In this document: piece by piece, positions 1-64,000 of the stretch | Layout of the letters: the number at the start of each line of letters is the position of its first letter | Position numbering within the stretch: position 1 is the first letter of the stretch | From: Anaeromyxobacter dehalogenans 2CP-C | Lineage (GTDB): Bacteria; Myxococcota; Myxococcia; Myxococcales; Anaeromyxobacteraceae | Assembly (NCBI RefSeq): GCF_000013385.1 | Contig: NC_007760.1 | Location: forward strand, 248,001 to 312,000 | Direction of reading: 5' to 3' | DNA length: 64,000 nt | Notes under the pieces: generated by a model | Told to the model about the DNA's origin: nothing | The model's input: only the letters and a program-made list of their open reading frames with translations | Database searches by the model: none | Position numbers and translations under genes: made by a program

Positions 1-672
1 GGGTGGGCGTACGACATCGGGTACGGCGGCCTGGACCACGTGATCGCGCAGGGGCGCGACGTGAACATCCTGGTGCTCGACACCGAGGTGTACTCGAACA
101 CCGGCGGCCAGGCGTCGAAGGCGACGCCGATGGGCGCGGCGGCGAAGTTCGCGGTGGCCGGCAAGAACCTTCCCAAGAAGGACCTCGCCATGCTGGCCAT
201 GAGCTACGGGCACCCGTACGTCGCGCGGGTGGCGATGGGCGCGAAGGACGCGCAGACCATCGCCGCGTTCAAGGAGGCGGACAGCTACACGGGGACGTCG
301 GTGATCGTGGCGTACGCGCACTGCATCGCGCACGGGTACGAGATGAGCGAGGCGATCGGGCAGCAGGAGAAGGCGGTCGAGTCCGGGTACTGGCCGCTGT
401 TCCGGTACGACCCGCGCCGTGTCGCCGCCGGCGACAGCCCGCTGAAGCTGGACAGCGCCGCGCCGAAGATCGAGCTGGCGCGGTTCACCGAGGGCGAGAC
501 GCGGTTCCGGCAGGTGGAGCAGGCGAACCCGCAGGCCTTTGCGAGGATGCTGGAGCAGGCGCAGAAGGACGTCCGGGAGAAGTACGCGCTGTACGAGCAG
601 CTCGCGAAGGCCATGAACCCCGCGAACCTGGTCCCCGGCGCCGCCAGCGGAACCGGCAAGCCCCGCGCCTGA
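1..672 (+). CDS. nifJ: Pyruvate:ferredoxin (flavodoxin) oxidoreductase, C-terminal part
   Basis: This is the last 223 residues of a gene that begins before the window. The enzyme oxidatively decarboxylates pyruvate to acetyl-CoA and passes electrons to ferredoxin or flavodoxin. The first codons already read GWAYDIGYGGLDHV, and are followed by NILVLDTEVYSNTGGQ and SKATP, which are the thiamine-diphosphate and Mg-binding part of domain VI in the single-chain, homodimeric enzyme. The family is about 1,170-1,200 residues long, so roughly four fifths is missing here. The tail ends in a low-complexity GAASGTGKPRA. A strictly low-potential electron-transfer enzyme of this kind fits an anaerobic or facultative lifestyle. 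A copy of the 17-bp repeat begins six bases after the stop codon. Confidence 0.95.
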   Translation, partial: GWAYDIGYGGLDHVIAQGRDVNILVLDTEVYSNTGGQASKATPMGAAAKFAVAGKNLPKKDLAMLAMSYGHPYVARVAMGAKDAQTIAAFKEADSYTGTSVIVAYAHCIAHGYEMSEAIGQQEKAVESGYWPLFRYDPRRVAAGDSPLKLDSAAPKIELARFTEGETRFRQVEQANPQAFARMLEQAQKDVREKYALYEQLAKAMNPANLVPGAASGTGKPRA

Positions 673-677
673 CCCCC

Positions 678-688
678 GACCCAGAGTC
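678..688 (+). repeat. 17-bp dispersed element, copy 1
   Basis: Core GACCCAGAGTC within CCCGACCCAGAGTCATT, immediately behind the nifJ stop codon. It matches the consensus CCCGACCCAGAGTCGTT at 16 of 17 positions. It could contribute to 3'-end structure, but the 4-bp dyad is too weak for a terminator on its own. Confidence 0.6.
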
Positions 689-840
689 ATTGCGTCCGGA
701 GCAGAGGTGAAGACGGCCCGGTCCGCCACGTGCGGGCCGGGCCGCGTCGTTCCGGGCGGCATACGCGGCATCCTGCCGCACCCGATGGCGTCGCCCGAGC
801 TGGCATGCTCCGCGCCCGCACGCATTGGGGGTCGCAACGC

Positions 841-1257
841 ATGGCCATCACCTGGGACCCGACGCTCGCGCTCGGCATCGAGGAGATCGACGCGCAGCAC
901 GAGGAGCTCTTCCGACGCGTCGATGCGCTGCTCGAATCCGTCCAGGAACGCCGGAGCGCCGAGGAGACGCGCCGGATGCTCGCGTTCCTCGACGCGTACG
1001 TCGTCGAGCACTTCGGCGCCGAGGAGGCGCTGATGCAGGCGCACCGCTACCCGGGCCTGGCGGCGCAGCGAGCGGAGCACGCGGGCTTCGCCGCGGACCT
1101 CGCGGCCCTTCGCGAGGAGCTCGAGCGCGACGGCATGAACGCGCTCCTCGTCGTCCGCGTGAACGCCCGCGTCGCCACCTGGCTCTTCGAGCACATCAGC
1201 CGCTCCGACCGCGCCTTCGGCCGGTTCCTGCTCGCCGCCCCCGCCGCTCGCGCCTGA
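841..1257 (+). CDS. Bacteriohemerythrin
   Basis: A 138-residue single-domain hemerythrin, a four-helix-bundle di-iron protein that binds oxygen or iron in the cytoplasm. Iron ligands visible in order are His20 (DAQHEEL), His57 and Glu61 (VEHFGAEEAL), His80 (QRAEHAGF), and His118 with Asp123 (FEHISRSD). The usual seven-ligand set has a further His in the H-x-x-E-H element, but here that position is Gln76. The ATG at 841 was chosen because the domain begins at once (W5, D6) and family length is 130-140; an in-frame extension to 730 has no domain content. It stands alone after nifJ, and a role in oxygen sensing or scavenging near an oxygen-sensitive enzyme is an inference. Confidence 0.9.
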   Translation: MAITWDPTLALGIEEIDAQHEELFRRVDALLESVQERRSAEETRRMLAFLDAYVVEHFGAEEALMQAHRYPGLAAQRAEHAGFAADLAALREELERDGMNALLVVRVNARVATWLFEHISRSDRAFGRFLLAAPAARA

Positions 1258-1285
1258 CCGTGCGCGCCGGGGGCGACGGCAGCGC

Positions 1286-2182
1286 TCAGCCGACGCCGGC
1301 GCAGGGGACACCGTGCGCGACGCGCAGCAGGTACGTGCCGGCCGGGAAGACGGCGTCGGCGCGCCCGGCACGGCGGGCCCGCCAAGCCTCCCGGTAGTCA
1401 CGCAGGAACCCGGCCAGCCGTCCGAGCGCCTCGATCCGCTTCCAGGGATCCCGCGCCGCCACCCGCGGGCGGAGGCCGCGCATCGGCGCCGGCACCGTGG
1501 GGCGGCCCGTCGGGCGCTGCGCGAGCACCCGCCGCGCACCCAGGAACCCGTTCCCGCCGAGCGCGTGCGCATCCCCGATCGCGCGCTCGCGGGCCGCGAT
1601 CGCGTCCACGAGCTGCGCGCGGAACGCCTCCGCCGAGTCGAACCCCGGCGGCGGCACGAGCGCGAGCTGCGCCTCGTCGGGCATCGGACCGTTCCGGCGG
1701 AAGAACGGTTCCGGTCGCGCGGCCCGCAGCGCGCCCGCACCGATCGACGCCGGCGCCGACCAGAGCCCGGGCCACGCCTGCGCGGACGCGACCAGCCCGG
1801 CCTTCACCGGGTTCGTGAGGACGTAGGCGGCCTTCTCGAGCACGTCTTGCGGGGACGAGAGCACCACGGCGCTGTAGCTGCCCGGCGCCCAGAACGACTC
1901 CCAGCGGCCGAGCGAGGCGTTCACCGCGCGGGCGACGAGCGCGTTCAGGTACTGCTCGAACTCGGGAATGCGCGCGTCCACGTCGGTGACGACCAGGTGG
2001 AAGTGGTTCGACATCACGCAGAACGCGTGCACCAGGATGCCGTACCGCCGCGCCGCGACCGCGAGCACGTACAGGAAGATCGCGTTCGTCTCGGGCGAGG
2101 GGCGGAGCAGGAACATCCGCTGGAAGCAGCGGCGCGTCACGAGGTAGGTGACGCCCGGGAGGACCTGGCGCGGAGCGGTCAT
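1286..2182 (-). CDS. Y1 (IS200-like, REP-associated type) transposase
   Basis: A 298-residue HUH-superfamily single-strand DNA transposase. The metal-binding pair is H60-F-H62 in NHFHLVV, and the candidate nucleophilic Tyr lies in [13 protein letters not shown], the motif typical of REP-associated tyrosine transposases (RAYTs) rather than IS200 TnpA, which is about half as long. The C-terminal 110 residues are basic and Arg/Pro-rich. The gene is single copy here, with no tnpB partner, no IS inverted ends and no target duplication that I can see, so it looks like a domesticated or solitary RAYT. Its promoter region (2183-2331) contains one copy of the 17-bp element. Base composition is like its neighbours, so there is no sign of recent arrival. 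Confidence 0.88.
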
Positions 2183-2298
2183 GGGCCGCGGACAAGGCAG
2201 GCGGCGTGCCGCGCGCCCGGCCCCGTGATCTCGGGGCGAAAGCTCGCGCGGGCGGCGCGCGGGGGTCCGCGGGTCGGACCGCTGGTCCGAAATGCACT

Positions 2299-2308
2299 AC
2301 TCTGGGTC
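2299..2308 (-). repeat. 17-bp dispersed element, copy 2 (inverted)
   Basis: ACTCTGGGTC followed by CGG; on the minus strand it reads CCGGACCCAGAGTAGT. It lies between the divergent transposase and epimerase genes, only about 20 bases upstream of the epimerase ATG, so it may overlap the leader or promoter. Confidence 0.55.
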
Positions 2309-2331
2309 CGGAACTGCGAGAGGAAGCGTTC

Positions 2332-3306
2332 ATGCCCCCGACCCTCGTCACCGGCGCCGCCGGCTTCATCGGATTCCACCTCGCGAAGGCGCTGCTCGAG
2401 CGCGGCGACGAGGTGCTCGGCATCGACTCGATGGTGCCGTACTACGACGTCCGCCTGAAGGAGGCGCGCCTCGCGCAGCTGACGGGCCGGCCGGGGTTCA
2501 CGTTCGAGCGGCTCGACCTCGCCGATCGCGACGCGACCGCCCGCCTGTTCGAGCGCGCCCGGTTCGGCGCGGTGGTGCACCTCGCCGCCCAGCCCGGCGT
2601 GCGCTACTCGCTCGAGAACCCGCACGCCTACGTGGACGCGAACGTGACCGGCTTCCTCGACGTGCTCGAGGGCTGTCGCCACCACCCGGTCCGCCACCTG
2701 GTCTACGCGTCCTCGAGCTCCGTCTACGGCGGCAACTCCAAGGTGCCGTTCGCGGTGACCGACAACGTCGATCACCCCGTCAGCCTGTACGCCGCCACCA
2801 AGAAGGCGAACGAGCTGATGGCGTACACGTACAGTCACCTGTTCGCGATCCCCGCCACCGGGCTGCGCTTCTTCACCGTGTACGGCCCCTGGGGGCGCCC
2901 GGACATGGCGCCCATGCTGTTCGCCCGGGCCATCCTCGAGGGCCAGCCGATCAAGGTCTTCAACCACGGGCAGATGCGGCGCGACTTCACCTACGTGGAC
3001 GACATCGTCGAGGGCGTCATCCGCGTCCTCGACCGGCCGCCCGCGGCCGGCGTGGTGCCACCGCACCGCCTCTACAACATCGGCAACAGCCAGCCGGTCG
3101 AGCTGCTCCGCTTCATCGAGGTGATGGAGGAGGCGCTCGGGAAGAAGGCGGTGCGCGAGCTCCTCCCCATGCAGCCCGGCGACGTCCCGGCCACATTTGC
3201 CGACGTCTCGGAGCTCGAGCGGGACGTCGGGTTCCGGCCCGCCACCTCGATCGAGGAGGGCGTGCGCCGCTTCGTGGCCTGGTACCGGACGTACCACCGC
3301 GGGTGA
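2332..3306 (+). CDS. NAD-dependent epimerase/dehydratase, UDP-glucuronate 4-epimerase type
   Basis: A 324-residue extended short-chain dehydrogenase acting on a nucleotide sugar, probably UDP-glucuronate to UDP-galacturonate, for surface polysaccharide. The Rossmann motif is TGAAGFIG near residue 7, the Ser/Tyr/Lys set appears as SSSSVYGG and the YAATKKANE segment, and [18 protein letters not shown] is characteristic of the glucuronate epimerase branch. The ATG at 2332 is preceded by GAGAGGA and puts the Gly-rich loop at the normal distance; an in-frame extension to 2206 has no domain. The following gene is a WecG/TagA glycosyltransferase on the same strand, which supports a glycan role. The exact substrate is an inference. 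Confidence 0.92.
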
Positions 3307-3403
3307 GCCGCCGGCGCGGGCCCGTCCGCGGCCTGCCGCGCCCCCACCCTCGCGGACGCCGGACCCGAACGCAGGGTCGCGCCGCGCCGGCAGGCAGGCC
3401 AGC

Positions 3404-4372
3404 GTGCCGGGGGTGCCGCCGCCCGTGCCCGCCGTCCGCCCTTCCTCCGGTCGAGACCCGTCGTATCCCGCCGTCGATTGCCTGGGCGTGAAGGTCGCGC
3501 GCCTGGAGTGGCCCGACCTCCTCGAGTGGTTCCTCCGCCGGCTCGACGCTCCGGCGCCGGTCCGGTGCGGCACCCTCGTCCTGGCGAACGCGCACACGCT
3601 CAACGTGGCGTCCGCGAGCCCCGCGGCGCGCGCGTCGATCCGCGCGGCGACCCTGGTGCTGAACGACGGCGTCGGACTGGACGTGTACGCGCGGCTCCGC
3701 ACCGGCGCGCCGTTTCCGTACAACTTCGCGGGCACCGACCTCGTCCCTCGCCTGCTGGGGGAGTGCGCCCGGCGCGGGCTGCCGCTGCGCGTGTTCCTGT
3801 ACGGGGCGCGCCCCGGGCGCGCGGAGGAGGCGGCGCGCCGGATCGAGCGCGACTACGCGCCGGTGACGGTGGTGGGCGTCCTGGACGGCCACGAGACCAC
3901 CGGCGACGAGGCGCGCCGGGCCATCGACGCGGCCCGGCCCGACCTGCTGCTCGTCGGGCTCGGTAACCCGCGGCAGGAGGCGTGGATGGCGGCGAACGCG
4001 CCGGCGCTTCGTGCGCGGGTCGCGATCGGGGTCGGGGCGCTGTTCGACTTCATGAGCGGGAGCGTCGCGCGGGCTCCCCGCGCGGTGCGCGCCATGCGCC
4101 TGGAGTGGCTGTTCCGGCTGGCGCTCGAGCCCCGCCGGCTCTTCCGCCGCTACGCGATCGGGGTGCCGCTCTTCCTCTGGCGGACCCTGACGTACCGCCC
4201 GGGTCTGGCGACCTCCGAACCCGCAACCTCCCGCCCGACCCAGAGTCGTTTGCCCGCCGGCAGGCCCCGGATCGGTGCACCCAACGACTCCGGGTTCGGC
4301 TCGGTGCTGGCGAGGACGGCGGGAGACGCGAACGACTCTGGGTCGGGGGTGCGGGTGGGGTCGGCGGGCTGA
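3404..4372 (+). CDS. WecG/TagA/CpsF-family glycosyltransferase
   Basis: Family GT26 enzyme that transfers a sugar (ManNAc or ManNAcA in known members) to a polyprenyl-diphosphate-linked acceptor at the inner membrane face. Signatures are TLVLNDGVGLDVYARL with the catalytic Asp, YNFAGTDLVPRLL, and GLGNPRQEAWM. The start is uncertain: in-frame GTG codons lie at 3404, 3413, 3425 and 3488. The last is too late because the conserved LGVKV strand would start at the first residue. No clear ribosome site separates the others. The family fold ends near RTLTYRPG (about residue 267); the remaining 55 residues are low complexity and are encoded by a cluster of three 17-bp repeats, which has pushed the stop codon downstream to 4370. 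Confidence 0.88.
   Translation: MPGVPPPVPAVRPSSGRDPSYPAVDCLGVKVARLEWPDLLEWFLRRLDAPAPVRCGTLVLANAHTLNVASASPAARASIRAATLVLNDGVGLDVYARLRTGAPFPYNFAGTDLVPRLLGECARRGLPLRVFLYGARPGRAEEAARRIERDYAPVTVVGVLDGHETTGDEARRAIDAARPDLLLVGLGNPRQEAWMAANAPALRARVAIGVGALFDFMSGSVARAPRAVRAMRLEWLFRLALEPRRLFRRYAIGVPLFLWRTLTYRPGLATSEPATSRPTQSRLPAGRPRIGAPNDSGFGSVLARTAGDANDSGSGVRVGSAG
4237..4247 (+). repeat. 17-bp dispersed element, copy 3
   Basis: CCCGACCCAGAGTCGTT, a perfect consensus match. It is read in frame as RPTQSRL in the C-terminal tail of the glycosyltransferase. Confidence 0.65.
4286..4297 (-). repeat. 17-bp dispersed element, degenerate copy 4 (inverted)
   Basis: AACGACTCCGGGTTCGGC is the reverse orientation of the consensus with mismatches in the core. 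It sits between copies 3 and 5 and is read as NDSGFG in the glycosyltransferase tail. Confidence 0.4.
4334..4344 (-). repeat. 17-bp dispersed element, copy 5 (inverted)
   Basis: AACGACTCTGGGTCGGG is a perfect consensus match on the minus strand. With copy 3 it makes an inverted pair about 87 bases apart. It is read as NDSGSG in the glycosyltransferase tail. Confidence 0.65.
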
Positions 4373-4440
4373 CGGCTCCGACCGCCGGGCCAGCGGGCCC
4401 GGGGCCTTCGCGCCGGTCGCATGCGGCCGCAAGTTCAACC

Positions 4441-5376
4441 GTGATCTGGCCGGCGATCGCGCGCGTGCTCGCAGGGTTCACCGCGGTGGTGATGTGCGCC
4501 GCCGCGGGGGCGGCCGCCGCGGGCCCGCTCCTGGTCCCGGGGCGGATGGGCTACAACGCGCTCCCCGCGCTCCGCAACGTGGACCCGGTGATCGGGGACC
4601 GGACCGAGCTGGAGCTGTCCGCCACCGCCCAGCTCGCAGGGCTCGGCTCGGAGGACGTCGCGGGGACCCCGTACGTGCGGCTCACCGTGCCGTTCCGCGA
4701 GGTGGCCGCGCTGGAGCTGGACGGCACCCCGTTCGAGCTGTTCCGGACCTCGGCCGCGACGGAGGCGCGGCTCGGCGCGCGCGTGCGCTCGGGCGCGTCC
4801 CCGGGCGACCTCCGCGCCGGCGCGCGGTTCCTGGTGCTCGACGAGCGGGGGTGGCGCCCGGCGCTGGGGCTGCGCCTGGTGGTGAAGTCCACCTCGGGCA
4901 AGGATCGCGGCGCGCGCCGCTTCACCAACGCGCCGGGCTACGTCTTCGACCTGCTCGGCGGCAAGGACCTCGCCGCGGCGGGTCCGGTCCGCCTGCGCGC
5001 GCTCGCGAAGGTCGGCTTCCTCGCCTGGCAGGTCGCGGACGGCCGCCAGGACGACGCGCTCGACTACGGGGCGACCCTGCGCGCCGGGTTCGCGAGCGGC
5101 GTCGCGATCTCGGCAGAGTGGCGCGGCTACGCCGGCTGGCGCGGCGACGACCGCCCGATGGTGCTGGGCCTCACCGCCGACGTGCCGGCCGGCCAGCGGG
5201 TGCTGCTGCGCGCCTCCGTCGATCGCGGGCTCAGCGCGGACGCGCCGCCGCTCGACGTGCGGCTCGGCGTGGTCCTGTTCCTCGACGCGCCCATGCGGCG
5301 CGACCGAACGGCCGCGCCGGCCGACCCGCGCCTCGCCGCGGGCCCGCGTCCGAGGCGGCAGCCCGGACCGCGGTGA
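4441..5376 (+). CDS. Secreted, probably outer-membrane beta-structured protein of unknown function
   Basis: A 311-residue protein. The start is GTG at 4441, chosen because it opens a good signal peptide (VIWPAIARVLAGFTAVVMCAAAGAAAAG); longer in-frame starts run into the preceding gene. The mature part begins with GRMGYNALPALRNVDP and then alternates short hydrophobic strands with charged turns (for example YVRLTVPFREVAALELDG and GVAISAEWRGYAGW), ending in the LRASVDRGLSADAPPLDVRLGVVLFLD pattern of an outer-membrane barrel, followed by a Pro/Arg-rich tail. I recognise no named family. The stop codon abuts that of the convergent gene at 5377. Co-location with polysaccharide genes might suggest envelope or export work, but this is a guess. 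Confidence 0.75.
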   Translation: MIWPAIARVLAGFTAVVMCAAAGAAAAGPLLVPGRMGYNALPALRNVDPVIGDRTELELSATAQLAGLGSEDVAGTPYVRLTVPFREVAALELDGTPFELFRTSAATEARLGARVRSGASPGDLRAGARFLVLDERGWRPALGLRLVVKSTSGKDRGARRFTNAPGYVFDLLGGKDLAAAGPVRLRALAKVGFLAWQVADGRQDDALDYGATLRAGFASGVAISAEWRGYAGWRGDDRPMVLGLTADVPAGQRVLLRASVDRGLSADAPPLDVRLGVVLFLDAPMRRDRTAAPADPRLAAGPRPRRQPGPR

Positions 5377-6546
5377 TCACTCCTCTGCGTGCCGCCCGTC
5401 GGTGACGCGGACCTCGGCCGCGACGCCGGCGTGGTCGCTCGGCCACAGCCCGCCCACCCGCTCCGCGGCGGTCTCGCCCACCACCTCGGCGCTCCACGGC
5501 TGCGCCGGCCCGCGCACGAGCACGTAGTCGATGCGCGTGGACAGGTCGGCGAACCCGGGGTCGCCGGGGCCGGTCCGCAGGTCCTCGGGGAAGCAGCAGG
5601 TGAGCCCGGCGGCGTCGCCGTTCACGGCCGCCCACACGTCGCGGAACCCTGCGCCGGCCAGCACCGCTTCACCCTCCGTGCCGGGCTCCGAGTTGAGGTC
5701 GCCGACCAGCACCACCGGCCGCGTCTCGGCGGCGAGGGCGGCGGCGAGCTCCGCCGCCTGCGCGGTGCGCACGCCCGCGTGGTACGCCTCGAGGTGCGTC
5801 GAGACGAAGCGCAGCCACTCGCCACGGTACTTCGCGTCCACCGACACCCAGCCCCGCTTCACCTGCACGGCGTTCCCGAGCACGTTGACCGGCAGGAGCG
5901 TGGCGTACACGCCGCCGCCGGGCAGCGCGGTGGTGAGATCGCTCCGCGCCAGGATCACGCCGCGGTCGGTCATGCGGACGTCCTGCCCCGTCGCCACCGG
6001 CGCCTCGAAGTCGAACAGCGTCACCTCGGCCGCGACCACGTAGCGGAGGTCGCGCGCGGCGAGCGCGTCGAGGAGGTCCTGCACGTAGTCGTACGCCACG
6101 GTGGTGGCGGGCGTCGTGCCGCCCGCGAGGAAGTCGCCCGGGTCCTGCACGCGCCACAGGTACGCCTCCTGGAGGCCGACGAGGCCGGGCCGGGTGGCGG
6201 CGAGCTCGTCGGCGATCGCCTCGGCGCGCAGGTGGAAGTCGTTCGCCCGCACGGTGGCCCAGACCGCGGTGGTCGCGGCGACGAACGCCTCGGGCGTGGC
6301 GGCGGCCATGACCGGCCCCAGGTCCGCCCCGAGGTACAGGTTCCGGGTGGTCACGCCGAGGATCTTCTTGCCTCCTGCCATGGAATGGGGATCCATGCCG
6401 GCGCCCCGCGCGCTGGGTGAACCGGACGCGCTGGGCGCACGGACGGCGTCGGAGGCCGGGGCGGAGGGAGCGTCGCCGTTGCTGCAGGCGCCGAGGGCCA
6501 GCGGGGACAGGGCGAGCGCGAGGACGGCCAGGCGCGTGCGGGACAT
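5377..6546 (-). CDS. Endonuclease/exonuclease/phosphatase-family lipoprotein
   Basis: A 389-residue exported protein with a lipobox (LSPLALGAC, Cys20) and the DNase I-like metal-dependent phosphoesterase fold. Core motifs are TRNLYLGADLG at the start of the domain, GLQEAYLWR (metal-binding Glu), STHLEAYH, VVLVGDLNSEPG (the Asp-Asn pair) and the terminal WPSDHAGVAAEV with the catalytic Asp-His. Substrates in this superfamily range from nucleic acids to phospholipids and inositol phosphates, and nothing here decides among them. The ATG at 6546 has an excellent ribosome site, GGAGGTGACC. It is convergent with the preceding gene, the two stops touching, so transcription of each may run into the other. 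Confidence 0.92.
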   Translation of the reverse strand: MSRTRLAVLALALSPLALGACSNGDAPSAPASDAVRAPSASGSPSARGAGMDPHSMAGGKKILGVTTRNLYLGADLGPVMAAATPEAFVAATTAVWATVRANDFHLRAEAIADELAATRPGLVGLQEAYLWRVQDPGDFLAGGTTPATTVAYDYVQDLLDALAARDLRYVVAAEVTLFDFEAPVATGQDVRMTDRGVILARSDLTTALPGGGVYATLLPVNVLGNAVQVKRGWVSVDAKYRGEWLRFVSTHLEAYHAGVRTAQAAELAAALAAETRPVVLVGDLNSEPGTEGEAVLAGAGFRDVWAAVNGDAAGLTCCFPEDLRTGPGDPGFADLSTRIDYVLVRGPAQPWSAEVVGETAAERVGGLWPSDHAGVAAEVRVTDGRHAEE

Positions 6547-6790
6547 GGTCACCTCCGGCGTGGGAGCGGCTGGGGCAAGGCGTGTGGACGCAGGTGGGAG
6601 GGTAGCACCCCCGGTGCGCTCGCCCGACGCGCCGAGCGGGCCGCCCCGGACGGAGTGCCGTCGCGGGTGTAGCGCCGGCCCCCGGCCCGCCCCGGCGCGG
6701 TAGCCCAAGCAGGGCCCAGCGCCTGCGAGGGCCGCAGCGTAACTCGTTCCGGGCCCAGTTCGCCCGGCAGGTCGTCGGAAGGGAAACGCG

Positions 6791-7933
6791 ATGCCGAGAG
6801 CCACCGGACCTCGACGCGGATGCAGGCTGCTCGGGCTGGCGCTCGCCGCGGCCGTAGCCCTCCCCGGCTGCAAGCGGGGCGGCGGCAGCACCGCCGAGGC
6901 CGCGCAGGAGCAGCCGCCGGTCGCGCTCGCGCCGGAGAACGTCGCGGTGGTGTCGTCCCGCCGGCTCCAGTCGGGCCCGGAGGTGGCCGGCACCCTGCAC
7001 GCCCGCCGCACGGCCACGCTGCGCGCCGAGGTGGGCGGCGCGGTCGCCGAGGTCCGCGTCGAGGCGGGCGAGCGGGTGAAGGCAGGGCAGCTCCTCGCGC
7101 GGATCGACGCCTCGGCGCTCCAGGACGCGGTGCGGGCGGCGCGCTCCGCGGTGACCTCGGCGCAGAACGCGCTCCGCGTGGCGGAGTCGAGCGCGCGGCG
7201 CGCCCACACCCTGGCCCGCGAGGGCGCCATGGCCGAGCAGGACGCCGAGCGCGCCGAGGCGCAGCTCGAGGCGGCGCGCGCGCAGGTGGAGGACGCGAAG
7301 GCCCGGCTCGCCGCGGCGGAGCAGCAGGCCGGCAAGACGGCGGTGCGCGCGCCCTTCGCCGGCGTCGTCTCGGAGCGGAACGTCTCGTCGGGCGACGTGG
7401 TGTCCTCCGGCGCCGCGCTGTACACGGTGATCGACCCCTCCCGCCTCCAGTTCGAGGGCTCGGTGCCGGCGGCGAGCGTGGGCGCGCTCGCGCCCGGCGC
7501 GCCGGTGGACTTCGCGGTGACCGGCTTCGGCGGCCGCCGCTTCGACGGGCACATCGAGCGCGTGAACCCCGCGGTCGATCCCAGCACCGGCCAGGTGCGC
7601 GTCTACGTGGACGTGCCGAACGCCGACGGCCGGCTCCTGGCCGGCCTCTACGCGCAGGGGCGGGTGGCGAGCCAGGCGAGCGAGGCCCTGGCCGCGCCGG
7701 CGACGGCGGTGGACGCGACCTCCACCCCGCCCACGGTCATGAAGGTGCAGGACGGGAAGGTGCAGAAGGTGGCGGTCGAGATCGCGCTCCGCGACGACGT
7801 GGCCGGTGCGGTGGGCTTCCGCTCCGGCGTGAAGCAGGGCGACGTGCTCGTGCTCGGCTCGGCGCGCGGTGCGCTCGCCGACGGCACCCCGGTGCGCGTG
7901 GTCGAGGATCCGCGCGCGCAGCAGTCGAACTAG
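6791..7933 (+). CDS. RND efflux periplasmic adaptor (membrane fusion) lipoprotein
   Basis: A 380-residue HlyD/AcrA-type adaptor that links the inner-membrane pump encoded next to an outer-membrane channel. The N-terminus has a lipoprotein signal ending LPGC. The barrel-sandwich half-motifs are GEVAEVRVEAGERVKAGQLLARID-like (around residues 80-105) and TAVRAPFAGVVSERNVSSGDVVSSG; the segment between is an Ala/Glu-rich alpha-helical hairpin. The C-terminal beta-barrel and membrane-proximal parts follow (RLLAGLYAQGRV, KVQKVAVEIALRDD). A GGAAGGGAAACGCG leader precedes the ATG. The pump gene follows after 18 bases, so the two form an operon; no outer-membrane TolC-type gene is nearby. Confidence 0.93.
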   Translation: MPRATGPRRGCRLLGLALAAAVALPGCKRGGGSTAEAAQEQPPVALAPENVAVVSSRRLQSGPEVAGTLHARRTATLRAEVGGAVAEVRVEAGERVKAGQLLARIDASALQDAVRAARSAVTSAQNALRVAESSARRAHTLAREGAMAEQDAERAEAQLEAARAQVEDAKARLAAAEQQAGKTAVRAPFAGVVSERNVSSGDVVSSGAALYTVIDPSRLQFEGSVPAASVGALAPGAPVDFAVTGFGGRRFDGHIERVNPAVDPSTGQVRVYVDVPNADGRLLAGLYAQGRVASQASEALAAPATAVDATSTPPTVMKVQDGKVQKVAVEIALRDDVAGAVGFRSGVKQGDVLVLGSARGALADGTPVRVVEDPRAQQSN

Positions 7934-7951
7934 CCGCCCCGGGGCCCCCGC

Positions 7952-10900
7952 ATGTTCATCTCCGACTTCGCCATCAAGCGGCCCATCGTCACCATCACGG
8001 TGATGCTGGCGCTCGTGATCTTCGGGCTGCTGGCGCTCGTCACGCTCAAGACCGACGAGTTCCCGGACGTCCAGCCGCCGGTGGTGGCGGTCACCATCGT
8101 CTACCCCGGCGCCTCGCCCGAGACGGTCGAGCGCGAGGTGATCGATCCCATCGAGGACGCGATCTTCTCGATCAGCGGCATCGACGGGAAGCAGACCACC
8201 GCCTCCGCCACCGACGGCCTCGCCCAGTTCATCGTGTTCTTCGACTTCGAGAAGAACCTGATGGAGGCGACGCAGGACATCCGCGACGCCATCAGCTCGA
8301 AGCGCCAGGACCTGCCCACCGAGATGGAGGAGCCGGTGCTGGTCCGGTTCGATCCGTCGCAGGAGCCGATCGTCACGCTCACGCTCACCTCGAAGACGCT
8401 GCCGGTGCCGGCGCTGACGCGGCTCGCCGACGAGGTGGTCTCGCGCGACCTGCGCTCGGTGCAGGGCGTCGCCGACGTGCGGCTGGTGGGCGGGCAGAAG
8501 CGCGAGCTCACCGTCCAGCTCGACCCGGAGGCGATGGCGGCCGCCAGCGTCTCGGCCGCCGAGGTGGTGGGCGCGCTGCAGGCGCAGAACCTGGCCGCGC
8601 CGGTGGGGCGCGTCAACACGCCGCTCGGCGAGCAGAGCATCCGCCTCTCCGGCCGCCTCGCCACGCCCGAGGAGTTCGAGCAGGTGGCGGTCGCGAGCCG
8701 CGGCGGCCAGGTGGTCCGCCTGGGCCAGGTGGCGAAGGTGCTCGACGGCGCCGAGGAGGCGCGCACGCTCGCGCTCTTCAACTCGGGCGAGGCGGTGGGC
8801 CTGGAGGTCCTGAAGACGAAGGGCTACTCCACCACCGCCGTCGCCGACGCGGTGAAGGAGCGGGCGCGGGCGCTCGAGCCGCGGATGGAGGGGGCGAAGC
8901 TCGCCGTCGTCCAGGACTCCGGCACGCGCGTGCGCCAGTCGGTGGACGACGTGCAGCGGACGCTCATCGAGGGCGCGCTCCTCACCGTGCTGGTGGTGTT
9001 CCTGTTCCTCAACTCGTGGCGGTCCACCGTCATCACCGGGCTCGCGCTGCCGGTCTCGGTGCTGGCGGCGTTCGTGAGCGTCTGGGCGTTCGGCTTCACG
9101 CTCAACACCATGTCGCTCCTGGGCCTCTCGCTCGCGATCGGCATCCTCATCGACGACGCCATCGTGGTCCGCGAGAACATCGTCCGGCACATCGAGCTCG
9201 GCGAGGACCACACCACCGCCTCGCACAAGGGGACCGACGAGATCGGCCTGGCGGTCACCGCCACCACCTTCTCCATCGTGGCGGTGTTCGTGCCGGTCGC
9301 GTTCATGTACGGGGTGGCCGGCCAGTGGTTCAAGCCGTTCGCGCTCACCATCGCCGCGGCGGTGCTGGTGTCGCTGTTCGTGTCCTTCTCGCTCGACCCC
9401 ATGATGTCGGCGTACTGGCCGGATCCGCAGGTGGAGAAGGGCGAGCGGCGCGGGCCGGTGGGGCGCGCGCTGGGCGCCTTCAACCGCTGGTTCGACCGCC
9501 AGGCCGCCGGGTACCGCCGCGTGGTCGCCTGGGCGCTCGACCACCGCTGGCTCGTGGTGGCCTTCGCCACGCTCTCGCTGGTCGGCTCGTTCGCGCTGCA
9601 GGGCGCGTTCGGCGGCGCCGGCTTCGTGCCGGTGTCGGATCGCAGCGAGGTGAGCCTCATCGTGCAGACGCCGCCCGGCTCGTCCATCGAGTACACGCGG
9701 CGCAAGGTGGAGGAGACCGATCGCATCCTCCGCAGCCACCCCGAGGTCGCGTACACCTACGCCTCGATCGGCACGCCCATCCCGCTCCAGGCGCCCGGCG
9801 TGGACCAGGCGCTCATCTACGCGCGGCTCACGCCCAAGCGCGAGCGCGACGTCTCGCAGGACGCGCTCGGCGCGGTGCTGCGGCGCGAGCTGTCGCGGGT
9901 GGCCGGCGCGGAGATCTCGGTCTTCACGAGCGGCTTCGGCGGCGCGTTCAAGTCGATCCAGCTCGAGCTGCGCGGCCCCGACTCGCGGGTGCTCACCGAG
10001 CTCGCCGAGAAGGTGAAGGCCGTCGCCGCCGGCGTGCCGGGGGCCGTGGACGTGGGGCTCTCCACCCGCGGGCAGAAGCCGGAGCTGGCGGTCGAGGTGG
10101 ACCGCGGCCTCGCCGGCCGGCTCGGCGTCACGGTGGGCCAGGTGGCGCAGTCGCTCCGGATCGCGTTCGCCGGGCTCGACTCCGGCGACTGGGTGGACCC
10201 GACCGGCGAGACGCGCAAGGTGATGGTGCGGCTCGCGCCCGAGGCGCGCGAGCGCGCGTCCGACCTGCGCCAGCTGCCGCTCGTCCTGCCGAGCCGCGAG
10301 GGCGCGCCGCGGATCCTGCCCGTCGGCCAGGTGGCGCGCATCACCGAGGGGCTCGGCCCCGCGCAGATCTCGCACCTCGACCGGCAGCGCGTGGTGAGCG
10401 TGCAGGGGAACGTGGCCGGCCGCTCCCTCTCCGAGGTGGTGAACGACATCGAGCGGAGGCTCGCCTCGGAGCTGAAGCTGCCGCCGGGCTACACGCTCCG
10501 GCAGGGCGGCGAGTCGGCGGACCAGGCCGAGGTGTTCACGCGCATCGGCGTCGCGCTGCTGCTCGCCGTGATGCTCATGTACCTCGTGCTCGTGCTGCAG
10601 TTCGGGTCGTTCCTCGACCCGCTCGCGATCCTGCTGTCGCTGCCGCTGTCGCTCATCGGCGTGGTGCTGGCGCTGCTCGTCACCGGCGACACCATCAACC
10701 TGATGAGCCTCATCGGCGTCATCCTGCTGTTCGGGATCGTGGCGAAGAACGCCATCCTGCTCATCGACTTCGCGAAGTGGGCGCGGGAGGAGCGCGGGCT
10801 GTCGATCCGCGACGCGCTCGTCGAGGCCGGCGGGATCCGCCTCCGGCCGATCATGATGACGAGCGTGGCGGTGATCGCCGGCATGATCCCGGTCGCCTCC

Positions 10901-11116
10901 GGGCTCGGCGAGGGCGGCGACTTCCGCGCGCCCCTCGGTCGCGCCGTGATCGGCGGCGTCATCACCTCCACGCTGCTCACGCTGCTCGTGATCCCGACCG
11001 TGTACGAGATCATGGACGGCTGGCGGACCCGGCTGGGCCGCCTGTTCCGCCGGGCGTTCTCGCGCGGCGGCGAGCGGCACGCCCGCGAGGCGGCGCAGCG
11101 GCGGGAGGAGCCCTAG
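7952..11116 (+). CDS. RND multidrug/solute efflux permease (HAE1/AcrB type)
   Basis: A 1,054-residue proton-driven inner-membrane transporter, the usual size for AcrB relatives. It opens with FISDFAIKRPIVTITVMLALVIFGLLAL, the first membrane helix. TM4 carries the proton-relay pair in GILIDDAIVVRENIVRHIE, typical of the hydrophobe/amphiphile efflux group rather than of metal pumps. Large periplasmic loops follow TM1 and TM7, and the second half has GVVLALLVTGDTINLMSLIGVILLFGIVAKNAILLIDFA. A conserved PGGSSIEYTRRKVEETDRILR-like periplasmic segment marks the second porter domain. It acts with the adaptor encoded upstream. Substrate is unknown. A very long open frame lies antisense to this gene but is only a reflection of its GC-rich codons. 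Confidence 0.95.
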   Translation: MFISDFAIKRPIVTITVMLALVIFGLLALVTLKTDEFPDVQPPVVAVTIVYPGASPETVEREVIDPIEDAIFSISGIDGKQTTASATDGLAQFIVFFDFEKNLMEATQDIRDAISSKRQDLPTEMEEPVLVRFDPSQEPIVTLTLTSKTLPVPALTRLADEVVSRDLRSVQGVADVRLVGGQKRELTVQLDPEAMAAASVSAAEVVGALQAQNLAAPVGRVNTPLGEQSIRLSGRLATPEEFEQVAVASRGGQVVRLGQVAKVLDGAEEARTLALFNSGEAVGLEVLKTKGYSTTAVADAVKERARALEPRMEGAKLAVVQDSGTRVRQSVDDVQRTLIEGALLTVLVVFLFLNSWRSTVITGLALPVSVLAAFVSVWAFGFTLNTMSLLGLSLAIGILIDDAIVVRENIVRHIELGEDHTTASHKGTDEIGLAVTATTFSIVAVFVPVAFMYGVAGQWFKPFALTIAAAVLVSLFVSFSLDPMMSAYWPDPQVEKGERRGPVGRALGAFNRWFDRQAAGYRRVVAWALDHRWLVVAFATLSLVGSFALQGAFGGAGFVPVSDRSEVSLIVQTPPGSSIEYTRRKVEETDRILRSHPEVAYTYASIGTPIPLQAPGVDQALIYARLTPKRERDVSQDALGAVLRRELSRVAGAEISVFTSGFGGAFKSIQLELRGPDSRVLTELAEKVKAVAAGVPGAVDVGLSTRGQKPELAVEVDRGLAGRLGVTVGQVAQSLRIAFAGLDSGDWVDPTGETRKVMVRLAPEARERASDLRQLPLVLPSREGAPRILPVGQVARITEGLGPAQISHLDRQRVVSVQGNVAGRSLSEVVNDIERRLASELKLPPGYTLRQGGESADQAEVFTRIGVALLLAVMLMYLVLVLQFGSFLDPLAILLSLPLSLIGVVLALLVTGDTINLMSLIGVILLFGIVAKNAILLIDFAKWAREERGLSIRDALVEAGGIRLRPIMMTSVAVIAGMIPVASGLGEGGDFRAPLGRAVIGGVITSTLLTLLVIPTVYEIMDGWRTRLGRLFRRAFSRGGERHAREAAQRREEP

Positions 11117-11140
11117 CCGCGGCCGCCCGCGGGGTCACGC

Positions 11141-11656
11141 TCAGTAGATCGGCACCAGGTGGTAGCCCTGCGCCTGGTAGCCGATGAGCGAGACGAAGCC
11201 GTCCGCCACCACGGTGAGCTCGGGGAGGAGGCGCGCGTCCTCCACCTCGAACACCTTGGTCGCGATCGCGCAGACCTCCAGCGCCGCACCGCGGCGCTTC
11301 AGCTCCCTCACCGCGCCGGCGATCTCGGCGGCTGCGGCGCGATCCGCGGCACGGCCCGGCGCCGGCGCCACGCCGGCGAGGAACCGGACCGACGGGCCGA
11401 TGAAGACGACCTTGAAGTCCGGCGCCACGCCCTGCGCCCGCAGCCCGTCGTGCGAGCCTGCGATGAGCTTCAGGTACATGGCGAGCTTCGGCCCGTCGGC
11501 GAGATCGACGAGGAACAGGCCCTTTCCGCTGGTGACGCCGCGGAGCGCGTCGGCGTTTCCCGGCGCGGCGGAGGCGCGCGCGGTGAGCGGCGCCCCGGCG
11601 GCGAGCGCCAGCAGCGCGGCGAGGGCGAGGAGGGGGAGGGGGCGGTGCGCGGTCAT
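11141..11656 (-). CDS. Exported DsrE-like protein
   Basis: A 171-residue protein with a cleavable signal (LLALAALLALAAGAPLTARASA) and a DsrE/DsrF-like alpha/beta fold: GKGLFLVDLADGPKLAMYLKLIAGSHDGLRAQG, DFKVVFIGPSVRFL, GAALEVCAIATKVFEVEDARLLPELTVVADGFVSLIGYQAQGYHLVPIY. One Cys lies in the EVCA strand at the place where periplasmic sulfur-relay relatives often keep a Cys. A role in sulfur handling is possible but not shown. GAGGATCC precedes the ATG. The gene is divergent from a tetR gene, and the predicted promoter at 11732-11760 contains a perfect palindrome, so it is probably repressed by that regulator. Confidence 0.85.
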   Translation of the reverse strand: MTAHRPLPLLALAALLALAAGAPLTARASAAPGNADALRGVTSGKGLFLVDLADGPKLAMYLKLIAGSHDGLRAQGVAPDFKVVFIGPSVRFLAGVAPAPGRAADRAAAAEIAGAVRELKRRGAALEVCAIATKVFEVEDARLLPELTVVADGFVSLIGYQAQGYHLVPIY

Positions 11657-11731
11657 CGGTGTGGATCCTCGGGGGTGGGCCCGCGGTCCCGCGCGCCACC
11701 GCGGCGGGGGAGGGCGGACCGGTTGGGTCGC

Positions 11732-11760
11732 TGTATAGACAGATCTGTCTACCGCGTCCA
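11732..11760 (-). promoter_or_regulatory. Predicted promoter of the DsrE-like gene with a TetR operator in the spacer
   Basis: Read on the minus strand: -35 TGGACG (11760-11755, 4 of 6), a 17-bp spacer, and -10 TATACA (11737-11732). A perfect 16-bp palindrome TAGACAGATCTGTCTA occupies 11736-11751, filling the spacer and touching the -10 box, the classic geometry of a repressor site. The AT-rich stretch stands out from the surrounding sequence. Transcription would start near 11725, leaving a leader of about 70 bases. Confidence 0.7.
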
Positions 11761-11793
11761 GCCTGGATCCGTGCGACTGGCCCGCCTGGGCGG

Positions 11794-11821
11794 GTGAAAC
11801 CGCGCGACAGATGGGTATACT
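11794..11821 (+). promoter_or_regulatory. Predicted tetR promoter
   Basis: -35 GTGAAA (11794-11799), 16-bp spacer, -10 TATACT (11816-11821); start expected near 11828, 20 bases before the tetR ATG. The spacer holds GACAGAT (11806-11812), matching one half of the palindrome at 11736-11751, so weak autoregulation is possible. Confidence 0.55.
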
Positions 11822-11848
11822 GCGCGCGCCCCCGGCCCGGAGCGAGCC

Positions 11849-12454
11849 ATGTCCCCGCGCGAGAAGCTGGTCGAGACCGCCGCAGCGCTGTTCTACCGGT
11901 ACGGCTGCCACGCCGTGGGGATCGACACGGTCCTCGCCGAGGCAGGCGTGGCCAAGATGACCCTCTACCGGCACTTCCGCTCGAAGGACGAGCTGGTGCT
12001 CGCAGCGCTGCGCCGGATGGACGAGCGGTTCCGCAACGCGTTCATGGCCGCGGTGGAGCGGGCGTCGGACACGCCGGCGGGCCGGCTCGACGCGCTCTTC
12101 GACGTGGTGCGCGACTGGGTTCGCGGGAAGGACTTCTACGGCTGCCCGTTCATCAACGTCACGGCCGAGTTCGCCGCGCACGACGACCCGGTCCACGTCG
12201 CGGCGGCCGAGCACAAGCGGCTCGCGCTCGAGTACATCGAGCGGCTCGCCGCCGAGGCGGGCGCCGCCGACGCGCGCGGGCTGGCCCGGGCGCTGAAGGT
12301 GCTCCTGGAGGGCTGCACGGTGCTCGCGCAGGTCACCGGCCAACCCGGGTTCGTGGACGACGCGCAGCAGGCCGCCCGACTCGTGCTCCGGGAGGGGCTC
12401 CGGGGCGCCGTGCCCGCGCGCGCGCCGCGCCGGCTGCGCCGCGCGCGGGCGTGA
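11849..12454 (+). CDS. TetR-family transcriptional regulator
   Basis: A 201-residue repressor. The N-terminal helix-turn-helix reads EKLVETAAALFYRYGCHAVGIDTVLAEAGVAKMTLYRHFRSKDELVLAAL (residues about 4-52), a textbook TetR DNA-binding domain. The ligand-binding domain contains FYGCPFINVTAEFAAHDDPVHVAAAEHKRLALEYIERLAAEAG and a second Cys in LLEGCTVLAQV, which places it near the YcdC/NemR-like branch where Cys residues can sense electrophiles; that sensing is only a suggestion. It lies divergent from the DsrE-like gene, and a 16-bp palindromic operator sits between them. The Arg-rich tail ends in RRLRRARA. Confidence 0.93.
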   Translation: MSPREKLVETAAALFYRYGCHAVGIDTVLAEAGVAKMTLYRHFRSKDELVLAALRRMDERFRNAFMAAVERASDTPAGRLDALFDVVRDWVRGKDFYGCPFINVTAEFAAHDDPVHVAAAEHKRLALEYIERLAAEAGAADARGLARALKVLLEGCTVLAQVTGQPGFVDDAQQAARLVLREGLRGAVPARAPRRLRRARA

Positions 12455-12483
12455 GCCCCTCCCCGCTCGCTCGTTCGTTTCCC

Positions 12484-12494
12484 GACCCAGAGTC
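12484..12494 (+). repeat. 17-bp dispersed element, copy 6
   Basis: CCCGACCCAGAGTCGTT, a perfect match, 30 bases after the tetR stop. It is the left arm of an inverted pair with copy 7. Confidence 0.65.
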
Positions 12495-12615
12495 GTTGAT
12501 CGCGGGGGGTGCGAGATCGTCCAGGTCGCGGACCTTCTCGCGGAAGCTCGCGATCTCACGGGTCCGGCGGACGGCCCCGGGTCCGCCGATCGAACGGCCG
12601 CCGGCGTTCCAAATT
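12495..12615. other. Structured spacer between inverted copies of the 17-bp element
   Basis: About 120 bases between the convergent tetR and FAD-oxidoreductase genes. It contains further dyads, for example GTGCGAGATCG paired imperfectly with CGCGATCTCAC, and GGGTCCG paired with neighbouring CGGACGGCCCC. No open reading frame with family resemblance is present. It might be a transcribed hairpin, a bidirectional terminator or a non-autonomous mobile unit; the sequence does not decide. Confidence 0.35.
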
Positions 12616-12625
12616 ACTCTGGGTC
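12616..12625 (-). repeat. 17-bp dispersed element, copy 7 (inverted)
   Basis: AATTACTCTGGGTCGGG; on the minus strand CCCGACCCAGAGTAATT, 15 of 17 to consensus. It ends five bases before the stop codon of the convergent oxidoreductase gene. Confidence 0.6.
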
Positions 12626-12629
12626 GGGA

Positions 12630-14054
12630 TCAGAGGACGAGGTGGCGCAGGGCGGCGCGGGCGGCGTGCCAGCCGCACATGCCGTGGACGCCGCCGCCGG
12701 GTGGGGTGGACGCGGAGCAGAGGTAGAGCCCGGGCACGGGGGTGGACCACGGGTGGGCGGACAGCACGGGCCGGGCGACGAGCTGGGCGAGCGACGCCTC
12801 CCCGGCGCCCACGTCGCCGCCGACCAGGTTCGCGTCGTCCTGCTCCAGCGCCGCGGGGCCGCGCACGGCGCGGGCCAGCACGAGCTCGCGGAACCCGGGC
12901 GCGAAGCGCTCCACCTGCGCCTCCACCGCGGCGGTGAGGTCGCCCTCGAACCCGCGCGGCGCGTGGCAGTACGCCCACGCCACGTGGCGCCCGGGCGGCG
13001 CGCGCGACGGGTCGAAGCGCGTGGGCTGCGCGAGGAGCACGTACGGCCGCGCCGGCACCTCGCCCCGCTCCACCGCCGCCTCCGAGGCGGCGATCTCCTC
13101 CAGCTCGCCGCCGAGGTGCACCGTCCCGGCGCCGGCGCACTCCGGCGCCCGCCACGGGATGGGGCCGGCGAGCGCCCAGTCGAGCTTGAACGCGCCGGGG
13201 CCGTAGCGGAACGCGGCGAGGCGCCGGGCGTAGCGCGCCGGGAGCCGGGCGCCGGCGACGCGCAGCACCTGCCTCGGCGTGAGGTCGAGCAGCACCGCGC
13301 GCGCCGGCGGGAGCTCCTCGAGCCGGCGCACCTCGGCCGAGGTCACGAGCTCGCCCCCGTGCGCCCGGAGCTCCGCCGCGAGCGCGGCCGCGATCGCGCC
13401 GGCGCCGCCCTCCGGGAACGGCCAGCCCACGCCGTGCCCGGCCGCGCCGAGCACCAGCGCGAACGCGGCGCTGGCGGCGGCCTCGAGCGGCCGGTTCGCG
13501 TGCGCGGCGAGGCCGGCGAGGAGCGCCCGCGCGCGCGGTCCGCGGAAGCGGGCCCGGGCGAGGCGCGCGGCCGGGAGCAGCGCGGGCACGCCGAAGCGCG
13601 CGAGGAGCAGCGGCCGCCGCGGGCGGTGCAGCACCGGCCCGAGCACCTCCTCGAGGAGCGCCGGGAGCTCCCGCGCGAGCGGCGCGAACAGGGCCCGCCA
13701 GGCGCGGGCGTCCGCGCCGAGCGTCGCGTCGGTGGCCTCGAACCCGGGGCCGAGCAGCGCGGCGGTGCCGTCGTCGAACGGGTGCGCGACGGCGGCGGGC
13801 GCCGAGATCCAGCGCAGCCCGTGCGCCGCGAGCGGCAGGGTGCGGAGGAACGGTGAGGCGACGGCGAGCGGGTGGACGGCCGAGCAGTGGTCGTGCAGGA
13901 AGCCGGGGAGGGTGAGCGGCAACGTCCGCGCGCCGCCCCCGGCGGTCGCCGCGGCCTCGCGCACGAGCACCCGCAGGCCGGCGCGCGCCAGCGCCACCGC
14001 GGCCGAGAGGCCGTTCGGCCCCGAGCCGACCACCACCGCGTCCGGCGTGCGCAC
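12630..14054 (-). CDS. FAD-dependent oxidoreductase, phytoene-desaturase-like
   Basis: A 474-residue flavoprotein. The N-terminal dinucleotide motif is VVVGSGPNGLSAAVALARAGLRVLVREAAATAGGGARTLPL, and the C-terminal flavin-binding motif is PVPGLYLCSASTPPGGGVHGMCGWHAARAAL. This pair, with the GFLHDHCSAVHPLAV segment, places it in the COG1233 group (phytoene dehydrogenase-like, PYROXD2-like) rather than in classical carotenoid CrtI, which is somewhat longer. No carotenoid genes lie nearby, so a pigment role is not supported. The gene is single on the minus strand, convergent with tetR. Substrate is unknown. Confidence 0.9.
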   Translation of the reverse strand: MRTPDAVVVGSGPNGLSAAVALARAGLRVLVREAAATAGGGARTLPLTLPGFLHDHCSAVHPLAVASPFLRTLPLAAHGLRWISAPAAVAHPFDDGTAALLGPGFEATDATLGADARAWRALFAPLARELPALLEEVLGPVLHRPRRPLLLARFGVPALLPAARLARARFRGPRARALLAGLAAHANRPLEAAASAAFALVLGAAGHGVGWPFPEGGAGAIAAALAAELRAHGGELVTSAEVRRLEELPPARAVLLDLTPRQVLRVAGARLPARYARRLAAFRYGPGAFKLDWALAGPIPWRAPECAGAGTVHLGGELEEIAASEAAVERGEVPARPYVLLAQPTRFDPSRAPPGRHVAWAYCHAPRGFEGDLTAAVEAQVERFAPGFRELVLARAVRGPAALEQDDANLVGGDVGAGEASLAQLVARPVLSAHPWSTPVPGLYLCSASTPPGGGVHGMCGWHAARAALRHLVL

Positions 14055-14230
14055 CGCCCCCTCCTAGCGGCCCCGCCCCGCCGGCGCAGCGCACCCGGCG
14101 CCGCACCGGACGGCGGCGCGGCGCCGCACGCCGGGTCCCCCGCCGGGAGCGGCCCGTTTCGACTACACTCCGGCGCCCGAGATCCTTTTCCCGCCTCGCG
14201 CGTTCCCCCGGCGAGGCCCAGGCGACGCGC

Positions 14231-14839
14231 GTGCCGGACGAGAGCGACGAACGGCTGATGCTCCGGTTCCGGGACGGCGACGCCCGGGCGTTCGAGGCCC
14301 TCGTGCGCCGCCACCGGACGCCGATCTTCTCCTTCCTGCTGCGCCTGACCCGCGACCGCGGCCGGGCCGAGGACCTGTGCCAGGAGGCGTTCCTGCGCGT
14401 GGTGAAGGCCTCCGGCGCCTGGGAGCCGCGCGCGCGCTTCCGCACCTGGCTGTACGCGATGGCCCGCAACCTGGCGGTGGACGAGTCGCGGCGCATGGCG
14501 TTCCGCCGCGCCAGCTCGCTCGAGGCCGACCCCGCCGCCTCGGCCCTCGCCGCGGACGGTCCGGCGCCGGACCGCGCGGCCGACGCGGCGCTCGTCCGTC
14601 CGCTCCTCGAGGCGGCGCTCGCCGCGCTGCCGGACGAGCAGCGCGAGGTGTTCCTGCTGCGCGAGCACGCCGGGCTCCGGTTCCCGGAGATCGCCGAGGT
14701 CACCGGCGCGCCGGAGCCGACCGTGAAGAGCCGGATGCGCTACGCGCTCGAGGCGCTGCGCGAGCGGCTCGCCGCGATGGGCGTGGAGCCGGACTCGCCC
14801 GCGGGCGCCCCCGCCTCGACCCGGAGCGCGGCACCATGA
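14231..14839 (+). CDS. ECF-type RNA polymerase sigma factor
   Basis: A 202-residue sigma-70-family extracytoplasmic factor. Region 2 spans FRDGDARAFEALVRRHRTPIFSFLLRLTRDRGRAEDLCQEAFLRVVKA and RFRTWLYAMARNLAVDESRR; region 4 is LPDEQREVFLLREHAGLRFPEIAEVTGAPEPTVKSRMRYALEALRERL, with the helix-turn-helix. The start is a GTG at 14231 directly before the domain. Its TGA overlaps the ATG of the next gene (ATGA at 14836), so the two are translationally coupled, and that neighbour is a zinc-finger anti-sigma factor that should hold it inactive at the membrane. Which signal frees it is not visible here. Confidence 0.94.
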   Translation: MPDESDERLMLRFRDGDARAFEALVRRHRTPIFSFLLRLTRDRGRAEDLCQEAFLRVVKASGAWEPRARFRTWLYAMARNLAVDESRRMAFRRASSLEADPAASALAADGPAPDRAADAALVRPLLEAALAALPDEQREVFLLREHAGLRFPEIAEVTGAPEPTVKSRMRYALEALRERLAAMGVEPDSPAGAPASTRSAAP

Positions 14840-16074
14840 GCGACGAACGCTTCCACGAGCGCCTCGGGGCGCGGCTGCACGACGCGATCCTGGAGCACGC
14901 CTACGGCGAGCTTCCGGGCGGCGAGGCGCGCGCGCTGGAGCGGCACCTGGAGGCGTGCGAGACCTGCCGCGCCGAGCTCGCGCGCATCCGCGGGACCCGC
15001 GCGCTCATGTCGGGCCTGGAGGACGCGCCGGCGCCCGAGCGCGGCGAGGCGGTGCTCCTCGCGGCGGCGCGCGAGGCCGCCGGGGCGCGGGCGAGGCGCC
15101 GGCGACTGCCGACGTGGACGTGGACCTGGGGCGCCGCGCTCTCCGCGGCGGCGCTCCTCGCGGTGGGGGCGGTCTCGTACCGGCTGCTCGCGCTCCACCC
15201 CGGCCCCGCGCTCCGCGACGACCCCGAGGCCCTGCTCGGCCGCGCCCCGGCTCCCGCCGCGCAGGCCGGGCCCGAGGCCGCCGCGCCGGACGTCCCGGCC
15301 ACCGCCTCGTCGCCCGCCGGCGGGCCGGACGAGGTCCGCGCCGAGCGGGCCCGCCCCGCCGCCCCGCCCGCGCCGGAGCGCCGGCGCGAGGCTCCGCGCC
15401 CGGGCGCCGCCGCGAAGTCCGCGCCGTCCGCCGCCCCTGCCGCCGCGCCGGAGGCGGACGTGGCCGCCGCGCCGCGGACCTCCATCGCGCCCGCGCCCGC
15501 CGCGCCGCGCGCCTTCGTCGCACCCGCCGCCCCGGCGCCCGCGCCGGCCCCGCGCGCGCTCCGTGCCGACGCCGGCGACGCCGGGCCGCCCGCCGCCGGC
15601 CCGGCGCCGGCCGCGACGCTCGAGGCCGCGCCCGAGGACGGCGACGCAGCCTCGGGCGCCCGCCGGGCGGCGCCCGCCGTCCGCGCGCAGTCCCGCGACG
15701 CCGCCGCGAGCCCCGCGCCGGCCGGCCCGGACGCGCAGGCGCGGTGGCGCGCGCTCCGGCAGGCGGGCGCGCTGCGCGGCGAGGTGGTGGCGTTCACCGA
15801 CTGTGACGGCGAGGCCTGGCGCAAGGTGGAGACCGACGCGCAGGGCCGCGTGGTGCGGTACGCCCGCCACGGCCGGCTCGCGGGTCGCGCCTTCGAGGCC
15901 GAGCTCTACTACGGCGAGGACGGCGCGCTGGCGCTGGCGCGCTACCGCGAGGCGGGCGGCCCCTGGCGCGAGGTCCGGCCGCCCGCGCCCGCCGGCGCGA
16001 TCCCCGCGGCCGCGCTCCAGCCCGCCCGCGCCGCGGACGCGCGCGCCGACGCGCCGCCGCGCTGCGGACCCTGA
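14836..16074 (+). CDS. Zinc-finger (zf-HC2) membrane anti-sigma factor with long Ala/Pro-rich region
   Basis: A 412-residue partner of the ECF sigma factor encoded just upstream. The cytoplasmic N-terminus has the H-x3-C-x2-C motif in LERHLEACETCRAELARI, and one membrane helix follows in WTWTWGAALSAAALLAVGAVSYRLLAL (about residues 94-120). The periplasmic part is unusual: some 190 residues of Ala, Pro, Arg and Glu without predicted fold, then a conserved-looking globular end (WRALRQAGALRGEVVAFTDCDGEAWRKVETDAQGRVVRYARHGRL, then FEAELYYGEDGALALARYREAGG). Typical zf-HC2 anti-sigmas are 200-250 residues. The disordered spacer may let the end domain sample the envelope. The start overlaps the sigma stop (ATGA). 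Confidence 0.88.
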   Translation: MSDERFHERLGARLHDAILEHAYGELPGGEARALERHLEACETCRAELARIRGTRALMSGLEDAPAPERGEAVLLAAAREAAGARARRRRLPTWTWTWGAALSAAALLAVGAVSYRLLALHPGPALRDDPEALLGRAPAPAAQAGPEAAAPDVPATASSPAGGPDEVRAERARPAAPPAPERRREAPRPGAAAKSAPSAAPAAAPEADVAAAPRTSIAPAPAAPRAFVAPAAPAPAPAPRALRADAGDAGPPAAGPAPAATLEAAPEDGDAASGARRAAPAVRAQSRDAAASPAPAGPDAQARWRALRQAGALRGEVVAFTDCDGEAWRKVETDAQGRVVRYARHGRLAGRAFEAELYYGEDGALALARYREAGGPWREVRPPAPAGAIPAAALQPARAADARADAPPRCGP

Positions 16075-16216
16075 GTCCTCGACCCGGGACCGGCGCCCGC
16101 GCCCGCACCTCGCCCTGCGCGCCCCGGCCTCGCCCTTCGCGTGGACCCCGCCCCGGCGCCGCGCCGCGCCACCGCGCCGGACGGCGGCCGCCGCGGGGAG
16201 GGGCTACACTGCTCGC

Positions 16217-17320
16217 ATGGCGCGCATCCTCTACGGCGTGGCGGGGGAGGGGATGGGGCACGCGGTCCGCTCGCGGGTGGTCATCGACCACCTCGCCCGC
16301 ACGCACGACGTGCAGGTGGTGGTGTCCGGCCGCGCGCACGACTACCTGAAGGCCCGCGAGCGGGATCACCTGGGCGTGAACCGGATCTGGGGCCTCTCCA
16401 TCGTCTACGAGGACAACGAGGTCCGGAACTTCCGCACCGTGCTGAAGAACGTGGGCGGCGCGGTGGCGGGCGGCTGGCCACGGAACGTGAAGGCCTACTT
16501 CGACCTCACCGAGTCCTTCCGGCCGGAGGTGGTCGTCTCCGACTTCGAGACCTGGAGCTACCTGTACGCGCGCACGCACGGCCTGCCCTGCGTCTCGGTG
16601 GACAACAACCAGGCGGTGAACCGCTGCGATCACCCGCCGGAGATCCTGGCCGGGCACGAGGCCGAGTACCTGGTGGCGAAGGGCGTGGTGAAGGCGAAGC
16701 TCCCCGGCTGCTTCCACTACCTCATCGCCACGTTCTTCCAGGCGCCGGTGGCGAAGCCGCGCACCAGCCTCCACCCGCCGGTGCTGCGCCCGGAGATCCT
16801 CTCGGCGCGCGCCGAGCCCGGCGCGCACCTGCTCGTCTACCAGACCTCGACCTCCAACGAGGCGCTCCCCGACGTCCTGCGCGGCGCCGGCGTGGAGTGC
16901 CGCGTGTACGGCCTGCGCCGCGACCTCACCGCGGACGCGCGCGAGGGCAACCTCGTCCACCGCCCGTTCTCAGAGGCCCGCTTCGTGGAGGACCTGCGCA
17001 CCGCGCGCGCGGTGATCTCGGGCGGCTCCTTCACGCTGATGACCGAGGCGGTGTATCTCCACAAGCCCATGCTGGCCATCCCGGTGAAGCGGCAGTTCGA
17101 GCAGGTGCTGAACGCGCGGTACCTCCAGGCGCTCGGCTACGGCGCCACCGCCGACGACCTCGACGCGCGGGTGCTCGGGGACTTCCTGGCGCGGCTGCCC
17201 GACCTCGAGCGCGGCCTCTCGCGCTACCGCCAGGACGGGAACCGCGAGCTGCTCGCGAAGCTCGACGACGTGCTGGCGCGCGCGCTCGACGGCGGCGAGC
17301 CGGCGGAGCCGCGGGCGTGA
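16217..17320 (+). CDS. UDP-glycosyltransferase-like protein (MurG/GT-B fold, MJ1255 group)
   Basis: A 367-residue GT-B glycosyltransferase-like protein. The opening RILYGVAGEGMGHAVRSRVVIDHLARTHDVQVVVSGRAHDYL is the N-terminal Rossmann with the Gly-rich GEGMGH acceptor loop. The second half carries ARAVISGGSFTLMTEAVYLHKPMLAIPVKRQFEQVLNARYLQALGYG, the nucleotide-sugar binding region with the GG-x-x-(T/S)-x-x-E pattern of MurG and MGDG synthases. It resembles the uncharacterised archaeal/bacterial MJ1255-type family; acceptor unknown, lipid or cell-wall precursor by analogy. The ATG is at 16217. Its stop overlaps the GTG start of rlmH (GTGA), so the two are cotranscribed. Confidence 0.88.
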   Translation: MARILYGVAGEGMGHAVRSRVVIDHLARTHDVQVVVSGRAHDYLKARERDHLGVNRIWGLSIVYEDNEVRNFRTVLKNVGGAVAGGWPRNVKAYFDLTESFRPEVVVSDFETWSYLYARTHGLPCVSVDNNQAVNRCDHPPEILAGHEAEYLVAKGVVKAKLPGCFHYLIATFFQAPVAKPRTSLHPPVLRPEILSARAEPGAHLLVYQTSTSNEALPDVLRGAGVECRVYGLRRDLTADAREGNLVHRPFSEARFVEDLRTARAVISGGSFTLMTEAVYLHKPMLAIPVKRQFEQVLNARYLQALGYGATADDLDARVLGDFLARLPDLERGLSRYRQDGNRELLAKLDDVLARALDGGEPAEPRA

Positions 17321-17778
17321 AGATCCGGGTGGTGGCGGTGGGCCGGGATCGCTCGGGCCTGTACGCGCCGGCCGTGGACGAGTACGCGAAGCGGCTCGGC
17401 CGCTACCTGCGCTTCGAGCTGGTGGAGGTGCCGGAGGCGCGCAAGCTCGCCGGCACCCCGGGGGCGAAGGGCGAGGAGGGCGCGGCGCTCCTCGCGAAGC
17501 TCGGGCCGCGCGAGCGGGTGGTGGTGCTCGACGAGCGCGGCGACGAGCTCACCAGCGTGGCGTTCGCCGAGCGCGTGCGCCGCTGGATGGAGCGCGGCCA
17601 GGACGTGGCGCTCCTCATCGGCGGGTCGGACGGGCTCGCGCCGGAGGTGCTGGCGCGGGCCGAAGAGCGCCTCGCGGTGTCGCGCTTCACGCTGGCGCAC
17701 CGGCTGGCGCGGCTCGTGCTCGTCGAGCAGCTCTACCGCGCCATGACCATCCTCCGCGGCGAGCCCTACCACAAGTGA
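17317..17778 (+). CDS. rlmH: 23S rRNA (pseudouridine1915-N3)-methyltransferase RlmH
   Basis: A 153-residue SPOUT methyltransferase that modifies pseudouridine 1915 of 23S rRNA on the assembled 70S ribosome. It shows VVAVGRDRSGLYAPAVDEYAKRLGRY at the N-terminus, the knot motifs VVVLDERGDELTSVAFAE and ALLIGGSDGLAPEVLARAEERLAVSRFTLAHRLARLVLVEQLYRAMTILRGEPYHK, the last segment being almost invariant in RlmH. Length matches the family (155). It begins with GTG inside the stop of the preceding glycosyltransferase gene (GTGA at 17317), an unusual partner. A short GC hairpin (17782-17798) follows. Confidence 0.97.
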   Translation: MKIRVVAVGRDRSGLYAPAVDEYAKRLGRYLRFELVEVPEARKLAGTPGAKGEEGAALLAKLGPRERVVVLDERGDELTSVAFAERVRRWMERGQDVALLIGGSDGLAPEVLARAEERLAVSRFTLAHRLARLVLVEQLYRAMTILRGEPYHK

Positions 17779-17781
17779 ATC

Positions 17782-17798
17782 CGCGGCGCTGCGCCGCG
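17782..17798 (+). terminator. Possible terminator hairpin after rlmH
   Basis: CGCGGCGCTGCGCCGCG forms a stem of 7 bp with a tight 3-base loop, three bases after the rlmH stop. No T-run follows, so intrinsic termination is uncertain. A 12-bp palindrome GACCCATGGGTC lies at 17812-17823 between this and the protease gene. Confidence 0.35.
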
Positions 17799-17890
17799 TC
17801 CGCCGGTCCGGGACCCATGGGTCACGGGGGGTGGGCTTGCGCGCCGCCCCTCCGCGCTGCGAAAACCAGCCGACCACCTCGGGAGCCCAC

Positions 17891-20449
17891 ATGACGCGCC
17901 TCCGCACGCCCGCCGCGCTCGCAACGTTCCTCGCCGTCCTCGCCTGCGGCGGCGGCGGTGGCGACTCGCAGCCGCTGCCCACCACCTTCACGCTGTCCGG
18001 CCACATCGCGGCCACCGCGGGGCAGGACGTGGACGGCGACGTCGCCGATCCGGGCGCGCCGCGCACGCCGAACGACTCGGCCGCACAGGCGCAGCAGCTC
18101 GCGCCGGTGACCACGCTGGGCGGGTACGCCAGCGCGGGCACGGATTCCCAGGACTGGTACAAGGCCACGCTGGAGGCGGGCCAGACGGTGGTGCTGGACG
18201 TGGCCGACGCCGCGGCCTCGCTCGAGCTCTGCCTGCTCGCCTCCGACGGCGTGAGCGTCGTGAGCTGCGCGATCGGCGGCGCGAACCAGGTCATCCCCGT
18301 CGCGGCGGCCGGCCAGCACTACGTGCGGGTCACCGCCGCCGCGGGCAGCTCCAACTACGCGCTCACCCTGGGCGTGAACGGCGCCGGGGCGGGCGCCGGC
18401 TCGGCCCCGCACCTGGCGCTGCCGTTCGTCCCCGGCGAGCTGGTGGTCCGCTTCCGCGACGACGCGCTCGAGGTGGCCGCGGCCGGCGACCTCCCGCGGC
18501 GCGCCGCCGCGCTCGGGCTCACCGCGCTGGCGGGCGCCCGCGGCCGCGCCGCGCTGCTCTCCATGTCCGGCCCCGAGGGCCGCGCCCGGGCGCTCGCCGC
18601 GCTCGGCGTCGAGCCGCTCGCGCCCGGCGCGCTGGGCGCCGGCGCCGACCCGGTGATGGCCGAGAAGTGGGACACGCTCCGCGCCATCGCCGCGCTGCGC
18701 CGCCGGGCGGACGTGGAGAGCGCCGATCCCAACTTCCTGTTCCAGCCGGCGCTGGTCCCGACCGACACGTACTACAAGTACCAGTGGCACTACCCGCTCA
18801 TCTCGCTGCCGCAGGCCTGGGACCTCGAGACCGGCGATCCCGGCGTGGTGGTGGCGGTGGTGGACACCGGCGTGTTCCTCGCCCACCCCGATCTCTCCGG
18901 CCAGCTCGTCACCGGCTACGACTTCATCCGCGATCCCGCCATGGCGAACGACGGCAACGGGATCGACCCGAACCCCGACGACCCGGGCGACGCGGCCACC
19001 CTCGGGGGCAGCTCCTGGCACGGCACGCACGTGGCCGGTACGGTCGCCGCCGCCCTGAACGACAGCGGCGTGGTGGGCGTCGCGCCCGGCGCCCGGGTGA
19101 TGCCGCTCCGCGCCCTCGGCGTCGGCGGCGGGACCTCCTACGACATCATGCAGGCGGTGCGCTACGCGGCCGGCCTCGCGAACGACTCCGGGACGGTCCC
19201 GGCCACCCGCGCCGCGGTGATCAACCTGAGCCTCGGGTGCCAGGGCTGCTTCTCCTCCACCGAGCAGGCGGTCTACACGTCCGCGCGCAACGCGGGCGTC
19301 ATCGTGGTCGCCGCCGCGGGCAACGAGGCGTCGTCGGCGCCCGGCTACCCGGCCGCGTACGCCGGCGTGCTGTCGGTGAGCGCGGTGGACATGAAGGGCG
19401 CGAAGGCGCCGTACTCGAACACCGGCAGCACCGTGGATCTCGCCGCGCCGGGCGGCAACACCGCGGTGGACCTCGACGGCAACGGCTACGCCGACGGCGT
19501 GCTCTCCACGCTGGTGAAGGACACCACCGGCACCCGCGAGCCCATCTACGCCTTCTACCAGGGCACCTCCATGGCCGCGCCGCACGTGGCGGGCGTGATG
19601 GCACTCATGAAGTCGGCCTGCCCCGGCCTCACGCCGGACGGCGTGGACGCGCGCCTCCAGGCCGGGCTGCTCACCCGCGACCTGGGGACGCCCGGTCGCG
19701 ACGACACCTTCGGCTGGGGGCTGGTGGACGCGCTGAAGGCGGTCCAGTCCTGCGGCGCCGCGCTGCCGCCCTCGCTCTCCGTCACCCCGGGGCGACTCGA
19801 CTTCGCGTCCGCCGACACGGTCCTCCAGCTGCAGGCGGCGAGGGTCGGCGAGGGCGCGCTCACGGTCACCTCGGTCTCGGACGACGCCGCCTGGCTCACG
19901 GTCGCCGCGCCCGGCGTGGACGCGAGCGGCCTCGGCGCGTACACCGCCACGGTGGATCGGACCGGCCTCGCCGACGGCCGCTACACCGCCCGGATCACCT
20001 TCACGCCGTCGGTGGGCGCGCCGGTGATCATCCCGGTGACGCTGCAGGTGGGCGCCGCCGCGGCGGCCGGGGACGCCGGCTTCCTGTACGCGCTGCTCGT
20101 CCGCGACGGCGTGAACGGCCCGGAGCTCGTGAAGCAGTGGGCCGGCGCCGCCTCGGGCGGCAGCTACGCGTTCCGCTTCGACGGCGTGTCGGCCGGCACG
20201 TACTACCTCGTGGCCGGGAGCGACATGAACGACGACGGCTACATCTGCGACGCGGGCGAGGCCTGCGGCGCCTGGCCGACGCTGGGGGTCCTGACGCCGC
20301 TCGGCGCGAGCGGGCCGCGCTCCGACCTCGACTTCAGCGTCGCGTTCGACCCGGCCGTCGCGCCGGTCGGCGCGGCCGCGGGGACGCCGGGGCGCGCGCC
20401 GGGCTTCGCGCGGCAGCCGGCGTCGAAGGGCGTGGCGGGGCTGCGCTAG
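17891..20449 (+). CDS. Subtilisin-like serine protease (S8 family) lipoprotein
   Basis: An 852-residue exported protease. A lipobox-like signal ends in LAVLACGGGGG, followed by a PPC-type beta domain (residues about 55-165: DSQDWYKATLEAGQTVVLDV). A propeptide-like segment (FVPGELVVRFRDD) precedes the catalytic domain with Asp325 in VAVVDTGVFLAHPDLSG, His377 in WHGTHVAGTVAA and Ser560 in GTSMAAPHVAGVMAL; Asn in AAAGNEASSAPGYPA completes the oxyanion hole. C-terminal parts resemble a BACON/Ig-like beta domain (LSVTPGRLDFASAD) and a last domain with DMNDDGYICD, which looks like a Ca-binding loop. The ATG at 17891 has GGGAG upstream. It is likely a surface or secreted lytic protease. Confidence 0.93.
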   Translation: MTRLRTPAALATFLAVLACGGGGGDSQPLPTTFTLSGHIAATAGQDVDGDVADPGAPRTPNDSAAQAQQLAPVTTLGGYASAGTDSQDWYKATLEAGQTVVLDVADAAASLELCLLASDGVSVVSCAIGGANQVIPVAAAGQHYVRVTAAAGSSNYALTLGVNGAGAGAGSAPHLALPFVPGELVVRFRDDALEVAAAGDLPRRAAALGLTALAGARGRAALLSMSGPEGRARALAALGVEPLAPGALGAGADPVMAEKWDTLRAIAALRRRADVESADPNFLFQPALVPTDTYYKYQWHYPLISLPQAWDLETGDPGVVVAVVDTGVFLAHPDLSGQLVTGYDFIRDPAMANDGNGIDPNPDDPGDAATLGGSSWHGTHVAGTVAAALNDSGVVGVAPGARVMPLRALGVGGGTSYDIMQAVRYAAGLANDSGTVPATRAAVINLSLGCQGCFSSTEQAVYTSARNAGVIVVAAAGNEASSAPGYPAAYAGVLSVSAVDMKGAKAPYSNTGSTVDLAAPGGNTAVDLDGNGYADGVLSTLVKDTTGTREPIYAFYQGTSMAAPHVAGVMALMKSACPGLTPDGVDARLQAGLLTRDLGTPGRDDTFGWGLVDALKAVQSCGAALPPSLSVTPGRLDFASADTVLQLQAARVGEGALTVTSVSDDAAWLTVAAPGVDASGLGAYTATVDRTGLADGRYTARITFTPSVGAPVIIPVTLQVGAAAAAGDAGFLYALLVRDGVNGPELVKQWAGAASGGSYAFRFDGVSAGTYYLVAGSDMNDDGYICDAGEACGAWPTLGVLTPLGASGPRSDLDFSVAFDPAVAPVGAAAGTPGRAPGFARQPASKGVAGLR

Positions 20450-20573
20450 CGGCAGCCGGACGCGTTCCCCGGGCCGGGCGGCGTTGCCTCCGGCGCCGCC
20501 CGGGCCGATGTTCCTTGAGGCGAAGCGGCCGGATGCCTAACATCTCTGGTCTCACCCAGCCGGAGAGGTGCCC

Positions 20574-22124
20574 GTGCCGAAGACGAAGCCCGTCCTCCTC
20601 GTCGTCCTCGACGGCTGGGGGATCCGCGCAGCGCGCGAGGCGAACGCGATCGCGATCGCCGGAACCCCGAACATGGACGCGCTCCAGCGCGAGTTCCCGC
20701 ACGCCGCCCTGGAGACGAGCGGCCTGTCGGTCGGCCTGCCCGAGGGGCAGATGGGCAACTCCGAGGTCGGCCACACCAACCTCGGCGCCGGCCGGATCGT
20801 CTACCAGGACCTGGTCCGCATCAACCGCGCCGTCGAGGACGGCAGCTTCTACAAGAACGACGCGCTGCTGCTCGCCTGCCGCCGGGCGCGCGAGGCCGGC
20901 GGCGCGCTGCACCTGCTCGGCCTGGTCTCCGACGGCGGCGTCCACAGCCACGTCGAGCACCTGCACGCCTGCCTCGAGCTGGCCCGCCGGGAGGGCGTGG
21001 CGCGCACGTACGTCCACGCGTTCATGGACGGCCGCGACACGCCGCCCAAGTCCGGCCTCGACTACCTCGCCGCGGTGGAGCGGCGGATCGCCGCCGCGGG
21101 CTACGGCAAGGTGGCGACCGTGACCGGTCGCTACTGGGCCATGGACCGCGACAAGCGTTGGGACCGGGTGGCGCAGGCGTACGCGGCCATGGTCTCGGGC
21201 GAGGGCTTCAAGGCCGCGTCCGGCGCCGCCGCGATGGAGGCCGCCTACGCGCGCGGCGAGACCGACGAGTTCGTGAAGCCGACGGTGGTCGTGAACGGCG
21301 ACGGGAAGCCGGTCGGCTCCATCCGCGACGGCGACGCGATCCTGTTCTTCAACTTCCGCGCCGACCGCGCCCGCGAGATCACCCGCGCGTTCACGCAGGA
21401 CGGCTTCCACGACTTCGAGCGCAAGGCGGTGCCCCGGCTCTCGGCGTACGTGTGCATGACCCAGTACGACGAGACGTTCACGCTGCCGGTCGCGTACGCG
21501 CCCCAGGACCTCACCGAGATCTTCCCGGAGATCGTGGCGCGCGCCGGGCTGCGGCAGCTGCGCACCGCCGAGACCGAGAAGTACGCGCACGTGACGTTCT
21601 TCTTCAACGGCGGGCGCGAGACCGTCTTCCAGAACGAGGATCGCATCCTCGTGCCGAGCCCGCGCGACGTGAAGACGTACGACGAGAAGCCGGAGATGAG
21701 CGCGCGCGAGGTCACCGACAAGCTGGTCCAGGCGCTCGGCACCGGCCAGTACGGCTTCGCGCTCGTCAACTACGCGAACCCGGACATGGTCGGCCACACC
21801 GGCCTGCTCGACGCCGCGGTGAAGGCGGTGCGGGTGGTGGACGAGTGCGTGGGCCGGCTCTGGCAGGCGGCCCGCAAGCAGGGCATGGCCATGCTCGTCA
21901 CCGCCGACCACGGCAACTGCGAGATGATGACCGACCCGGTGACCGGCCAGCCGCACACCGCGCACACGCTCAACCCGGTGCCGTTCATCCTGGCCGACCC
22001 GGACTTCCGCGGCGCGAAGCTCCGCGAGAAGGGCGTGCTCGCCGACGTGGCGCCCACCGCGCTCCAGGTGATGGGGCTGCCGCAGCCGAAGGAGATGAAG
22101 GGCCTCGGCCTCGTGATCCGCTAG
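20574..22124 (+). CDS. gpmI: 2,3-bisphosphoglycerate-independent phosphoglycerate mutase
   Basis: A 516-residue glycolytic enzyme interconverting 3- and 2-phosphoglycerate through a phospho-Ser intermediate with two Mn ions. Active-site elements are VVLDGWG with Asp13, MGNSEVGHTNLGAGR with nucleophile Ser63, DGRDTPPKSG, RYWAMDRDKRWDR, NYANPDMVGHTG and TADHGNCEMM. Two GTG codons compete as starts, 20568 and 20574; the second is chosen because GGAGAGG (20562-20568) is then spaced properly and the first would lie within that ribosome site. Length matches E. coli GpmI (514). It is followed after 72 bases by comF in the same direction. Confidence 0.97.
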   Translation: MPKTKPVLLVVLDGWGIRAAREANAIAIAGTPNMDALQREFPHAALETSGLSVGLPEGQMGNSEVGHTNLGAGRIVYQDLVRINRAVEDGSFYKNDALLLACRRAREAGGALHLLGLVSDGGVHSHVEHLHACLELARREGVARTYVHAFMDGRDTPPKSGLDYLAAVERRIAAAGYGKVATVTGRYWAMDRDKRWDRVAQAYAAMVSGEGFKAASGAAAMEAAYARGETDEFVKPTVVVNGDGKPVGSIRDGDAILFFNFRADRAREITRAFTQDGFHDFERKAVPRLSAYVCMTQYDETFTLPVAYAPQDLTEIFPEIVARAGLRQLRTAETEKYAHVTFFFNGGRETVFQNEDRILVPSPRDVKTYDEKPEMSAREVTDKLVQALGTGQYGFALVNYANPDMVGHTGLLDAAVKAVRVVDECVGRLWQAARKQGMAMLVTADHGNCEMMTDPVTGQPHTAHTLNPVPFILADPDFRGAKLREKGVLADVAPTALQVMGLPQPKEMKGLGLVIR

Positions 22125-22196
22125 CGCTCCGCGCCGTCCGGCCCGGCCGGGCGGCGCCGGCGCGCGCCCGCCGTCTTCACCCGGAGAGAACCTCGG

Positions 22197-22883
22197 ATGC
22201 TCCGCGCCGCCGTCCGCGCCCTGCTCGACCTCGTCTACCCGCCCCGCTGCGCCGCCTGCGGCGAGCCAGTGGCCGAGGAGCCGTTCTGCGAGGTGTGCGC
22301 CGGCGCGCTCGAGCCGGTCCCGCCGGGCTGCGCACGCTGCGGCGCGCCGGGCGCGGGGCCGGCCTGCGGCGCGTGCCTGGCCGCCCCGCCCGCCTTCGAC
22401 GCGGTCCGCGCCGGCGGGCTGTTCGGCGGCCCGCTCGCCGACGCGGTCCACGCGCTGAAGTACGGCGGCCGGCCCGACCTCGCGCGGCCGCTCGGCGCCT
22501 GGCTCGCGGCGCGCGTCCCGCTCCCGCCCGGCGCCGCGGTGGTGTCGGTCCCGCTCGGCCGGGCCCGCCGCGTCGATCGCGGCTACGACCAGGCGGCGCT
22601 GCTCGCCGACGCGCTCGCCCGCGCCGCGGGTGCCCGGGGCCGGCGGCTGCGCGGGGCGCTCCGCCGCGCCCGCGAGACGTCGCCGCAGGTCGGCCTGGGC
22701 CGGGCCGAGCGCGCCCGCAACGTGGCGGGCGCGTTCCTGGCCGGCCCGGCGGTGGCCGGCCGCGACCTCGTGCTGGTGGACGACGTCGTCACCACCGGCG
22801 CGACCGCCGACGCGGCGGCGCGCGCGCTCCGGGCGGCGGGCGCCCGCTCGGTGACGGTGGTCGCGCTGGCCCGGGCGGAGTGA
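22197..22883 (+). CDS. comF: ComF-family phosphoribosyltransferase-like protein
   Basis: A 228-residue protein related to ComF/GntX, needed for DNA uptake in competent bacteria and of uncertain role elsewhere. The N-terminus has a double zinc ribbon (YPPRCAACGEPV, FCEVCAG, CARCGAPG, ACGACLA). The C-terminus has the PRPP-binding loop LVLVDDVVTTGATADAAARALRAAG and the conserved YDQAALLADALARA and RRARETSPQVGLGRAERARNV segments. The ribosome site GGAGAGAACC precedes the ATG. No other competence genes are adjacent, so natural transformation cannot be inferred from it. Confidence 0.93.
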   Translation: MLRAAVRALLDLVYPPRCAACGEPVAEEPFCEVCAGALEPVPPGCARCGAPGAGPACGACLAAPPAFDAVRAGGLFGGPLADAVHALKYGGRPDLARPLGAWLAARVPLPPGAAVVSVPLGRARRVDRGYDQAALLADALARAAGARGRRLRGALRRARETSPQVGLGRAERARNVAGAFLAGPAVAGRDLVLVDDVVTTGATADAAARALRAAGARSVTVVALARAE

Positions 22884-22945
22884 GGCGACCCCGGCCCGGG
22901 AAGCTGCGGACCGGCGGGGGAACCGGGGTTACACTCGCTCCTCGC

Positions 22946-25900
22946 ATGCTCGCACGCCCCGCCGCCCTGCTCGCGCTCTGCCTCGCCTCGACGGGGTCCG
23001 CCCGCGCGCCGTCCCCGCTCCCGCCGCCCACCGGCCTCGACCCGGACGCGGAGCGGGCCGCCGCGGCCGTGGCGGCGCTCGACCGCGAGCGGCGCGGCCC
23101 CCGCGGCCTCGCCGCGCTCGCCGAGCTGGACGCGCTCGCCGACGACCTGCCCGAGCTCGCCCACGTCGCCGCCGCCTACGCGCGCGCCGCCGACGATCGC
23201 GAGGCGCACCCGGAGGTCCGCGCGCTGGCGCGCTTCCGGCTCGCCGAGGTGGAGCGCGCCCGGGGCAACCTGCAGAAGGAGGCGGCCAGCCTGCGCCGGC
23301 TGGGGTTCGTCGAGCGCTGGCGGGTGATCGGGCCGTTCGACGACGAGGGGAAGCGCGGCCTCGCCGAGGCGTTCCCGCCCGAGAAGGCCATCGACCTCGC
23401 CGCCCGCCACCCGGGAAAGGCGCGCGAGGTGGCCTGGCGCGCGCTGCCGGAGGACGCGGTGGTGGACGGCTTCGTGCACCTGGGCGCGGCGCTCCGCCCG
23501 GCGCGCGAGGTGGTGGCGTACGCGCTCGCCGAGGTCGAGGCGCCCCGCGAGCTCGAGGCCCGGCTCTGGCTCGGCGCGAGCGGCGCGGCGCGGGTGTGGG
23601 TGAACGGCGCGGCCGTGCTCACCGACGCGGACTACCACCCGGCCCGGCTCGATCAGCGCGGCGTGGTGGTGACGCTCCGGCGCGGCGCGAACCGGATCCT
23701 GGTGAAGCTCTGCCACCAGGACGGCCGCATGGGGTTCTACCTCCGGCTCGCCGACGCGCGCGGCGAGGGGCTGGAGCTCGCAGCGGCCGATCCGCGGGGC
23801 GCCGCGCTGCGGGAGGTCCCCGCCCCCGGGCCCGCGGCGCCGATCGCGCCCGCGGTGGGCGCGCTCGAACAGCGCGCGAAGGCGGCCCGCGGCGCGCGCG
23901 CCGAGGCGGAGGCCCGGCTCGAGCTGGCGCGGGTGCTGGCGGCGCGGCAGGGCGGCGACGTGCAGGAGCGGCGGGCGGCGGCCGAGGCGCGGCGCGCCGC
24001 GCTGCTCGCGCCCGGCTGGGCGGACGCGCAGCTCGAGGCGGCGGCGCTCGACGAGGACCACGGGCGCCGGCGGCAGCGCATCGAGGCCGCGCTCGCGGCG
24101 GCGCCGGAGGACCCGAGGGCGCTGCGGGCGCTCGGACAGGAGGAGCTGGACCAGGGCCGGCCGCAGGCGGCGGCCCGGCTGCTGGAGCGGGCGGTGCGGG
24201 CCGCGCCGGGCTGGGCGGCGCCGCGGGTGGAGCTCGCCGACGCGCTCTCCCGCGCCGGCCTGGAGGCGCGCGGCGCGCTGCTCGCGGAGGCGACCGCGGC
24301 GGCGTTCGCCACCGTGCCCTCCGCGGTGCGGGCCGCGGCGCGGTCCGCGCGGCGCCTCGGGCGCACCGAGGAGGCGGCGGCGCGCAGCCGCACGCTGGTG
24401 GCGCTCCGGTTCGACGACGCGCAGACGCGCGCCGCGCTGGCGCAGATCCTGGCCGACCGCGGCGACGTGGCCGGCGCGCAGGCGCTGCTCGAGGAGGCGC
24501 TGCGGCTCGACCCCTCCGACGTGTACCAGCGGCTGCGGCTCGCCGACCTGCTCGCGGCGAGCGGCCGCGGCGAGGAGGCGGAGCGCGCCTACGCCGCGGC
24601 GCTCGCGCTCGCGCCGGACGAGCCGGACGCCTGGGAGCGGCGCGGCCGCGCGCGGCTCTCGCAGGGCCGGGTGAAGGACGCGCAGGCCGACCTGCAGCGC
24701 GCGCTCGAGCTCCGGCCGCAGAGCCCGGAGCTGAAGCTGCTGGTGCGCAGCCTCGAGCCGGCGCGCGAGCCGTTCGAGCGGCCGTACCTGCTCGACGCGC
24801 GCGAGCTGGCCGCGGCCGCCCCCGCGGCGGAGCCGGACGAGGACGCCCTGGTGCTGGGCGAGCTGAAGGTCACCCGCGTGCTGCCCTCGGGGCTCTCCTC
24901 CACGTACACGCAGTCGGTGGTGAAGGTGCTGACGCCCCGCGGCGCCGACCAGGCGCGCCGGCAGACCGTGTCCTGGGCGCCGGACCGGCAGGAGGTGCGC
25001 GTGGAGCGCGCGCGCATCCTGAAGCCGGACGGGACGGTGATCGAGGCGCACGACGAGTCCGAGCGGAGCGCGAGCGAGCCCTGGTACCGGCTCTACTACG
25101 ACCTCACCGCCCGCACGCTGTCGTTCCCGGCGCTCGCGCCCGGCGACGTGCTGGAGGTGGCCTGGCGGCTCGAGGACGTCGCCGGGGAGAACCTGCTCTC
25201 CGACTACTTCGGCGACCTCACGTTCGTGGACGACACCACCCGCAAGGCGCGCTTCGACTACGTGCTGCTCGTCCCGGCGGCGCGCGCCATCCACGCGAAC
25301 GCGCCGGCCGGGATCGCGCACGCGCAGCGCGCGCTCCCGGGAGACGTGGTGGAGCACCGCTGGTCCGCGCGCGACCTGCCCCGCGTCGTGCCCGAGCCGG
25401 GCATGCCGGGCTGGAGCGAGGTGTCGCGCCACGTGCACGTCTCCACGTACGCGAGCTGGGACCAGGTGGCCCGCTTCTACTGGGGGCTGGTGAAGGACGC
25501 GGTGCGCCCCACCCCCGAGGTGCGCGCCGAGGCGGAGCGGATCGCGGCCGAGGTGCTGCGCGCCCGGCGCGGCGACGGCACGCGCGTGGCGCGGGCGCAG
25601 GCCGCGGCGAGCACGCTGCCGCCGCCCGGCGGCTGGGACCTCGAGACGCAGCGCGCGCTCACCCGCGCCGTCTACGACTTCGTGGTCTCGCAGACCCGCT
25701 ACGTGGGGCTGGAGTTCGGCATCCACGGCTACAAGCCGTACCGGGTGGACCAGGTGCTGCAGCGCCGCTTCGGCGACTGCAAGGACAAGGCGAGCCTGCT
25801 GCGCGCCATGCTGGAGTCGATCGGGATCGACGCGCGCCTGGTGCTGCTGCGCATGCGGCGGCTGGGCCGGCTCCCCGAGGCGCCGGCCTCCCTCGCCGTG

Positions 25901-26716
25901 TTCAACCACGCCATCGTGTACGTGCCCGCGCTCGACCTGTGGCTGGACGGCACCGCCGCCTACTCCGGCTCGGGCGACCTGCCCGGCGAGGACCGTGGCG
26001 CCACGGTGCTGGTGGTGAATCCGGACGGCAAGCCGCGCTTCGCCACCGTGCCGGAGGCGCTCCCCGAGCAGAACCGCGGCGAGACCCGCTTCGACGTGGC
26101 GATCGCCGCGGACGGTGCGGCCTCGGTCCGCGGCGCCTGGCGCGTGAGCGGCGCGGAGGCGCCGACCTACCGCCGCGCCTACCTGGTGGAGGAGCAGCGG
26201 CGCGCCCAGCTGGAGCAGACCTTCAACCGCAGCTTCCCCGGCGTGCGCGTCGCCTCGGTGACGGCCTCCGATCTCACCCGCCTCGAGGACGACGTCACCA
26301 TGCAGTTCGCGCTGGAGATCCCCCGCTTCGCCCGGCCCGACGGCGCGGGCCTGCGCTTCTCCCCGTTCGGCGCCACGCGCGGCTGGGGCGAGAGCTGGGC
26401 CGCGCTCTCCTCGCGCTGGCACGACCTCGACCTGGGCAGCCCCACCGAGACGGTGTTCACCTACCGGTACACGCTGCCGGCCGGCTGGCGGATCGCCGAG
26501 CTGCCCGACGGCGACGCCGCCAGGACCCCCTACGCCAGCTTCGACGTGCGCTACCGCCGCGACGGCGCGGCGCTGGTCGCCGAGGCCCGCGTGCGGCTGG
26601 AGAAGGGGCGCATCCCGGCCCGCGACTACCCCGCGTTCCGCGAGCTGACCGGGCGCATCGACCGCGCCTTCGCGCGCAAGGTGCGCATCGTCCCCGCCCA
26701 GGAGGCCGCCCGATGA
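22946..26716 (+). CDS. Exported TPR / DUF3857 / transglutaminase-like protein, catalytic triad intact
   Basis: A 1,256-residue envelope protein with a signal peptide (MLARPAALLALCLASTGSARA). Residues about 120-290 form a beta-rich domain (FVERWRVIGPFDDEGKRGLAEAF, ARVWVNGAAVL, RRGANRILVKLCHQDGRMGFYLRLAD) like the carbohydrate-binding or PA14-like region found in such proteins. Tetratricopeptide-like repeats run to about residue 610. A DUF3857 domain follows (GELKVTRVLPSGLSSTYTQS, RARILKPDGTVIEAHD). The transglutaminase-like domain keeps Cys945 (RFGDCKDKASLL), His988 (FNHAIVY) and Asp1001 (LWLDGTAAYSG). Its real reaction is unknown; families of this kind may crosslink or hydrolyse peptide bonds. 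ATG start at 22946; its stop overlaps the next gene's ATG. Confidence 0.88.
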   Translation: MLARPAALLALCLASTGSARAPSPLPPPTGLDPDAERAAAAVAALDRERRGPRGLAALAELDALADDLPELAHVAAAYARAADDREAHPEVRALARFRLAEVERARGNLQKEAASLRRLGFVERWRVIGPFDDEGKRGLAEAFPPEKAIDLAARHPGKAREVAWRALPEDAVVDGFVHLGAALRPAREVVAYALAEVEAPRELEARLWLGASGAARVWVNGAAVLTDADYHPARLDQRGVVVTLRRGANRILVKLCHQDGRMGFYLRLADARGEGLELAAADPRGAALREVPAPGPAAPIAPAVGALEQRAKAARGARAEAEARLELARVLAARQGGDVQERRAAAEARRAALLAPGWADAQLEAAALDEDHGRRRQRIEAALAAAPEDPRALRALGQEELDQGRPQAAARLLERAVRAAPGWAAPRVELADALSRAGLEARGALLAEATAAAFATVPSAVRAAARSARRLGRTEEAAARSRTLVALRFDDAQTRAALAQILADRGDVAGAQALLEEALRLDPSDVYQRLRLADLLAASGRGEEAERAYAAALALAPDEPDAWERRGRARLSQGRVKDAQADLQRALELRPQSPELKLLVRSLEPAREPFERPYLLDARELAAAAPAAEPDEDALVLGELKVTRVLPSGLSSTYTQSVVKVLTPRGADQARRQTVSWAPDRQEVRVERARILKPDGTVIEAHDESERSASEPWYRLYYDLTARTLSFPALAPGDVLEVAWRLEDVAGENLLSDYFGDLTFVDDTTRKARFDYVLLVPAARAIHANAPAGIAHAQRALPGDVVEHRWSARDLPRVVPEPGMPGWSEVSRHVHVSTYASWDQVARFYWGLVKDAVRPTPEVRAEAERIAAEVLRARRGDGTRVARAQAAASTLPPPGGWDLETQRALTRAVYDFVVSQTRYVGLEFGIHGYKPYRVDQVLQRRFGDCKDKASLLRAMLESIGIDARLVLLRMRRLGRLPEAPASLAVFNHAIVYVPALDLWLDGTAAYSGSGDLPGEDRGATVLVVNPDGKPRFATVPEALPEQNRGETRFDVAIAADGAASVRGAWRVSGAEAPTYRRAYLVEEQRRAQLEQTFNRSFPGVRVASVTASDLTRLEDDVTMQFALEIPRFARPDGAGLRFSPFGATRGWGESWAALSSRWHDLDLGSPTETVFTYRYTLPAGWRIAELPDGDAARTPYASFDVRYRRDGAALVAEARVRLEKGRIPARDYPAFRELTGRIDRAFARKVRIVPAQEAAR

Positions 26717-29700
26717 GCCGCGCCGCGCGCCGAGGGCCGCCGCGGATCCCGGGGGTCGCCGCCGCGCTGGCGGCGCTCGCGCTCGCCTGCGCCGCCCCGC
26801 GCGCCGAGCAGGCCGAGCCCGGGCGCGCCACGCGCGAGGGCCTGGCCGCGCTGGAGCAGAACGACGTCGCCCGCGCCGAGGCGCGGCTCGGCCCGGCCTC
26901 GCGGGTCCGGGACCCCTGGGCGCGGTTCGGCGCGTCGCTGCTCGCGCGGCGCGCGCTCGACGGCGAGGCGGAGGCGCAGCGGCTGCTCGCGACCGTGGAG
27001 GCCGGGCCGGACGAGCCCATCGCCCTGGTCGCGCTGCGGCGGCTCTCCGAGCTGGCCGAGCGGGGGCCGGCGCTGGCGGCCCAGGTGGACGCGGGCGTCC
27101 TGCGGCTCGGGGCGGGCGGCCGGCTGCACGGGCTCGCCGCCTACCGGGCGCGGGTGGCGCGGGTGACCGCGGCCGAGGTGCTCGGCGATCACGACGCCGC
27201 CGCCCAGGCCCGCCGCGAGAACGGCGCGGTCTCGGCCTGGTCCATCGCGGGGCCGTTCGCGGCGCACCACGCGCTCGACTTCGGCGCGCCCATCCCGCCC
27301 GATCGCGGCGAGCTGCCCGCGTCGGTGCCGGGCCGCGCCGGCGGGCCCGCGGTCCCGACCCGCGCGCTCCCCGCGCCCGACGGCACCGTCGCGCTCGACG
27401 GCGAGCCGGCGGCCGGCGACCTGTTCGCGCTCGCCACCGACGTGGACCTGGCCCGCGGCGGCCGCTACCTCGTGACGCTCGGGACGCAGCTCTCGGCCCG
27501 CCTGGTCGTGGACGGCGCGCTGGTGCACGAGCGGCGCGCGTTCGCGGCCTGGCTCCCGGGGCTGGTGCACCTGCCGGTGGAGCTCGCGCGCGGCCGGCAC
27601 CGGGTGGTGCTGGAGGTGACCCGCGGCGCGCCGAGCACCGGGATCCACCTCGCCTTCGCGCGCGCCGACGGGGCCGCCTCCGACGCCCGCTTCGCGGCGC
27701 CGCCGCCGGGCCCGCCGCCCGCGCCGCCGGTGGCGCGGCCCCGCGCCGAGCCGGCGCTGACCCCGCGGGCGCTGGCGCTCGCGCTCGAGCCGGACGTCGG
27801 GGCGGCCACCGCGCGCCTGCTGGCGGCGCGCGACGCCCTGGTGAACGACCGCGAGGCGGCCAAGGTGCTCCTCGCCGAGGCGCTGGCCCTGCGGCCCGAG
27901 GCGGCGGCGCTCCGCGCGGCGCGCGCGGACGCGACCGCCGACGACCCCACGCTCGACGAGCAGGTGGCGCGGGCGCGCGCCGAGGCCGACCTGCGGGAGG
28001 CGCTGCGCCTCGACCCGGGCGACGCCGAGGCGCGCGCGGAGCTGGCGGCGCTCCTGCGCGGCGCCGAGCGCCACGACGACGCCGAGGCGGTGCTGGCCGG
28101 CCTCGCCCCGGAGCCGGCCGCGCGGCCCGCCGGGATCGCCGCCCGGGCGCGCGCGGCGCAGGCCCGCGGGCTGCTGGAGCGCGCCGAGGGGCTGGCCGCG
28201 GAGGCGCTCCGCTCGGCGGGGAGCTGCGACGCGGCCGATCTCGCGTACGAGCTGGCGGTCCGGCGCGGCGCCGCCGCCCGCGAGGACGAGGCCATGGCGG
28301 TGCTCTCGCGCTGCCGCGGCGGCCGCGAGCGCCTGGCGGCCCACCTGCGCCGCCGGGGCGACCCGGTGGCGGAGCGCGCCGCGCTCGACCCGGTGGTGCG
28401 CGCCCGGCCCTGGGCGGTCGAGCCGGGCCTGACCCGCGCCGACGCGCTCGTCGCCGCCGGCGAGACCCGCCGCGCGACCGCGGCGCTGGAGGCCATCGCC
28501 GCGATCTGGCCGCGCGACGCGCGCGTGCAGCGGCGGCTCGCCGACGCGCGCGAGCTGTCCGGGGACGCGCCCGGCGCCCGCGCCGCGCGCGAGCGGGCGC
28601 TGGCGCTCGACCCGGCCGACCTGCAGCTCCGGCGCGCGCTCGCCCTGGAGGACGGGACCGAGGTGCTCGCCGACGTGGCGGCGGACCCGCGCGCGGCCAT
28701 CCGCGCCTACGAGGCCGCCGGCCGGCGCAACGGCGCGTCCACCGTGATGGTGCTCGACGCCGCCTACGTGGACGTCCACCCGGGCGGCGCCGCCACCGAG
28801 CGCACGCAGCAGATCGTCCACGTGCTCGACCAGCAGGGCGTGGAGCAGTTCGGCGAGGTCACCGTGCCCGCCGGCGCGGACGTGCTCGCGCTCCGCACCG
28901 TCAAGCCCGACGGGACCACGCTGGAGCCGGAGCGGGCGGGGAGCGCCAAGGGCTCGGTCTCGCTCGCCGGCCTCGCGCCCGGCGACTACGTGGAGCTCGA
29001 CTACGTCCGCGCGGTGCAGTCGCCGCCCGGGCTGGAGGGCTACGCCGCCGATCCCTTCTACTTCCAGGTGCCCGGCAGCCGGCTGTTCCGGTCGCTCTAC
29101 GTGGTGCGCGCGCCGGCGGGCCTCGGCCTCGAGGCCGACGCGCACGGCATGCCGGCGCCCGCGCCGGTGCGGGACGGCGGGCGCGAGGTGCTCCGGGCCG
29201 AGCGGCGCGACGTGCCCGCGATCGTCCCGGAGCCGGACGCGCCCGGCGGCGCCGAGTACCTGCCGTTCCTGTCGGTGGGGACCGGGGGCGGGCGCGCGGC
29301 GCTGCAGCGCGCCGTCGCCGACGCGCTGCCGGAGCGCACCCGCGCCACCGCCGAGCTCCGCGCGTTCGCGCGCGAGATCGCGGCCGGCGGCGGCGGGCCG
29401 GCCCAGCTGGCGCGCGCCGCCTACGCCCGCGTGGCGCAGGCGGTGCTCGGCTCGGGCGGCGGCATGGGCGAGGACGCGAGCGTGGCGCTGTCGCGCGGCC
29501 GGGGCAGCCGGCTGGCGGTGCTGAAGGCGGTGCTCGCCGAGCTCGGCATCGAGTCGCGCGTCGCGCTGGTGCGGCCGTACAGCGCCGACCCGGCGCCCTA
29601 CCGGTTCCCGGCGCTCGGCCTCTACGCCGCGCCGCTGCTCCGCGTGCGCGCGGGCGGCGCGACGTTCTGGCTCGATCCCACCGCCCGCCACGCGCCGTTC

Positions 29701-30432
29701 GGCGCGTTCCCGGCGGTGCTGGCCGGGTGCGAGGCGCTCGTCCTTCCCGAGGCGGGCGAGGCGCCGGAGGTGGACCGGACGCCGGAGAGCCCGCTCGTGG
29801 AGGAGGGCCGGGAGACCACCGCGCGCCTCGTGCTCGCGGCCGACGGCTCCGCCGAGGCGAGCGGAACCGATCGCTACCTCGGGTACGGGGGCGCGGAGCT
29901 GAAGGCCGCGCTCGAGCGCCTCGACGCCTCGCAGCGCCGCCAGGCGGTGGAGGGGATGCTGGGGCGGGTGCTGCGCGGCGTGACCGTGACCGACGTCGCG
30001 TTCGCGGGCGAGGACGATCCCGCGGCGCCGCTCGAGATCCGCTGGAAGGCGCGGGTGCCGGAGCTGGCCCGGGCGGTGGAGGGCGGGCTGGTCCTGGACC
30101 AGCCGCTCTTCCCGGCGCGGCTCGGCGCGCGCCTGGTGCGCGTCGCCTCCCGCCAGACGCCGCTCCTGCTGGCCACGCCCGAGCGGCAGGTGCAGCGGAT
30201 CGAGGTGGTGCCGCCGCGCGGCCTCGGCGTGACCGCCGACGCGCCCCGCACCGCGTCGTCGCCGTCGGGCAGCTTCACGCGCACGGAGCGGGTGGACGGG
30301 GGAACGCTCGTCCGCGACGAGCGCCTGGAGCTGCGCCGCGGACGCATCGCGCCGGAGCACCATGCCGAGCTGGCCGCGTTCGCGGCCGCGGTGGACCAGG
30401 CGCAGGAGCGGCCGCTGCTCCTCGCGCGCTGA
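26713..30432 (+). CDS. Exported TPR / DUF3857 paralogue with degenerate transglutaminase domain
   Basis: A 1,239-residue paralogue of the preceding gene, overlapping it by ATGA, so the two are surely cotranslated. Its signal peptide ends in LALACAAPRAE, a possible lipobox. The order of parts is the same: WSIAGPFAAHHALDFGAPI and RLVVDGALVHERR in the beta-rich part, TPR-like helices (EALALRPEAAALRAARADA, LREALRLDPGDAEARAELAALL), DUF3857 (NGASTVMVLDAAYVDVHPGGAATERTQQIVHVLDQQG) and the transglutaminase-like end. Aligned without gaps against its neighbour, the Cys position is Arg930 and the His position is Leu975, while the Asp stays as Asp988 in FWLDPT. It should therefore be catalytically dead, perhaps a partner or scaffold of the active copy. 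Confidence 0.87.
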   Translation: MSRAARRGPPRIPGVAAALAALALACAAPRAEQAEPGRATREGLAALEQNDVARAEARLGPASRVRDPWARFGASLLARRALDGEAEAQRLLATVEAGPDEPIALVALRRLSELAERGPALAAQVDAGVLRLGAGGRLHGLAAYRARVARVTAAEVLGDHDAAAQARRENGAVSAWSIAGPFAAHHALDFGAPIPPDRGELPASVPGRAGGPAVPTRALPAPDGTVALDGEPAAGDLFALATDVDLARGGRYLVTLGTQLSARLVVDGALVHERRAFAAWLPGLVHLPVELARGRHRVVLEVTRGAPSTGIHLAFARADGAASDARFAAPPPGPPPAPPVARPRAEPALTPRALALALEPDVGAATARLLAARDALVNDREAAKVLLAEALALRPEAAALRAARADATADDPTLDEQVARARAEADLREALRLDPGDAEARAELAALLRGAERHDDAEAVLAGLAPEPAARPAGIAARARAAQARGLLERAEGLAAEALRSAGSCDAADLAYELAVRRGAAAREDEAMAVLSRCRGGRERLAAHLRRRGDPVAERAALDPVVRARPWAVEPGLTRADALVAAGETRRATAALEAIAAIWPRDARVQRRLADARELSGDAPGARAARERALALDPADLQLRRALALEDGTEVLADVAADPRAAIRAYEAAGRRNGASTVMVLDAAYVDVHPGGAATERTQQIVHVLDQQGVEQFGEVTVPAGADVLALRTVKPDGTTLEPERAGSAKGSVSLAGLAPGDYVELDYVRAVQSPPGLEGYAADPFYFQVPGSRLFRSLYVVRAPAGLGLEADAHGMPAPAPVRDGGREVLRAERRDVPAIVPEPDAPGGAEYLPFLSVGTGGGRAALQRAVADALPERTRATAELRAFAREIAAGGGGPAQLARAAYARVAQAVLGSGGGMGEDASVALSRGRGSRLAVLKAVLAELGIESRVALVRPYSADPAPYRFPALGLYAAPLLRVRAGGATFWLDPTARHAPFGAFPAVLAGCEALVLPEAGEAPEVDRTPESPLVEEGRETTARLVLAADGSAEASGTDRYLGYGGAELKAALERLDASQRRQAVEGMLGRVLRGVTVTDVAFAGEDDPAAPLEIRWKARVPELARAVEGGLVLDQPLFPARLGARLVRVASRQTPLLLATPERQVQRIEVVPPRGLGVTADAPRTASSPSGSFTRTERVDGGTLVRDERLELRRGRIAPEHHAELAAFAAAVDQAQERPLLLAR

Positions 30433-30714
30433 CCCGCGCCCGTGAATACCCGGGGTCGGGATCCACCCTGGGGCGGCGACCGCGCGGGCTGCGTGATCTC
30501 GCGCGGATCCGCGGCGCGCCTGCGGCACGCGCGCTGCAATGTCAGCGGGCGTGCCTCATCGGGTCCATCTCCCGAGGAACGCCCGGCGACAGCTCCCCCC
30601 GCTCGTCGCCGGAACCGTCCACCTCGCGAGCCCGCGTTCCGCGCCCGCCACCGCGCCGTCGCCCCCCCGACGTGCAGCGAGCCGCGGCGGAGCGTGACCT
30701 GGGCCTGAGCACGA

Positions 30715-30753
30715 CCGGAGGGCGCCCGCTTTCCCCGGGCGGGCGCCCTCCGG
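30715..30753. terminator. Bidirectional terminator hairpin between convergent genes
   Basis: A perfect 15-bp GC stem, 30715-30729 pairing with 30739-30753 (arm GGAGGGCGCCCGC inside), with a 9-base loop TTTCCCCGG. It lies between the DUF3857 paralogue and the convergent DUF4230 gene. TCTTCC follows on the plus side. The rest of the 370-base gap 30433-30802 holds no recognisable gene. Confidence 0.7.
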
Positions 30754-30802
30754 GCATCTTCCCTGGCCTGGCCTCGACCGGCGGTCCCGCCGCGAGCCCC
30801 GC

Positions 30803-31414
30803 TCAGCTGGTCGGGGCCGCGGCCGGCAGCGCGTCCACGAAGCGGACCTCGGCGAACCCGAGGCCGAGCAGCAGCCCGCGGATGGCCCGCTCCGCCGAGG
30901 ATCGCGCGCGGGCGCGGAGCGCCGCGTCCGCCTGCACCTCGCGCTCGAACGCGGCCCGGGCCAGCTCGAGGAGGCGTGCGGTCTCGGCGGAGTCGAGGTT
31001 CGAGCCGATCACCTCGGTCTCCCCCGGCCGCAGCGCGATGCGGACCTCGAGCGGCGGCAGCGCGATCTCCACGGTGCGCCCGCTCACCCGCACGCGCGAG
31101 GCGTCGAGCCGGGCGAGGTCGAGCCCGAGGTGCGCGTCGGCGAACACGATGGCCTTGCCGTGCGGCGTGCGGAACACGTGGCGCAGCCAGCCGGCCACGT
31201 CGCCCCACAGCGAGCCCGCCTCGACCGGCTCCGGCGAGAACGCGACCTTCTTGTAGAGCGTCACGTCGAGCGCCTCGAGCCGCGCCACCTCGCGGATGCG
31301 GGTGGCCACGGCGGGCGGGTCGGGCAGGGCGGGGGCGCGGCCGAGCCGGAGCGCTAGGCCGAGGCCGGCGCCGGCCGCGAGGCCGAGGACGAGGAGTGCG
31401 AGGAGCCGGCGCAT
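30803..31414 (-). CDS. DUF4230-like membrane-anchored protein
   Basis: A 203-residue protein with one N-terminal membrane helix (LLALLVLGLAAGAGLGLALRL) and a periplasmic domain resembling DUF4230: LEALDVTLYKKVAFSPEP, IVFADAHLGLDLARLDASRVRVSGRTVEIALPPLEVRIALRPGETEVI, and a helical end ARARSSAERAIRGLLLGLGFAEVRFVDA. Function is unknown in the family. It is convergent with the DUF3857 pair and separated from it by a strong hairpin. The TfoX-domain gene is immediately upstream on the same strand, only nine bases away, so they may be cotranscribed. Confidence 0.8.
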   Translation of the reverse strand: MRRLLALLVLGLAAGAGLGLALRLGRAPALPDPPAVATRIREVARLEALDVTLYKKVAFSPEPVEAGSLWGDVAGWLRHVFRTPHGKAIVFADAHLGLDLARLDASRVRVSGRTVEIALPPLEVRIALRPGETEVIGSNLDSAETARLLELARAAFEREVQADAALRARARSSAERAIRGLLLGLGFAEVRFVDALPAAAPTS

Positions 31415-31423
31415 CCCGCGATG

Positions 31424-32002
31424 CTACCGCGGCGGCCGCGCCGGCCGTGCGCGGCCGCGCTTCGCCGGCCTCGTCCGGGGACGCCGGGTGTGGGCGGCGG
31501 TGCGCTTCGTGCGGCGCGCGCCCACGCTGGCCCGGGTGCGCTTCGAGGCCGCGGGACGCTTCGTCTTCGCGGCCTTCGCCGTTCCCTTCGCTGCCTTCCC
31601 CGGCTTCGCGCGCTTCGCGCGGCGGGCCGGCCGGGCCTTCGCGCCGGCCCCGCGCGGCGCGCGCGCCTTCGCGGCCCGCGCGGCCTGCGCGCGGATCGCC
31701 GCGTCGAGCGCGAGCCGCGCCCACGGCAGCATCGCCTCGGCGTCCTCGTGCGCGTCGTCGGGCGGCCGGTAGTAGCTGGTCTCGTACATGCCGGGGTAGA
31801 TCCACATCCGGCAGCCCGCCTCGAGGAACCACGGGCGCGTCTCGCCGTCCGTCTTGAGGAACAGCTCGTCGCCGTCGAGCAGCCCGAACATCACGCCGTC
31901 GCAGTACAGGCCGACGCCGCCGAACATCCGGCGCGCCTGGACGGGCCCGAGCGCGGCGAGCAGGTCCACGGCGTGTTCCACGAACGAAGGTGAGATGGGC
32001 AT
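31424..32002 (-). CDS. TfoX N-terminal domain protein with histone-H1-like basic tail
   Basis: A 192-residue protein. Residues 1-105 are a TfoX/YjhA N-terminal domain: VEHAVDLLAALGPVQARRMFGGVGLYCDGVMFGLLDGDELFLKTD, then FLEAGCRMWIYPGMYETSYYRPPDDAHEDAEAMLPWARLALDAA. The remaining about 85 residues are almost entirely Ala, Lys, Arg, Pro, Thr and Gly (KPGKAAKGTAKAAKTKRPAASKR and similar), the composition of eukaryotic H1 tails and of myxobacterial H1-like DNA-binding proteins. The tail suggests nucleic-acid binding; the TfoX domain hints at regulation, but a competence role is not shown. The hemW gene lies 33 bases upstream on the same strand. Confidence 0.85.
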   Translation of the reverse strand: MPISPSFVEHAVDLLAALGPVQARRMFGGVGLYCDGVMFGLLDGDELFLKTDGETRPWFLEAGCRMWIYPGMYETSYYRPPDDAHEDAEAMLPWARLALDAAIRAQAARAAKARAPRGAGAKARPARRAKRAKPGKAAKGTAKAAKTKRPAASKRTRASVGARRTKRTAAHTRRPRTRPAKRGRARPARPPR

Positions 32003-32035
32003 GTCGGCGCGCCTCCCGGTGCCGCCGAGCGTACC

Positions 32036-33175
32036 TCACTCGAAGAGCCGCTCCGAGATCGCGCTGTGCAGGTCGAGGCCGCGGCGGGTGAGCACCAGCG
32101 CGCCATCCCGCCGCACCGCCAGCCGGTGCCGCACCAGGTCGGCGGCCTCCCGGGCCTGCGCGGGGCCGAGCGCGGCGAGCGGGGCGCCCTCGCGGGTCCG
32201 CAGCGCCAGCATGAGCCGCTCGTTGCGGTCGGCGCGGGCGTCGATCCGGTCCTCCTCGGCGGTGGGCAGCCGTCCCGCCTCCACCGCGGCGAGCCAGGCG
32301 CCCGCGTCGCGCAGGTTCCCGTAGCGCACCGAGCCCGCCTCCCCGCGCCGGCAGCCGTACGCGCCGGCGCCGAGCCCGAGGTAGCTCTCGTGCCGCCAGT
32401 AGAGGCCGTTGTGGACCGACTCGCGGCCGGGCCGGGCGAAGTTGGAGATCTCGTAGCGGCGCAGCCCGAGCCGCCGGAGCGCCGCGCGCAGCGCCGCCGC
32501 CTGCGCCAGCGTGTCCTCGTCGGAGGGGAGCGGCAGCCGGCCCTCGCGCCGCATGCGCGCGAGCGGCACCTCCTCGGCCATGACGTCGGGCTCGAGCGTG
32601 AGCGCGTACGCGGACACGTGCGCCGCGCCGGCCTCCACCGCCCGCTCGGCGTCGCGCCGCGCGGTCTCCACGCTGGACCGCCGCGCGCCGTAGATGAGGT
32701 CCACGCTGACGTTGCCGATCGCGGCGGATGCCTCGCGGATCGCCCGCTCGGCGCGCTCCGGCCCGTGGCGGCGCCCCAGCTTCGCGAGCACGCCGGGGTC
32801 GAACGACTGCACCCCCACCGAGATCCGGTTCACGCCGGCGGCCCGCCACGCCTCGAGCCGCGCCGGATCGCTCGACTCTGGGTTCACCTCGAGCGTGACC
32901 TCGGCCTCGGCGGCGAGGCCGAACCGGCCGCGGATGGCGTCGAGCACGTCGCGGATCTCCTCCGCGTCCCAGAGCGAGGGCGTGCCGCCGCCCAGGTAGA
33001 CGCTGCGGAGCGCGAGGCCCTCGAACGCGGCCGCGCGCAGCCCGAGCTCGGCCCGCACCGCGCGCGCGTACCGGCCGGCGCCGGGCGGGCGCTCGGTGGT
33101 GACCGCGAAGTCGCAGTAGGGGCAGCGGTGCGTGCAGTACGGATAGTGCACGTACACGCCGAACGGGCGCGCCAT
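32036..33175 (-). CDS. hemW: HemW-type radical SAM heme chaperone
   Basis: A 379-residue radical-SAM protein of the HemN superfamily. The cluster motif is YPYCTHRCPYCDF (Cys14, Cys18, Cys21), followed by Phe23 rather than the extra Cys of true coproporphyrinogen dehydrogenase HemN, and the long HemN N-terminal extension is absent, so HemW (heme insertion chaperone) is the better name. SAM-binding parts are SVYLGGGTPSLW, LEVNPESSDPARLEAWRAAGVNRISVGVQSFD and NVSVDLIYGARRSS. The C-terminal HemN_C region begins near LGLRRYEISNFARPGRESVHNGLYWRHESYLGLGAGAYG. It probably shares a transcript with the TfoX-domain gene downstream. Confidence 0.94.
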   Translation of the reverse strand: MARPFGVYVHYPYCTHRCPYCDFAVTTERPPGAGRYARAVRAELGLRAAAFEGLALRSVYLGGGTPSLWDAEEIRDVLDAIRGRFGLAAEAEVTLEVNPESSDPARLEAWRAAGVNRISVGVQSFDPGVLAKLGRRHGPERAERAIREASAAIGNVSVDLIYGARRSSVETARRDAERAVEAGAAHVSAYALTLEPDVMAEEVPLARMRREGRLPLPSDEDTLAQAAALRAALRRLGLRRYEISNFARPGRESVHNGLYWRHESYLGLGAGAYGCRRGEAGSVRYGNLRDAGAWLAAVEAGRLPTAEEDRIDARADRNERLMLALRTREGAPLAALGPAQAREAADLVRHRLAVRRDGALVLTRRGLDLHSAISERLFE

Positions 33176-33220
33176 CCCGGGGAGGATAGCGCGGCGGGGC
33201 CGGCGGCGCCTCGGCGAGGG

Positions 33221-34318
33221 TCAGCGCGCGGGGCGCCGGACCACCTGGAACGGCCCGCGCTCCTCCGCGGAGAGGCCGGCCTGGCGGGCGAGCGCCGCGG
33301 GCAGGCGCGGGCCGGACGAGACGACCATCGCGGCGCGCTCGAGGAGCAGCGTCCGGAGCCGCGCGTGGTCGTCGCGCCAGGGCGACGCGCCGGCCGCGCC
33401 GAGCGCGACCGAGAGCTCGCCCTTGCCGGCGAGGTGGGCGAGGACGCCGGGGCTGCGGGCCACGGCCGCGTCGGAGAGCTCGGCGGCCACGTGCCGGTGG
33501 GTGCGGGTCCGGGTGCGCGGGTCGTCGCCGCGGCGCACGAAGGTGAGCTCGGAGCTGGCGAGCGGCGCGCGCCCGGCGCCGAGCTCGGCGCGGGTGAGGT
33601 AGCGGAGCGTGCCGTCGGGCTGGACCGCGAAGGAGCGCAGGCCGGTGGGCTCGTACCCCTCGGCGGCGAGCGCGGTCAAGAACAGCGCGAGCTGCACCGG
33701 GAACTCGCCGGCCCGGGCGGCGCCCCGGGCCGAGGCGCCCTCGCCCCGCAGCAGCGCCTGCGCGCCGGCGCGCACCGCCGCGAGCCCCTGGCGCAGCCGG
33801 TCGGGCGCGAGGCCGGCGAGGACGCGCGGGTCCCCGGCCGGCGCCGCCGAGAACGTGGTGACGTTCTTCAGGCCGGGGAACGCGCCCAGCGCGGTGAGGA
33901 GGTCGGCGCCGCCGGGCACCACGACGCTGCTGGGCAGGCCGGCGGGGCGGAGCGGCGCGAGCGCCTCGAACGCCTGCGCGCGCGGGCCGGCCCGGAACGC
34001 CTCGAGCGCCTTGCGCTGCTCGGCGCAGAACGCGGCGACGACCTGCGCGTCGAGGCCGGCGGGCGCGGCGCCGCGGCAGGCCACCAGGTCGAACAGCCGC
34101 CGGACCTCGGCGCCGAGCTCGGCGGGCGGCTCGGCGGGACCGGCCGCGGGCTCGTCGGGGATCTCGCACGGCTTCACCGGCTCGCAGGGCGGCTCGCCGG
34201 GCGCGCCGGCGGGCGGCGGCGCCTGCTGCGCGGCGGCGGAGCGGGCGGGCGATGCGGCCAGCAGGGCGAGCAGGGTGGCCGCGCAGGCGAGCGGCGCGAG
34301 CGAGTGGCGGGCGGGCAT
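33221..34318 (-). CDS. Secreted protein of unknown function
   Basis: A 365-residue protein with a clear signal peptide (SLAPLACAATLLALLAASPARSAAA) and a Pro/Glu-rich linker with several Cys (PPCEPVKPCEIPDE). The mature domain has a run of alpha-helical Ala/Leu segments (VRRLFDLVACRGAAPAGLDAQVVAAFCAEQRKALEAF), PSSVVVPGGADLLTALGAFPGLKNVTTFSAAPAGDPRVLAGL, FAVQPDGTLRYLTRAEL and SPWRDDHARLRTLLLERAAMVVSSGP. I do not recognise a family. GGAGGA sits correctly before the ATG at 34318. It is divergent from the OPT transporter, sharing a 201-base promoter region. Confidence 0.78.
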   Translation of the reverse strand: MPARHSLAPLACAATLLALLAASPARSAAAQQAPPPAGAPGEPPCEPVKPCEIPDEPAAGPAEPPAELGAEVRRLFDLVACRGAAPAGLDAQVVAAFCAEQRKALEAFRAGPRAQAFEALAPLRPAGLPSSVVVPGGADLLTALGAFPGLKNVTTFSAAPAGDPRVLAGLAPDRLRQGLAAVRAGAQALLRGEGASARGAARAGEFPVQLALFLTALAAEGYEPTGLRSFAVQPDGTLRYLTRAELGAGRAPLASSELTFVRRGDDPRTRTRTHRHVAAELSDAAVARSPGVLAHLAGKGELSVALGAAGASPWRDDHARLRTLLLERAAMVVSSGPRLPAALARQAGLSAEERGPFQVVRRPAR

Positions 34319-34519
34319 GGTCCTCCTCTAGCACGCGTCCCAGGGACGCGCGACGCGGGCGCGGGCGCCCGTCGCGCGAAACCGCTGCGGCGCTGCACTT
34401 TCCGTCCGCGCGGGCCGGGCCGCGGGAGGCCCGCGCGGGGGGCTCCCGGTTGTCGACATCGGCGGTCGGACGTGGTCTTCTCCCGCCGCAACGTGGCAAC
34501 CCCAGCAGCGAGGAGACGC

Positions 34520-36592
34520 ATGGCAGAGCCGAGCACGGTCGTGAAGCCCGAGGTCGAGCAGAAGGAGTTCAGGCCGTACATCGGCGCGGATCGCACGCTC
34601 CCCGAGTTCACGCCCAAGGCGGTGCTGCTGGGCGCGCTGTTCGGCATCCTGTTCGGCGCCGCCACCGTCTACCTGGCGCTCAAGGCGGGCCTCACCGTCT
34701 CCGCCTCGATCCCGATCGCGGTCATCGCCATCTCGCTGGGCCGGAAGGTCTTCAAGACCTCCATCCTCGAGAACAACATCATCCAGACGACCGGGTCGGC
34801 GGGCGAGTCGATCGCGGCGGGCGTGGTGTTCACGCTGCCGGGCTTCCTGTTCCTCTCCGCGGGCCCGGGCGGCTCGTCGGTGGGCGCGGGCTACTTCAGC
34901 TACGTCACGCTGTTCACGCTCTCCATGGTGGGCGGCATCCTGGGCGTCCTCATGATGATCCCGCTGCGGCGGTCGCTCATCGTGAAGGAGCACGGGCAGC
35001 TGGTCTACCCGGAGGGCACGGCCTGCGCCTCGGTGCTCATCGCGGGCGACAAGGGCGGCGACTTCGCGAAGACGGCCTTCCAGGGCGTGGGCTTCGCGCT
35101 CGCCTACGCGCTGCTGCAGAAGGTCTTCCACGTCATCGCCGAGACGCCGGCGTGGGTGACGAAGCAGACCAACAAGTGGCTGCCGAACGCCACCGTGAAC
35201 GGCGAGATCACGCCGGAGTACCTGGGCGTCGGCTACATCATCGGGCCGCGCATCGCGGGCGTGCTGGTGGCGGGCGGCGTGCTCGCCTGGCTGGGGCTCA
35301 TCCCGCTGCTGTCGGTGCTGGTGCCGGGCGAGGTCATCGCGCGGCAGCTCGTCAAGGTGGGCGCGAGCCCGGAGGGCTTCGGCTTCGACGCGGCGGCGGG
35401 CACGTTCGCGAACCTGCCGCGCGCGGTGTACCTCGCCTACATCCGCCAGATCGGCGCGGGCGCGGTGGCGGCGGCGGGCTTCATCACGCTGCTCAAGACC
35501 TTCCCGACCATCGTCAGCTCGCTGCGGGACTCGATCCGCTCGCTGGGCGACAAGGCGGGGGCGGCGTCGGTGTCGCGCACCGAGCGCGACCTCTCGTTCG
35601 TGACGGTGATCGTGGGCTCGATCGCGCTGGTGGTGCTGCTGGTGGCGCTGCCGCAGGTGCCGGGCGACACGGTCCTCAACAAGCTGCTCACGGCGGTGCT
35701 GATCATCGCGTTCGGCTTCATCTTCGTGACGGTGTCCTCGCGCATCGTGGGCATCATCGGCTCCTCCTCCAACCCGATCTCGGGCATGACGATCGCCACG
35801 CTCATGGCGACGGCGATGGTGTTCGTGTCGGTGGGCTGGACGGGCGCGGCCTACGAGCCGATGGCGCTGGTGGTGGGCGGCATGGTCTGCATCGCGGCCG
35901 CGAACGGCGGCGCGACCTCGCAGGACCTGAAGACGGGCTACCTGGTGGGCGCGACCCCGCGCGCGCAGCAGCTGGCGCTGTTCGTGGGCGCGATCGCCTC
36001 GGCCACGGTCATCGGCGTGACGGTGAAGGTGCTCGACACCCCGACGGCGCGGATGATCTCCGAGGGCATCACCGAGCACGCCATCGGCTCCTCCTACTTC
36101 CCGGCCCCGCAGGCGACGCTGATGGCGACGCTCATCAAGGGCCTGCTGTCGCTCAACCTCGACTGGCACTTCGTGCTGGTGGGCGCGTTCGTCGCCATCA
36201 CCATGGAGCTGTGCGGCGTGAAGTCGCTCTCCTTCGCGGTGGGCCTCTACCTGCCGCTCTCCACCACCCTCCCGATCTTCGTGGGCGGCGCGCTGAAGGG
36301 CGTGGCGGACTTCATGTCCCGCCGCAAGGGCGGCGCCGGCGAGGAGGGCGAGCTGGGCAGCGGCAGCCTGTTCGCGACGGGCCTGGTGGCGGGCGGCGCG
36401 CTGTTCGGCGTCATCGTGGCCTTCCTGCAGGTGTTCGCGGAGGGCACCATGAAGCGGCTCGACCTGCAGGAGCCGATCGTCCACGCGATCGGGTCCACGG
36501 GCTACGCCGTCCTGGGCGTCGTCTTCTTCGCGGCGCTGGCCGCGGTGCTCTACCGCGCGGCGCGGAAGCCGCAGCCGGGGCTCGAGGCCTAG
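34520..36592 (+). CDS. OPT-family oligopeptide (or metal-chelate) transporter
   Basis: A 690-residue inner-membrane protein with about 14-16 hydrophobic helices and a hydrophilic N-terminal cap (EVEQKEFRPYIGADRTLPEFTPKAVLLGALFGILFGAATVYLALKAGLTVSASIPIAVIAIS). The motif ENNIIQTTGSAGESIAAGVVFTLPGFLFL is characteristic of bacterial OPT transporters, and LVYPEGTACASVLIAGDKGG and the late NGGATSQDLKTGYLVGATPRAQQ are further conserved pieces. Family members import small peptides or peptide-metal complexes with protons. The ATG at 34520 follows GAGGAGAC. No adjacent peptidase or regulator suggests the substrate. Confidence 0.92.
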   Translation: MAEPSTVVKPEVEQKEFRPYIGADRTLPEFTPKAVLLGALFGILFGAATVYLALKAGLTVSASIPIAVIAISLGRKVFKTSILENNIIQTTGSAGESIAAGVVFTLPGFLFLSAGPGGSSVGAGYFSYVTLFTLSMVGGILGVLMMIPLRRSLIVKEHGQLVYPEGTACASVLIAGDKGGDFAKTAFQGVGFALAYALLQKVFHVIAETPAWVTKQTNKWLPNATVNGEITPEYLGVGYIIGPRIAGVLVAGGVLAWLGLIPLLSVLVPGEVIARQLVKVGASPEGFGFDAAAGTFANLPRAVYLAYIRQIGAGAVAAAGFITLLKTFPTIVSSLRDSIRSLGDKAGAASVSRTERDLSFVTVIVGSIALVVLLVALPQVPGDTVLNKLLTAVLIIAFGFIFVTVSSRIVGIIGSSSNPISGMTIATLMATAMVFVSVGWTGAAYEPMALVVGGMVCIAAANGGATSQDLKTGYLVGATPRAQQLALFVGAIASATVIGVTVKVLDTPTARMISEGITEHAIGSSYFPAPQATLMATLIKGLLSLNLDWHFVLVGAFVAITMELCGVKSLSFAVGLYLPLSTTLPIFVGGALKGVADFMSRRKGGAGEEGELGSGSLFATGLVAGGALFGVIVAFLQVFAEGTMKRLDLQEPIVHAIGSTGYAVLGVVFFAALAAVLYRAARKPQPGLEA

Positions 36593-37086
36593 TCCTCGGC
36601 CGGCGGGGGCCGCGGCGGTCCGGCGGGGCTCGCCGGGACTTGCGTTCGGGCCGAGGGGGTGGCGTGGCCGCGGGCGCCGGTCCCGGGGGGATCGGCGGCG
36701 CAGCTGCGCTCCGCGCGGCCCGGGGCGTGACTGCGGGGGCGGCGTCTGCGCGCGCTCGGGGGCCGCCTGCAATCCCGGACGCGCCGGCCGCGCGATGAGG
36801 CCGCGCGGCCGTCACGTCGATTGCAGTGCGGGCCGATGGGGTGGCGGTGCACAGGGCGCGCTGCGCTCCGCCGCGCCGGCGACCCCCCGGGCCCGTGCCT
36901 CGGGACGGGTGGGGTCGTTGCGGCGGAGTGGATGCGGCGGGGTGGGGAGTCGCGGGGTCGGGGAGTCGCGGGGTGGGGGTCGTCGCGGGCGTCGTGGCGG
37001 GTGGTTGCTGAAGTGGATACGGCGCGCTCGCGCCGGCCCATCCGCTCAGGGTGAGCTCCGTCGAACCCTGAGCGGCGCGCGGCGCC
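36593..37086. other. Intergenic region with nested hairpin and short tandem repeat
   Basis: A 494-base gap between the OPT gene and the FrzS-like gene, convergent at their ends. No gene-like frame stands out. It holds CTGCAAT (36767-36773) paired with ATTGCAG (36820-36826), enclosing an inner stem GGCCGCGC/GCGCGGCC (36786-36793 and 36803-36810), and a 15-base direct repeat GGGGAGTCGCGGGGT at 36944-36958 and 36960-36974. A hairpin belonging to the 46778-47093 repeat family lies at 37042-37075. Confidence 0.4.
37042..37075. repeat. Single hairpin of the CTCAGGGTGAGC repeat family
   Basis: CCGCTCAGGGT (37042-37052) pairs perfectly over 11 bp with ACCCTGAGCGG (37065-37075); the loop contains GAGCTCCGTCGA. 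It lies 11 bases beyond the stop of the minus-strand FrzS-like gene and may also act as its terminator. It shares CGCTCAGGGTGAGC with the mosaic at 46778-47093. Confidence 0.6.
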
Positions 37087-39663
37087 TCAGACCTCGCGCA
37101 GCGAGTCGAGCTGGGCCTGCAGGTCGCGGTTCTTCTGCTGGTAGCGGGCGACCTCGCCGTTCAGGAAGTCGTTCTCGCCGCGCAGGTCGCCGAGCTCCTC
37201 GTCGAGCCGCGCCACGGCGGCCTTCAGCTTCGCGACCTCGGCGGGATCGGCGGCCGGCACGGGCGGCGGGCGCGGGGCGGCGGCGGCCTTCTCCAGCTCC
37301 TGGATCCGCTTCTTCATGCCGAGCTCGGCGCGGGCGCGCGCCTCGAGGTGCTTCTCCAGCTCCACCATGGCGGCCTTCAGGCGCGCGGCCTCGGCGGCGT
37401 GGCGGCGCTCGGCCTCGCCGGCCTCGGCGGCGGCGCCGTGGCGGCGCCGCTCGGCCTCGGCCTGGGCGGCCTGCAGGTCGGTCCGCACCTTCTCCAGCTC
37501 GGCGGCCCGGGCGCTCCGCTCGGCCTCCAGCTCGGCGAGCTTGCGGCGCACGCCGCCCAGCTCCGACTCGAGGCGCGCGGCGGAGCCCTGCAGCTTGCCG
37601 GCCTCGACGGCGGCGCGCTCCTCGGCGCGCGCCCGCTCGGCGGCGGCGGCCTGCGCCGACCGCGAGGCGGCCTCGGCGGCCTGGGTGCGCTGCTGCACCA
37701 TCTCGCGGAGCGACCCGACCTCCTTGCGCAGCCGGGCGGCCTCCTCGGCGACGGGCTCGAGCTGCGCGAGCCGCTTCACCTCGGCCTCGAGCCGGCGGGC
37801 GCGCTCCCGCTCGGCCTCGCCGTCCCGGCGCGCGGTCTCCACCTCGCGCGCGAGCTGGTCGCGCTCGGCGGCGGCCTGCGCGCCCTTCCGCTCGGCCTCG
37901 GCCCGCCCGCTCTCCACCCGCGCCAGCTCGCCGCGCGTGCCCTCCACCGAGGCGCGCCCCTCGTCGAGCGCGGCCCCGAGGTCGGCGATGCGCTGGGCGG
38001 CGGCGGCCAGCTCGGCGGCCTTGGCCTGGAACGCGTGCTCGGCGGCGACGGCCTTCTGGTCGTACGCGCGGGCCTCGGCCTGCGCCTGCCGGAGCGCCTC
38101 CTCCAGCGCCTCGCGCGTCCCGGCCGCCTCGGCCAGCTCGGCCTCCAGCGCGGCGATCCGCTCGCGCGCGTCGGCGTGCTCGCCGGCGGCGGCCTGGGCG
38201 CGCCCCTCGGCCTCGTCCGCCGCGGCGCGGAGCGCGTCGGCCTCCGCCTCGGCGGCGCGCCGGGCCTCGGCCGCGCGCGCCTCGCCCTCGGCGAGCGCCC
38301 GGTCCCGCTCGCCCAGCTCGCCGCGCGCGGCCGCCAGCTCGGCCTCCAGCGCGTCGCGCTCGGCGGCCGCCGCGGCGGCGCGCGCCTCGGCCATGCCGAG
38401 CCGCTCGGCGGCCTCGTCCCGCTCCCGCACGCGCTCGGCCTCGACCTGCTCCAGCCCGCGCGCGGCGTCGGCCTCGGCCTGCGCGCGCGCGGCCTCCAGC
38501 GCGGCGCGCTCGTCGGCGCGGTCGGCCTCCACCGCGGCCATGGCCCGCGCGTGCGCCTCCACCGCCTCGGCCAGCTCGGCCTCGAGCCGCGCGCGCGCCT
38601 CCTCGGCGCCGGCGATCCGCGCCGCGGTCTCCTGCTCGGCGGACTCCTGCTGCTGCATCGTCTCGTTCAGCACCTCGGAGAGCGAGCGGCGGGTGGACTC
38701 GCTCTCCTCCAGCTGGCGCCGGAGGTCCTCGAGGCGCGCGGCCTGCGCGGCGGCGTCCTGGGCGCCCTCTGCCAGCCGCGCCTCGAGCCCGGCGGCGCGG
38801 TCGCGCTCGCCCGCGAGGTCGTGCGCGAGCAGGTCGCGCTCGCCGCCGAGCTCGGCCACCTCGGCCTTCATCGCGGCGATGGCGTCGCGCACCCGCGCCA
38901 GGAACGCGTCGCGCGCGCGGAGCCGGTCGCGGAAGTACTCGAGCTTCTCCTCGGGCGTGCCCTTCGGCGGCGCGGGATCTCGCGGCCAGTCGGCGAGCAC
39001 GTCGGCGGGGTCGGGGCGTGGGGTGGCGCTGGCCACCTTCACCTTGCCGAGCGGGGCGCCGCGCGGCGGGGGCGGGGGCGGCGGGCGGGGCGCGGCGGCG
39101 GGCGCTTGGCGCGCGCCGGCGACGGGCGGCGGGGTGGCGGCGGCGGCGAGCGCGCCGGCGAGGCCGCGCGCGGCGACCACGCCGGACTCCACCCGCTGCA
39201 GCACGGGGGGTGGCTCGTTCTCGCCCGCCCGCGGGGCGCGCGAGGCCGCCGCGGCGCCGGGCGGCGGCGCGGGCGGCGGCGGCGGGACGGGCGCGTCGCC
39301 GTGGAGCAGCGCGGCGGCGCGGCCGAGCAGCTCGGCCAGCTCGAAGGGCTTCTTGAGGTAGTCGTCGGCGCGGGTGCGGGTGGCCCGGTGCGCGGCGATG
39401 GCGGCGTCGGTGGCCTCGCCGGTGTAGAGCAGCAGCGGCACCGAGGCGGCGGCGCGCTTCAGCCGGTTGCACACCGAGAAGCCGCTCATGTCGGGCAGCT
39501 CGGCCGCGAGCAGGATGAGGTCGGGCGCGAGCTCGCGGCAGCGCGTCAGCGCCGGCTCGCCGCTCCCCACCGCGGTCACCGAGAAGCCGGCCGGCCCGAG
39601 CGCGCGACGGATCTCTTCGGCGAGGCCGGGATCCGGCTCGACCAGCAGGACGTTCAGGGCCAT
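37087..39663 (-). CDS. FrzS/AglZ-like pseudo-receiver protein with long coiled coil
   Basis: An 858-residue protein. Residues 1-120 form a response-regulator receiver fold (VLLVEPDPGLAEEIRRALGPAGFSVTAVGSG, LLLYTGEATDAAI, DDYLKKPFELAEL). The normal phosphorylation Asp is replaced by Ala53 in LILLAAELPDMSGFSVCNRLK. From memory, FrzS of Myxococcus xanthus has a similar LAVDL segment, so loss of the Asp is a family trait. A Pro-rich linker (about 125-235) follows, and then a nearly continuous Ala/Glu/Arg coiled coil to the end (LNGEVARYQQKNRDLQAQLDSLREV). FrzS and AglZ localise at cell poles and steer gliding motility; this is longer than FrzS (about 560) and shorter than AglZ (about 1,400). Motility function is inferred. 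Confidence 0.85.
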   Translation of the reverse strand: MALNVLLVEPDPGLAEEIRRALGPAGFSVTAVGSGEPALTRCRELAPDLILLAAELPDMSGFSVCNRLKRAAASVPLLLYTGEATDAAIAAHRATRTRADDYLKKPFELAELLGRAAALLHGDAPVPPPPPAPPPGAAAASRAPRAGENEPPPVLQRVESGVVAARGLAGALAAAATPPPVAGARQAPAAAPRPPPPPPPRGAPLGKVKVASATPRPDPADVLADWPRDPAPPKGTPEEKLEYFRDRLRARDAFLARVRDAIAAMKAEVAELGGERDLLAHDLAGERDRAAGLEARLAEGAQDAAAQAARLEDLRRQLEESESTRRSLSEVLNETMQQQESAEQETAARIAGAEEARARLEAELAEAVEAHARAMAAVEADRADERAALEAARAQAEADAARGLEQVEAERVRERDEAAERLGMAEARAAAAAAERDALEAELAAARGELGERDRALAEGEARAAEARRAAEAEADALRAAADEAEGRAQAAAGEHADARERIAALEAELAEAAGTREALEEALRQAQAEARAYDQKAVAAEHAFQAKAAELAAAAQRIADLGAALDEGRASVEGTRGELARVESGRAEAERKGAQAAAERDQLAREVETARRDGEAERERARRLEAEVKRLAQLEPVAEEAARLRKEVGSLREMVQQRTQAAEAASRSAQAAAAERARAEERAAVEAGKLQGSAARLESELGGVRRKLAELEAERSARAAELEKVRTDLQAAQAEAERRRHGAAAEAGEAERRHAAEAARLKAAMVELEKHLEARARAELGMKKRIQELEKAAAAPRPPPVPAADPAEVAKLKAAVARLDEELGDLRGENDFLNGEVARYQQKNRDLQAQLDSLREV

Positions 39664-39868
39664 GGCTGCCGCATGCTACCGCCGATCCGCCGAGCGTGAG
39701 AAATGCCCACCCGCCTCGATATCGCCCGCGCGGAGCAGGGGCGGATGTGCGCGGATCGCGCGGCCCCGGCGCCGCACGGCGACCGCGGCCGCGCCCGAGC
39801 CCGGCCGGCGTCCGGCGCTGGCGCGCGGCGCGGGGGAAGGGTAGGAATCGGCCCAACGGAGGCCCGCC

Positions 39869-40732
39869 TTGTCCACGCACTCGCTCACCCTCGACGTCCC
39901 GCGCGCGCGCGCCGAGGACCTCTCCGCCGAGCTCTGGGAGCTGGGCGCGTCCGGCGTGGAGGTGCGCGACGGCGAGGGGACGCCCATGCCCGGCCAGCCG
40001 CAGCCGGCGCCGGGCCGGGCGCTGCTCGTGGCCTGGTTCGCGGACCGCGCCTCGGCCGAGGCCGCCGCGGACGCCGCGGGCGGCGGCGAGGTGGCGGAGG
40101 TGCCGGACGAGGACTGGGGCGAGACCTGGAAGAAGGGGCTCGGGCCGATGGTGATCGGCCGGGCGTTCGTGCGGCCGTCGTGGGTGGACGCGCCGGTGCC
40201 GCCGGGCCTCGCCGAGGTGGTGCTGGATCCGGGCATGGCGTTCGGGACCGGCACGCACCCCACCACCTCTCTGTGCCTGGCGGGCCTCTCGGAGCTGCTC
40301 GCGGCGCGCCCGGGCGCGTCGGTGCTCGACGTGGGCACCGGGTCCGGGCTGCTCGCCATCGCGGCGCGGAAGCTCGGCGCGGGCCGGGTCACCGGCAACG
40401 ACAACGACCCGGTGGCGGTCGCGGTGGCGCGCGAGAACGCGGCGCGGAACGGCGTCCCCGAGGTGGCGCTCACCGAGGCCGCGCTCCCGGCCATCGGCGG
40501 CGCCTTCGACGTCGTGGTCGCGAACATCCTCGCGAACACGCTCGTCGAGCTGGCCCCGGAGATCGCCGCGCGGCTCGCGCCCGGCGGCGCGGTGCTGCTC
40601 TCCGGGATCCTGACGCCGCAGGAGGACGAGGTGCGCGCGGCCTACCTGGCCCTGGGGCTCCGCCCGCTCGCGGGCGGCGACCGGCGCGAGGGGGAGTGGA
40701 GCCTGCTCGCGCTGGAGAAGCCGCGCGCGTGA
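39869..40732 (+). CDS. prmA: Ribosomal protein L11 methyltransferase
   Basis: A 287-residue SAM-dependent enzyme that trimethylates lysines of ribosomal protein L11. The start is a TTG at 39869, supported by a strong ribosome site GGAGG seven bases upstream and by family length; no ATG or GTG near it gives a better fit. Conserved parts are EDWGETWKKGLGPMVIG, LDPGMAFGTGTHPTTSLCLAGL, VLDVGTGSGLLAIAARKLGA (SAM loop), TGNDNDPVAVAVARENA and VANILANTLVELAPEIAARL. It overlaps rsmE by GTGA. The divergent minus gene begins 205 bases upstream. Confidence 0.95.
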   Translation: MSTHSLTLDVPRARAEDLSAELWELGASGVEVRDGEGTPMPGQPQPAPGRALLVAWFADRASAEAAADAAGGGEVAEVPDEDWGETWKKGLGPMVIGRAFVRPSWVDAPVPPGLAEVVLDPGMAFGTGTHPTTSLCLAGLSELLAARPGASVLDVGTGSGLLAIAARKLGAGRVTGNDNDPVAVAVARENAARNGVPEVALTEAALPAIGGAFDVVVANILANTLVELAPEIAARLAPGGAVLLSGILTPQEDEVRAAYLALGLRPLAGGDRREGEWSLLALEKPRA

Positions 40733-41451
40733 GCCTGCGCCGCGTCCACCTCCCGCCGGAGCGGATCGGCGAGGGCAGGGCCGCGCTCACCGACGAGGCG
40801 CGCCACTACCTGCGCGACGTGCTCCGGCTCGCGCCGGGCGCGGCGGTGGAGCTGTTCGACGGCCGGGGCGGCGCCTGGGAGGCCACCGTCCTCGACGGCT
40901 TCGAGGCGCTCGCGCTCGGCGCGCGCCGCGCGGCGCCCGGCGGCGGCGCGCCGGTGTGGCTGCTCGTGGCGCTCGCCAAGGGCGAGAAGATCGACCTCGT
41001 GGTGCAGAAGGCGACCGAGCTCGGCGCGGCGCGGATCGCGCCGTTCGCGGCGGAGCGCTCGGTGGTGCGGCTCGAGCCGGAGAAGGGCGAGGCGCGGGCG
41101 GCGCGCTGGCGGCGCATCGCCGAGGAGGCGGCGCGGCAGTGCGGGCGCGCCGACGTGCCGGAGGTGCGGGCGCCGGCGTCGCTCGAGGCGGCGCTCGCGG
41201 AGGTGCCGGCCGGCTTCGGCGCGTTCGTGTTCCACCCCGGCGGCGCGCCGCTGTCCGAGGCCGCGCCGTCGCCGGCCGGCGGCTACGCGGCGGTGGTCGG
41301 CCCGGAGGGCGGCCTCACCGACGCCGAGCGCGAGGCCTGCGCGTGCGCCGGGGCGCGGGCCACCTCGCTCGGGCCGCGCGTGCTGCGCGCGGAGACCGCC
41401 GCGATCGTCGCGGTCGCGCTGCTGCAGGCGCGCTTCGGCGACCTCCGCTGA
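40729..41451 (+). CDS. rsmE: 16S rRNA (uracil1498-N3)-methyltransferase
   Basis: A 240-residue SPOUT enzyme that methylates U1498 of 16S rRNA. It begins with a GTG inside the prmA stop (GTGA at 40729). Conserved segments are HYLRDVLRLAPGAAVELFDGRGG in the PUA-like N-terminus, LVALAKGEKIDLVVQKATELGAARIAPFAAERSVV, RWRRIAEEAARQCGRADVPEV, and the knot region VVGPEGGLTDAEREACACAGARATSLGPRVLRAETAAIVAVALLQ. The prmA-rsmE pairing is common in Proteobacteria. Two genes of unknown role follow in the same direction. Confidence 0.96.
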   Translation: MSLRRVHLPPERIGEGRAALTDEARHYLRDVLRLAPGAAVELFDGRGGAWEATVLDGFEALALGARRAAPGGGAPVWLLVALAKGEKIDLVVQKATELGAARIAPFAAERSVVRLEPEKGEARAARWRRIAEEAARQCGRADVPEVRAPASLEAALAEVPAGFGAFVFHPGGAPLSEAAPSPAGGYAAVVGPEGGLTDAEREACACAGARATSLGPRVLRAETAAIVAVALLQARFGDLR

Positions 41452-41511
41452 CGTGGCGCGACGCCCGGCCCATTCCTTGACCCCCACCGGCGCCGACCGT
41501 AGCCTCGGGCC

Positions 41512-42537
41512 GTGAGATGCCCGAGGTGCCACCGCGAGGCCGGCCAGGGGACGGTGTTCTGCGCCGGCTGCGGCGCGCCGCTCGCGCTCGTGGCCGAGCC
41601 GCCGCCGCGGGCGCTCGACGCCTCGCTCAGCATCGACCGCCGCGGCGACGCGCGGCCGCCCGGCACGCCGCCGCCGCTCCGCGGGATGCCCCCGCCCGCC
41701 TCCGCCGCCGACACCTTCGTGTTCGGCGTCCCCCCGGCGCCGCCGCGCCCGGGCCGGGCGCGCGAGGTCGATCGCTCCGGCTGGGATCTGGGGCCCCCGC
41801 TCGGCGTGCGGCAGCCGGACGCACCACGCCCGCAGGCGGCCGCGCCGCTCGCGCCCGCCGCGGACGCCCCCGAGGACGACTTCGAGTTCGGACCGCTCCC
41901 CGACCTCCGGCCCGAGCCGGCCCGGGCCGCGCCCCGGCCGCCGGCCGTCTTCGCGGCCGCGCCGGACGCCGGCCCGGAGCCCCTCGGCGCGCCCGCCCTG
42001 CCCGCGGATGCGCCCGGTCGCGGGCTCGACGCCGCGCCGATCGACCCGATCGACGTGGACGTGGACGCGGTCGAGGTCCACCTGCGGCGCCCGGCCACCT
42101 GGCGGCGCGCCGCCTCGTGGGCCATCGACGTCCTGCCCTTCGCGGCGCTCGCGATCTGGGCGCTGCAGGCCATCGCCGGCGCGGTGCCGCTCGCGCCCGG
42201 CGAGCCGTCCGGCCCGGCGCACGCGCTCGACCTGGCGCTCCGCGACGGCGGCGCCCTCGCGCTCCCGCTCGCGGCGGGCGCGGTGATCCTGGGCCTCGTG
42301 TACCAGACGCTGGGCCACGCGCTCGCGGGCGCCACCCTGGGCAAGCTCGCGCTCGGGCTGCGGGTGGTCGGCCCGGACGGCCGGCGCCCGACGCTGGCGC
42401 GCAGCGCGGCGCGGGCGGCGCTGTCCGCCGCGTCGGCGCTGCTGCTCGGGCTGGGGCTGCTCGCGGCGCTGTTCACGCGCAGCGGACGGTCGCTGCACGA
42501 CCTGGCGGCGGGCACCTGGGTGGTCGAGGCGCCTTGA
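41512..42537 (+). CDS. RDD-family membrane protein with N-terminal zinc ribbon
   Basis: A 341-residue protein. A GTG start opens directly into a double-Cys ribbon (RCPRCHREAGQGTVFCAGCGAPL), then about 170 residues of Pro/Ala-rich low complexity containing two acidic aromatic patches (SAADTFVFG, APEDDFEFGPLPDLRPEP). The C-terminal part is an RDD domain: ATWRRAASWAIDVLPFAALAIWALQAIAG, a helix AGAVILGLVYQTLGHALAGATLGKLALGLRVVG, and ARAALSAASALLLGLGLLAALFTRSGRSLHDLAAGTWVVE. RDD proteins are of mostly unknown function, some linked to ion transport. The following MshEN/HEAT gene is 32 bases away. Confidence 0.85.
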   Translation: MRCPRCHREAGQGTVFCAGCGAPLALVAEPPPRALDASLSIDRRGDARPPGTPPPLRGMPPPASAADTFVFGVPPAPPRPGRAREVDRSGWDLGPPLGVRQPDAPRPQAAAPLAPAADAPEDDFEFGPLPDLRPEPARAAPRPPAVFAAAPDAGPEPLGAPALPADAPGRGLDAAPIDPIDVDVDAVEVHLRRPATWRRAASWAIDVLPFAALAIWALQAIAGAVPLAPGEPSGPAHALDLALRDGGALALPLAAGAVILGLVYQTLGHALAGATLGKLALGLRVVGPDGRRPTLARSAARAALSAASALLLGLGLLAALFTRSGRSLHDLAAGTWVVEAP

Positions 42538-42569
42538 CCCCCACACCGCGAACCCCCTAGAACCGTCCC

Positions 42570-45074
42570 GTGCGGAGGGACCTGGCGCAGCTCTTGGTGG
42601 AGGAGGGCGCGATCCCCGCCGCCGCGGCGGAGCGCGCGGCCGCGCGCCAGGCCGAGGCCGGCGGCGCGCTCGACACCGCGCTGCTCGAGCTGGGCCTCGC
42701 CGGCGAGGACGTGGTCCTCCGCGCGCTGGAGCGCGCCAGCGGCCTCCCGGCCGCGCCGGACTGGGCGTGGGACGCCTCCGACGCGCGGGCGCGGCGGGTG
42801 TTCCCCTCGCGCGTCGCCGAGCGCCACGGCCTCGCGCCGTTCGCGCTCGACGGCCGGGAGCTCTCGCTCGTCGCCACCCACCCGGTGGACCTGGCGCTGC
42901 TCGACGAGATCAGCTTCATGCTCTCGCTGCACCTCACCCCGCACGTCGGGCCGGAGTGGCGGGTGCGCGCGCTCATCCACCGCCTGTACGGCGGCGCGCT
43001 CCCGCCGCGGCTCGCCGCGCTCGCGGCGGGCGGCGCCGCGGCCGCGACCCCGGGCGAGGAGGCGGCCTCGCCGGAGCCGGCCGTCGCCGCGCCGGACGCG
43101 GACGCGCCGGAGCCGGACGCGCCGCCGACGCCGGAACCCGATCCCGCGCCGCCCGCGCCGGCGAGCTCGGGGCCGGCGGCCGCGGCCTTCGACGACGCGG
43201 CGCCGCTCGAGCCGCTCGCGGCCGCGGTGGCGCAGGTGCTCGAGTCGGCGGACTTCTCCTTCCTCGACGCGCCGCCCGCGACCCCGTCGCCCGCGCCGGC
43301 CGGCGCCGCCCATCCCGCTCCGTCCGCGCGTCCCTCGGCGGGCTCGGGACCAGCGGACGCTCCGGGGGCGCCTCGCGGTGAGCGCGCCGAGTCGCCGCCG
43401 GAGCCTGCCCCCCGCCCCGCGCCGCGGCGCATGGGCGAGACGGCCGCGCCGCCTCCTGCGCCCGCCCCCGGCGCGCCGGGCCGCTGGACGCGGGCGGAGG
43501 CGCAGGCCGCGCTCGCCGCCGCGTCGGAGCGCGACGAGGTGCTGCGCGTCGTGCTGCGCTACGCGCGCGAGTTCTTCGCGTTCGCGGCGGTGTTCGCGGT
43601 CTCGCGCGACGCGGTGGCGGGCCACGACGCGCTCGGCGAGGAGGAGGGCGAGGACGCGCGCGCGCTGTGCCGCTCGGTCGCCATCTACACGAGCGATCCG
43701 GGCGTGTTCCACACCGCCATCGAGACCCACGCGCCGCACCTCGGGCCCATCTCGCCCGAGCCGGACGGGAACCGCGCCATCCTCGACGGCCTGGGGCGCG
43801 GGACGCCGCGCACCGTGCTCGTCCACCCGGTGGTGCTGCGCCAGCGCACCGCCTGCCTGCTCTACGCCGACAACGGCCCGGCGGCGGTCTCGCCGCGCCG
43901 CCTCGCCGACCTGGTGCTGTTCCTGGCGGGCCTGGCCCCGGCGCTCGAGCGCGTCATCCAGGCGCGCAAGCGCGCCCGCGGCGCCGCCGCCGGCGAGGCC
44001 CCCGCCGCCCCGCCGGCCCCGCCGCCGCCGGAGGCCGCGCCCGTCCCGGTGCCGTCGCCGTCGCCAGCCCGCGCCGCCGCGCCGCCCAGGCCCACCCCGG
44101 CGCCCGTTGCGGCGCCGTCCGCCGAGCCGTGGCAGGCGCACGAGCCCGCCGCCGCGCTCGCGGATCTCGAGGTGGACATCGACCTCTTCGAGGAGGAGCT
44201 CGGGGCGGCGGCGCCGCCCTCGGGCGCGGTGCGGTTCGATCCGGAGGCGGAGGTCACCGCGCTGCTCGAGACCGACCCCGGCTCGCTCGACCGGATCGCC
44301 GGGCTCGCCCGCCTGGCGGCGTTCCCGGAGGCGGCGCTCCCGGTGGTGTGGGCGCGCCTGCCCGGGCCGATCGAGTCCGACGACGACGGCGCCTCGCCCA
44401 CCGCGCTCGGCCCGCTCGCCGCGGCGCTCGCGGCGCTCGGCCCTGCGGCGGTGCCGGCCATGGTGGAGGTGCTCCGCGACCGCGACCCGGTCCGGCGGCG
44501 CATCGCGGCCACGGTGCTCGGCGCGGCGGGCGACCCGTCCACCTTCCCGGCGCTCGCGGAGCGGGTGCTCGACGCGGACCCGCGCGTCGCCGGCGCCGCC
44601 ATCGCCGCGCTCGCGGCGCACCGCCGCCACCCCGAGATGCGCGCGGTCCCGGAGAAGCTCCGCCGCGCGCTGCTCTCCGGGGTGGCCGCGCGGACCACGT
44701 TCGCCGCCCGGGCGCTCGGCGCGCTGCGCGACGCCGAGTCGGTGCCGCTCCTGGTCCAGGTGCTGGAGAGCTCGGAGCGCGAGCCGGCCGAGGCCGCCGC
44801 CGCGGCGCTCGCCGAGATCACCCTGCAGCGGCTCGGCACCGACCCGCGGCGCTGGCTGGCCTGGTGGAAGCAGAACCGCGGGCGCGGCCGCGCCGAGTGG
44901 CTGCTGTCCGGGCTGACCAGCGCCGAGCGCGAGGTGCGCGCCGCGGCCGCCGAGGAGCTGGCCCGCGCCGCCCCGCCGCCGGTGAGCTACCAGGTGGACG
45001 CGCCCGCCGCCGAGCGCGAGGCGGCCGCGCGGCTCTGGGCCGGCTGGTGGGCGCGCTCCGGCCTGGTGCTGTAG
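42570..45074 (+). CDS. MshEN / GAF-like / HEAT-repeat fusion protein
   Basis: An 834-residue cytoplasmic protein. Residues 1-150 resemble the N-terminal domain of GspE/PilB-type ATPases (DLAQLLVEEGAIPAAAAERAAARQAEAGGALDTALLELGLAGEDVVLRALERASGLP and VSLVATHPVDLALLDEISFML-like), a fold that can bind c-di-GMP in MshE. A Pro/Ala-rich linker follows, then a GAF-like domain (DEVLRVVLRYAREFFAFAAVFAVSRDAVAGHDALG, HPVVLRQRTACLLYADNG, about residues 315-465), a second linker, and a C-terminal array of HEAT-like helices (VPAMVEVLRDRDPVRRRIAATVLGAAGD, VPLLVQVLESSEREPAEAAAAALAEI). There is no ATPase domain. A type IV pilus or secretion link is only suggested by the first domain. The start is GTG. Confidence 0.82.
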   Translation: MRRDLAQLLVEEGAIPAAAAERAAARQAEAGGALDTALLELGLAGEDVVLRALERASGLPAAPDWAWDASDARARRVFPSRVAERHGLAPFALDGRELSLVATHPVDLALLDEISFMLSLHLTPHVGPEWRVRALIHRLYGGALPPRLAALAAGGAAAATPGEEAASPEPAVAAPDADAPEPDAPPTPEPDPAPPAPASSGPAAAAFDDAAPLEPLAAAVAQVLESADFSFLDAPPATPSPAPAGAAHPAPSARPSAGSGPADAPGAPRGERAESPPEPAPRPAPRRMGETAAPPPAPAPGAPGRWTRAEAQAALAAASERDEVLRVVLRYAREFFAFAAVFAVSRDAVAGHDALGEEEGEDARALCRSVAIYTSDPGVFHTAIETHAPHLGPISPEPDGNRAILDGLGRGTPRTVLVHPVVLRQRTACLLYADNGPAAVSPRRLADLVLFLAGLAPALERVIQARKRARGAAAGEAPAAPPAPPPPEAAPVPVPSPSPARAAAPPRPTPAPVAAPSAEPWQAHEPAAALADLEVDIDLFEEELGAAAPPSGAVRFDPEAEVTALLETDPGSLDRIAGLARLAAFPEAALPVVWARLPGPIESDDDGASPTALGPLAAALAALGPAAVPAMVEVLRDRDPVRRRIAATVLGAAGDPSTFPALAERVLDADPRVAGAAIAALAAHRRHPEMRAVPEKLRRALLSGVAARTTFAARALGALRDAESVPLLVQVLESSEREPAEAAAAALAEITLQRLGTDPRRWLAWWKQNRGRGRAEWLLSGLTSAEREVRAAAAEELARAAPPPVSYQVDAPAAEREAAARLWAGWWARSGLVL

Positions 45075-45217
45075 GCGCTCCCGCCCCGCCCCGGACCTCG
45101 TCGCGCCCGCCCGGGTGACGCGCCGGCGCGCGAATCCTTGCGCCCCGCGGATCGCGGCGCCTATCCTCCGAGCCCCACGGCTAGACACCGGCCGAAGCGT
45201 CGGCGCGAGGTGCGCAC

Positions 45218-46777
45218 ATGCCCCATTCCGATCCCGATCCGCGCAGGGCGCTCCTCGACCGGCTCGACGCCGAGGCCGAGAAGGGCGGCGGGGACGAGCG
45301 GGTGGCGCGGCAGCACCGCGAGGGCAAGCTCACCGCCCGCGAGCGCATCGACGCGTTCCTCGACCCCGGCACGTTCGTCGAGATGGATCGCTTCAAGACC
45401 CACCGCTGCGCCGAGTTCGGCATGGCCGAGCACAAGGTGCTGGGCGACGGCGTGGTCACCGGCTACGGCCTGGTGGAGGGTCGGCAGGTCTTCGTGTTCG
45501 CGCAGGACTTCACCGTGTTCGGCGGGTCGATCTCCGGCGCGGTGGCCGAGAAGATCTGCAAGGTGATGGACCGCGCCATGGAGGTGGGCTGCCCGGTGGT
45601 CGGCCTCAACGACTCCGGCGGCGCGCGCATCCAGGAGGGCGTGGTGTCGCTGGCGGGCTACGCCGAGATCTTCCTGCGCAACACGCTCGCGTCGGGCGTC
45701 ATCCCGCAGCTCTCGGTGATCATGGGGCCGTGCGCCGGCGGCGCGGTCTACAGCCCGGCCATCACCGACTTCATCTTCATGGTGAAGGACACCTCGTACA
45801 TGTTCATCACCGGCCCGGACGTGATCCGGGCGGTGACGCACGCCGAGGTGACGAAGGAGGACCTGGGCGGCGCGCGCACGCACGCCACCCGCTCCGGCGT
45901 GGCGCACTTCGCGCTCGACACCGAGGAGGCCGCGCTGCGCGCGGTGCGCGAGCTGCTCTCGTTCCTGCCGCTCAACAACGTGGACGACCCGCCGGTCCAG
46001 CCCTGCGCCGACGACCCGGGCCGCCGCGACGAGCTCCTGAAGACCATCGCGCCGGAGAACCCGGGCAAGGCGTACGACATGAAGGAGGTCGTCCGCGCGG
46101 TGGCCGACGACCGGCACTTCTTCGAGGTGGCCGAGCAGTTCGCGCCGAACATCGTGATCGGCTTCGCGCGGCTGAACGGCCGGCCGGTGGGCGTGGTGGC
46201 GAACCAGCCGGCGGTGCTGGCCGGCGTGCTCGACATCGACGCCTCGGTGAAGGCCGCGCGCTTCGTGCGCTTCTGCGACGCGTTCAACGTCCCGCTGCTC
46301 ACGTTCGTGGACGTGCCCGGCTTCCTGCCGGGCACCGACCAGGAGTGGAACGGGATCATCGTCCACGGCGCGAAGCTGCTCTACGCCTACGCCGAGGCGA
46401 CGGTGCCGAAGATCACCGTCATCACGCGCAAGGCGTACGGCGGCGCCTACGACGTGATGGCCTCGAAGCACATCCGCGCCGACGTGAACCTGGCCTGGCC
46501 CGGCGCCGAGATCGCGGTGATGGGCCCGGAGGGCGCGGTGAACGTCATCTTCCGCAAGGAGCTGCTCGCGGCGAAGGACCCGGTCGCCGAGCGCGCGCGC
46601 CTGGTGCAGGAGTACCGCGACCGCTTCGCGAGCCCGTACAAGGCCGCCGAGCTCGGCTACGTGGACGAGGTGATCCGCCCCGAGGACACGCGGCCCAAGG
46701 TGATCCGCGCGCTGGAGATGCTGCGCACGAAGCGCCAGGAGCTCCCGGCGAAGAAGCACGGGAACATCCCGCTGTAG
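45218..46777 (+). CDS. pccB: Acyl-CoA (propionyl-CoA type) carboxylase carboxyltransferase subunit
   Basis: A 519-residue crotonase-fold carboxyltransferase. It takes CO2 from biotin to acyl-CoA, here most likely propionyl-CoA. Typical parts are [111 protein letters not shown], and in the second half [51 protein letters not shown]. It is close to both PccB and methylmalonyl-CoA decarboxylase alpha, but a mutase and separate biotin carboxylase and carrier genes 8-10 kb away favour the propionyl-CoA carboxylase reading. A repeat mosaic begins right after its stop. Confidence 0.92.
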
Positions 46778-47093
46778 CCCTTCGACTCCGGCTCGCTCGC
46801 TCATCCCGGCCCTTCGACTCCGGCGAGCCTTCGGCTCGCTCGCTCATCCCGAGCGTAGCGCGGCCCCGTGGGGCCGCGCGGAGTCGAGGGACGCTCAGGG
46901 TGAGCGGGCCGCGGCCGTGGGGCCGCGGGGAGTCGAGGGACGCTCAGGGTGACCCTTCGACTCCGGCGAGCCTTCGGCTCGCTCGCTCATCCCGACCCTT
47001 CGACGCCGGCGTGCCTCCGGCACGCCTACGCTCAGGGTGAGCGGGCCGCGGCCGTGGGGCCGCGCGGAGTCGAGGGACGCCAAGGACGAGCGC
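46778..47093. repeat. Mosaic of inverted and direct intergenic repeats
   Basis: The whole 316-base gap consists of two units. Unit A, CCCTTCGACTCCGG then GCTCGCTCGCTCATCCC, occurs at 46778-46807, 46810-46850 and 46953-46993, with a variant at 46996-47043. Unit B, GGAGTCGAGGGACGCTCAGG onward, is roughly the complement of A and starts at 46880, 46929 and 47066; two copies are followed by GGGCCGCGGCCGTGGGGCC. Many hairpins are possible, for example GGCCCCGTGGGGCC at 46862-46875. It resembles a BIME-type cluster. It lies between convergent genes and probably ends both transcripts. Confidence 0.75.
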
Positions 47094-47750
47094 TCACATC
47101 GGCGAGGCGCCCAGCCCGCCGTCGGTGCGCGCGCCGGGCGGCGGCGGCTCGGCGCCGGTGCCGGCCTCGGCGAGCGGGCCGAGCGCGGTGCGGTCCACCC
47201 GCTCGCGGCCGGTGACGGCGCGCGCGCCGCGCGAGAGCAGCCAGCGCAGGCCGCGGACCGCGTCGCGGGCGAGCCGGCCGGGCGCCTCGGCCGAAAACAG
47301 CGGCGGCGCCTCGCTCGCGGCGCCGCCCATGGCCCGCACGCCGGCGCCGTGGCCGTAGACGAGCTCGCCGCCCAGGTAGGCGGTGTAGCCCGCGGCCGCG
47401 GTCGCGGCCAGCCCGGTGAGCGCGGTGGTGAGGCACGCCCGGTTCCGGCTGCGCCAGGCCGCGACGCCGAACGCGGCGAGCACCAGGCCGAGGTTGCCGA
47501 TGCCGTGCAGGAACATGGCGTCGCGGGCGTGCTCGCTGCGGACCTCGATCTCCTGCGACGCGGCCATCCCGGCGAGCCCGGCGGCGAGCCCGCCCGCCGC
47601 CGCGGACCACCACAGCGTGCGCCCGACCGCGTCGAGGCCCCGGTCGCGCGGCCGCGCGGTCGCCACGAGGTCCGCGATGGCGGCCGCCGGCAGGAGCGCC
47701 AGCGGCGCGTGGACGATCGACGGGTGCAGCTCGTGCGTGCGCATCGGCAT
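47094..47750 (-). CDS. DUF2231-like integral membrane protein
   Basis: A 218-residue protein with four membrane segments of the DUF2231 type: THELHPSIVHAPLALLPAAAIADLVAT at the N-terminus (His residues conserved in the family), GRTLWWSAAAGGLAAGLAGMAASQEIEV, AMFLHGIGNLGLVLAAFGVAAWRSRNR and LTTALTGLAATAAAGYTAYLGGELVYGHGAGV. The pattern of His and Arg within the first and third helices suggests heme or metal contact, which is a guess. The C-terminal 70 residues are soluble. GGAGG stands seven bases before the ATG. It is convergent with the carboxyltransferase gene. Confidence 0.85.
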   Translation of the reverse strand: MPMRTHELHPSIVHAPLALLPAAAIADLVATARPRDRGLDAVGRTLWWSAAAGGLAAGLAGMAASQEIEVRSEHARDAMFLHGIGNLGLVLAAFGVAAWRSRNRACLTTALTGLAATAAAGYTAYLGGELVYGHGAGVRAMGGAASEAPPLFSAEAPGRLARDAVRGLRWLLSRGARAVTGRERVDRTALGPLAEAGTGAEPPPPGARTDGGLGASPM

Positions 47751-47879
47751 CGGAAGCCTCCCGACGGCACGGTGCGGCGGGGGCGGCGCGCGGGCAATCG
47801 ACGCGCGCCCCTCCGCTCGCCCCCGCCGCGGGCCGCGGGGCGCGCGCCCGCCCGGTGCGCCGCGGGCGCTGAAACGTCG

Positions 47880-47914
47880 CGGGCCCGGCCCCTCTGGCGA
47901 GGAGACCGGGCCCG
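47880..47914 (-). terminator. Hairpin downstream of the cold-shock gene
   Basis: CGGGCCCGG (47880-47888) pairs with CCGGGCCCG (47906-47914), nine GC pairs, about 24 bases past the stop of the minus-strand cold-shock gene. Beyond the stem on that strand only a short GTTTC follows, so termination efficiency is uncertain. Confidence 0.5.
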
Positions 47915-47937
47915 TGCGGCGCGGAGAGAGCGCCCGA

Positions 47938-48141
47938 CTACACCTTGCGGACGTTCGCGGCCTGGAGGCCCTTCGGCCCCTTCACCACGTCGAACTCCAC
48001 CTTCTGCCCCTCGGCCAGGCTCTTGAAGCCGTCGCCCGAGATCGCGCTGTAGTGGCAGAACACGTCCTCGCCACCGTCGTCCTGGGTGATGAAGCCGAAG
48101 CCCTTCGCGTCGTTGAACCACTTCACGGTACCGGTCGCCAT
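47938..48141 (-). CDS. Cold-shock domain protein (CspA family)
   Basis: A 67-residue OB-fold RNA chaperone. RNP1 is KGFGFITQ and RNP2 is DVFCHYSAI, where the common V-F-V-H is here V-F-C-H. The start is preceded by AAGAGAAG. Family length is 65-70 residues, so it is complete. It melts mRNA secondary structure, which should matter in an organism with such high GC content. The leader upstream is unusually AT-rich and can fold (48205-48239), as in other csp genes whose 5' ends control translation. It is monocistronic, with a hairpin just downstream. Confidence 0.97.
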
Positions 48142-48260
48142 GCACTTCTCTTTTCTTCGATTCGATCCGCCTGGGATGACGTTCGATCCAACCGAGCAGA
48201 CGGTGGACGAAATTTTGTGTATCCGAAATTTATTCGTCCGTCGAGATGTCGTCCCGAGCG
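48142..48260 (-). promoter_or_regulatory. AT-rich leader and promoter region of the cold-shock gene
   Basis: The stretch 48205-48239 is the most AT-rich in the window. GGACGAA (48205-48211) pairs with TTCGTCC (48233-48239) around AAATTT-containing DNA. On the minus strand GGATACACAAAATTT offers -10-like sequence, but I cannot assign a start. A 5' UTR of 60-110 bases is expected for csp genes. Confidence 0.4.
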
Positions 48261-48292
48261 GGGGTTCCTGACAGTGAACGTCGGGCGGCCGC

Positions 48293-49468
48293 TCAGGCGG
48301 CCGCGCCCACCGCGTCCGGCCGGGCCTGCGGCCCTGCGTCGGAAGGCCGCGCCTCCCCGGCCAGCCGCAGCTCCAGATCGGCGAGGATCTCCCCAGCGCT
48401 CGGCAGCTGCCCCGCGTCCCGTTCCCCGATCCGGGTGATGCTCTGCCCCGTGTAGAAGAGCCCGGCCTCGGTGTCGCCGTGCACCGCCGCCTCGAGCAGC
48501 GCGTCGGTGATGCAGAAGCTCTCCTTGAAGCCGGACGCGCGGGCCTTGCAGAGCCCCTCGCCCAGGCACTGGATGCAGGAGCCCCGCCGCCCGCGGTAGC
48601 CGTCCTTGCCGAACCACCAGAGCTTGGAGCGCGGCGGCACCGCCTCGCCGCGGGCGAGCCGCTCGGTGAACGCGTTGCGCACCGCGCGCGCCTTCATGCC
48701 CTTCACGCAGCTCGTGATGATCACCACGTCGTCCTCGCGCTTGGCGAGGTGCATCTGCTTGAAGGCCGGGTGGACGTCGCCGTCCGAGCACGCGAGGAAG
48801 CGGGTCGCCATCTGCACGCCGGCCGCGCCGGCCGCGAGGAAGCGCGAGACGTCGGACGCGTCCACGCCGCCGGCCGCGATCACCGGCAGCGACGTCGCCG
48901 CGATCACCTCGTCCACCAGCGTGGGCAGCGGGTGGCCGATGTCGCCGATGTGGCCGCCCGCCTCGGCGCCCTCCGCCACCACGAAGTCCGCGCCCCACTT
49001 CTCGTACATGGCCGCGAGCCGCCCGGAGGAGACGATGCCGCAGAACGGCACGCCGCCCTCGCGGCACCAGCGCACGATCTCGCGCGAGATGCCGGCGCCC
49101 TGCACGAGGAAGGACACCTTCTCCTCGATCGACACCCGCGCCAGCGCCTCGAAGTCGTCCTTGTTGATGGCGGCCATGAGGTTGACGCCCACGAAGCCGC
49201 CCGGCGCCTCGGCCCGCGCGCGGCGGATCTCGGCGCGGAGCTGCTCGGGGGTCTTCAGCACCGCCGAGATGGTGCCGACGCCCACCAGCCGGTCGCCGCG
49301 GTGGCGCGCCACCTTGCCGGCGAGGCCGTCGGAGGCGTGGATGCCCATCCCGCCCTGCACCAGCAGGCGCTTGCCGGCGCGCACGAGCGCTTCGATCGCC
49401 GCGCGGTCGAGGCGCGGGAACGGCGCGGCGGTTTCCTCGGTGTGAACGGGGGTCGCGTCGGCGGTCAT
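48293..49468 (-). CDS. Nitronate monooxygenase / FabK-like flavin-dependent TIM barrel
   Basis: A 391-residue FMN enzyme of the 2-nitropropane-dioxygenase group. Visible parts are [35 protein letters not shown] at the N-terminus, [106 protein letters not shown] and an adjacent region. The phosphate site GGVDAS and the His in AGGHIG are typical. The C-terminus adds [15 protein letters not shown], three Cys within ten residues, which I do not associate with the usual members and which could hold a metal. GGAG lies just upstream of the ATG at 49468. Substrate unknown. Confidence 0.87.
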
Positions 49469-49706
49469 GTCGGCTCCACCGCGCCCGGAGGGAGGAGGGG
49501 CGCGAAGGAGGCGGAAGGTACGCCCGCCGTGTCACGCGCATGTCACCGCTGCGCCGACGCGGCGCGCTGGCGCGGCGCGGCTCGGACGCTCCGTCTCGCC
49601 GATTGGTGAATCGGTCCCCCGGCGCGCACCCGGGGGTCGCGCCCCGCGCGCGGTGCCACCGGATCACGCACCGCGGCGAACTGCGGTAGGCTCGGCGCGC
49701 CGCGCC

Positions 49707-51029
49707 ATGACCACCGCCCCAGCGCCCAGCCCCGCCCCGCTCGTCGTCGCCGTGGACATGGGCTACGGGCACCTCCGCGCCGCCAGCGCGCTCGCCGACG
49801 CGCTCGGCACCGAGGTGCTGAAGGTCGATCGCGCCCCGGTGGCCGGGCCGGAGGAGGAGCGGCTCTGGCAGCGGGTGCGCCGGGGCTACGAGGCGATCTC
49901 GCGGCTCTCGCAGGTGCCGGTGGCCGGGCGGCCGCTCGCCTGGGCGCTCGACTCCATCACCGACATCCCGCGGCTCCACCCGCGCCGCGACCTCTCCGCG
50001 CCCACCCGCGGCGTGCGGGCGCTGGAGCGGCTGGCGCGCGGCGCCCTGGGCGCCGGGCTGGTGGCGCGGCTCCGCGCCGAGGGCGCGCCGCTCCTCACCA
50101 CGTTCTACTCGCCCGCCGTCGTCGCCGACCGGGCCGGGATCGAGCGGGTGTACTGCGTCGCGACCGACACCGACCTGAACCGGATCTGGGCGCCGCTCGA
50201 GCCCGCCCGCACCCGCATCCAGTACCTCGTCCCCACCCGCCGGGCGGCGCGCCGCCTGCTCGCCTACGGCGTGCCCGCGCACCGGATCACGTTCACCGGC
50301 TTCCCGCTCCCGGACGCGCTCCTGGGCGGCCCGTCGCTGCCGGTGCTGAAGCGCAACCTGGCCGCGCGCCTGGTGCGCCTCGATCCCACCGGCGAGTTCC
50401 GCCGCTCCATGCCCGAGGAGCTGGCGGTGTTCCTGGGCGCGCTGCCGCGCGAGGAGGAGGGGAAGCCGGCGCAGCTCACCTTCGCGGTGGGCGGCGCGGG
50501 CGCGCAGGCGGCGATGGCGGACGCGTTCCTGCCCGGCCTCCGGCCCGCGCTCGAGTCGGGCGCGATGCGCCTCGCGCTCGTCGCCGGCACGCGCCCGGAG
50601 GTGGAGGCGCGCTTCCGCGAGGCGCTGCGGCGCGCCGGGCTGGAGCCGCTCCTCGGCGGCGCGGTGGAGATCCTGCGCGCGCCCTCGTTCGGCGAGTACT
50701 ACGCCCGGTTCAACGCGCTGCTCGCGCGCACCGACGTGCTCTGGACGAAGCCCTCCGAGCTCACGTTCTACGGCGCGCTGGGCCTGCCGCTCGTGCTCGC
50801 GCCGCCGGTGGGCGTGCACGAGCGCTACAACCGCCGCTGGGCCCGCGAGAGCGGCGCCGGGCTGAAGCAGCGCGACGCGCGCTTCGCGGCGGAGTGGCTG
50901 TCGGACTGGCTCGCCGACGGGCTGCTCGCGGCGGCCGCGTGGGCGGGCTACATGCGCCTGCCGAAGTTCGGGCTGTACCGCGTGCTGGAGGCCCTGGGCC
51001 GCACGCCCGCCGCGAACGTGGCGCCGTGA
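49707..51029 (+). CDS. MurG/MGDG-synthase-like glycosyltransferase
   Basis: A 440-residue GT-B protein. The beginning VVAVDMGYGHLRAASALADAL has the Gly-rich acceptor loop (MGYGHLRAA) of the processive diacylglycerol glycosyltransferases. It continues with ERVYCVATDTDLNRIWAPL, ARRLLAYGVPAHRITFTGFPLPDALL and the nucleotide-sugar part LTFAVGGAGAQAAMADAFLPGL, RTDVLWTKPSELTFYGALGLPLVLAPPVGVHERYNRRWARESGAG. The ATG at 49707 begins the fold; an in-frame extension upstream has no domain. A plsC gene follows on the same strand after 183 bases, which makes a glycolipid role plausible but not shown. Confidence 0.86.
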   Translation: MTTAPAPSPAPLVVAVDMGYGHLRAASALADALGTEVLKVDRAPVAGPEEERLWQRVRRGYEAISRLSQVPVAGRPLAWALDSITDIPRLHPRRDLSAPTRGVRALERLARGALGAGLVARLRAEGAPLLTTFYSPAVVADRAGIERVYCVATDTDLNRIWAPLEPARTRIQYLVPTRRAARRLLAYGVPAHRITFTGFPLPDALLGGPSLPVLKRNLAARLVRLDPTGEFRRSMPEELAVFLGALPREEEGKPAQLTFAVGGAGAQAAMADAFLPGLRPALESGAMRLALVAGTRPEVEARFREALRRAGLEPLLGGAVEILRAPSFGEYYARFNALLARTDVLWTKPSELTFYGALGLPLVLAPPVGVHERYNRRWARESGAGLKQRDARFAAEWLSDWLADGLLAAAAWAGYMRLPKFGLYRVLEALGRTPAANVAP

Positions 51030-51039
51030 GCCATCTCAC

Positions 51040-51074
51040 GGGGCTGCGCCCCGCCCCACGGAGCGGAGCTCCGC
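51040..51074 (+). terminator. Possible terminator hairpins after the glycosyltransferase gene
   Basis: GGGGCTGCGCCCC (51040-51052) and the 12-bp palindrome GCGGAGCTCCGC (51063-51074) follow the stop within 45 bases. No T-run is present. They may attenuate transcription into plsC. Confidence 0.3.
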
Positions 51075-51212
51075 GGGGCCCCACCTTGCTGCGCGGGTCC
51101 CGTGACCTCGCGGGCGCGGCTGCGCCGCGCGCTGCCTCACCTGTGCCGCGCTCGTGTCGCCGCCCAGCACACCCTTGCGGGATGGCCAGTCCGGGGCGAG
51201 GATGCGCCCGCG

Positions 51213-51947
51213 ATGCTGGCCGTCTTCTCCTTCGTCTACTGGATCTTCTTCGTCCTCACGCTCCCGTTCCTGTTCGCGGTGGCGCTCGTCGTCTTCGTGC
51301 TCACCGCGCCGTTCGATCCGCGCCGGGTGGCGCTCCAGCTCTGGTCGTGCGCGTGGGCGTCGTTCTACGTCGTGGTGAACCCGCTGTGGCGCTCGCGCGT
51401 GGTCGGCCGCGAGAAGCTGCCCTGGAACGGCGCCGCGGTGCTGGTCGCGAACCACCTCTCCATGCTCGACATCCTGGTGCTGTACGGCGTGTTCCGGCCG
51501 TTCAAGTGGGTGTCGAAGGCGGAGCTGTTCCGCGTGCCGTTCGTGGGCTGGAACATGTGGCTGAACGACTGCGTGCCGGTCTGGCGCGGCGACCGCGAGT
51601 CGGTGCGGAAGATGATGGCCCACTGCCGCGCCCACCTCGCGCGCGGCGCGCCGGTGATGATCTTCCCCGAGGGCACGCGCTCGCCGGACGGGCGGCTGCA
51701 GGCGTTCAAGGACGGCGCGTTCCGGCTGGCCGTGGACGCGAACGTCCCGGTCATCCCCATCGCCGTGAGCGGCACCTCCGAGGCGCTGCCCAAGCACGGG
51801 GTGGTGCTCCGCCAGCGCATGCGCGCCGAGGTGCGCGTGCTCGACCCGATCCACCCGTCGTCCTTCGAGAGCCCGGCCGCGCTGCGCGACGCGGTCCGCG
51901 AGGCGATCGCCGCCGCGCTCCCGCCGGAGCACCGGCCTGGCGCGTAG
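51213..51947 (+). CDS. plsC: 1-acyl-sn-glycerol-3-phosphate acyltransferase
   Basis: A 244-residue membrane acyltransferase for phospholipid synthesis. An N-terminal membrane helix (VFSFVYWIFFVLTLPFLFAVALVVFVLTAPF) precedes the catalytic H-x4-D in LVANHLSMLDILVLYGV; the substrate-binding EGTR motif is IFPEGTRSPDGRLQAFKDGAF, and VPVIPIAVSGTSEALPKH is block IV. The ATG at 51213 was chosen because the helix begins at once; an upstream in-frame ATG at 51102 would add a non-hydrophobic leader. It lies between a glycosyltransferase that may act on lipid and a small DUF2267 gene. Confidence 0.93.
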   Translation: MLAVFSFVYWIFFVLTLPFLFAVALVVFVLTAPFDPRRVALQLWSCAWASFYVVVNPLWRSRVVGREKLPWNGAAVLVANHLSMLDILVLYGVFRPFKWVSKAELFRVPFVGWNMWLNDCVPVWRGDRESVRKMMAHCRAHLARGAPVMIFPEGTRSPDGRLQAFKDGAFRLAVDANVPVIPIAVSGTSEALPKHGVVLRQRMRAEVRVLDPIHPSSFESPAALRDAVREAIAAALPPEHRPGA

Positions 51948-52033
51948 GTCCCCCGCAGGTCCTGGGAGACGCCGCCCGGCCCGCGCCCCGCGCAGGCGCT
52001 GCCCGCGCGCGGCGCGGGCAGCATGTTGGCGGG

Positions 52034-52561
52034 ATGATCTCGCACACGTACGAGGTGGCCGGCGGGGTGGGCGCGCGCACGCCCGGCGCGATCGGCCCGG
52101 ACGAGCTCGACGGACGCGCGGACTGGGTGGAGATCCCGGCGCGCGGGGAGGGCGAGCTGCTGGAGCGGCTCGAGGCGCGGCTCGGCTCCGAGGCCCGGAC
52201 GCGCAAGGTGCTGCTGGCGGTGCTGGCCCCGCTGCGCGGCGCGCTCGAGGGCCCGGCGCTCTCGGGGATCCTCGCCCACCTGCCCCGGCGCTTCGCGCGC
52301 GAGCTCGCCGAGGCGGAGTGGAACCTGAACGCGCCGGTGCGCGCGCCGGCCACCGGCGCCGAGTACCTGGCCGAGGTCGCGCGGCTCCTGCAGCGCCCGC
52401 CGCGGCAGGCGGCCGCCTACGTGCTCGCGGTGCTCGCGGCGCTGCACGAGGTGATGGGCCCGGCCGCGCGCGACCTCGCGGACCGGCTCCCGCCGGACCT
52501 CGCCGAGCTGTGGCGCGGCGTCAGGGAGCCGGGGTCGGCGATCGAGGAAGCCGCGCCGTGA
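52034..52561 (+). CDS. DUF2267-like protein
   Basis: A 175-residue protein with a repeated helical pattern of the DUF2267 type: RLEARLGSEARTRKVLLAVLAPLRGALEGPALSGILAHLPRRFARELAEAEWNLNAP and LLQRPPRQAAAYVLAVLAALHEVMGPAARDLADRLPPDLAELW. DUF2267 domains are of unknown function and often are encoded with stress proteins. The first 35 residues differ from the family. Its final 41 bases overlap the end of a convergent histidine kinase gene (52521-52561). Confidence 0.8.
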   Translation: MISHTYEVAGGVGARTPGAIGPDELDGRADWVEIPARGEGELLERLEARLGSEARTRKVLLAVLAPLRGALEGPALSGILAHLPRRFARELAEAEWNLNAPVRAPATGAEYLAEVARLLQRPPRQAAAYVLAVLAALHEVMGPAARDLADRLPPDLAELWRGVREPGSAIEEAAP

Positions 52562-53747
52562 TCACGGTCTCGCCGTCCGAGGCGATCGAGATCTCGCCGC
52601 CGTGGCCGCGCACGATCTCCCGCGAGATGTAGAGCCCGAGCCCCAGGCCCGAGCCCTTGCGGCTCTTCTCGTCCGGCGGGCGCGAGAACGGCTCGAACAG
52701 GTGCTCGAGCACCTCCGGCGGCACCGGCGGCCCGGTGTTGCGCACCCGGAGCACGCACGCGTCCGGCTCGCCCGAGAGCTCCACCCGCACCGGCGAGTCG
52801 GGATCGCCGTGGTCCACCGCGTTCGAGACCAGGTTCGAGATCACCTGCTCCAGCCGATCCGGGTCCCAGCTGCCGGACAGGTCGCCCGCGACCGCGACGG
52901 TGATCTCGCGCCCCGGGTTCACCGCGCCGAGCTCGTCCACCGGGCGGCGCGCGATCTCGTCGAGGCGCGCCGGCCGCCGGTCGATGGGCATGCCGTTGCC
53001 GAGCCGGGTGCGCGTGTACGAGAGCAGGTCGGCGATGATCCGCGCCATGCGCCCGGCCGAGCTGCGCATCCGCTCGATCGCGCGCGCCTGCCAGCCCTCC
53101 AGCCCGCCGCGCTTCTGCAGGAGCGCGGCGGACATGTGGACGGCGCCGAGCGGGTTGCGCAGGTCGTGCCCGACGATGCCGAGGATGTAGTCCACCGCGC
53201 GCCGGCGCGAGTCCACCTCCGCGAGCGCGCGCCGCGCGGCCTCCTCGGCCGACTCGCGCGCGCGGCGCAGGCGCCCGCGCTCCAGCGCCAGCCCGGCCCG
53301 GTCCGCCGCCAGGCGGAGCAGCGCCAGCGCCCCGGGCTCGAAGCCGCCCTCGCCGCGCGTGCCCATCACCAGGAGCGCGCCGCCGCCCGCGGCCGCCGCC
53401 GCGCCGGCGCGCGCGCCCGCGGGGAGCGGCCAGCCCGGATCGGCCCGCACCCACGGTGCGCCCGCCGCGAGCGCGGCCCCGCCGTCCGCCGGCGCGGGCG
53501 GGCGCCCCTCGCCCCCGACCTCCGCCGCGATCGCGAGCCGTCCCTCGTCGTCGGGCACGAGCAGCGCCGCGGCGACCACCGCCGGCACCGCGTCGGCCAG
53601 CGCCGAGACGATCCGGCGCAGCGCGTGCTCCTCGGGCTCGATCGCGAGCAGCCGGTCGAGGGCGCTCAGCACGTCCACCCGGCCCGGCGCAGGCGCCGCC
53701 TGGACCGCCTCGTGACCGGGCGCGTCGTGCGGGGCCATGAGGGGCAT
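52521..53747 (-). CDS. Cytoplasmic sensor histidine kinase with GAF-like domain
   Basis: A 408-residue kinase. A GAF-like N-terminus (residues about 27-165: VDVLSALDRLLAIEPEEHALRRIVSALADAVPAVVAAALLVPDDEGRLAIAAEV) joins an HisKA domain with the phospho-acceptor His in DYILGIVGHDLRNPLGAVHMSAALL and an HATPase domain (N box LEQVISNLVSNAVDHG, G boxes in KGSGLGLGLYISREIVRGHGGEISI). No membrane helices are predicted, so it senses a cytoplasmic signal. No receiver gene lies next to it, so it is an orphan. The gene overlaps the convergent DUF2267 gene by 41 bases at its end. The start could also be the ATG at 53738. Confidence 0.92.
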   Translation of the reverse strand: MPLMAPHDAPGHEAVQAAPAPGRVDVLSALDRLLAIEPEEHALRRIVSALADAVPAVVAAALLVPDDEGRLAIAAEVGGEGRPPAPADGGAALAAGAPWVRADPGWPLPAGARAGAAAAAGGGALLVMGTRGEGGFEPGALALLRLAADRAGLALERGRLRRARESAEEAARRALAEVDSRRRAVDYILGIVGHDLRNPLGAVHMSAALLQKRGGLEGWQARAIERMRSSAGRMARIIADLLSYTRTRLGNGMPIDRRPARLDEIARRPVDELGAVNPGREITVAVAGDLSGSWDPDRLEQVISNLVSNAVDHGDPDSPVRVELSGEPDACVLRVRNTGPPVPPEVLEHLFEPFSRPPDEKSRKGSGLGLGLYISREIVRGHGGEISIASDGETVITARLPRSPTPAP

Positions 53748-53953
53748 CCTGGGGGCGGTCCGCCCGGCGCGGAACCCCCCGGCACAGGCCGATCGGGGCA
53801 GCGCCGCCGGTGCCCCGCCCGGCGCCGCGGGGCGCCGTCGCGGCCCCGGTCCGGCGGCGGGCCCGCGCTTTACCGCGCAGGTCCGGGCGGCTATCGTGGC
53901 GGACCCCGGGGCGGCCGGGCGCCCCGCCGCGGCCCGCCCCGACGGTTCCGCGC

Positions 53954-55482
<1,529 letters not shown>

Positions 55483-55486
<4 letters not shown>

Positions 55487-55995
55487 AGACCTACGTGGCG
55501 CTGCTCGACGGCGGCAAGCGCGAGGTGACGGTGGGGGTCACGCGGCTCGCCACCGGGCAGTACGAGGTGCGCGTCGGGGACGAGGTGCACCGGGTGGACG
55601 CGTACGCGCACGACTACGGCACGCTGTCGCTGCTCGTGGACACGCGCAGCTACTCGGCCATGCTCGACGACCGCGGCGCGAAGGTGCACGTGCAGGTGGA
55701 CGGGTCGGTGTTCCCGCTCGAGCTCCTCGACGAGCGGAAGCTGCGCATGCGGCGGGCCTCGCCGCGCGCGAGCGTGGAGGGCCGGCGGGCGGTGACCGCG
55801 CCGATGCCGGGGCGGGTGGTGAAGGTGCTGGTGGCGCCGGGCGACGCGGTGCGGGCCGGCCAGCCGCTGGTGGTCGTCGAGGCGATGAAGATGGAGAACG
55901 AGATGAGGAGCCCGAAGGACGGCAAGGTGGTCGAGGTTCGCGTCGTCGAGGGCCAGGCGGTCGAGGGCAGCGCGTTGCTCTGCGCGGTGGAGTAG
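55483..55995 (+). CDS. Biotin carboxyl carrier protein
   Basis: A 170-residue biotinyl-domain protein. Residues 1-85 form a small beta domain (VALLDGGKREVTVGVTRLATGQYEVRVGDEVHRVDAY) of the kind found in stand-alone propionyl-CoA carriers. The biotinyl domain contains VTAPMPGRVVKVLVAPGDAVRAGQPLVVVEAMKMENEMRSPKDGKV with the biotinylated Lys136. Its ATG overlaps the stop of the biotin carboxylase gene and the mutase gene begins 72 bases later. It carries carboxybiotin from the carboxylase to the carboxyltransferase. Confidence 0.94.
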
Positions 55996-56067
55996 CGGCG
56001 CCGCGCCTCCCACTTCCAACCGGCGCCCCCCGTGACGGGCGCGCCGTGCTCCACCCACGGTGAACAC

Positions 56068-57717
<1,650 letters not shown>

Positions 57718-57723
57718 CGCCCG

Positions 57724-59541
57724 GTGAGCGACGCACCCCCGAAGCCCCCCGGCGAGACGCCTCCCCCGCGGACCCGGCCGGACGTCCCGGCCGGCCCGCC
57801 GCGGCTCGAGCGCGTGCCGGACGGCTACCGCCCGCCCGCGGTGCCGCGCGCGGCCGCCCCGGCGGCGCGTCCGCCGCCCCCGCCGCCGCCCGCGCCGACC
57901 TACGGCCTCGCGGCGCGCGAGGTCGGCGCCGACGCGGCCATCGCGGCCGGGCTCGCGCACCAGGGCGCGCTCGCCGCCGACTCCGCGCTGCGCCTCTACG
58001 GCCTCGCGGCCGCGACGCGGGCGAGCGGCCGGCTCACGCTGGCGCCGGAGGGCCGCTCCTACGCGCTCGTGTTCCGCCGCGGCGCGGTGGAGCACGCCGC
58101 GTCCTCCGACCCGGCCGACGACCTGGGCCGCTTCCTGCTCCGCAAGGGCGTGCTGCGGCCCGAGCAGCTCGTCGAGGCCGAGGCGGCGCGCGCCGCCGCC
58201 GGCGGCGACCTCGCCGCGGCGCTGGTCGGGGCGCGGCTCGTCCCGCCGGGCGACGTGGCCGCGCTGCTCGCCGAGCACGGGCTGGCGCTGGTGGCGCGGG
58301 CGCTCGCGGTCGAGGACGGCACCTGGGCCTGGGAGCCGGGGGTCGGGCCGCCGCCGTCCGGGTTCCCGCTCGGCCCGCCGTTCGCGGCGCTGTGCGCGGC
58401 GGTCCGCGCGCTCGAGCTCCCCGCGGTGAAGCGGCGGCTCGGCGATCGCGAGGAGCGCGCCGCCTCGCGGATGGCGGGGCGGGTGCGGATCGAGGACCTG
58501 CGCCTCACGCCGCAGGAGGCGCGCGCGGCGGCGCTCGTCGATGGCGAGCGGAGCCCGGCCGAGATCGCGGCGGCGAGCCCCGCCGACGCGGCCGCGGTGC
58601 TGCGGCTGTCGCTGCTGCTCGGCGAGCTCGACCTGCTCGCCTTCGGCGCGCCGCGGAGGGCTCGCGCGCCCGCGCCCGGCGTGGCCCCGCCGCCCGCGCG
58701 CGCGGCGACGCCCACGCCCACGCCACGTCCCACGCCCACGCCGGTGCCACCCCCGGCCGCCGCGCCCGCCGCGGCTGCGCCCCGGCCCCCGCCGCCGCGC
58801 CCGCCCCCCGTCGCCGCCGCCCCGGCGCCGCGGACCACCCCGGCCCCGGCCGCGGTGCGCCGCGCCACCGCGCTCGAGCCGGCCGCGCTGCGCGCCACGC
58901 TCGCCTCGCTGCAGGACGCCGATCACTTCCAGGTGCTGGGGGTGAAGCGGGACGCGCCCGCCGCGCAGGTGAAGGTCGCCTACTTCCAGCTCGCGAAGCT
59001 CTACCACCCCGACGCCATCCCCACCGACGCGCCGGCCGACGTGCGGAAGCTCTGCGCCGACCTCTTCGGGCGGGTGAGCGCCGCCTGGGCCGAGCTCGGC
59101 GACGAGGCCCGCCGCGCGCAGTACCTGCAGGAGCTGCAGAGCGGCGGGGCGCCCGAGGTGGACGTGATGGGCATCCTGCAGGCCGAGAACCTGTTCCAGA
59201 CCGGGACCCAGCTCGTGAAGGCGCGCCGCTACGACGAGGCGCTCGCGAAGTTCCTGGAGGCGCTCCAGCTCAACCCGGAGGAGCCGGAGTTCGGCATCTG
59301 GAAGGCCTGGTGCGAGTTCCTCCGGGCCGACGACAAGAAGCGCCAGCAGGCGCAGAGCGCCGCGGCGGTCGAGGCGGGCCTGAAGAAGAACCCGCGTTGC
59401 GCGCCCGGCTACCTGTTCCTCGGCCAGATGGCGAAGGTGCTCGGCGACCTCGCGCTCGCCGAGCGCCACCTGCGCCGCGGGCTCGCCGCCGCGCCGGACA
59501 ACGCCGACCTCGCCCGCGAGCTGAAGTACCTCCGCAAGTAG
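57724..59541 (+). CDS. DUF4388 / DnaJ-domain / TPR protein
   Basis: A 605-residue cytoplasmic protein. A Pro-rich N-terminus leads into a DUF4388 (PATAN-like) region (residues about 100-280: LRLYGLAAATRASGRLTLAPEGRSYALVFRRGAVEHAASSDPADDLGRFLLRKGVL), then a low-complexity PTPTPRPTPTPVPPP linker and a J domain (DHFQVLGVKRDAPAAQVKVAYFQLAKLYHPDAIPT) that keeps the HPD motif needed to stimulate Hsp70. TPR-like helices end the protein (AENLFQTGTQLVKARRYDEALAKFLEALQLNPEEPEFGIWKAW, LAERHLRRGLAAAPDNADLARELKYL). It starts with GTG six bases after the mutase stop and the CRM-domain gene follows after 12 bases, so all are probably in one transcript. Confidence 0.87.
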   Translation: MSDAPPKPPGETPPPRTRPDVPAGPPRLERVPDGYRPPAVPRAAAPAARPPPPPPPAPTYGLAAREVGADAAIAAGLAHQGALAADSALRLYGLAAATRASGRLTLAPEGRSYALVFRRGAVEHAASSDPADDLGRFLLRKGVLRPEQLVEAEAARAAAGGDLAAALVGARLVPPGDVAALLAEHGLALVARALAVEDGTWAWEPGVGPPPSGFPLGPPFAALCAAVRALELPAVKRRLGDREERAASRMAGRVRIEDLRLTPQEARAAALVDGERSPAEIAAASPADAAAVLRLSLLLGELDLLAFGAPRRARAPAPGVAPPPARAATPTPTPRPTPTPVPPPAAAPAAAAPRPPPPRPPPVAAAPAPRTTPAPAAVRRATALEPAALRATLASLQDADHFQVLGVKRDAPAAQVKVAYFQLAKLYHPDAIPTDAPADVRKLCADLFGRVSAAWAELGDEARRAQYLQELQSGGAPEVDVMGILQAENLFQTGTQLVKARRYDEALAKFLEALQLNPEEPEFGIWKAWCEFLRADDKKRQQAQSAAAVEAGLKKNPRCAPGYLFLGQMAKVLGDLALAERHLRRGLAAAPDNADLARELKYLRK

Positions 59542-59553
59542 GATCCGACGACC

Positions 59554-60117
59554 ATGCCCGCACCCACGAACCCGAAGAAGCGCGCCCTCATGCCGTCCTC
59601 CCCGCTGCGGCGCGCGCTGCGCGCCGCCGGCCACCACCTCTCGCCGGTGGTCCAGGTTGGCAAGGACGGGCTCACCGAGGCGGTCCTCCGCCAGCTCGAC
59701 GAGGCGCTCCTCGCGCACGAGCTGGTCAAGATGAAGGTCGGGACGGAGAGCCCCGAGGACCGCCTCGAGATCGCCGACCGGCTCCTCGCCGAGGACGTCC
59801 AGGTCGCGCAGGTGCTGGGCCGGACCGTGCTCGCGTACCGGCGGCACCCGGAGCGGCCCCGCTTCGAGCCGGCGCCCGCGGGCGCCGCGGCGGAGCGGGC
59901 GGAGCGGCCGGAGCCGAGGCGCGCGCCCGGGAAGGGAAGGCGCGCGCCGACGAGGGGGCCGCGCGCGGCCGCGAGGGAGCAGCGCGCGCCTGCCAAGGGG
60001 AAGCGCCCGCTCGCGAAGGGGAAGCGCGCGCCCGCGAACGGGAGGCGCCCGCCCGCGAACGGGAAGCGCCCCGCGACGCGCCGGCCGGCGCCGCGCGCGA
60101 AGCGCACGAAGCGCTAG
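59554..60117 (+). CDS. YhbY-type CRM-domain RNA-binding protein with basic tail
   Basis: A 187-residue protein. Residues 10-105 form a CRM domain, as in YhbY, which associates with pre-50S ribosome particles: LRRALRAAGHHLSPVVQVGKDGLTEAVLRQLDEALLAHELVKMKVG, then ADRLLAEDVQVAQVLGRTVLAYRRHPE. The characteristic GxxG is weak (VGKDG). The C-terminus is an 80-residue Lys/Arg/Pro/Ala tail with four near-identical 7-residue units of the AKGKRAP/ANGRRPP kind. YhbY proteins are usually about 100 residues, so the tail is an addition, likely to bind RNA. It ends the plus-strand run that starts with the biotin carboxylase. Confidence 0.88.
   Translation: MPAPTNPKKRALMPSSPLRRALRAAGHHLSPVVQVGKDGLTEAVLRQLDEALLAHELVKMKVGTESPEDRLEIADRLLAEDVQVAQVLGRTVLAYRRHPERPRFEPAPAGAAAERAERPEPRRAPGKGRRAPTRGPRAAAREQRAPAKGKRPLAKGKRAPANGRRPPANGKRPATRRPAPRAKRTKR
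59992..60075 (+). repeat. Four 21-bp tandem repeats inside the CRM-protein tail
   Basis: Units 59992-60012, 60013-60033, 60034-60054 and 60055-60075 each encode A-K/N-G-K/R-R-x-P/L/A. They differ at a few bases, so they are old or under selection for basic residues. A repeat-number difference between strains would be expected. Confidence 0.7.
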
Positions 60118-60141
60118 CGGAGGGAGGCGCGCGGCGCGCGC

Positions 60142-60453
60142 CTAGTGCAGCGCGCCGTCGCGCTCGGGCTGGTACGCCGGCGCCGGCGCGTCGTCCTCGT
60201 CCACCCGGCGGCGGAGCGCCTCCAGCTCCTCCGGCTCGGCGATGCCCTTGTCGAGCAGCAGGCTCTCCGCGATCTCGGTCTGCGTGACCGCGTGGCCCAC
60301 GTCGGCCTCGGCGGCGTCCACGCGCTCGGCGAGGTCCTTCACGCGGGCCGTGAGCGCCGCCAGCTCGCCGACGAGCGCCTGCTCCAGGCGGCGAAACCGG
60401 ATCCAGGATGCGAAGGCGAGGAGGAGGGCTGCGGCCGCGAGGAGCGGGAACAT
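60142..60453 (-). CDS. Small membrane-anchored coiled-coil protein
   Basis: A 103-residue protein with an N-terminal membrane helix (MFPLLAAAALLLAFASWIRF), a basic RFRR stop-transfer and a short coiled coil (LVGELAALTARVKDLAERVDAAEADVGHAVTQTEIAESLL), ending in an acidic tail (RRRVDEDDAPAPAYQPERDG). I recognise no family. It is convergent with the CRM-domain gene (24 bases between stops) and divergent from the metallopeptidase-like gene. Confidence 0.7.
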   Translation of the reverse strand: MFPLLAAAALLLAFASWIRFRRLEQALVGELAALTARVKDLAERVDAAEADVGHAVTQTEIAESLLLDKGIAEPEELEALRRRVDEDDAPAPAYQPERDGALH

Positions 60454-60582
60454 GGCGGCGCATGCTACGAGCCCCCGGGGGACGGGACAAGACGCCCGTG
60501 CGTGTTACGGCCGCGGTAGCGGGTCGCCGCTTGTCCAGTGGACGAAGGTCGGACATGCTCCGCGGTGGTGCGCCGGGTCAAC

Positions 60583-61182
60583 ATGACACGTGCCGTGAAG
60601 CGGCTGATCCGCGACGTCGCGCTCCGGATGCCCGAGCTCGGCCACGTGCGCGCGTCGCGCGTGCTGGTGGTGGCCGGCGAGGCCCGGCGCAGCTCGCGGG
60701 CCACCATCCGGCCGGCGCACTTCGGCGCGACGCGCCGCCGGGCCGGGGAGGGCGGGGCGGTGAAGCCCCTGGTGCGCATCAAGGGGCGGAAGATCCTGTA
60801 TGTGGTGACGCTGCGGCCGCTGTGGTTCCTGGCCTCCACGCCCGAGGAGCGGATCGGCACCATCCTCCACGAGCTGTACCACGCGTCGAACCGCTTCGAC
60901 GGCACCCTGCACCGCGGCCGCCGGCACTCGCGCTTCCCGCGCGCCCGCTACAACCGCAAGATCCGCACCCTGCTCCGCGCCTACCTGGCGCAGGCGCCGG
61001 AGGACGTGGTCGCGCCGTTTGCCCACCAAGGAGTGGTGCGCGCGCGGATGTGGCTGGAGCGGCCCGGGTCGTTCCGCGCCGGCGAGTACTCGGGGCGGCG
61101 GCTCTACACCGAGAAGCAGCTCTTCTACGGCCTGGTCCGGATGCGCGCCGGCGCGCGCCGCCGCGGCCAGCCGGCGGGCTAG
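60583..61182 (+). CDS. Putative zinc metallopeptidase-like protein (HELYH)
   Basis: A 199-residue protein from the ATG at 60583; in-frame GTGs at 60538 and 60568 would lengthen the N-terminus, and no ribosome site decides. The stretch ERIGTILHELYHASNRFDGTLHRGRRHSRFPRARYNRKIRTLLRAYLAQAPEDV carries an H-E-x-x-H zinc motif in an otherwise basic, beta-rich protein (RIKGRKILYVVTLRPLWFLAS). Small single-domain metalloproteases of the putative-metallopeptidase type have this layout. There is no signal peptide. Its stop shares CTAG with that of the convergent fumarase-type gene (61179-61182). Confidence 0.75.
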   Translation: MTRAVKRLIRDVALRMPELGHVRASRVLVVAGEARRSSRATIRPAHFGATRRRAGEGGAVKPLVRIKGRKILYVVTLRPLWFLASTPEERIGTILHELYHASNRFDGTLHRGRRHSRFPRARYNRKIRTLLRAYLAQAPEDVVAPFAHQGVVRARMWLERPGSFRAGEYSGRRLYTEKQLFYGLVRMRAGARRRGQPAG

Positions 61183-61748
61183 CCGGGCGCGGGCGTCCCG
61201 GGCTCGGCGCCGGGCGCGTGCAGCGTCTCGCCGTGCGCGTCCATGGTCACCACCGCCGGGAAGTCCTCCACCTCGGCGAGCCAGATCGCCTCGGTGACGC
61301 CCAGCGCGTCGAGCCGGGCCACGTCCAGCACCCGCGTCACGTGGCGCGCCAGCGACACGGCCAGGCCGCCGGCGGCGTGCAGGTACACGGCGCCGTGCGC
61401 GCGGAGCGCCGCGAGCGTGCGCGGGCCCATGCCCCCCTTCCCCAGCACGCCGCGGAGCCCGTAGCGCGCGATCACCTCCGCCTCCCACGGCTCGTGCCCG
61501 CCGGAGGCGCTCGGCCCGGCCGCGACGAAGCGCCAGCCGCCGCCGGGCGCGCGCGCCACCACCGGCCCGCAGTGGTAGAGCACCGCGCCCTCGGTCCAGC
61601 GCCGGACCTGCGGATCGTCGTGCGCCGCGAGGTAGCGGTGCGCCGCCTCGCGGCCGGTGACGATGCGGCCGCGGAGCAGCACCTCGTCGCCCGCGGCGAG
61701 CCCGCGCACGTCCTCCGGCCGGGCCGGCAGCGTGAGGGTCTTCGGCAT
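61179..61748 (-). CDS. Fumarate hydratase / tartrate dehydratase beta-subunit-like protein
   Basis: A 189-residue protein of the FumA C-terminal/TtdB swivelling-domain family. The family signature is seen in LLRGRIVTGREAAHRYLAAHD, VLYHCGPVVARAPGG, VAAGPSASGGHEPWEAEVIARYGLRGVLGKGGMG and TEAIWLAEVEDFPAVVTMDAHGETLH. It would be the smaller subunit of a class I, iron-sulfur-dependent hydro-lyase. No gene for the alpha (cluster-binding) subunit is nearby, so the partner must be elsewhere or the protein acts otherwise. GGGAG precedes the ATG at 61748. Confidence 0.88.
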   Translation of the reverse strand: MPKTLTLPARPEDVRGLAAGDEVLLRGRIVTGREAAHRYLAAHDDPQVRRWTEGAVLYHCGPVVARAPGGGWRFVAAGPSASGGHEPWEAEVIARYGLRGVLGKGGMGPRTLAALRAHGAVYLHAAGGLAVSLARHVTRVLDVARLDALGVTEAIWLAEVEDFPAVVTMDAHGETLHAPGAEPGTPAPG

Positions 61749-61957
61749 CCGGGCTCCCTTCACCGTCGGTCCGCCGTCCGGGCCGGGGCGGCTTCCATAA
61801 CGCCCGGCGGCGCGCCGGGCCCTTGCCGTCCGGCGCGGCGGGGCGGTATCTCCAAGCGGGGCATCGCCGCGCCGCACCCCTTCCTTCAACGTGGCGACGC
61901 CGGCGCACCGGGGCGAGGGCGCCCCGAAGGCCCCGCACGAGAGGGTTGCTCGAGAGC

Positions 61958-62896
61958 ATGAGACGCGAGATCCGCCTGCCGCTCACTGCCTCCGGTCGCC
62001 TCGACCGGGCGCTCGCCGACGCGCTCGGCCTGGGCCGCGCCGCGGTGAAGCGCGCCTTCGCGCTGGGCGAGGTCCGGGTGCGGGGGCGCCGGGCCCGCGC
62101 CTCGGACCCGGCCGCCCCGGGCGCGCTGGTGGAGCTCGACGTGGAGCTGCCGGCCGGCCCCCCGGAGCCCGAGCCGGACGCGCCCCTCGCGGTGCTGCTG
62201 GAGCGGCCGCGGTACCTGGTGGTGGACAAGCCCGCCGGCGTGGCGGTCCACCCGCTCGCGCCGGGCGAGGGCGGCACCCTCGCGAACGCGGTCGCGGCGC
62301 GCCACCCCGAGTGCGCCGGGGCGTCGCCGGAGCCGCGCGAGGGCGGGGCGGTGCAGCGGCTCGACCTCGAGACGAGCGGCTGCGTGCTGTTCGCGCGCGA
62401 TCCGGAGGCCTGGGAGGCGCTGCACGCGCAGCTCGGCGCGCACACGGTGGACAAGGTCTACCTGGCGCTGGCGGTGGGGCGGGTGCCGGCCGGCGGCGTC
62501 TGCTCCGTCCCGCTCGCGCAGCGCGGCGGCCGGGTGCTGCCGGCGCCGGACGCCGAGGCCGAGGAGCGGCTCCGGGCCCGCGGCCTGCGCCCGCGGCCGG
62601 CCGAGACCCACTACGAGCCGGAGCGGCGCTTCGCGGGGCACACGCTGCTGCGCGTCCGCATCGTCACCGGCGTGATGCACCAGATCCGCGCGCACCTGGC
62701 GCTGCTCGGCCACCCGGTGGCCGGCGACGCGCTGTACGGGGGCGCCGCGGCCGAGCTCGCCGGCCTCGAGCGGCAGTTCCTGCACGCGTGGCGGCTCGCG
62801 TTCGACGATCCGGACGGCGGTGGCCGGGTGGCGGTGGAGAGCCCGCTCCCGGCCGAGCTCGAGGCGGTACTGGCCCGGCTGCCGGCGGCGCGCTGA
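61958..62896 (+). CDS. RluA-family pseudouridine synthase
   Basis: A 312-residue RNA pseudouridine synthase. An S4-like N-terminus (RLDRALADALGLGRAAVKRAFALGEVRVRGRRA) is followed by LLERPRYLVVDKPAGVAVHPLAPGEGG and the catalytic Asp136 in VQRLDLETSGCVLFARDPEA. Further family parts are KVYLALAVGRVP and HTLLRVRIVTGVMHQIRAHLALLGHPVAGDALYGG. The target (rRNA, such as positions near 955/1911, or tRNA 32) cannot be decided here. It is divergent from the fumarase-type gene, 209 bases apart, and convergent with the exbD genes. Confidence 0.93.
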   Translation: MRREIRLPLTASGRLDRALADALGLGRAAVKRAFALGEVRVRGRRARASDPAAPGALVELDVELPAGPPEPEPDAPLAVLLERPRYLVVDKPAGVAVHPLAPGEGGTLANAVAARHPECAGASPEPREGGAVQRLDLETSGCVLFARDPEAWEALHAQLGAHTVDKVYLALAVGRVPAGGVCSVPLAQRGGRVLPAPDAEAEERLRARGLRPRPAETHYEPERRFAGHTLLRVRIVTGVMHQIRAHLALLGHPVAGDALYGGAAAELAGLERQFLHAWRLAFDDPDGGGRVAVESPLPAELEAVLARLPAAR

Positions 62897-62927
62897 GCCG
62901 CGCCGCGCCGCAGGGCCGGAAAACGAA

Positions 62928-62952
62928 GAGGGCCGGCGTCCGGCCGGCCCTC
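62928..62952 (-). terminator. Intrinsic terminator of the exbB-exbD-exbD operon
   Basis: GAGGGCCGG (62928-62936) pairs with CCGGCCCTC (62944-62952), nine pairs with a 7-base loop. Read on the minus strand it is followed by TTCGTTTTCC, so it should end the minus-strand operon 27 bases after the exbD stop. The opposite side lacks a T-run. Confidence 0.7.
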
Positions 62953-62978
62953 CGCGAAACCTCTCGACCGCGATCGCC

Positions 62979-63425
62979 CTACTGCTGCTCGGGCGCCGCG
63001 CCGCCGGTGAGCGGCGGGTCGGTCATCATGCCGATGGTGTTCACGCCGGCGCCGTGGGCGGCGTCGAGCACCTTGACGGCCTGCTCGTAGCGGACGGAGT
63101 CCTCGGCGTTGAAGAACATCACCTTGGACGGGCGCCCGTCGTAGGCGACGTGCAGCCGCTGCATGGCGTCGTTGATCGTCATCTCCTGCTTGTTCAGGAG
63201 GACGTTGCCGTTGCCGAGCGCGGTGAGGACCGTCTGGTCCGGCGGCACCGAGTCGGGCGGGACCGGCTGCATCTCCGGCTGGTACTCCGGGACGCGGATG
63301 AACTTCTGCTTCTCCGCGAGCGGCGTGAGCACCATGAAGATGATCAGGAGCACGAGCACGACGTCGATGAGCGGCGTGACGTTGATGTCGGTGACGGGTC
63401 GCTTGGACCCGAGCCCCATCGCCAT
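62979..63425 (-). CDS. exbD: ExbD/TolR-type biopolymer transport protein, second copy
   Basis: A 148-residue inner-membrane anchor-domain protein of the proton-channel complex that energises TonB-type outer-membrane transport or the Tol system. Near the N-terminus is TDINVTPLIDVVLVLLIIFMVLTPL, with the Asp (ID) essential for proton flow within a single membrane helix. The periplasmic part (QTVLTALGNGNVLLNKQEMTINDAMQRLH, MFFNAEDSVRYEQAVKVLDAAHGAGVNTIGMMTD) is typical. It lies two bases from the previous exbD stop, and it follows it in transcription order. The divergence between the two suggests heteromeric assembly. Confidence 0.93.
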   Translation of the reverse strand: MAMGLGSKRPVTDINVTPLIDVVLVLLIIFMVLTPLAEKQKFIRVPEYQPEMQPVPPDSVPPDQTVLTALGNGNVLLNKQEMTINDAMQRLHVAYDGRPSKVMFFNAEDSVRYEQAVKVLDAAHGAGVNTIGMMTDPPLTGGAAPEQQ

Positions 63426-63427
63426 GG

Positions 63428-63847
63428 CTACTTCTCCTTGTCCTTGATCTGGGACGCGGCGAGGGAGACGCCCATGAGGTGGGTCTTCGAGATCTCGAAG
63501 ATCATCTCGCGGATCGTCTTGTAGGTCACGTCGCGATCGCCCTTCACCAGCACCGGCGCGCCGGGCTGCATCTGCATCGCGATGGTGAGCATCTGGGAGA
63601 GGTCCGCCTTCTGGACCTCCTCCTTGTCGATCCAGATCTTCCCGTCCTTCGTCACCGACACGAGGATCGGGTCACCGCCCTGCTTCAGCGCCGAGACGTG
63701 CTTCGCGTCCGGGAGGACGACGGGCTTGCCGCGCTGGAGCATCGGGGTGATGACCATGAAGATGATGAGGAGCACCAGCACGACGTCGACGAGCGGCGTC
63801 ACGTTGATCTCGCTCTTCACCCCCTTGCCGCCAACGTCCATGGACAT
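63428..63847 (-). CDS. exbD: ExbD/TolR-type biopolymer transport protein, first copy
   Basis: A 139-residue paralogue of the following gene. SEINVTPLVDVVLVLLIIFMVITPML contains the membrane helix and essential Asp; the periplasmic region (PILVSVTKDGKIWIDKEEVQKADLSQMLTIAMQ, APVLVKGDRDVTYKTIREMIFEISKTHLMGVSLAAS) is typical of ExbD. It stands between the ExbB-type gene upstream and the second exbD, the order exbB-exbD-exbD seen in myxobacteria and others with dual ExbD subunits. It provides one of the two periplasmic arms of the complex. Confidence 0.94.
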   Translation of the reverse strand: MSMDVGGKGVKSEINVTPLVDVVLVLLIIFMVITPMLQRGKPVVLPDAKHVSALKQGGDPILVSVTKDGKIWIDKEEVQKADLSQMLTIAMQMQPGAPVLVKGDRDVTYKTIREMIFEISKTHLMGVSLAASQIKDKEK

Positions 63848-63882
63848 CGGTCAGGTCTCCTTCGCGGGCCTCGGGGGGAGCG

Positions 63883-64000
63883 CTACTTCGCCTCGCCGCG
63901 GCCTTCCTTCATGAAGAAGTCCATCAGCTCGGTGGCCGAGTCGGTGATGTCCACCTGCATGTCCTCGACGCGGTTGGTGAGGTAGTTGAACATCATCACC
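63883..64000 (-). CDS. MotA/TolQ/ExbB proton channel, C-terminal fragment
   Basis: The last 38 residues of a gene that continues past the window end. The sequence VMMFNYLTNRVEDMQVDITDSATELMDFFMKEG matches the cytoplasmic C-terminal helix of TolQ/ExbB. It precedes the two exbD genes on the same strand, 35 bases from the first, which is the classical order. ExbB forms the pentameric proton channel around the ExbD helices. Confidence 0.85.
   Translation of the reverse strand, partial: VMMFNYLTNRVEDMQVDITDSATELMDFFMKEGRGEAK

Follow-up and report, generated by a model that had tools for sequence, protein, structure and literature searches.

The window analysed here is a stretch of 64,000 nucleotides from Anaeromyxobacter dehalogenans 2CP-C, whose genome is a single contig of 5,013,479 bp. 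Two very long genes lie in tandem on its forward (+) strand, as do all features given below, and re-reading of the sequence returned the coordinates, open reading frames and ATGA overlap given in the initial annotation. The first gene, P1 (22946..26716), encodes a catalytic-looking DUF3857/transglutaminase (TG) protein of 1256 amino acids with an ordinary N-terminal signal peptide, as judged from the open reading frame, Pfam, an AlphaFold model (m3cb6f72c6f41; pLDDT 90.3, pTM 0.64) and the signal pattern. DSSP of the model places a jelly-roll-like beta-sandwich at residues ~126-281 (23321..23788), followed by a TPR superhelix at residues ~303-602 (23852..24751) that is supported by Pfam TPR matches, the model and PDB matches. 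The DUF3857 domain (residues 648-813; 24887..25384) scores 105.7 bits against PF12969, for which the curated cut-off is 24.6, and the transglutaminase-like core (residues ~904-1010; 25655..25975) is recognized both by Transglut_core (PF01841, 34.0 bits at residues 904-967, cut-off 23) and by a match to the structure 3kd4. Sequence and alignment identify a Cys-His-Asp triad in this core, with codons at 25778..25780 for Cys945, the presumed nucleophile and first residue of its helix in the model, 25907..25909 for His988 and 25946..25948 for Asp1001.

The second gene, P2 (26713..30432), encodes 1239 amino acids and is described from its open reading frame, Pfam, model and alignment as a Cys-less pseudo-transglutaminase partner and predicted lipoprotein. 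Its AlphaFold model (m38286bf7775f; pLDDT 91.2, pTM 0.88) contains a beta-sandwich at residues ~175-328 (27235..27696) and a TPR-like superhelix at residues ~351-646 (27763..28650), the latter also supported by structure matches, with Pfam TPRs below threshold. DUF3857 (residues 692-837; 28786..29223) is matched at 37.1 bits, above the same cut-off, and Transglut_core gave no match to the P2 sequence at E<=1. Both models share one domain order, namely N-terminal helices, beta-sandwich, TPR superhelix, DUF3857, TG-like core and, at the C-terminus, a beta/helix part. BLASTP shows the two proteins to be paralogues of common ancestry (E 1e-28, 27% identity across 626 columns, with a second, weaker match in the N-terminal part). 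The TPR, DUF3857 and transglutaminase-like parts and the beta-rich N-terminal region that had been proposed for both proteins are borne out, by Pfam and the model for P1 and by Pfam DUF3857 plus the model for P2. The beta-rich region had also been likened to sugar-binding domains; the whole-model PDB matches of both proteins were filled by TPR proteins and 3kd4, and no named sugar-binding fold was seen among them.

The best PDB match to the C-terminal half of both proteins is 3kd4, a Parabacteroides distasonis DUF3857 protein (BDI_1141) that its deposition calls a 'putative protease'. It matches P1 with Z 31.1 (493 residues, rmsd 3.1) and P2 with Z 19.3 (465 residues, rmsd 3.9), the latter indicating that P2 keeps the fold. 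When PDB sequences were searched using the C-terminal half of P2, no match was found.

The active site is where the two paralogues part. In a MAFFT alignment, P2 has a three-residue gap opposite the D-C-K of P1, and its pseudo-active-site loop, G929-R-G-S-R933 (29497..29511), lacks the Cys-bearing three residues. The models agree with the alignment: the Cys-bearing helix of P1 begins at C945, whereas its P2 counterpart begins one turn later, at R933, the equivalent of K948 of P1. The catalytic His988 of P1 lies opposite Ala973 of P2 (29629..29631), where the corresponding beta strand begins, and the catalytic Asp is retained as Asp988 (29674..29676). Arg930 and Leu975, the residues previously given as the Cys and His equivalents, came from an ungapped or shifted alignment and must be replaced by the deletion and by Ala973; the Asp1001-Asp988 equivalence and the P1 triad itself stand. 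No Cys-His pair is restored in P2 by the structure-aware alignment, and none of its cysteines elsewhere aligns with the nucleophile site.

The same asymmetry extends across the phylum. Among P1 homologues the Cys sits in a GDCKDK motif, and Cys, His and Asp are invariant across the phylum (41/41 homologues in a single alignment), every member of the Anaeromyxobacteraceae included. In P2 homologues the Cys is absent by the same deletion in all 35 sampled, while the His is kept in 8 and the Asp in 31. With 35/35 homologues lacking the Cys, loss of the triad in P2 is far beyond chance. Within the Anaeromyxobacteraceae the P2 pseudo-active site reads invariantly L-S-R-G-R-G-[SN]-R, with His at the equivalent site in 4/15 proteins and Asp in 14/15.

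Loss of the Cys, and often of the His, would also be expected if P2 were simply a decaying copy of P1. Against such decay, P2 is under purifying selection, with a dN/dS of 0.13 relative to the nearest species (the same value as for P1) and values that stay under 1 for all domains and pairs compared; its open reading frame is long and intact in nearly all genomes (one locus, L163, has P2 in two frames), and a single loss is common to the whole phylum. Because of this constraint and conservation P2 is not a decaying copy, a reading to which we give almost no credence. Being an enzyme homologue that has lost its nucleophile, kept its fold and remained under selection, P2 is a pseudo-enzyme. One close pair gave a dN/dS of 0.016 for the P2 TG domain, and this domain was considered as the most constrained part of the protein; four other pairs did not show this, and the idea was dropped.

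Export signals are present on both proteins, as had been annotated, and the two differ in type. P1 N-termini resemble ordinary cleavable signals and do not look like lipoprotein signals, whereas P2 has A-L-A-C26, which fits a permissive lipobox pattern with Cys26 (26788..26790) as the predicted lipidation site; both assignments are pattern readings made independently of any trained predictor. The initial description of signal peptides on both proteins therefore holds with the correction that the signal of P2 looks to be of the lipoprotein type. The same pattern matching found a lipobox in the majority of P2 homologues from across the phylum, including those whose genes are unlinked from P1. 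It is missing from the predicted N-termini of P2 at four loci of one genus group, so membrane anchoring is not universal.

At the junction of the genes, the P2 start codon overlaps the P1 stop codon (ATGA, 26713..26716), and an AGGAGG Shine-Dalgarno sequence for P2 lies inside P1 (26700..26705), 7 nt upstream of the P2 ATG. P2 adjoins P1 in all readable Anaeromyxobacteraceae loci, and all 15 readable junctions among the family relatives are of the NTGA form with the P2 start inside the P1 stop. Elsewhere in the order, several further families have P2 directly behind P1, as do L178 from a different order of the same class and, outside the class, families f11 (8/8), f13, f16, f23 and f24, which brings in several classes of Myxococcota. 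Where the genes are linked, P1 has gpmI on its upstream side and P2 has hemW on its downstream side. In family f6, where the genes are split, P1 retains gpmI (L076) and P2 retains hemW (L196, L200), which indicates that an ancestral cluster was broken between P1 and P2.

Within 7 kb of P1 there is no P2 gene in the Myxococcaceae and in some other families. From the loci downstream of P1 it had appeared that the Myxococcaceae had lost P2, and a search for related loci with P2 alone as query gave nothing; a P2-core search of whole genomes overturned that view and recovered the unlinked P2 genes. These lie ~30-150 kb from P1 in several genomes (33 kb in G063, 73 kb in G073 and 152 kb in G028), and their products have lost the Cys by the same deletion and carry clear lipoboxes. 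PF12969 searches found P1 homologues in almost every genome of the order, and in combination with the P2-core search both genes were found in 57 of the 59 genomes sampled from it (P2 of G006 is truncated by a contig end). The two remaining genomes, G010 and G017, have neither gene and are 92 and 95% complete; no genome with only one of the two was found in this sample. Since the genes are unlinked in the Myxococcaceae, cotranslation is not needed, and the fixed stoichiometry that had been deduced from the overlap finds no support and was rejected, as P2 has its own AGGAGG and both genes are retained where they are split. The two outcomes named beforehand as fatal to the proposal, a Cys-His pair restored in P2 by structural alignment and a pairing that is not conserved, were both looked for, and neither was seen: such a pair is not restored, and the pairing holds across the phylum. 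A conserved pair of catalytic and pseudo-catalytic envelope proteins thus has strong support.

The split genomes allow another explanation, in which P1 and P2 are two independent core envelope genes, retained separately, with their adjacency left over from the duplication. Unlinked genes in the Myxococcaceae and some other families fit this explanation, as does the position of the Myxococcaceae P2, which follows a Ser/Thr kinase gene instead, and the universal co-occurrence could reflect both being core genes of the phylum. However, most other families have kept the genes adjacent despite divergence at the level of classes, and the order sample contains no genome with one gene alone. Independent retention thus appears very unlikely, and P1 and P2, kept together even where the genes are apart, probably work as one undescribed unit.

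We interpret P1 as a cysteine enzyme with a TG fold that is exported and would be active as a peptidase, amidase or acyl transferase, the bond acted on being likewise a supposition. It might instead be that both proteins are non-enzymatic scaffolds in which the TG fold binds and the P1 triad is kept for structure or ligand binding. No activity of a DUF3857 protein was found in the papers retrieved, and the only solved DUF3857 structure matched, 3kd4, has YGTPLEI opposite the FGDCKDK of P1 in a weak phmmer alignment (E 0.78), so that the Cys is apparently missing from this position. Both points would suit scaffolds, while the invariance of Cys, His and Asp in P1 within the GDCKDK context is expected of catalysis and is unlike the situation in P2. 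We regard a purely scaffolding pair as improbable.

The apparent absence of the Cys at the same site makes 3kd4 resemble P2, but the structure has 505 residues, is without the long TPR and beta-sandwich part, and shares 15-17% identity; in one paper it is cited as a member of the TG-like superfamily, with LapG-type proteases beside it (PMC4866520). TgpA (PA2873) of Pseudomonas aeruginosa also has a periplasmic transglutaminase-like domain with a triad and showed transglutaminase activity in vitro (PMC3507681). It differs in being an inner-membrane DUF3488 protein, and the part of that paper available to us reports no DUF3857 and mentions no pseudo-enzyme paralogue (PMC3507681). DUF3857 itself appeared in one open paper, where it figures solely as a lolA neighbour in Xanthomonas (PMC6341742). 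The pair resembles other enzyme/pseudo-enzyme paralogue pairs in that a conserved paralogue without catalytic residues is retained beside an active one. No paper on pseudo-enzyme pairs of TG-like or DUF3857 proteins was found in the literature searched, which was mostly open and included few subscription journals and preprints; in this literature the statement that no pair of such design had been described holds.

LapG is a periplasmic TG-like cysteine protease of the same superfamily and compartment as P1. LapG-type proteases are small, single-domain and without DUF3857 or TPR, and we know of no dead paralogue partner for them. They nevertheless illustrate that a periplasmic TG-fold enzyme can be devoted to just one protein substrate, as LapG is to LapA, and with this precedent P1 might act on P2, cleaving or cross-linking it as a substrate or clamp, or both proteins might act sequentially on one envelope polymer, in either case with no stable complex. 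A shared compartment and obligate co-occurrence fit such relationships equally well. P2 is, however, a full-length structural paralogue that includes a dead TG fold, which would be unneeded in a mere substrate, and on balance we consider these relationships rather unlikely.

The reading we favour, at a probability of roughly one in two, is that P2 serves a catalytic P1 as its membrane-anchored, pseudo-enzyme partner within one envelope machine. An ancient paralogue of P1 would have become a lipoprotein and lost its nucleophile, and P2 would then hold P1, its substrate or both at the membrane, probably the outer membrane. The paired TPR, DUF3857 and dead TG domains may serve as binding surfaces, with the chemistry done by P1. 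A physical P1-P2 complex, an anchoring role for P2 and an outer-membrane location are all proposed as parts of this reading, and the pair might modify or remodel surface proteins.

The pair is real and conserved, no description of it was found, and it presents a presumed enzyme whose paralogous partner is dead, in DUF3857, a family annotated without a function. It points to an envelope system of two proteins, maintained throughout a phylum, with a dead-enzyme lipoprotein as one member and no function in the literature searched, and it makes the role of DUF3857 proteins testable in tractable bacteria. Pseudo-enzymes are best known from eukaryotic signalling, and a conserved one in the bacterial envelope would be a useful example. 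The comparison also suggests that 3KD4, although deposited as a putative protease, has lost its nucleophile. A wider generalization is tentative and in our view possible, if less likely than not: DUF3857 proteins would be a class of two-subunit envelope enzymes pairing a catalytic TG-fold subunit with a Cys-less lipoprotein paralogue, either ancestrally or by repeated evolution, and 3KD4 would be the dead half of such an enzyme.

Shorter tandem DUF3857 pairs of ~670-820 aa occur in other Myxococcota (L183-L185, L187-L190). Like P1-P2, they consist of adjacent DUF3857-TG genes of which the first has the Cys and the second does not, with lipoboxes on the second members and an NTGA overlap in three pairs. 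Unlike P1-P2, they have no long TPR part, most of their first members are lipoproteins as well, and the Cys has been replaced by N, P or A through substitution, with His and Asp mostly kept. In a tree of the DUF3857-TG core, P1 forms one clade and P2 another (100/98 and 100/100), with broadly parallel branching. The tree decides neither for nor against a single origin of all Cys-less proteins (AU p 0.14) or P1 and P2 as sisters (p 0.33); that the Cys was deleted in P2 and substituted in the short pairs speaks for separate losses. An arrangement in which a Cys-less DUF3857 gene follows an active one thus recurs in the Myxococcota, reached by deletion in the long pairs and by substitution in the short ones.

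Where P2, the paralogue lacking the catalytic Cys, is unlinked from P1 (loci L191-L195, L199 and L202), a Ser/Thr protein kinase gene lies immediately upstream of it, and the two genes may belong to a common operon. At several of these unlinked loci, another conserved gene, putatively of the GAF type, is also found ahead of P2. In one MAG (L163), P2 is divided between two reading frames (2713-4728 and 4732-6672), possibly as a result of a frameshift or an assembly error.

Tandem DUF3857 gene pairs in other Myxococcota (L183-L185 and L187-L190) form a shorter family distinct from P1/P2, in which the Cys is present in the first gene and substituted in the second, and the proteins are for the most part lipoproteins. 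A second P1-like ORF, located immediately 5' of P1 in a Myxococcaceae MAG (L136:3070-6831, + strand), was placed by the tree in another DUF3857 clade (x). Two additional DUF3857-transglutaminase-like proteins encoded in the same genome as the window (L005, G000:C1:579201-579695; L006, G000:C1:4133442-4133930) retain intact triad motifs, with an N-terminal DUF3857 followed by TPR-like sequence. In the DUF3857 structure PDB 3kd4 (chain A), which is titled a putative protease, the site aligned to P1 Cys945 reads YGTPLEI, and the catalytic Cys appears to be absent there.

Elsewhere in the window, a long ORF (17831-20449) carries subtilisin-like protease sequence (HGTHVAGT...GTSMAAPHVAG) and has an N-terminus resembling that of a lipoprotein.
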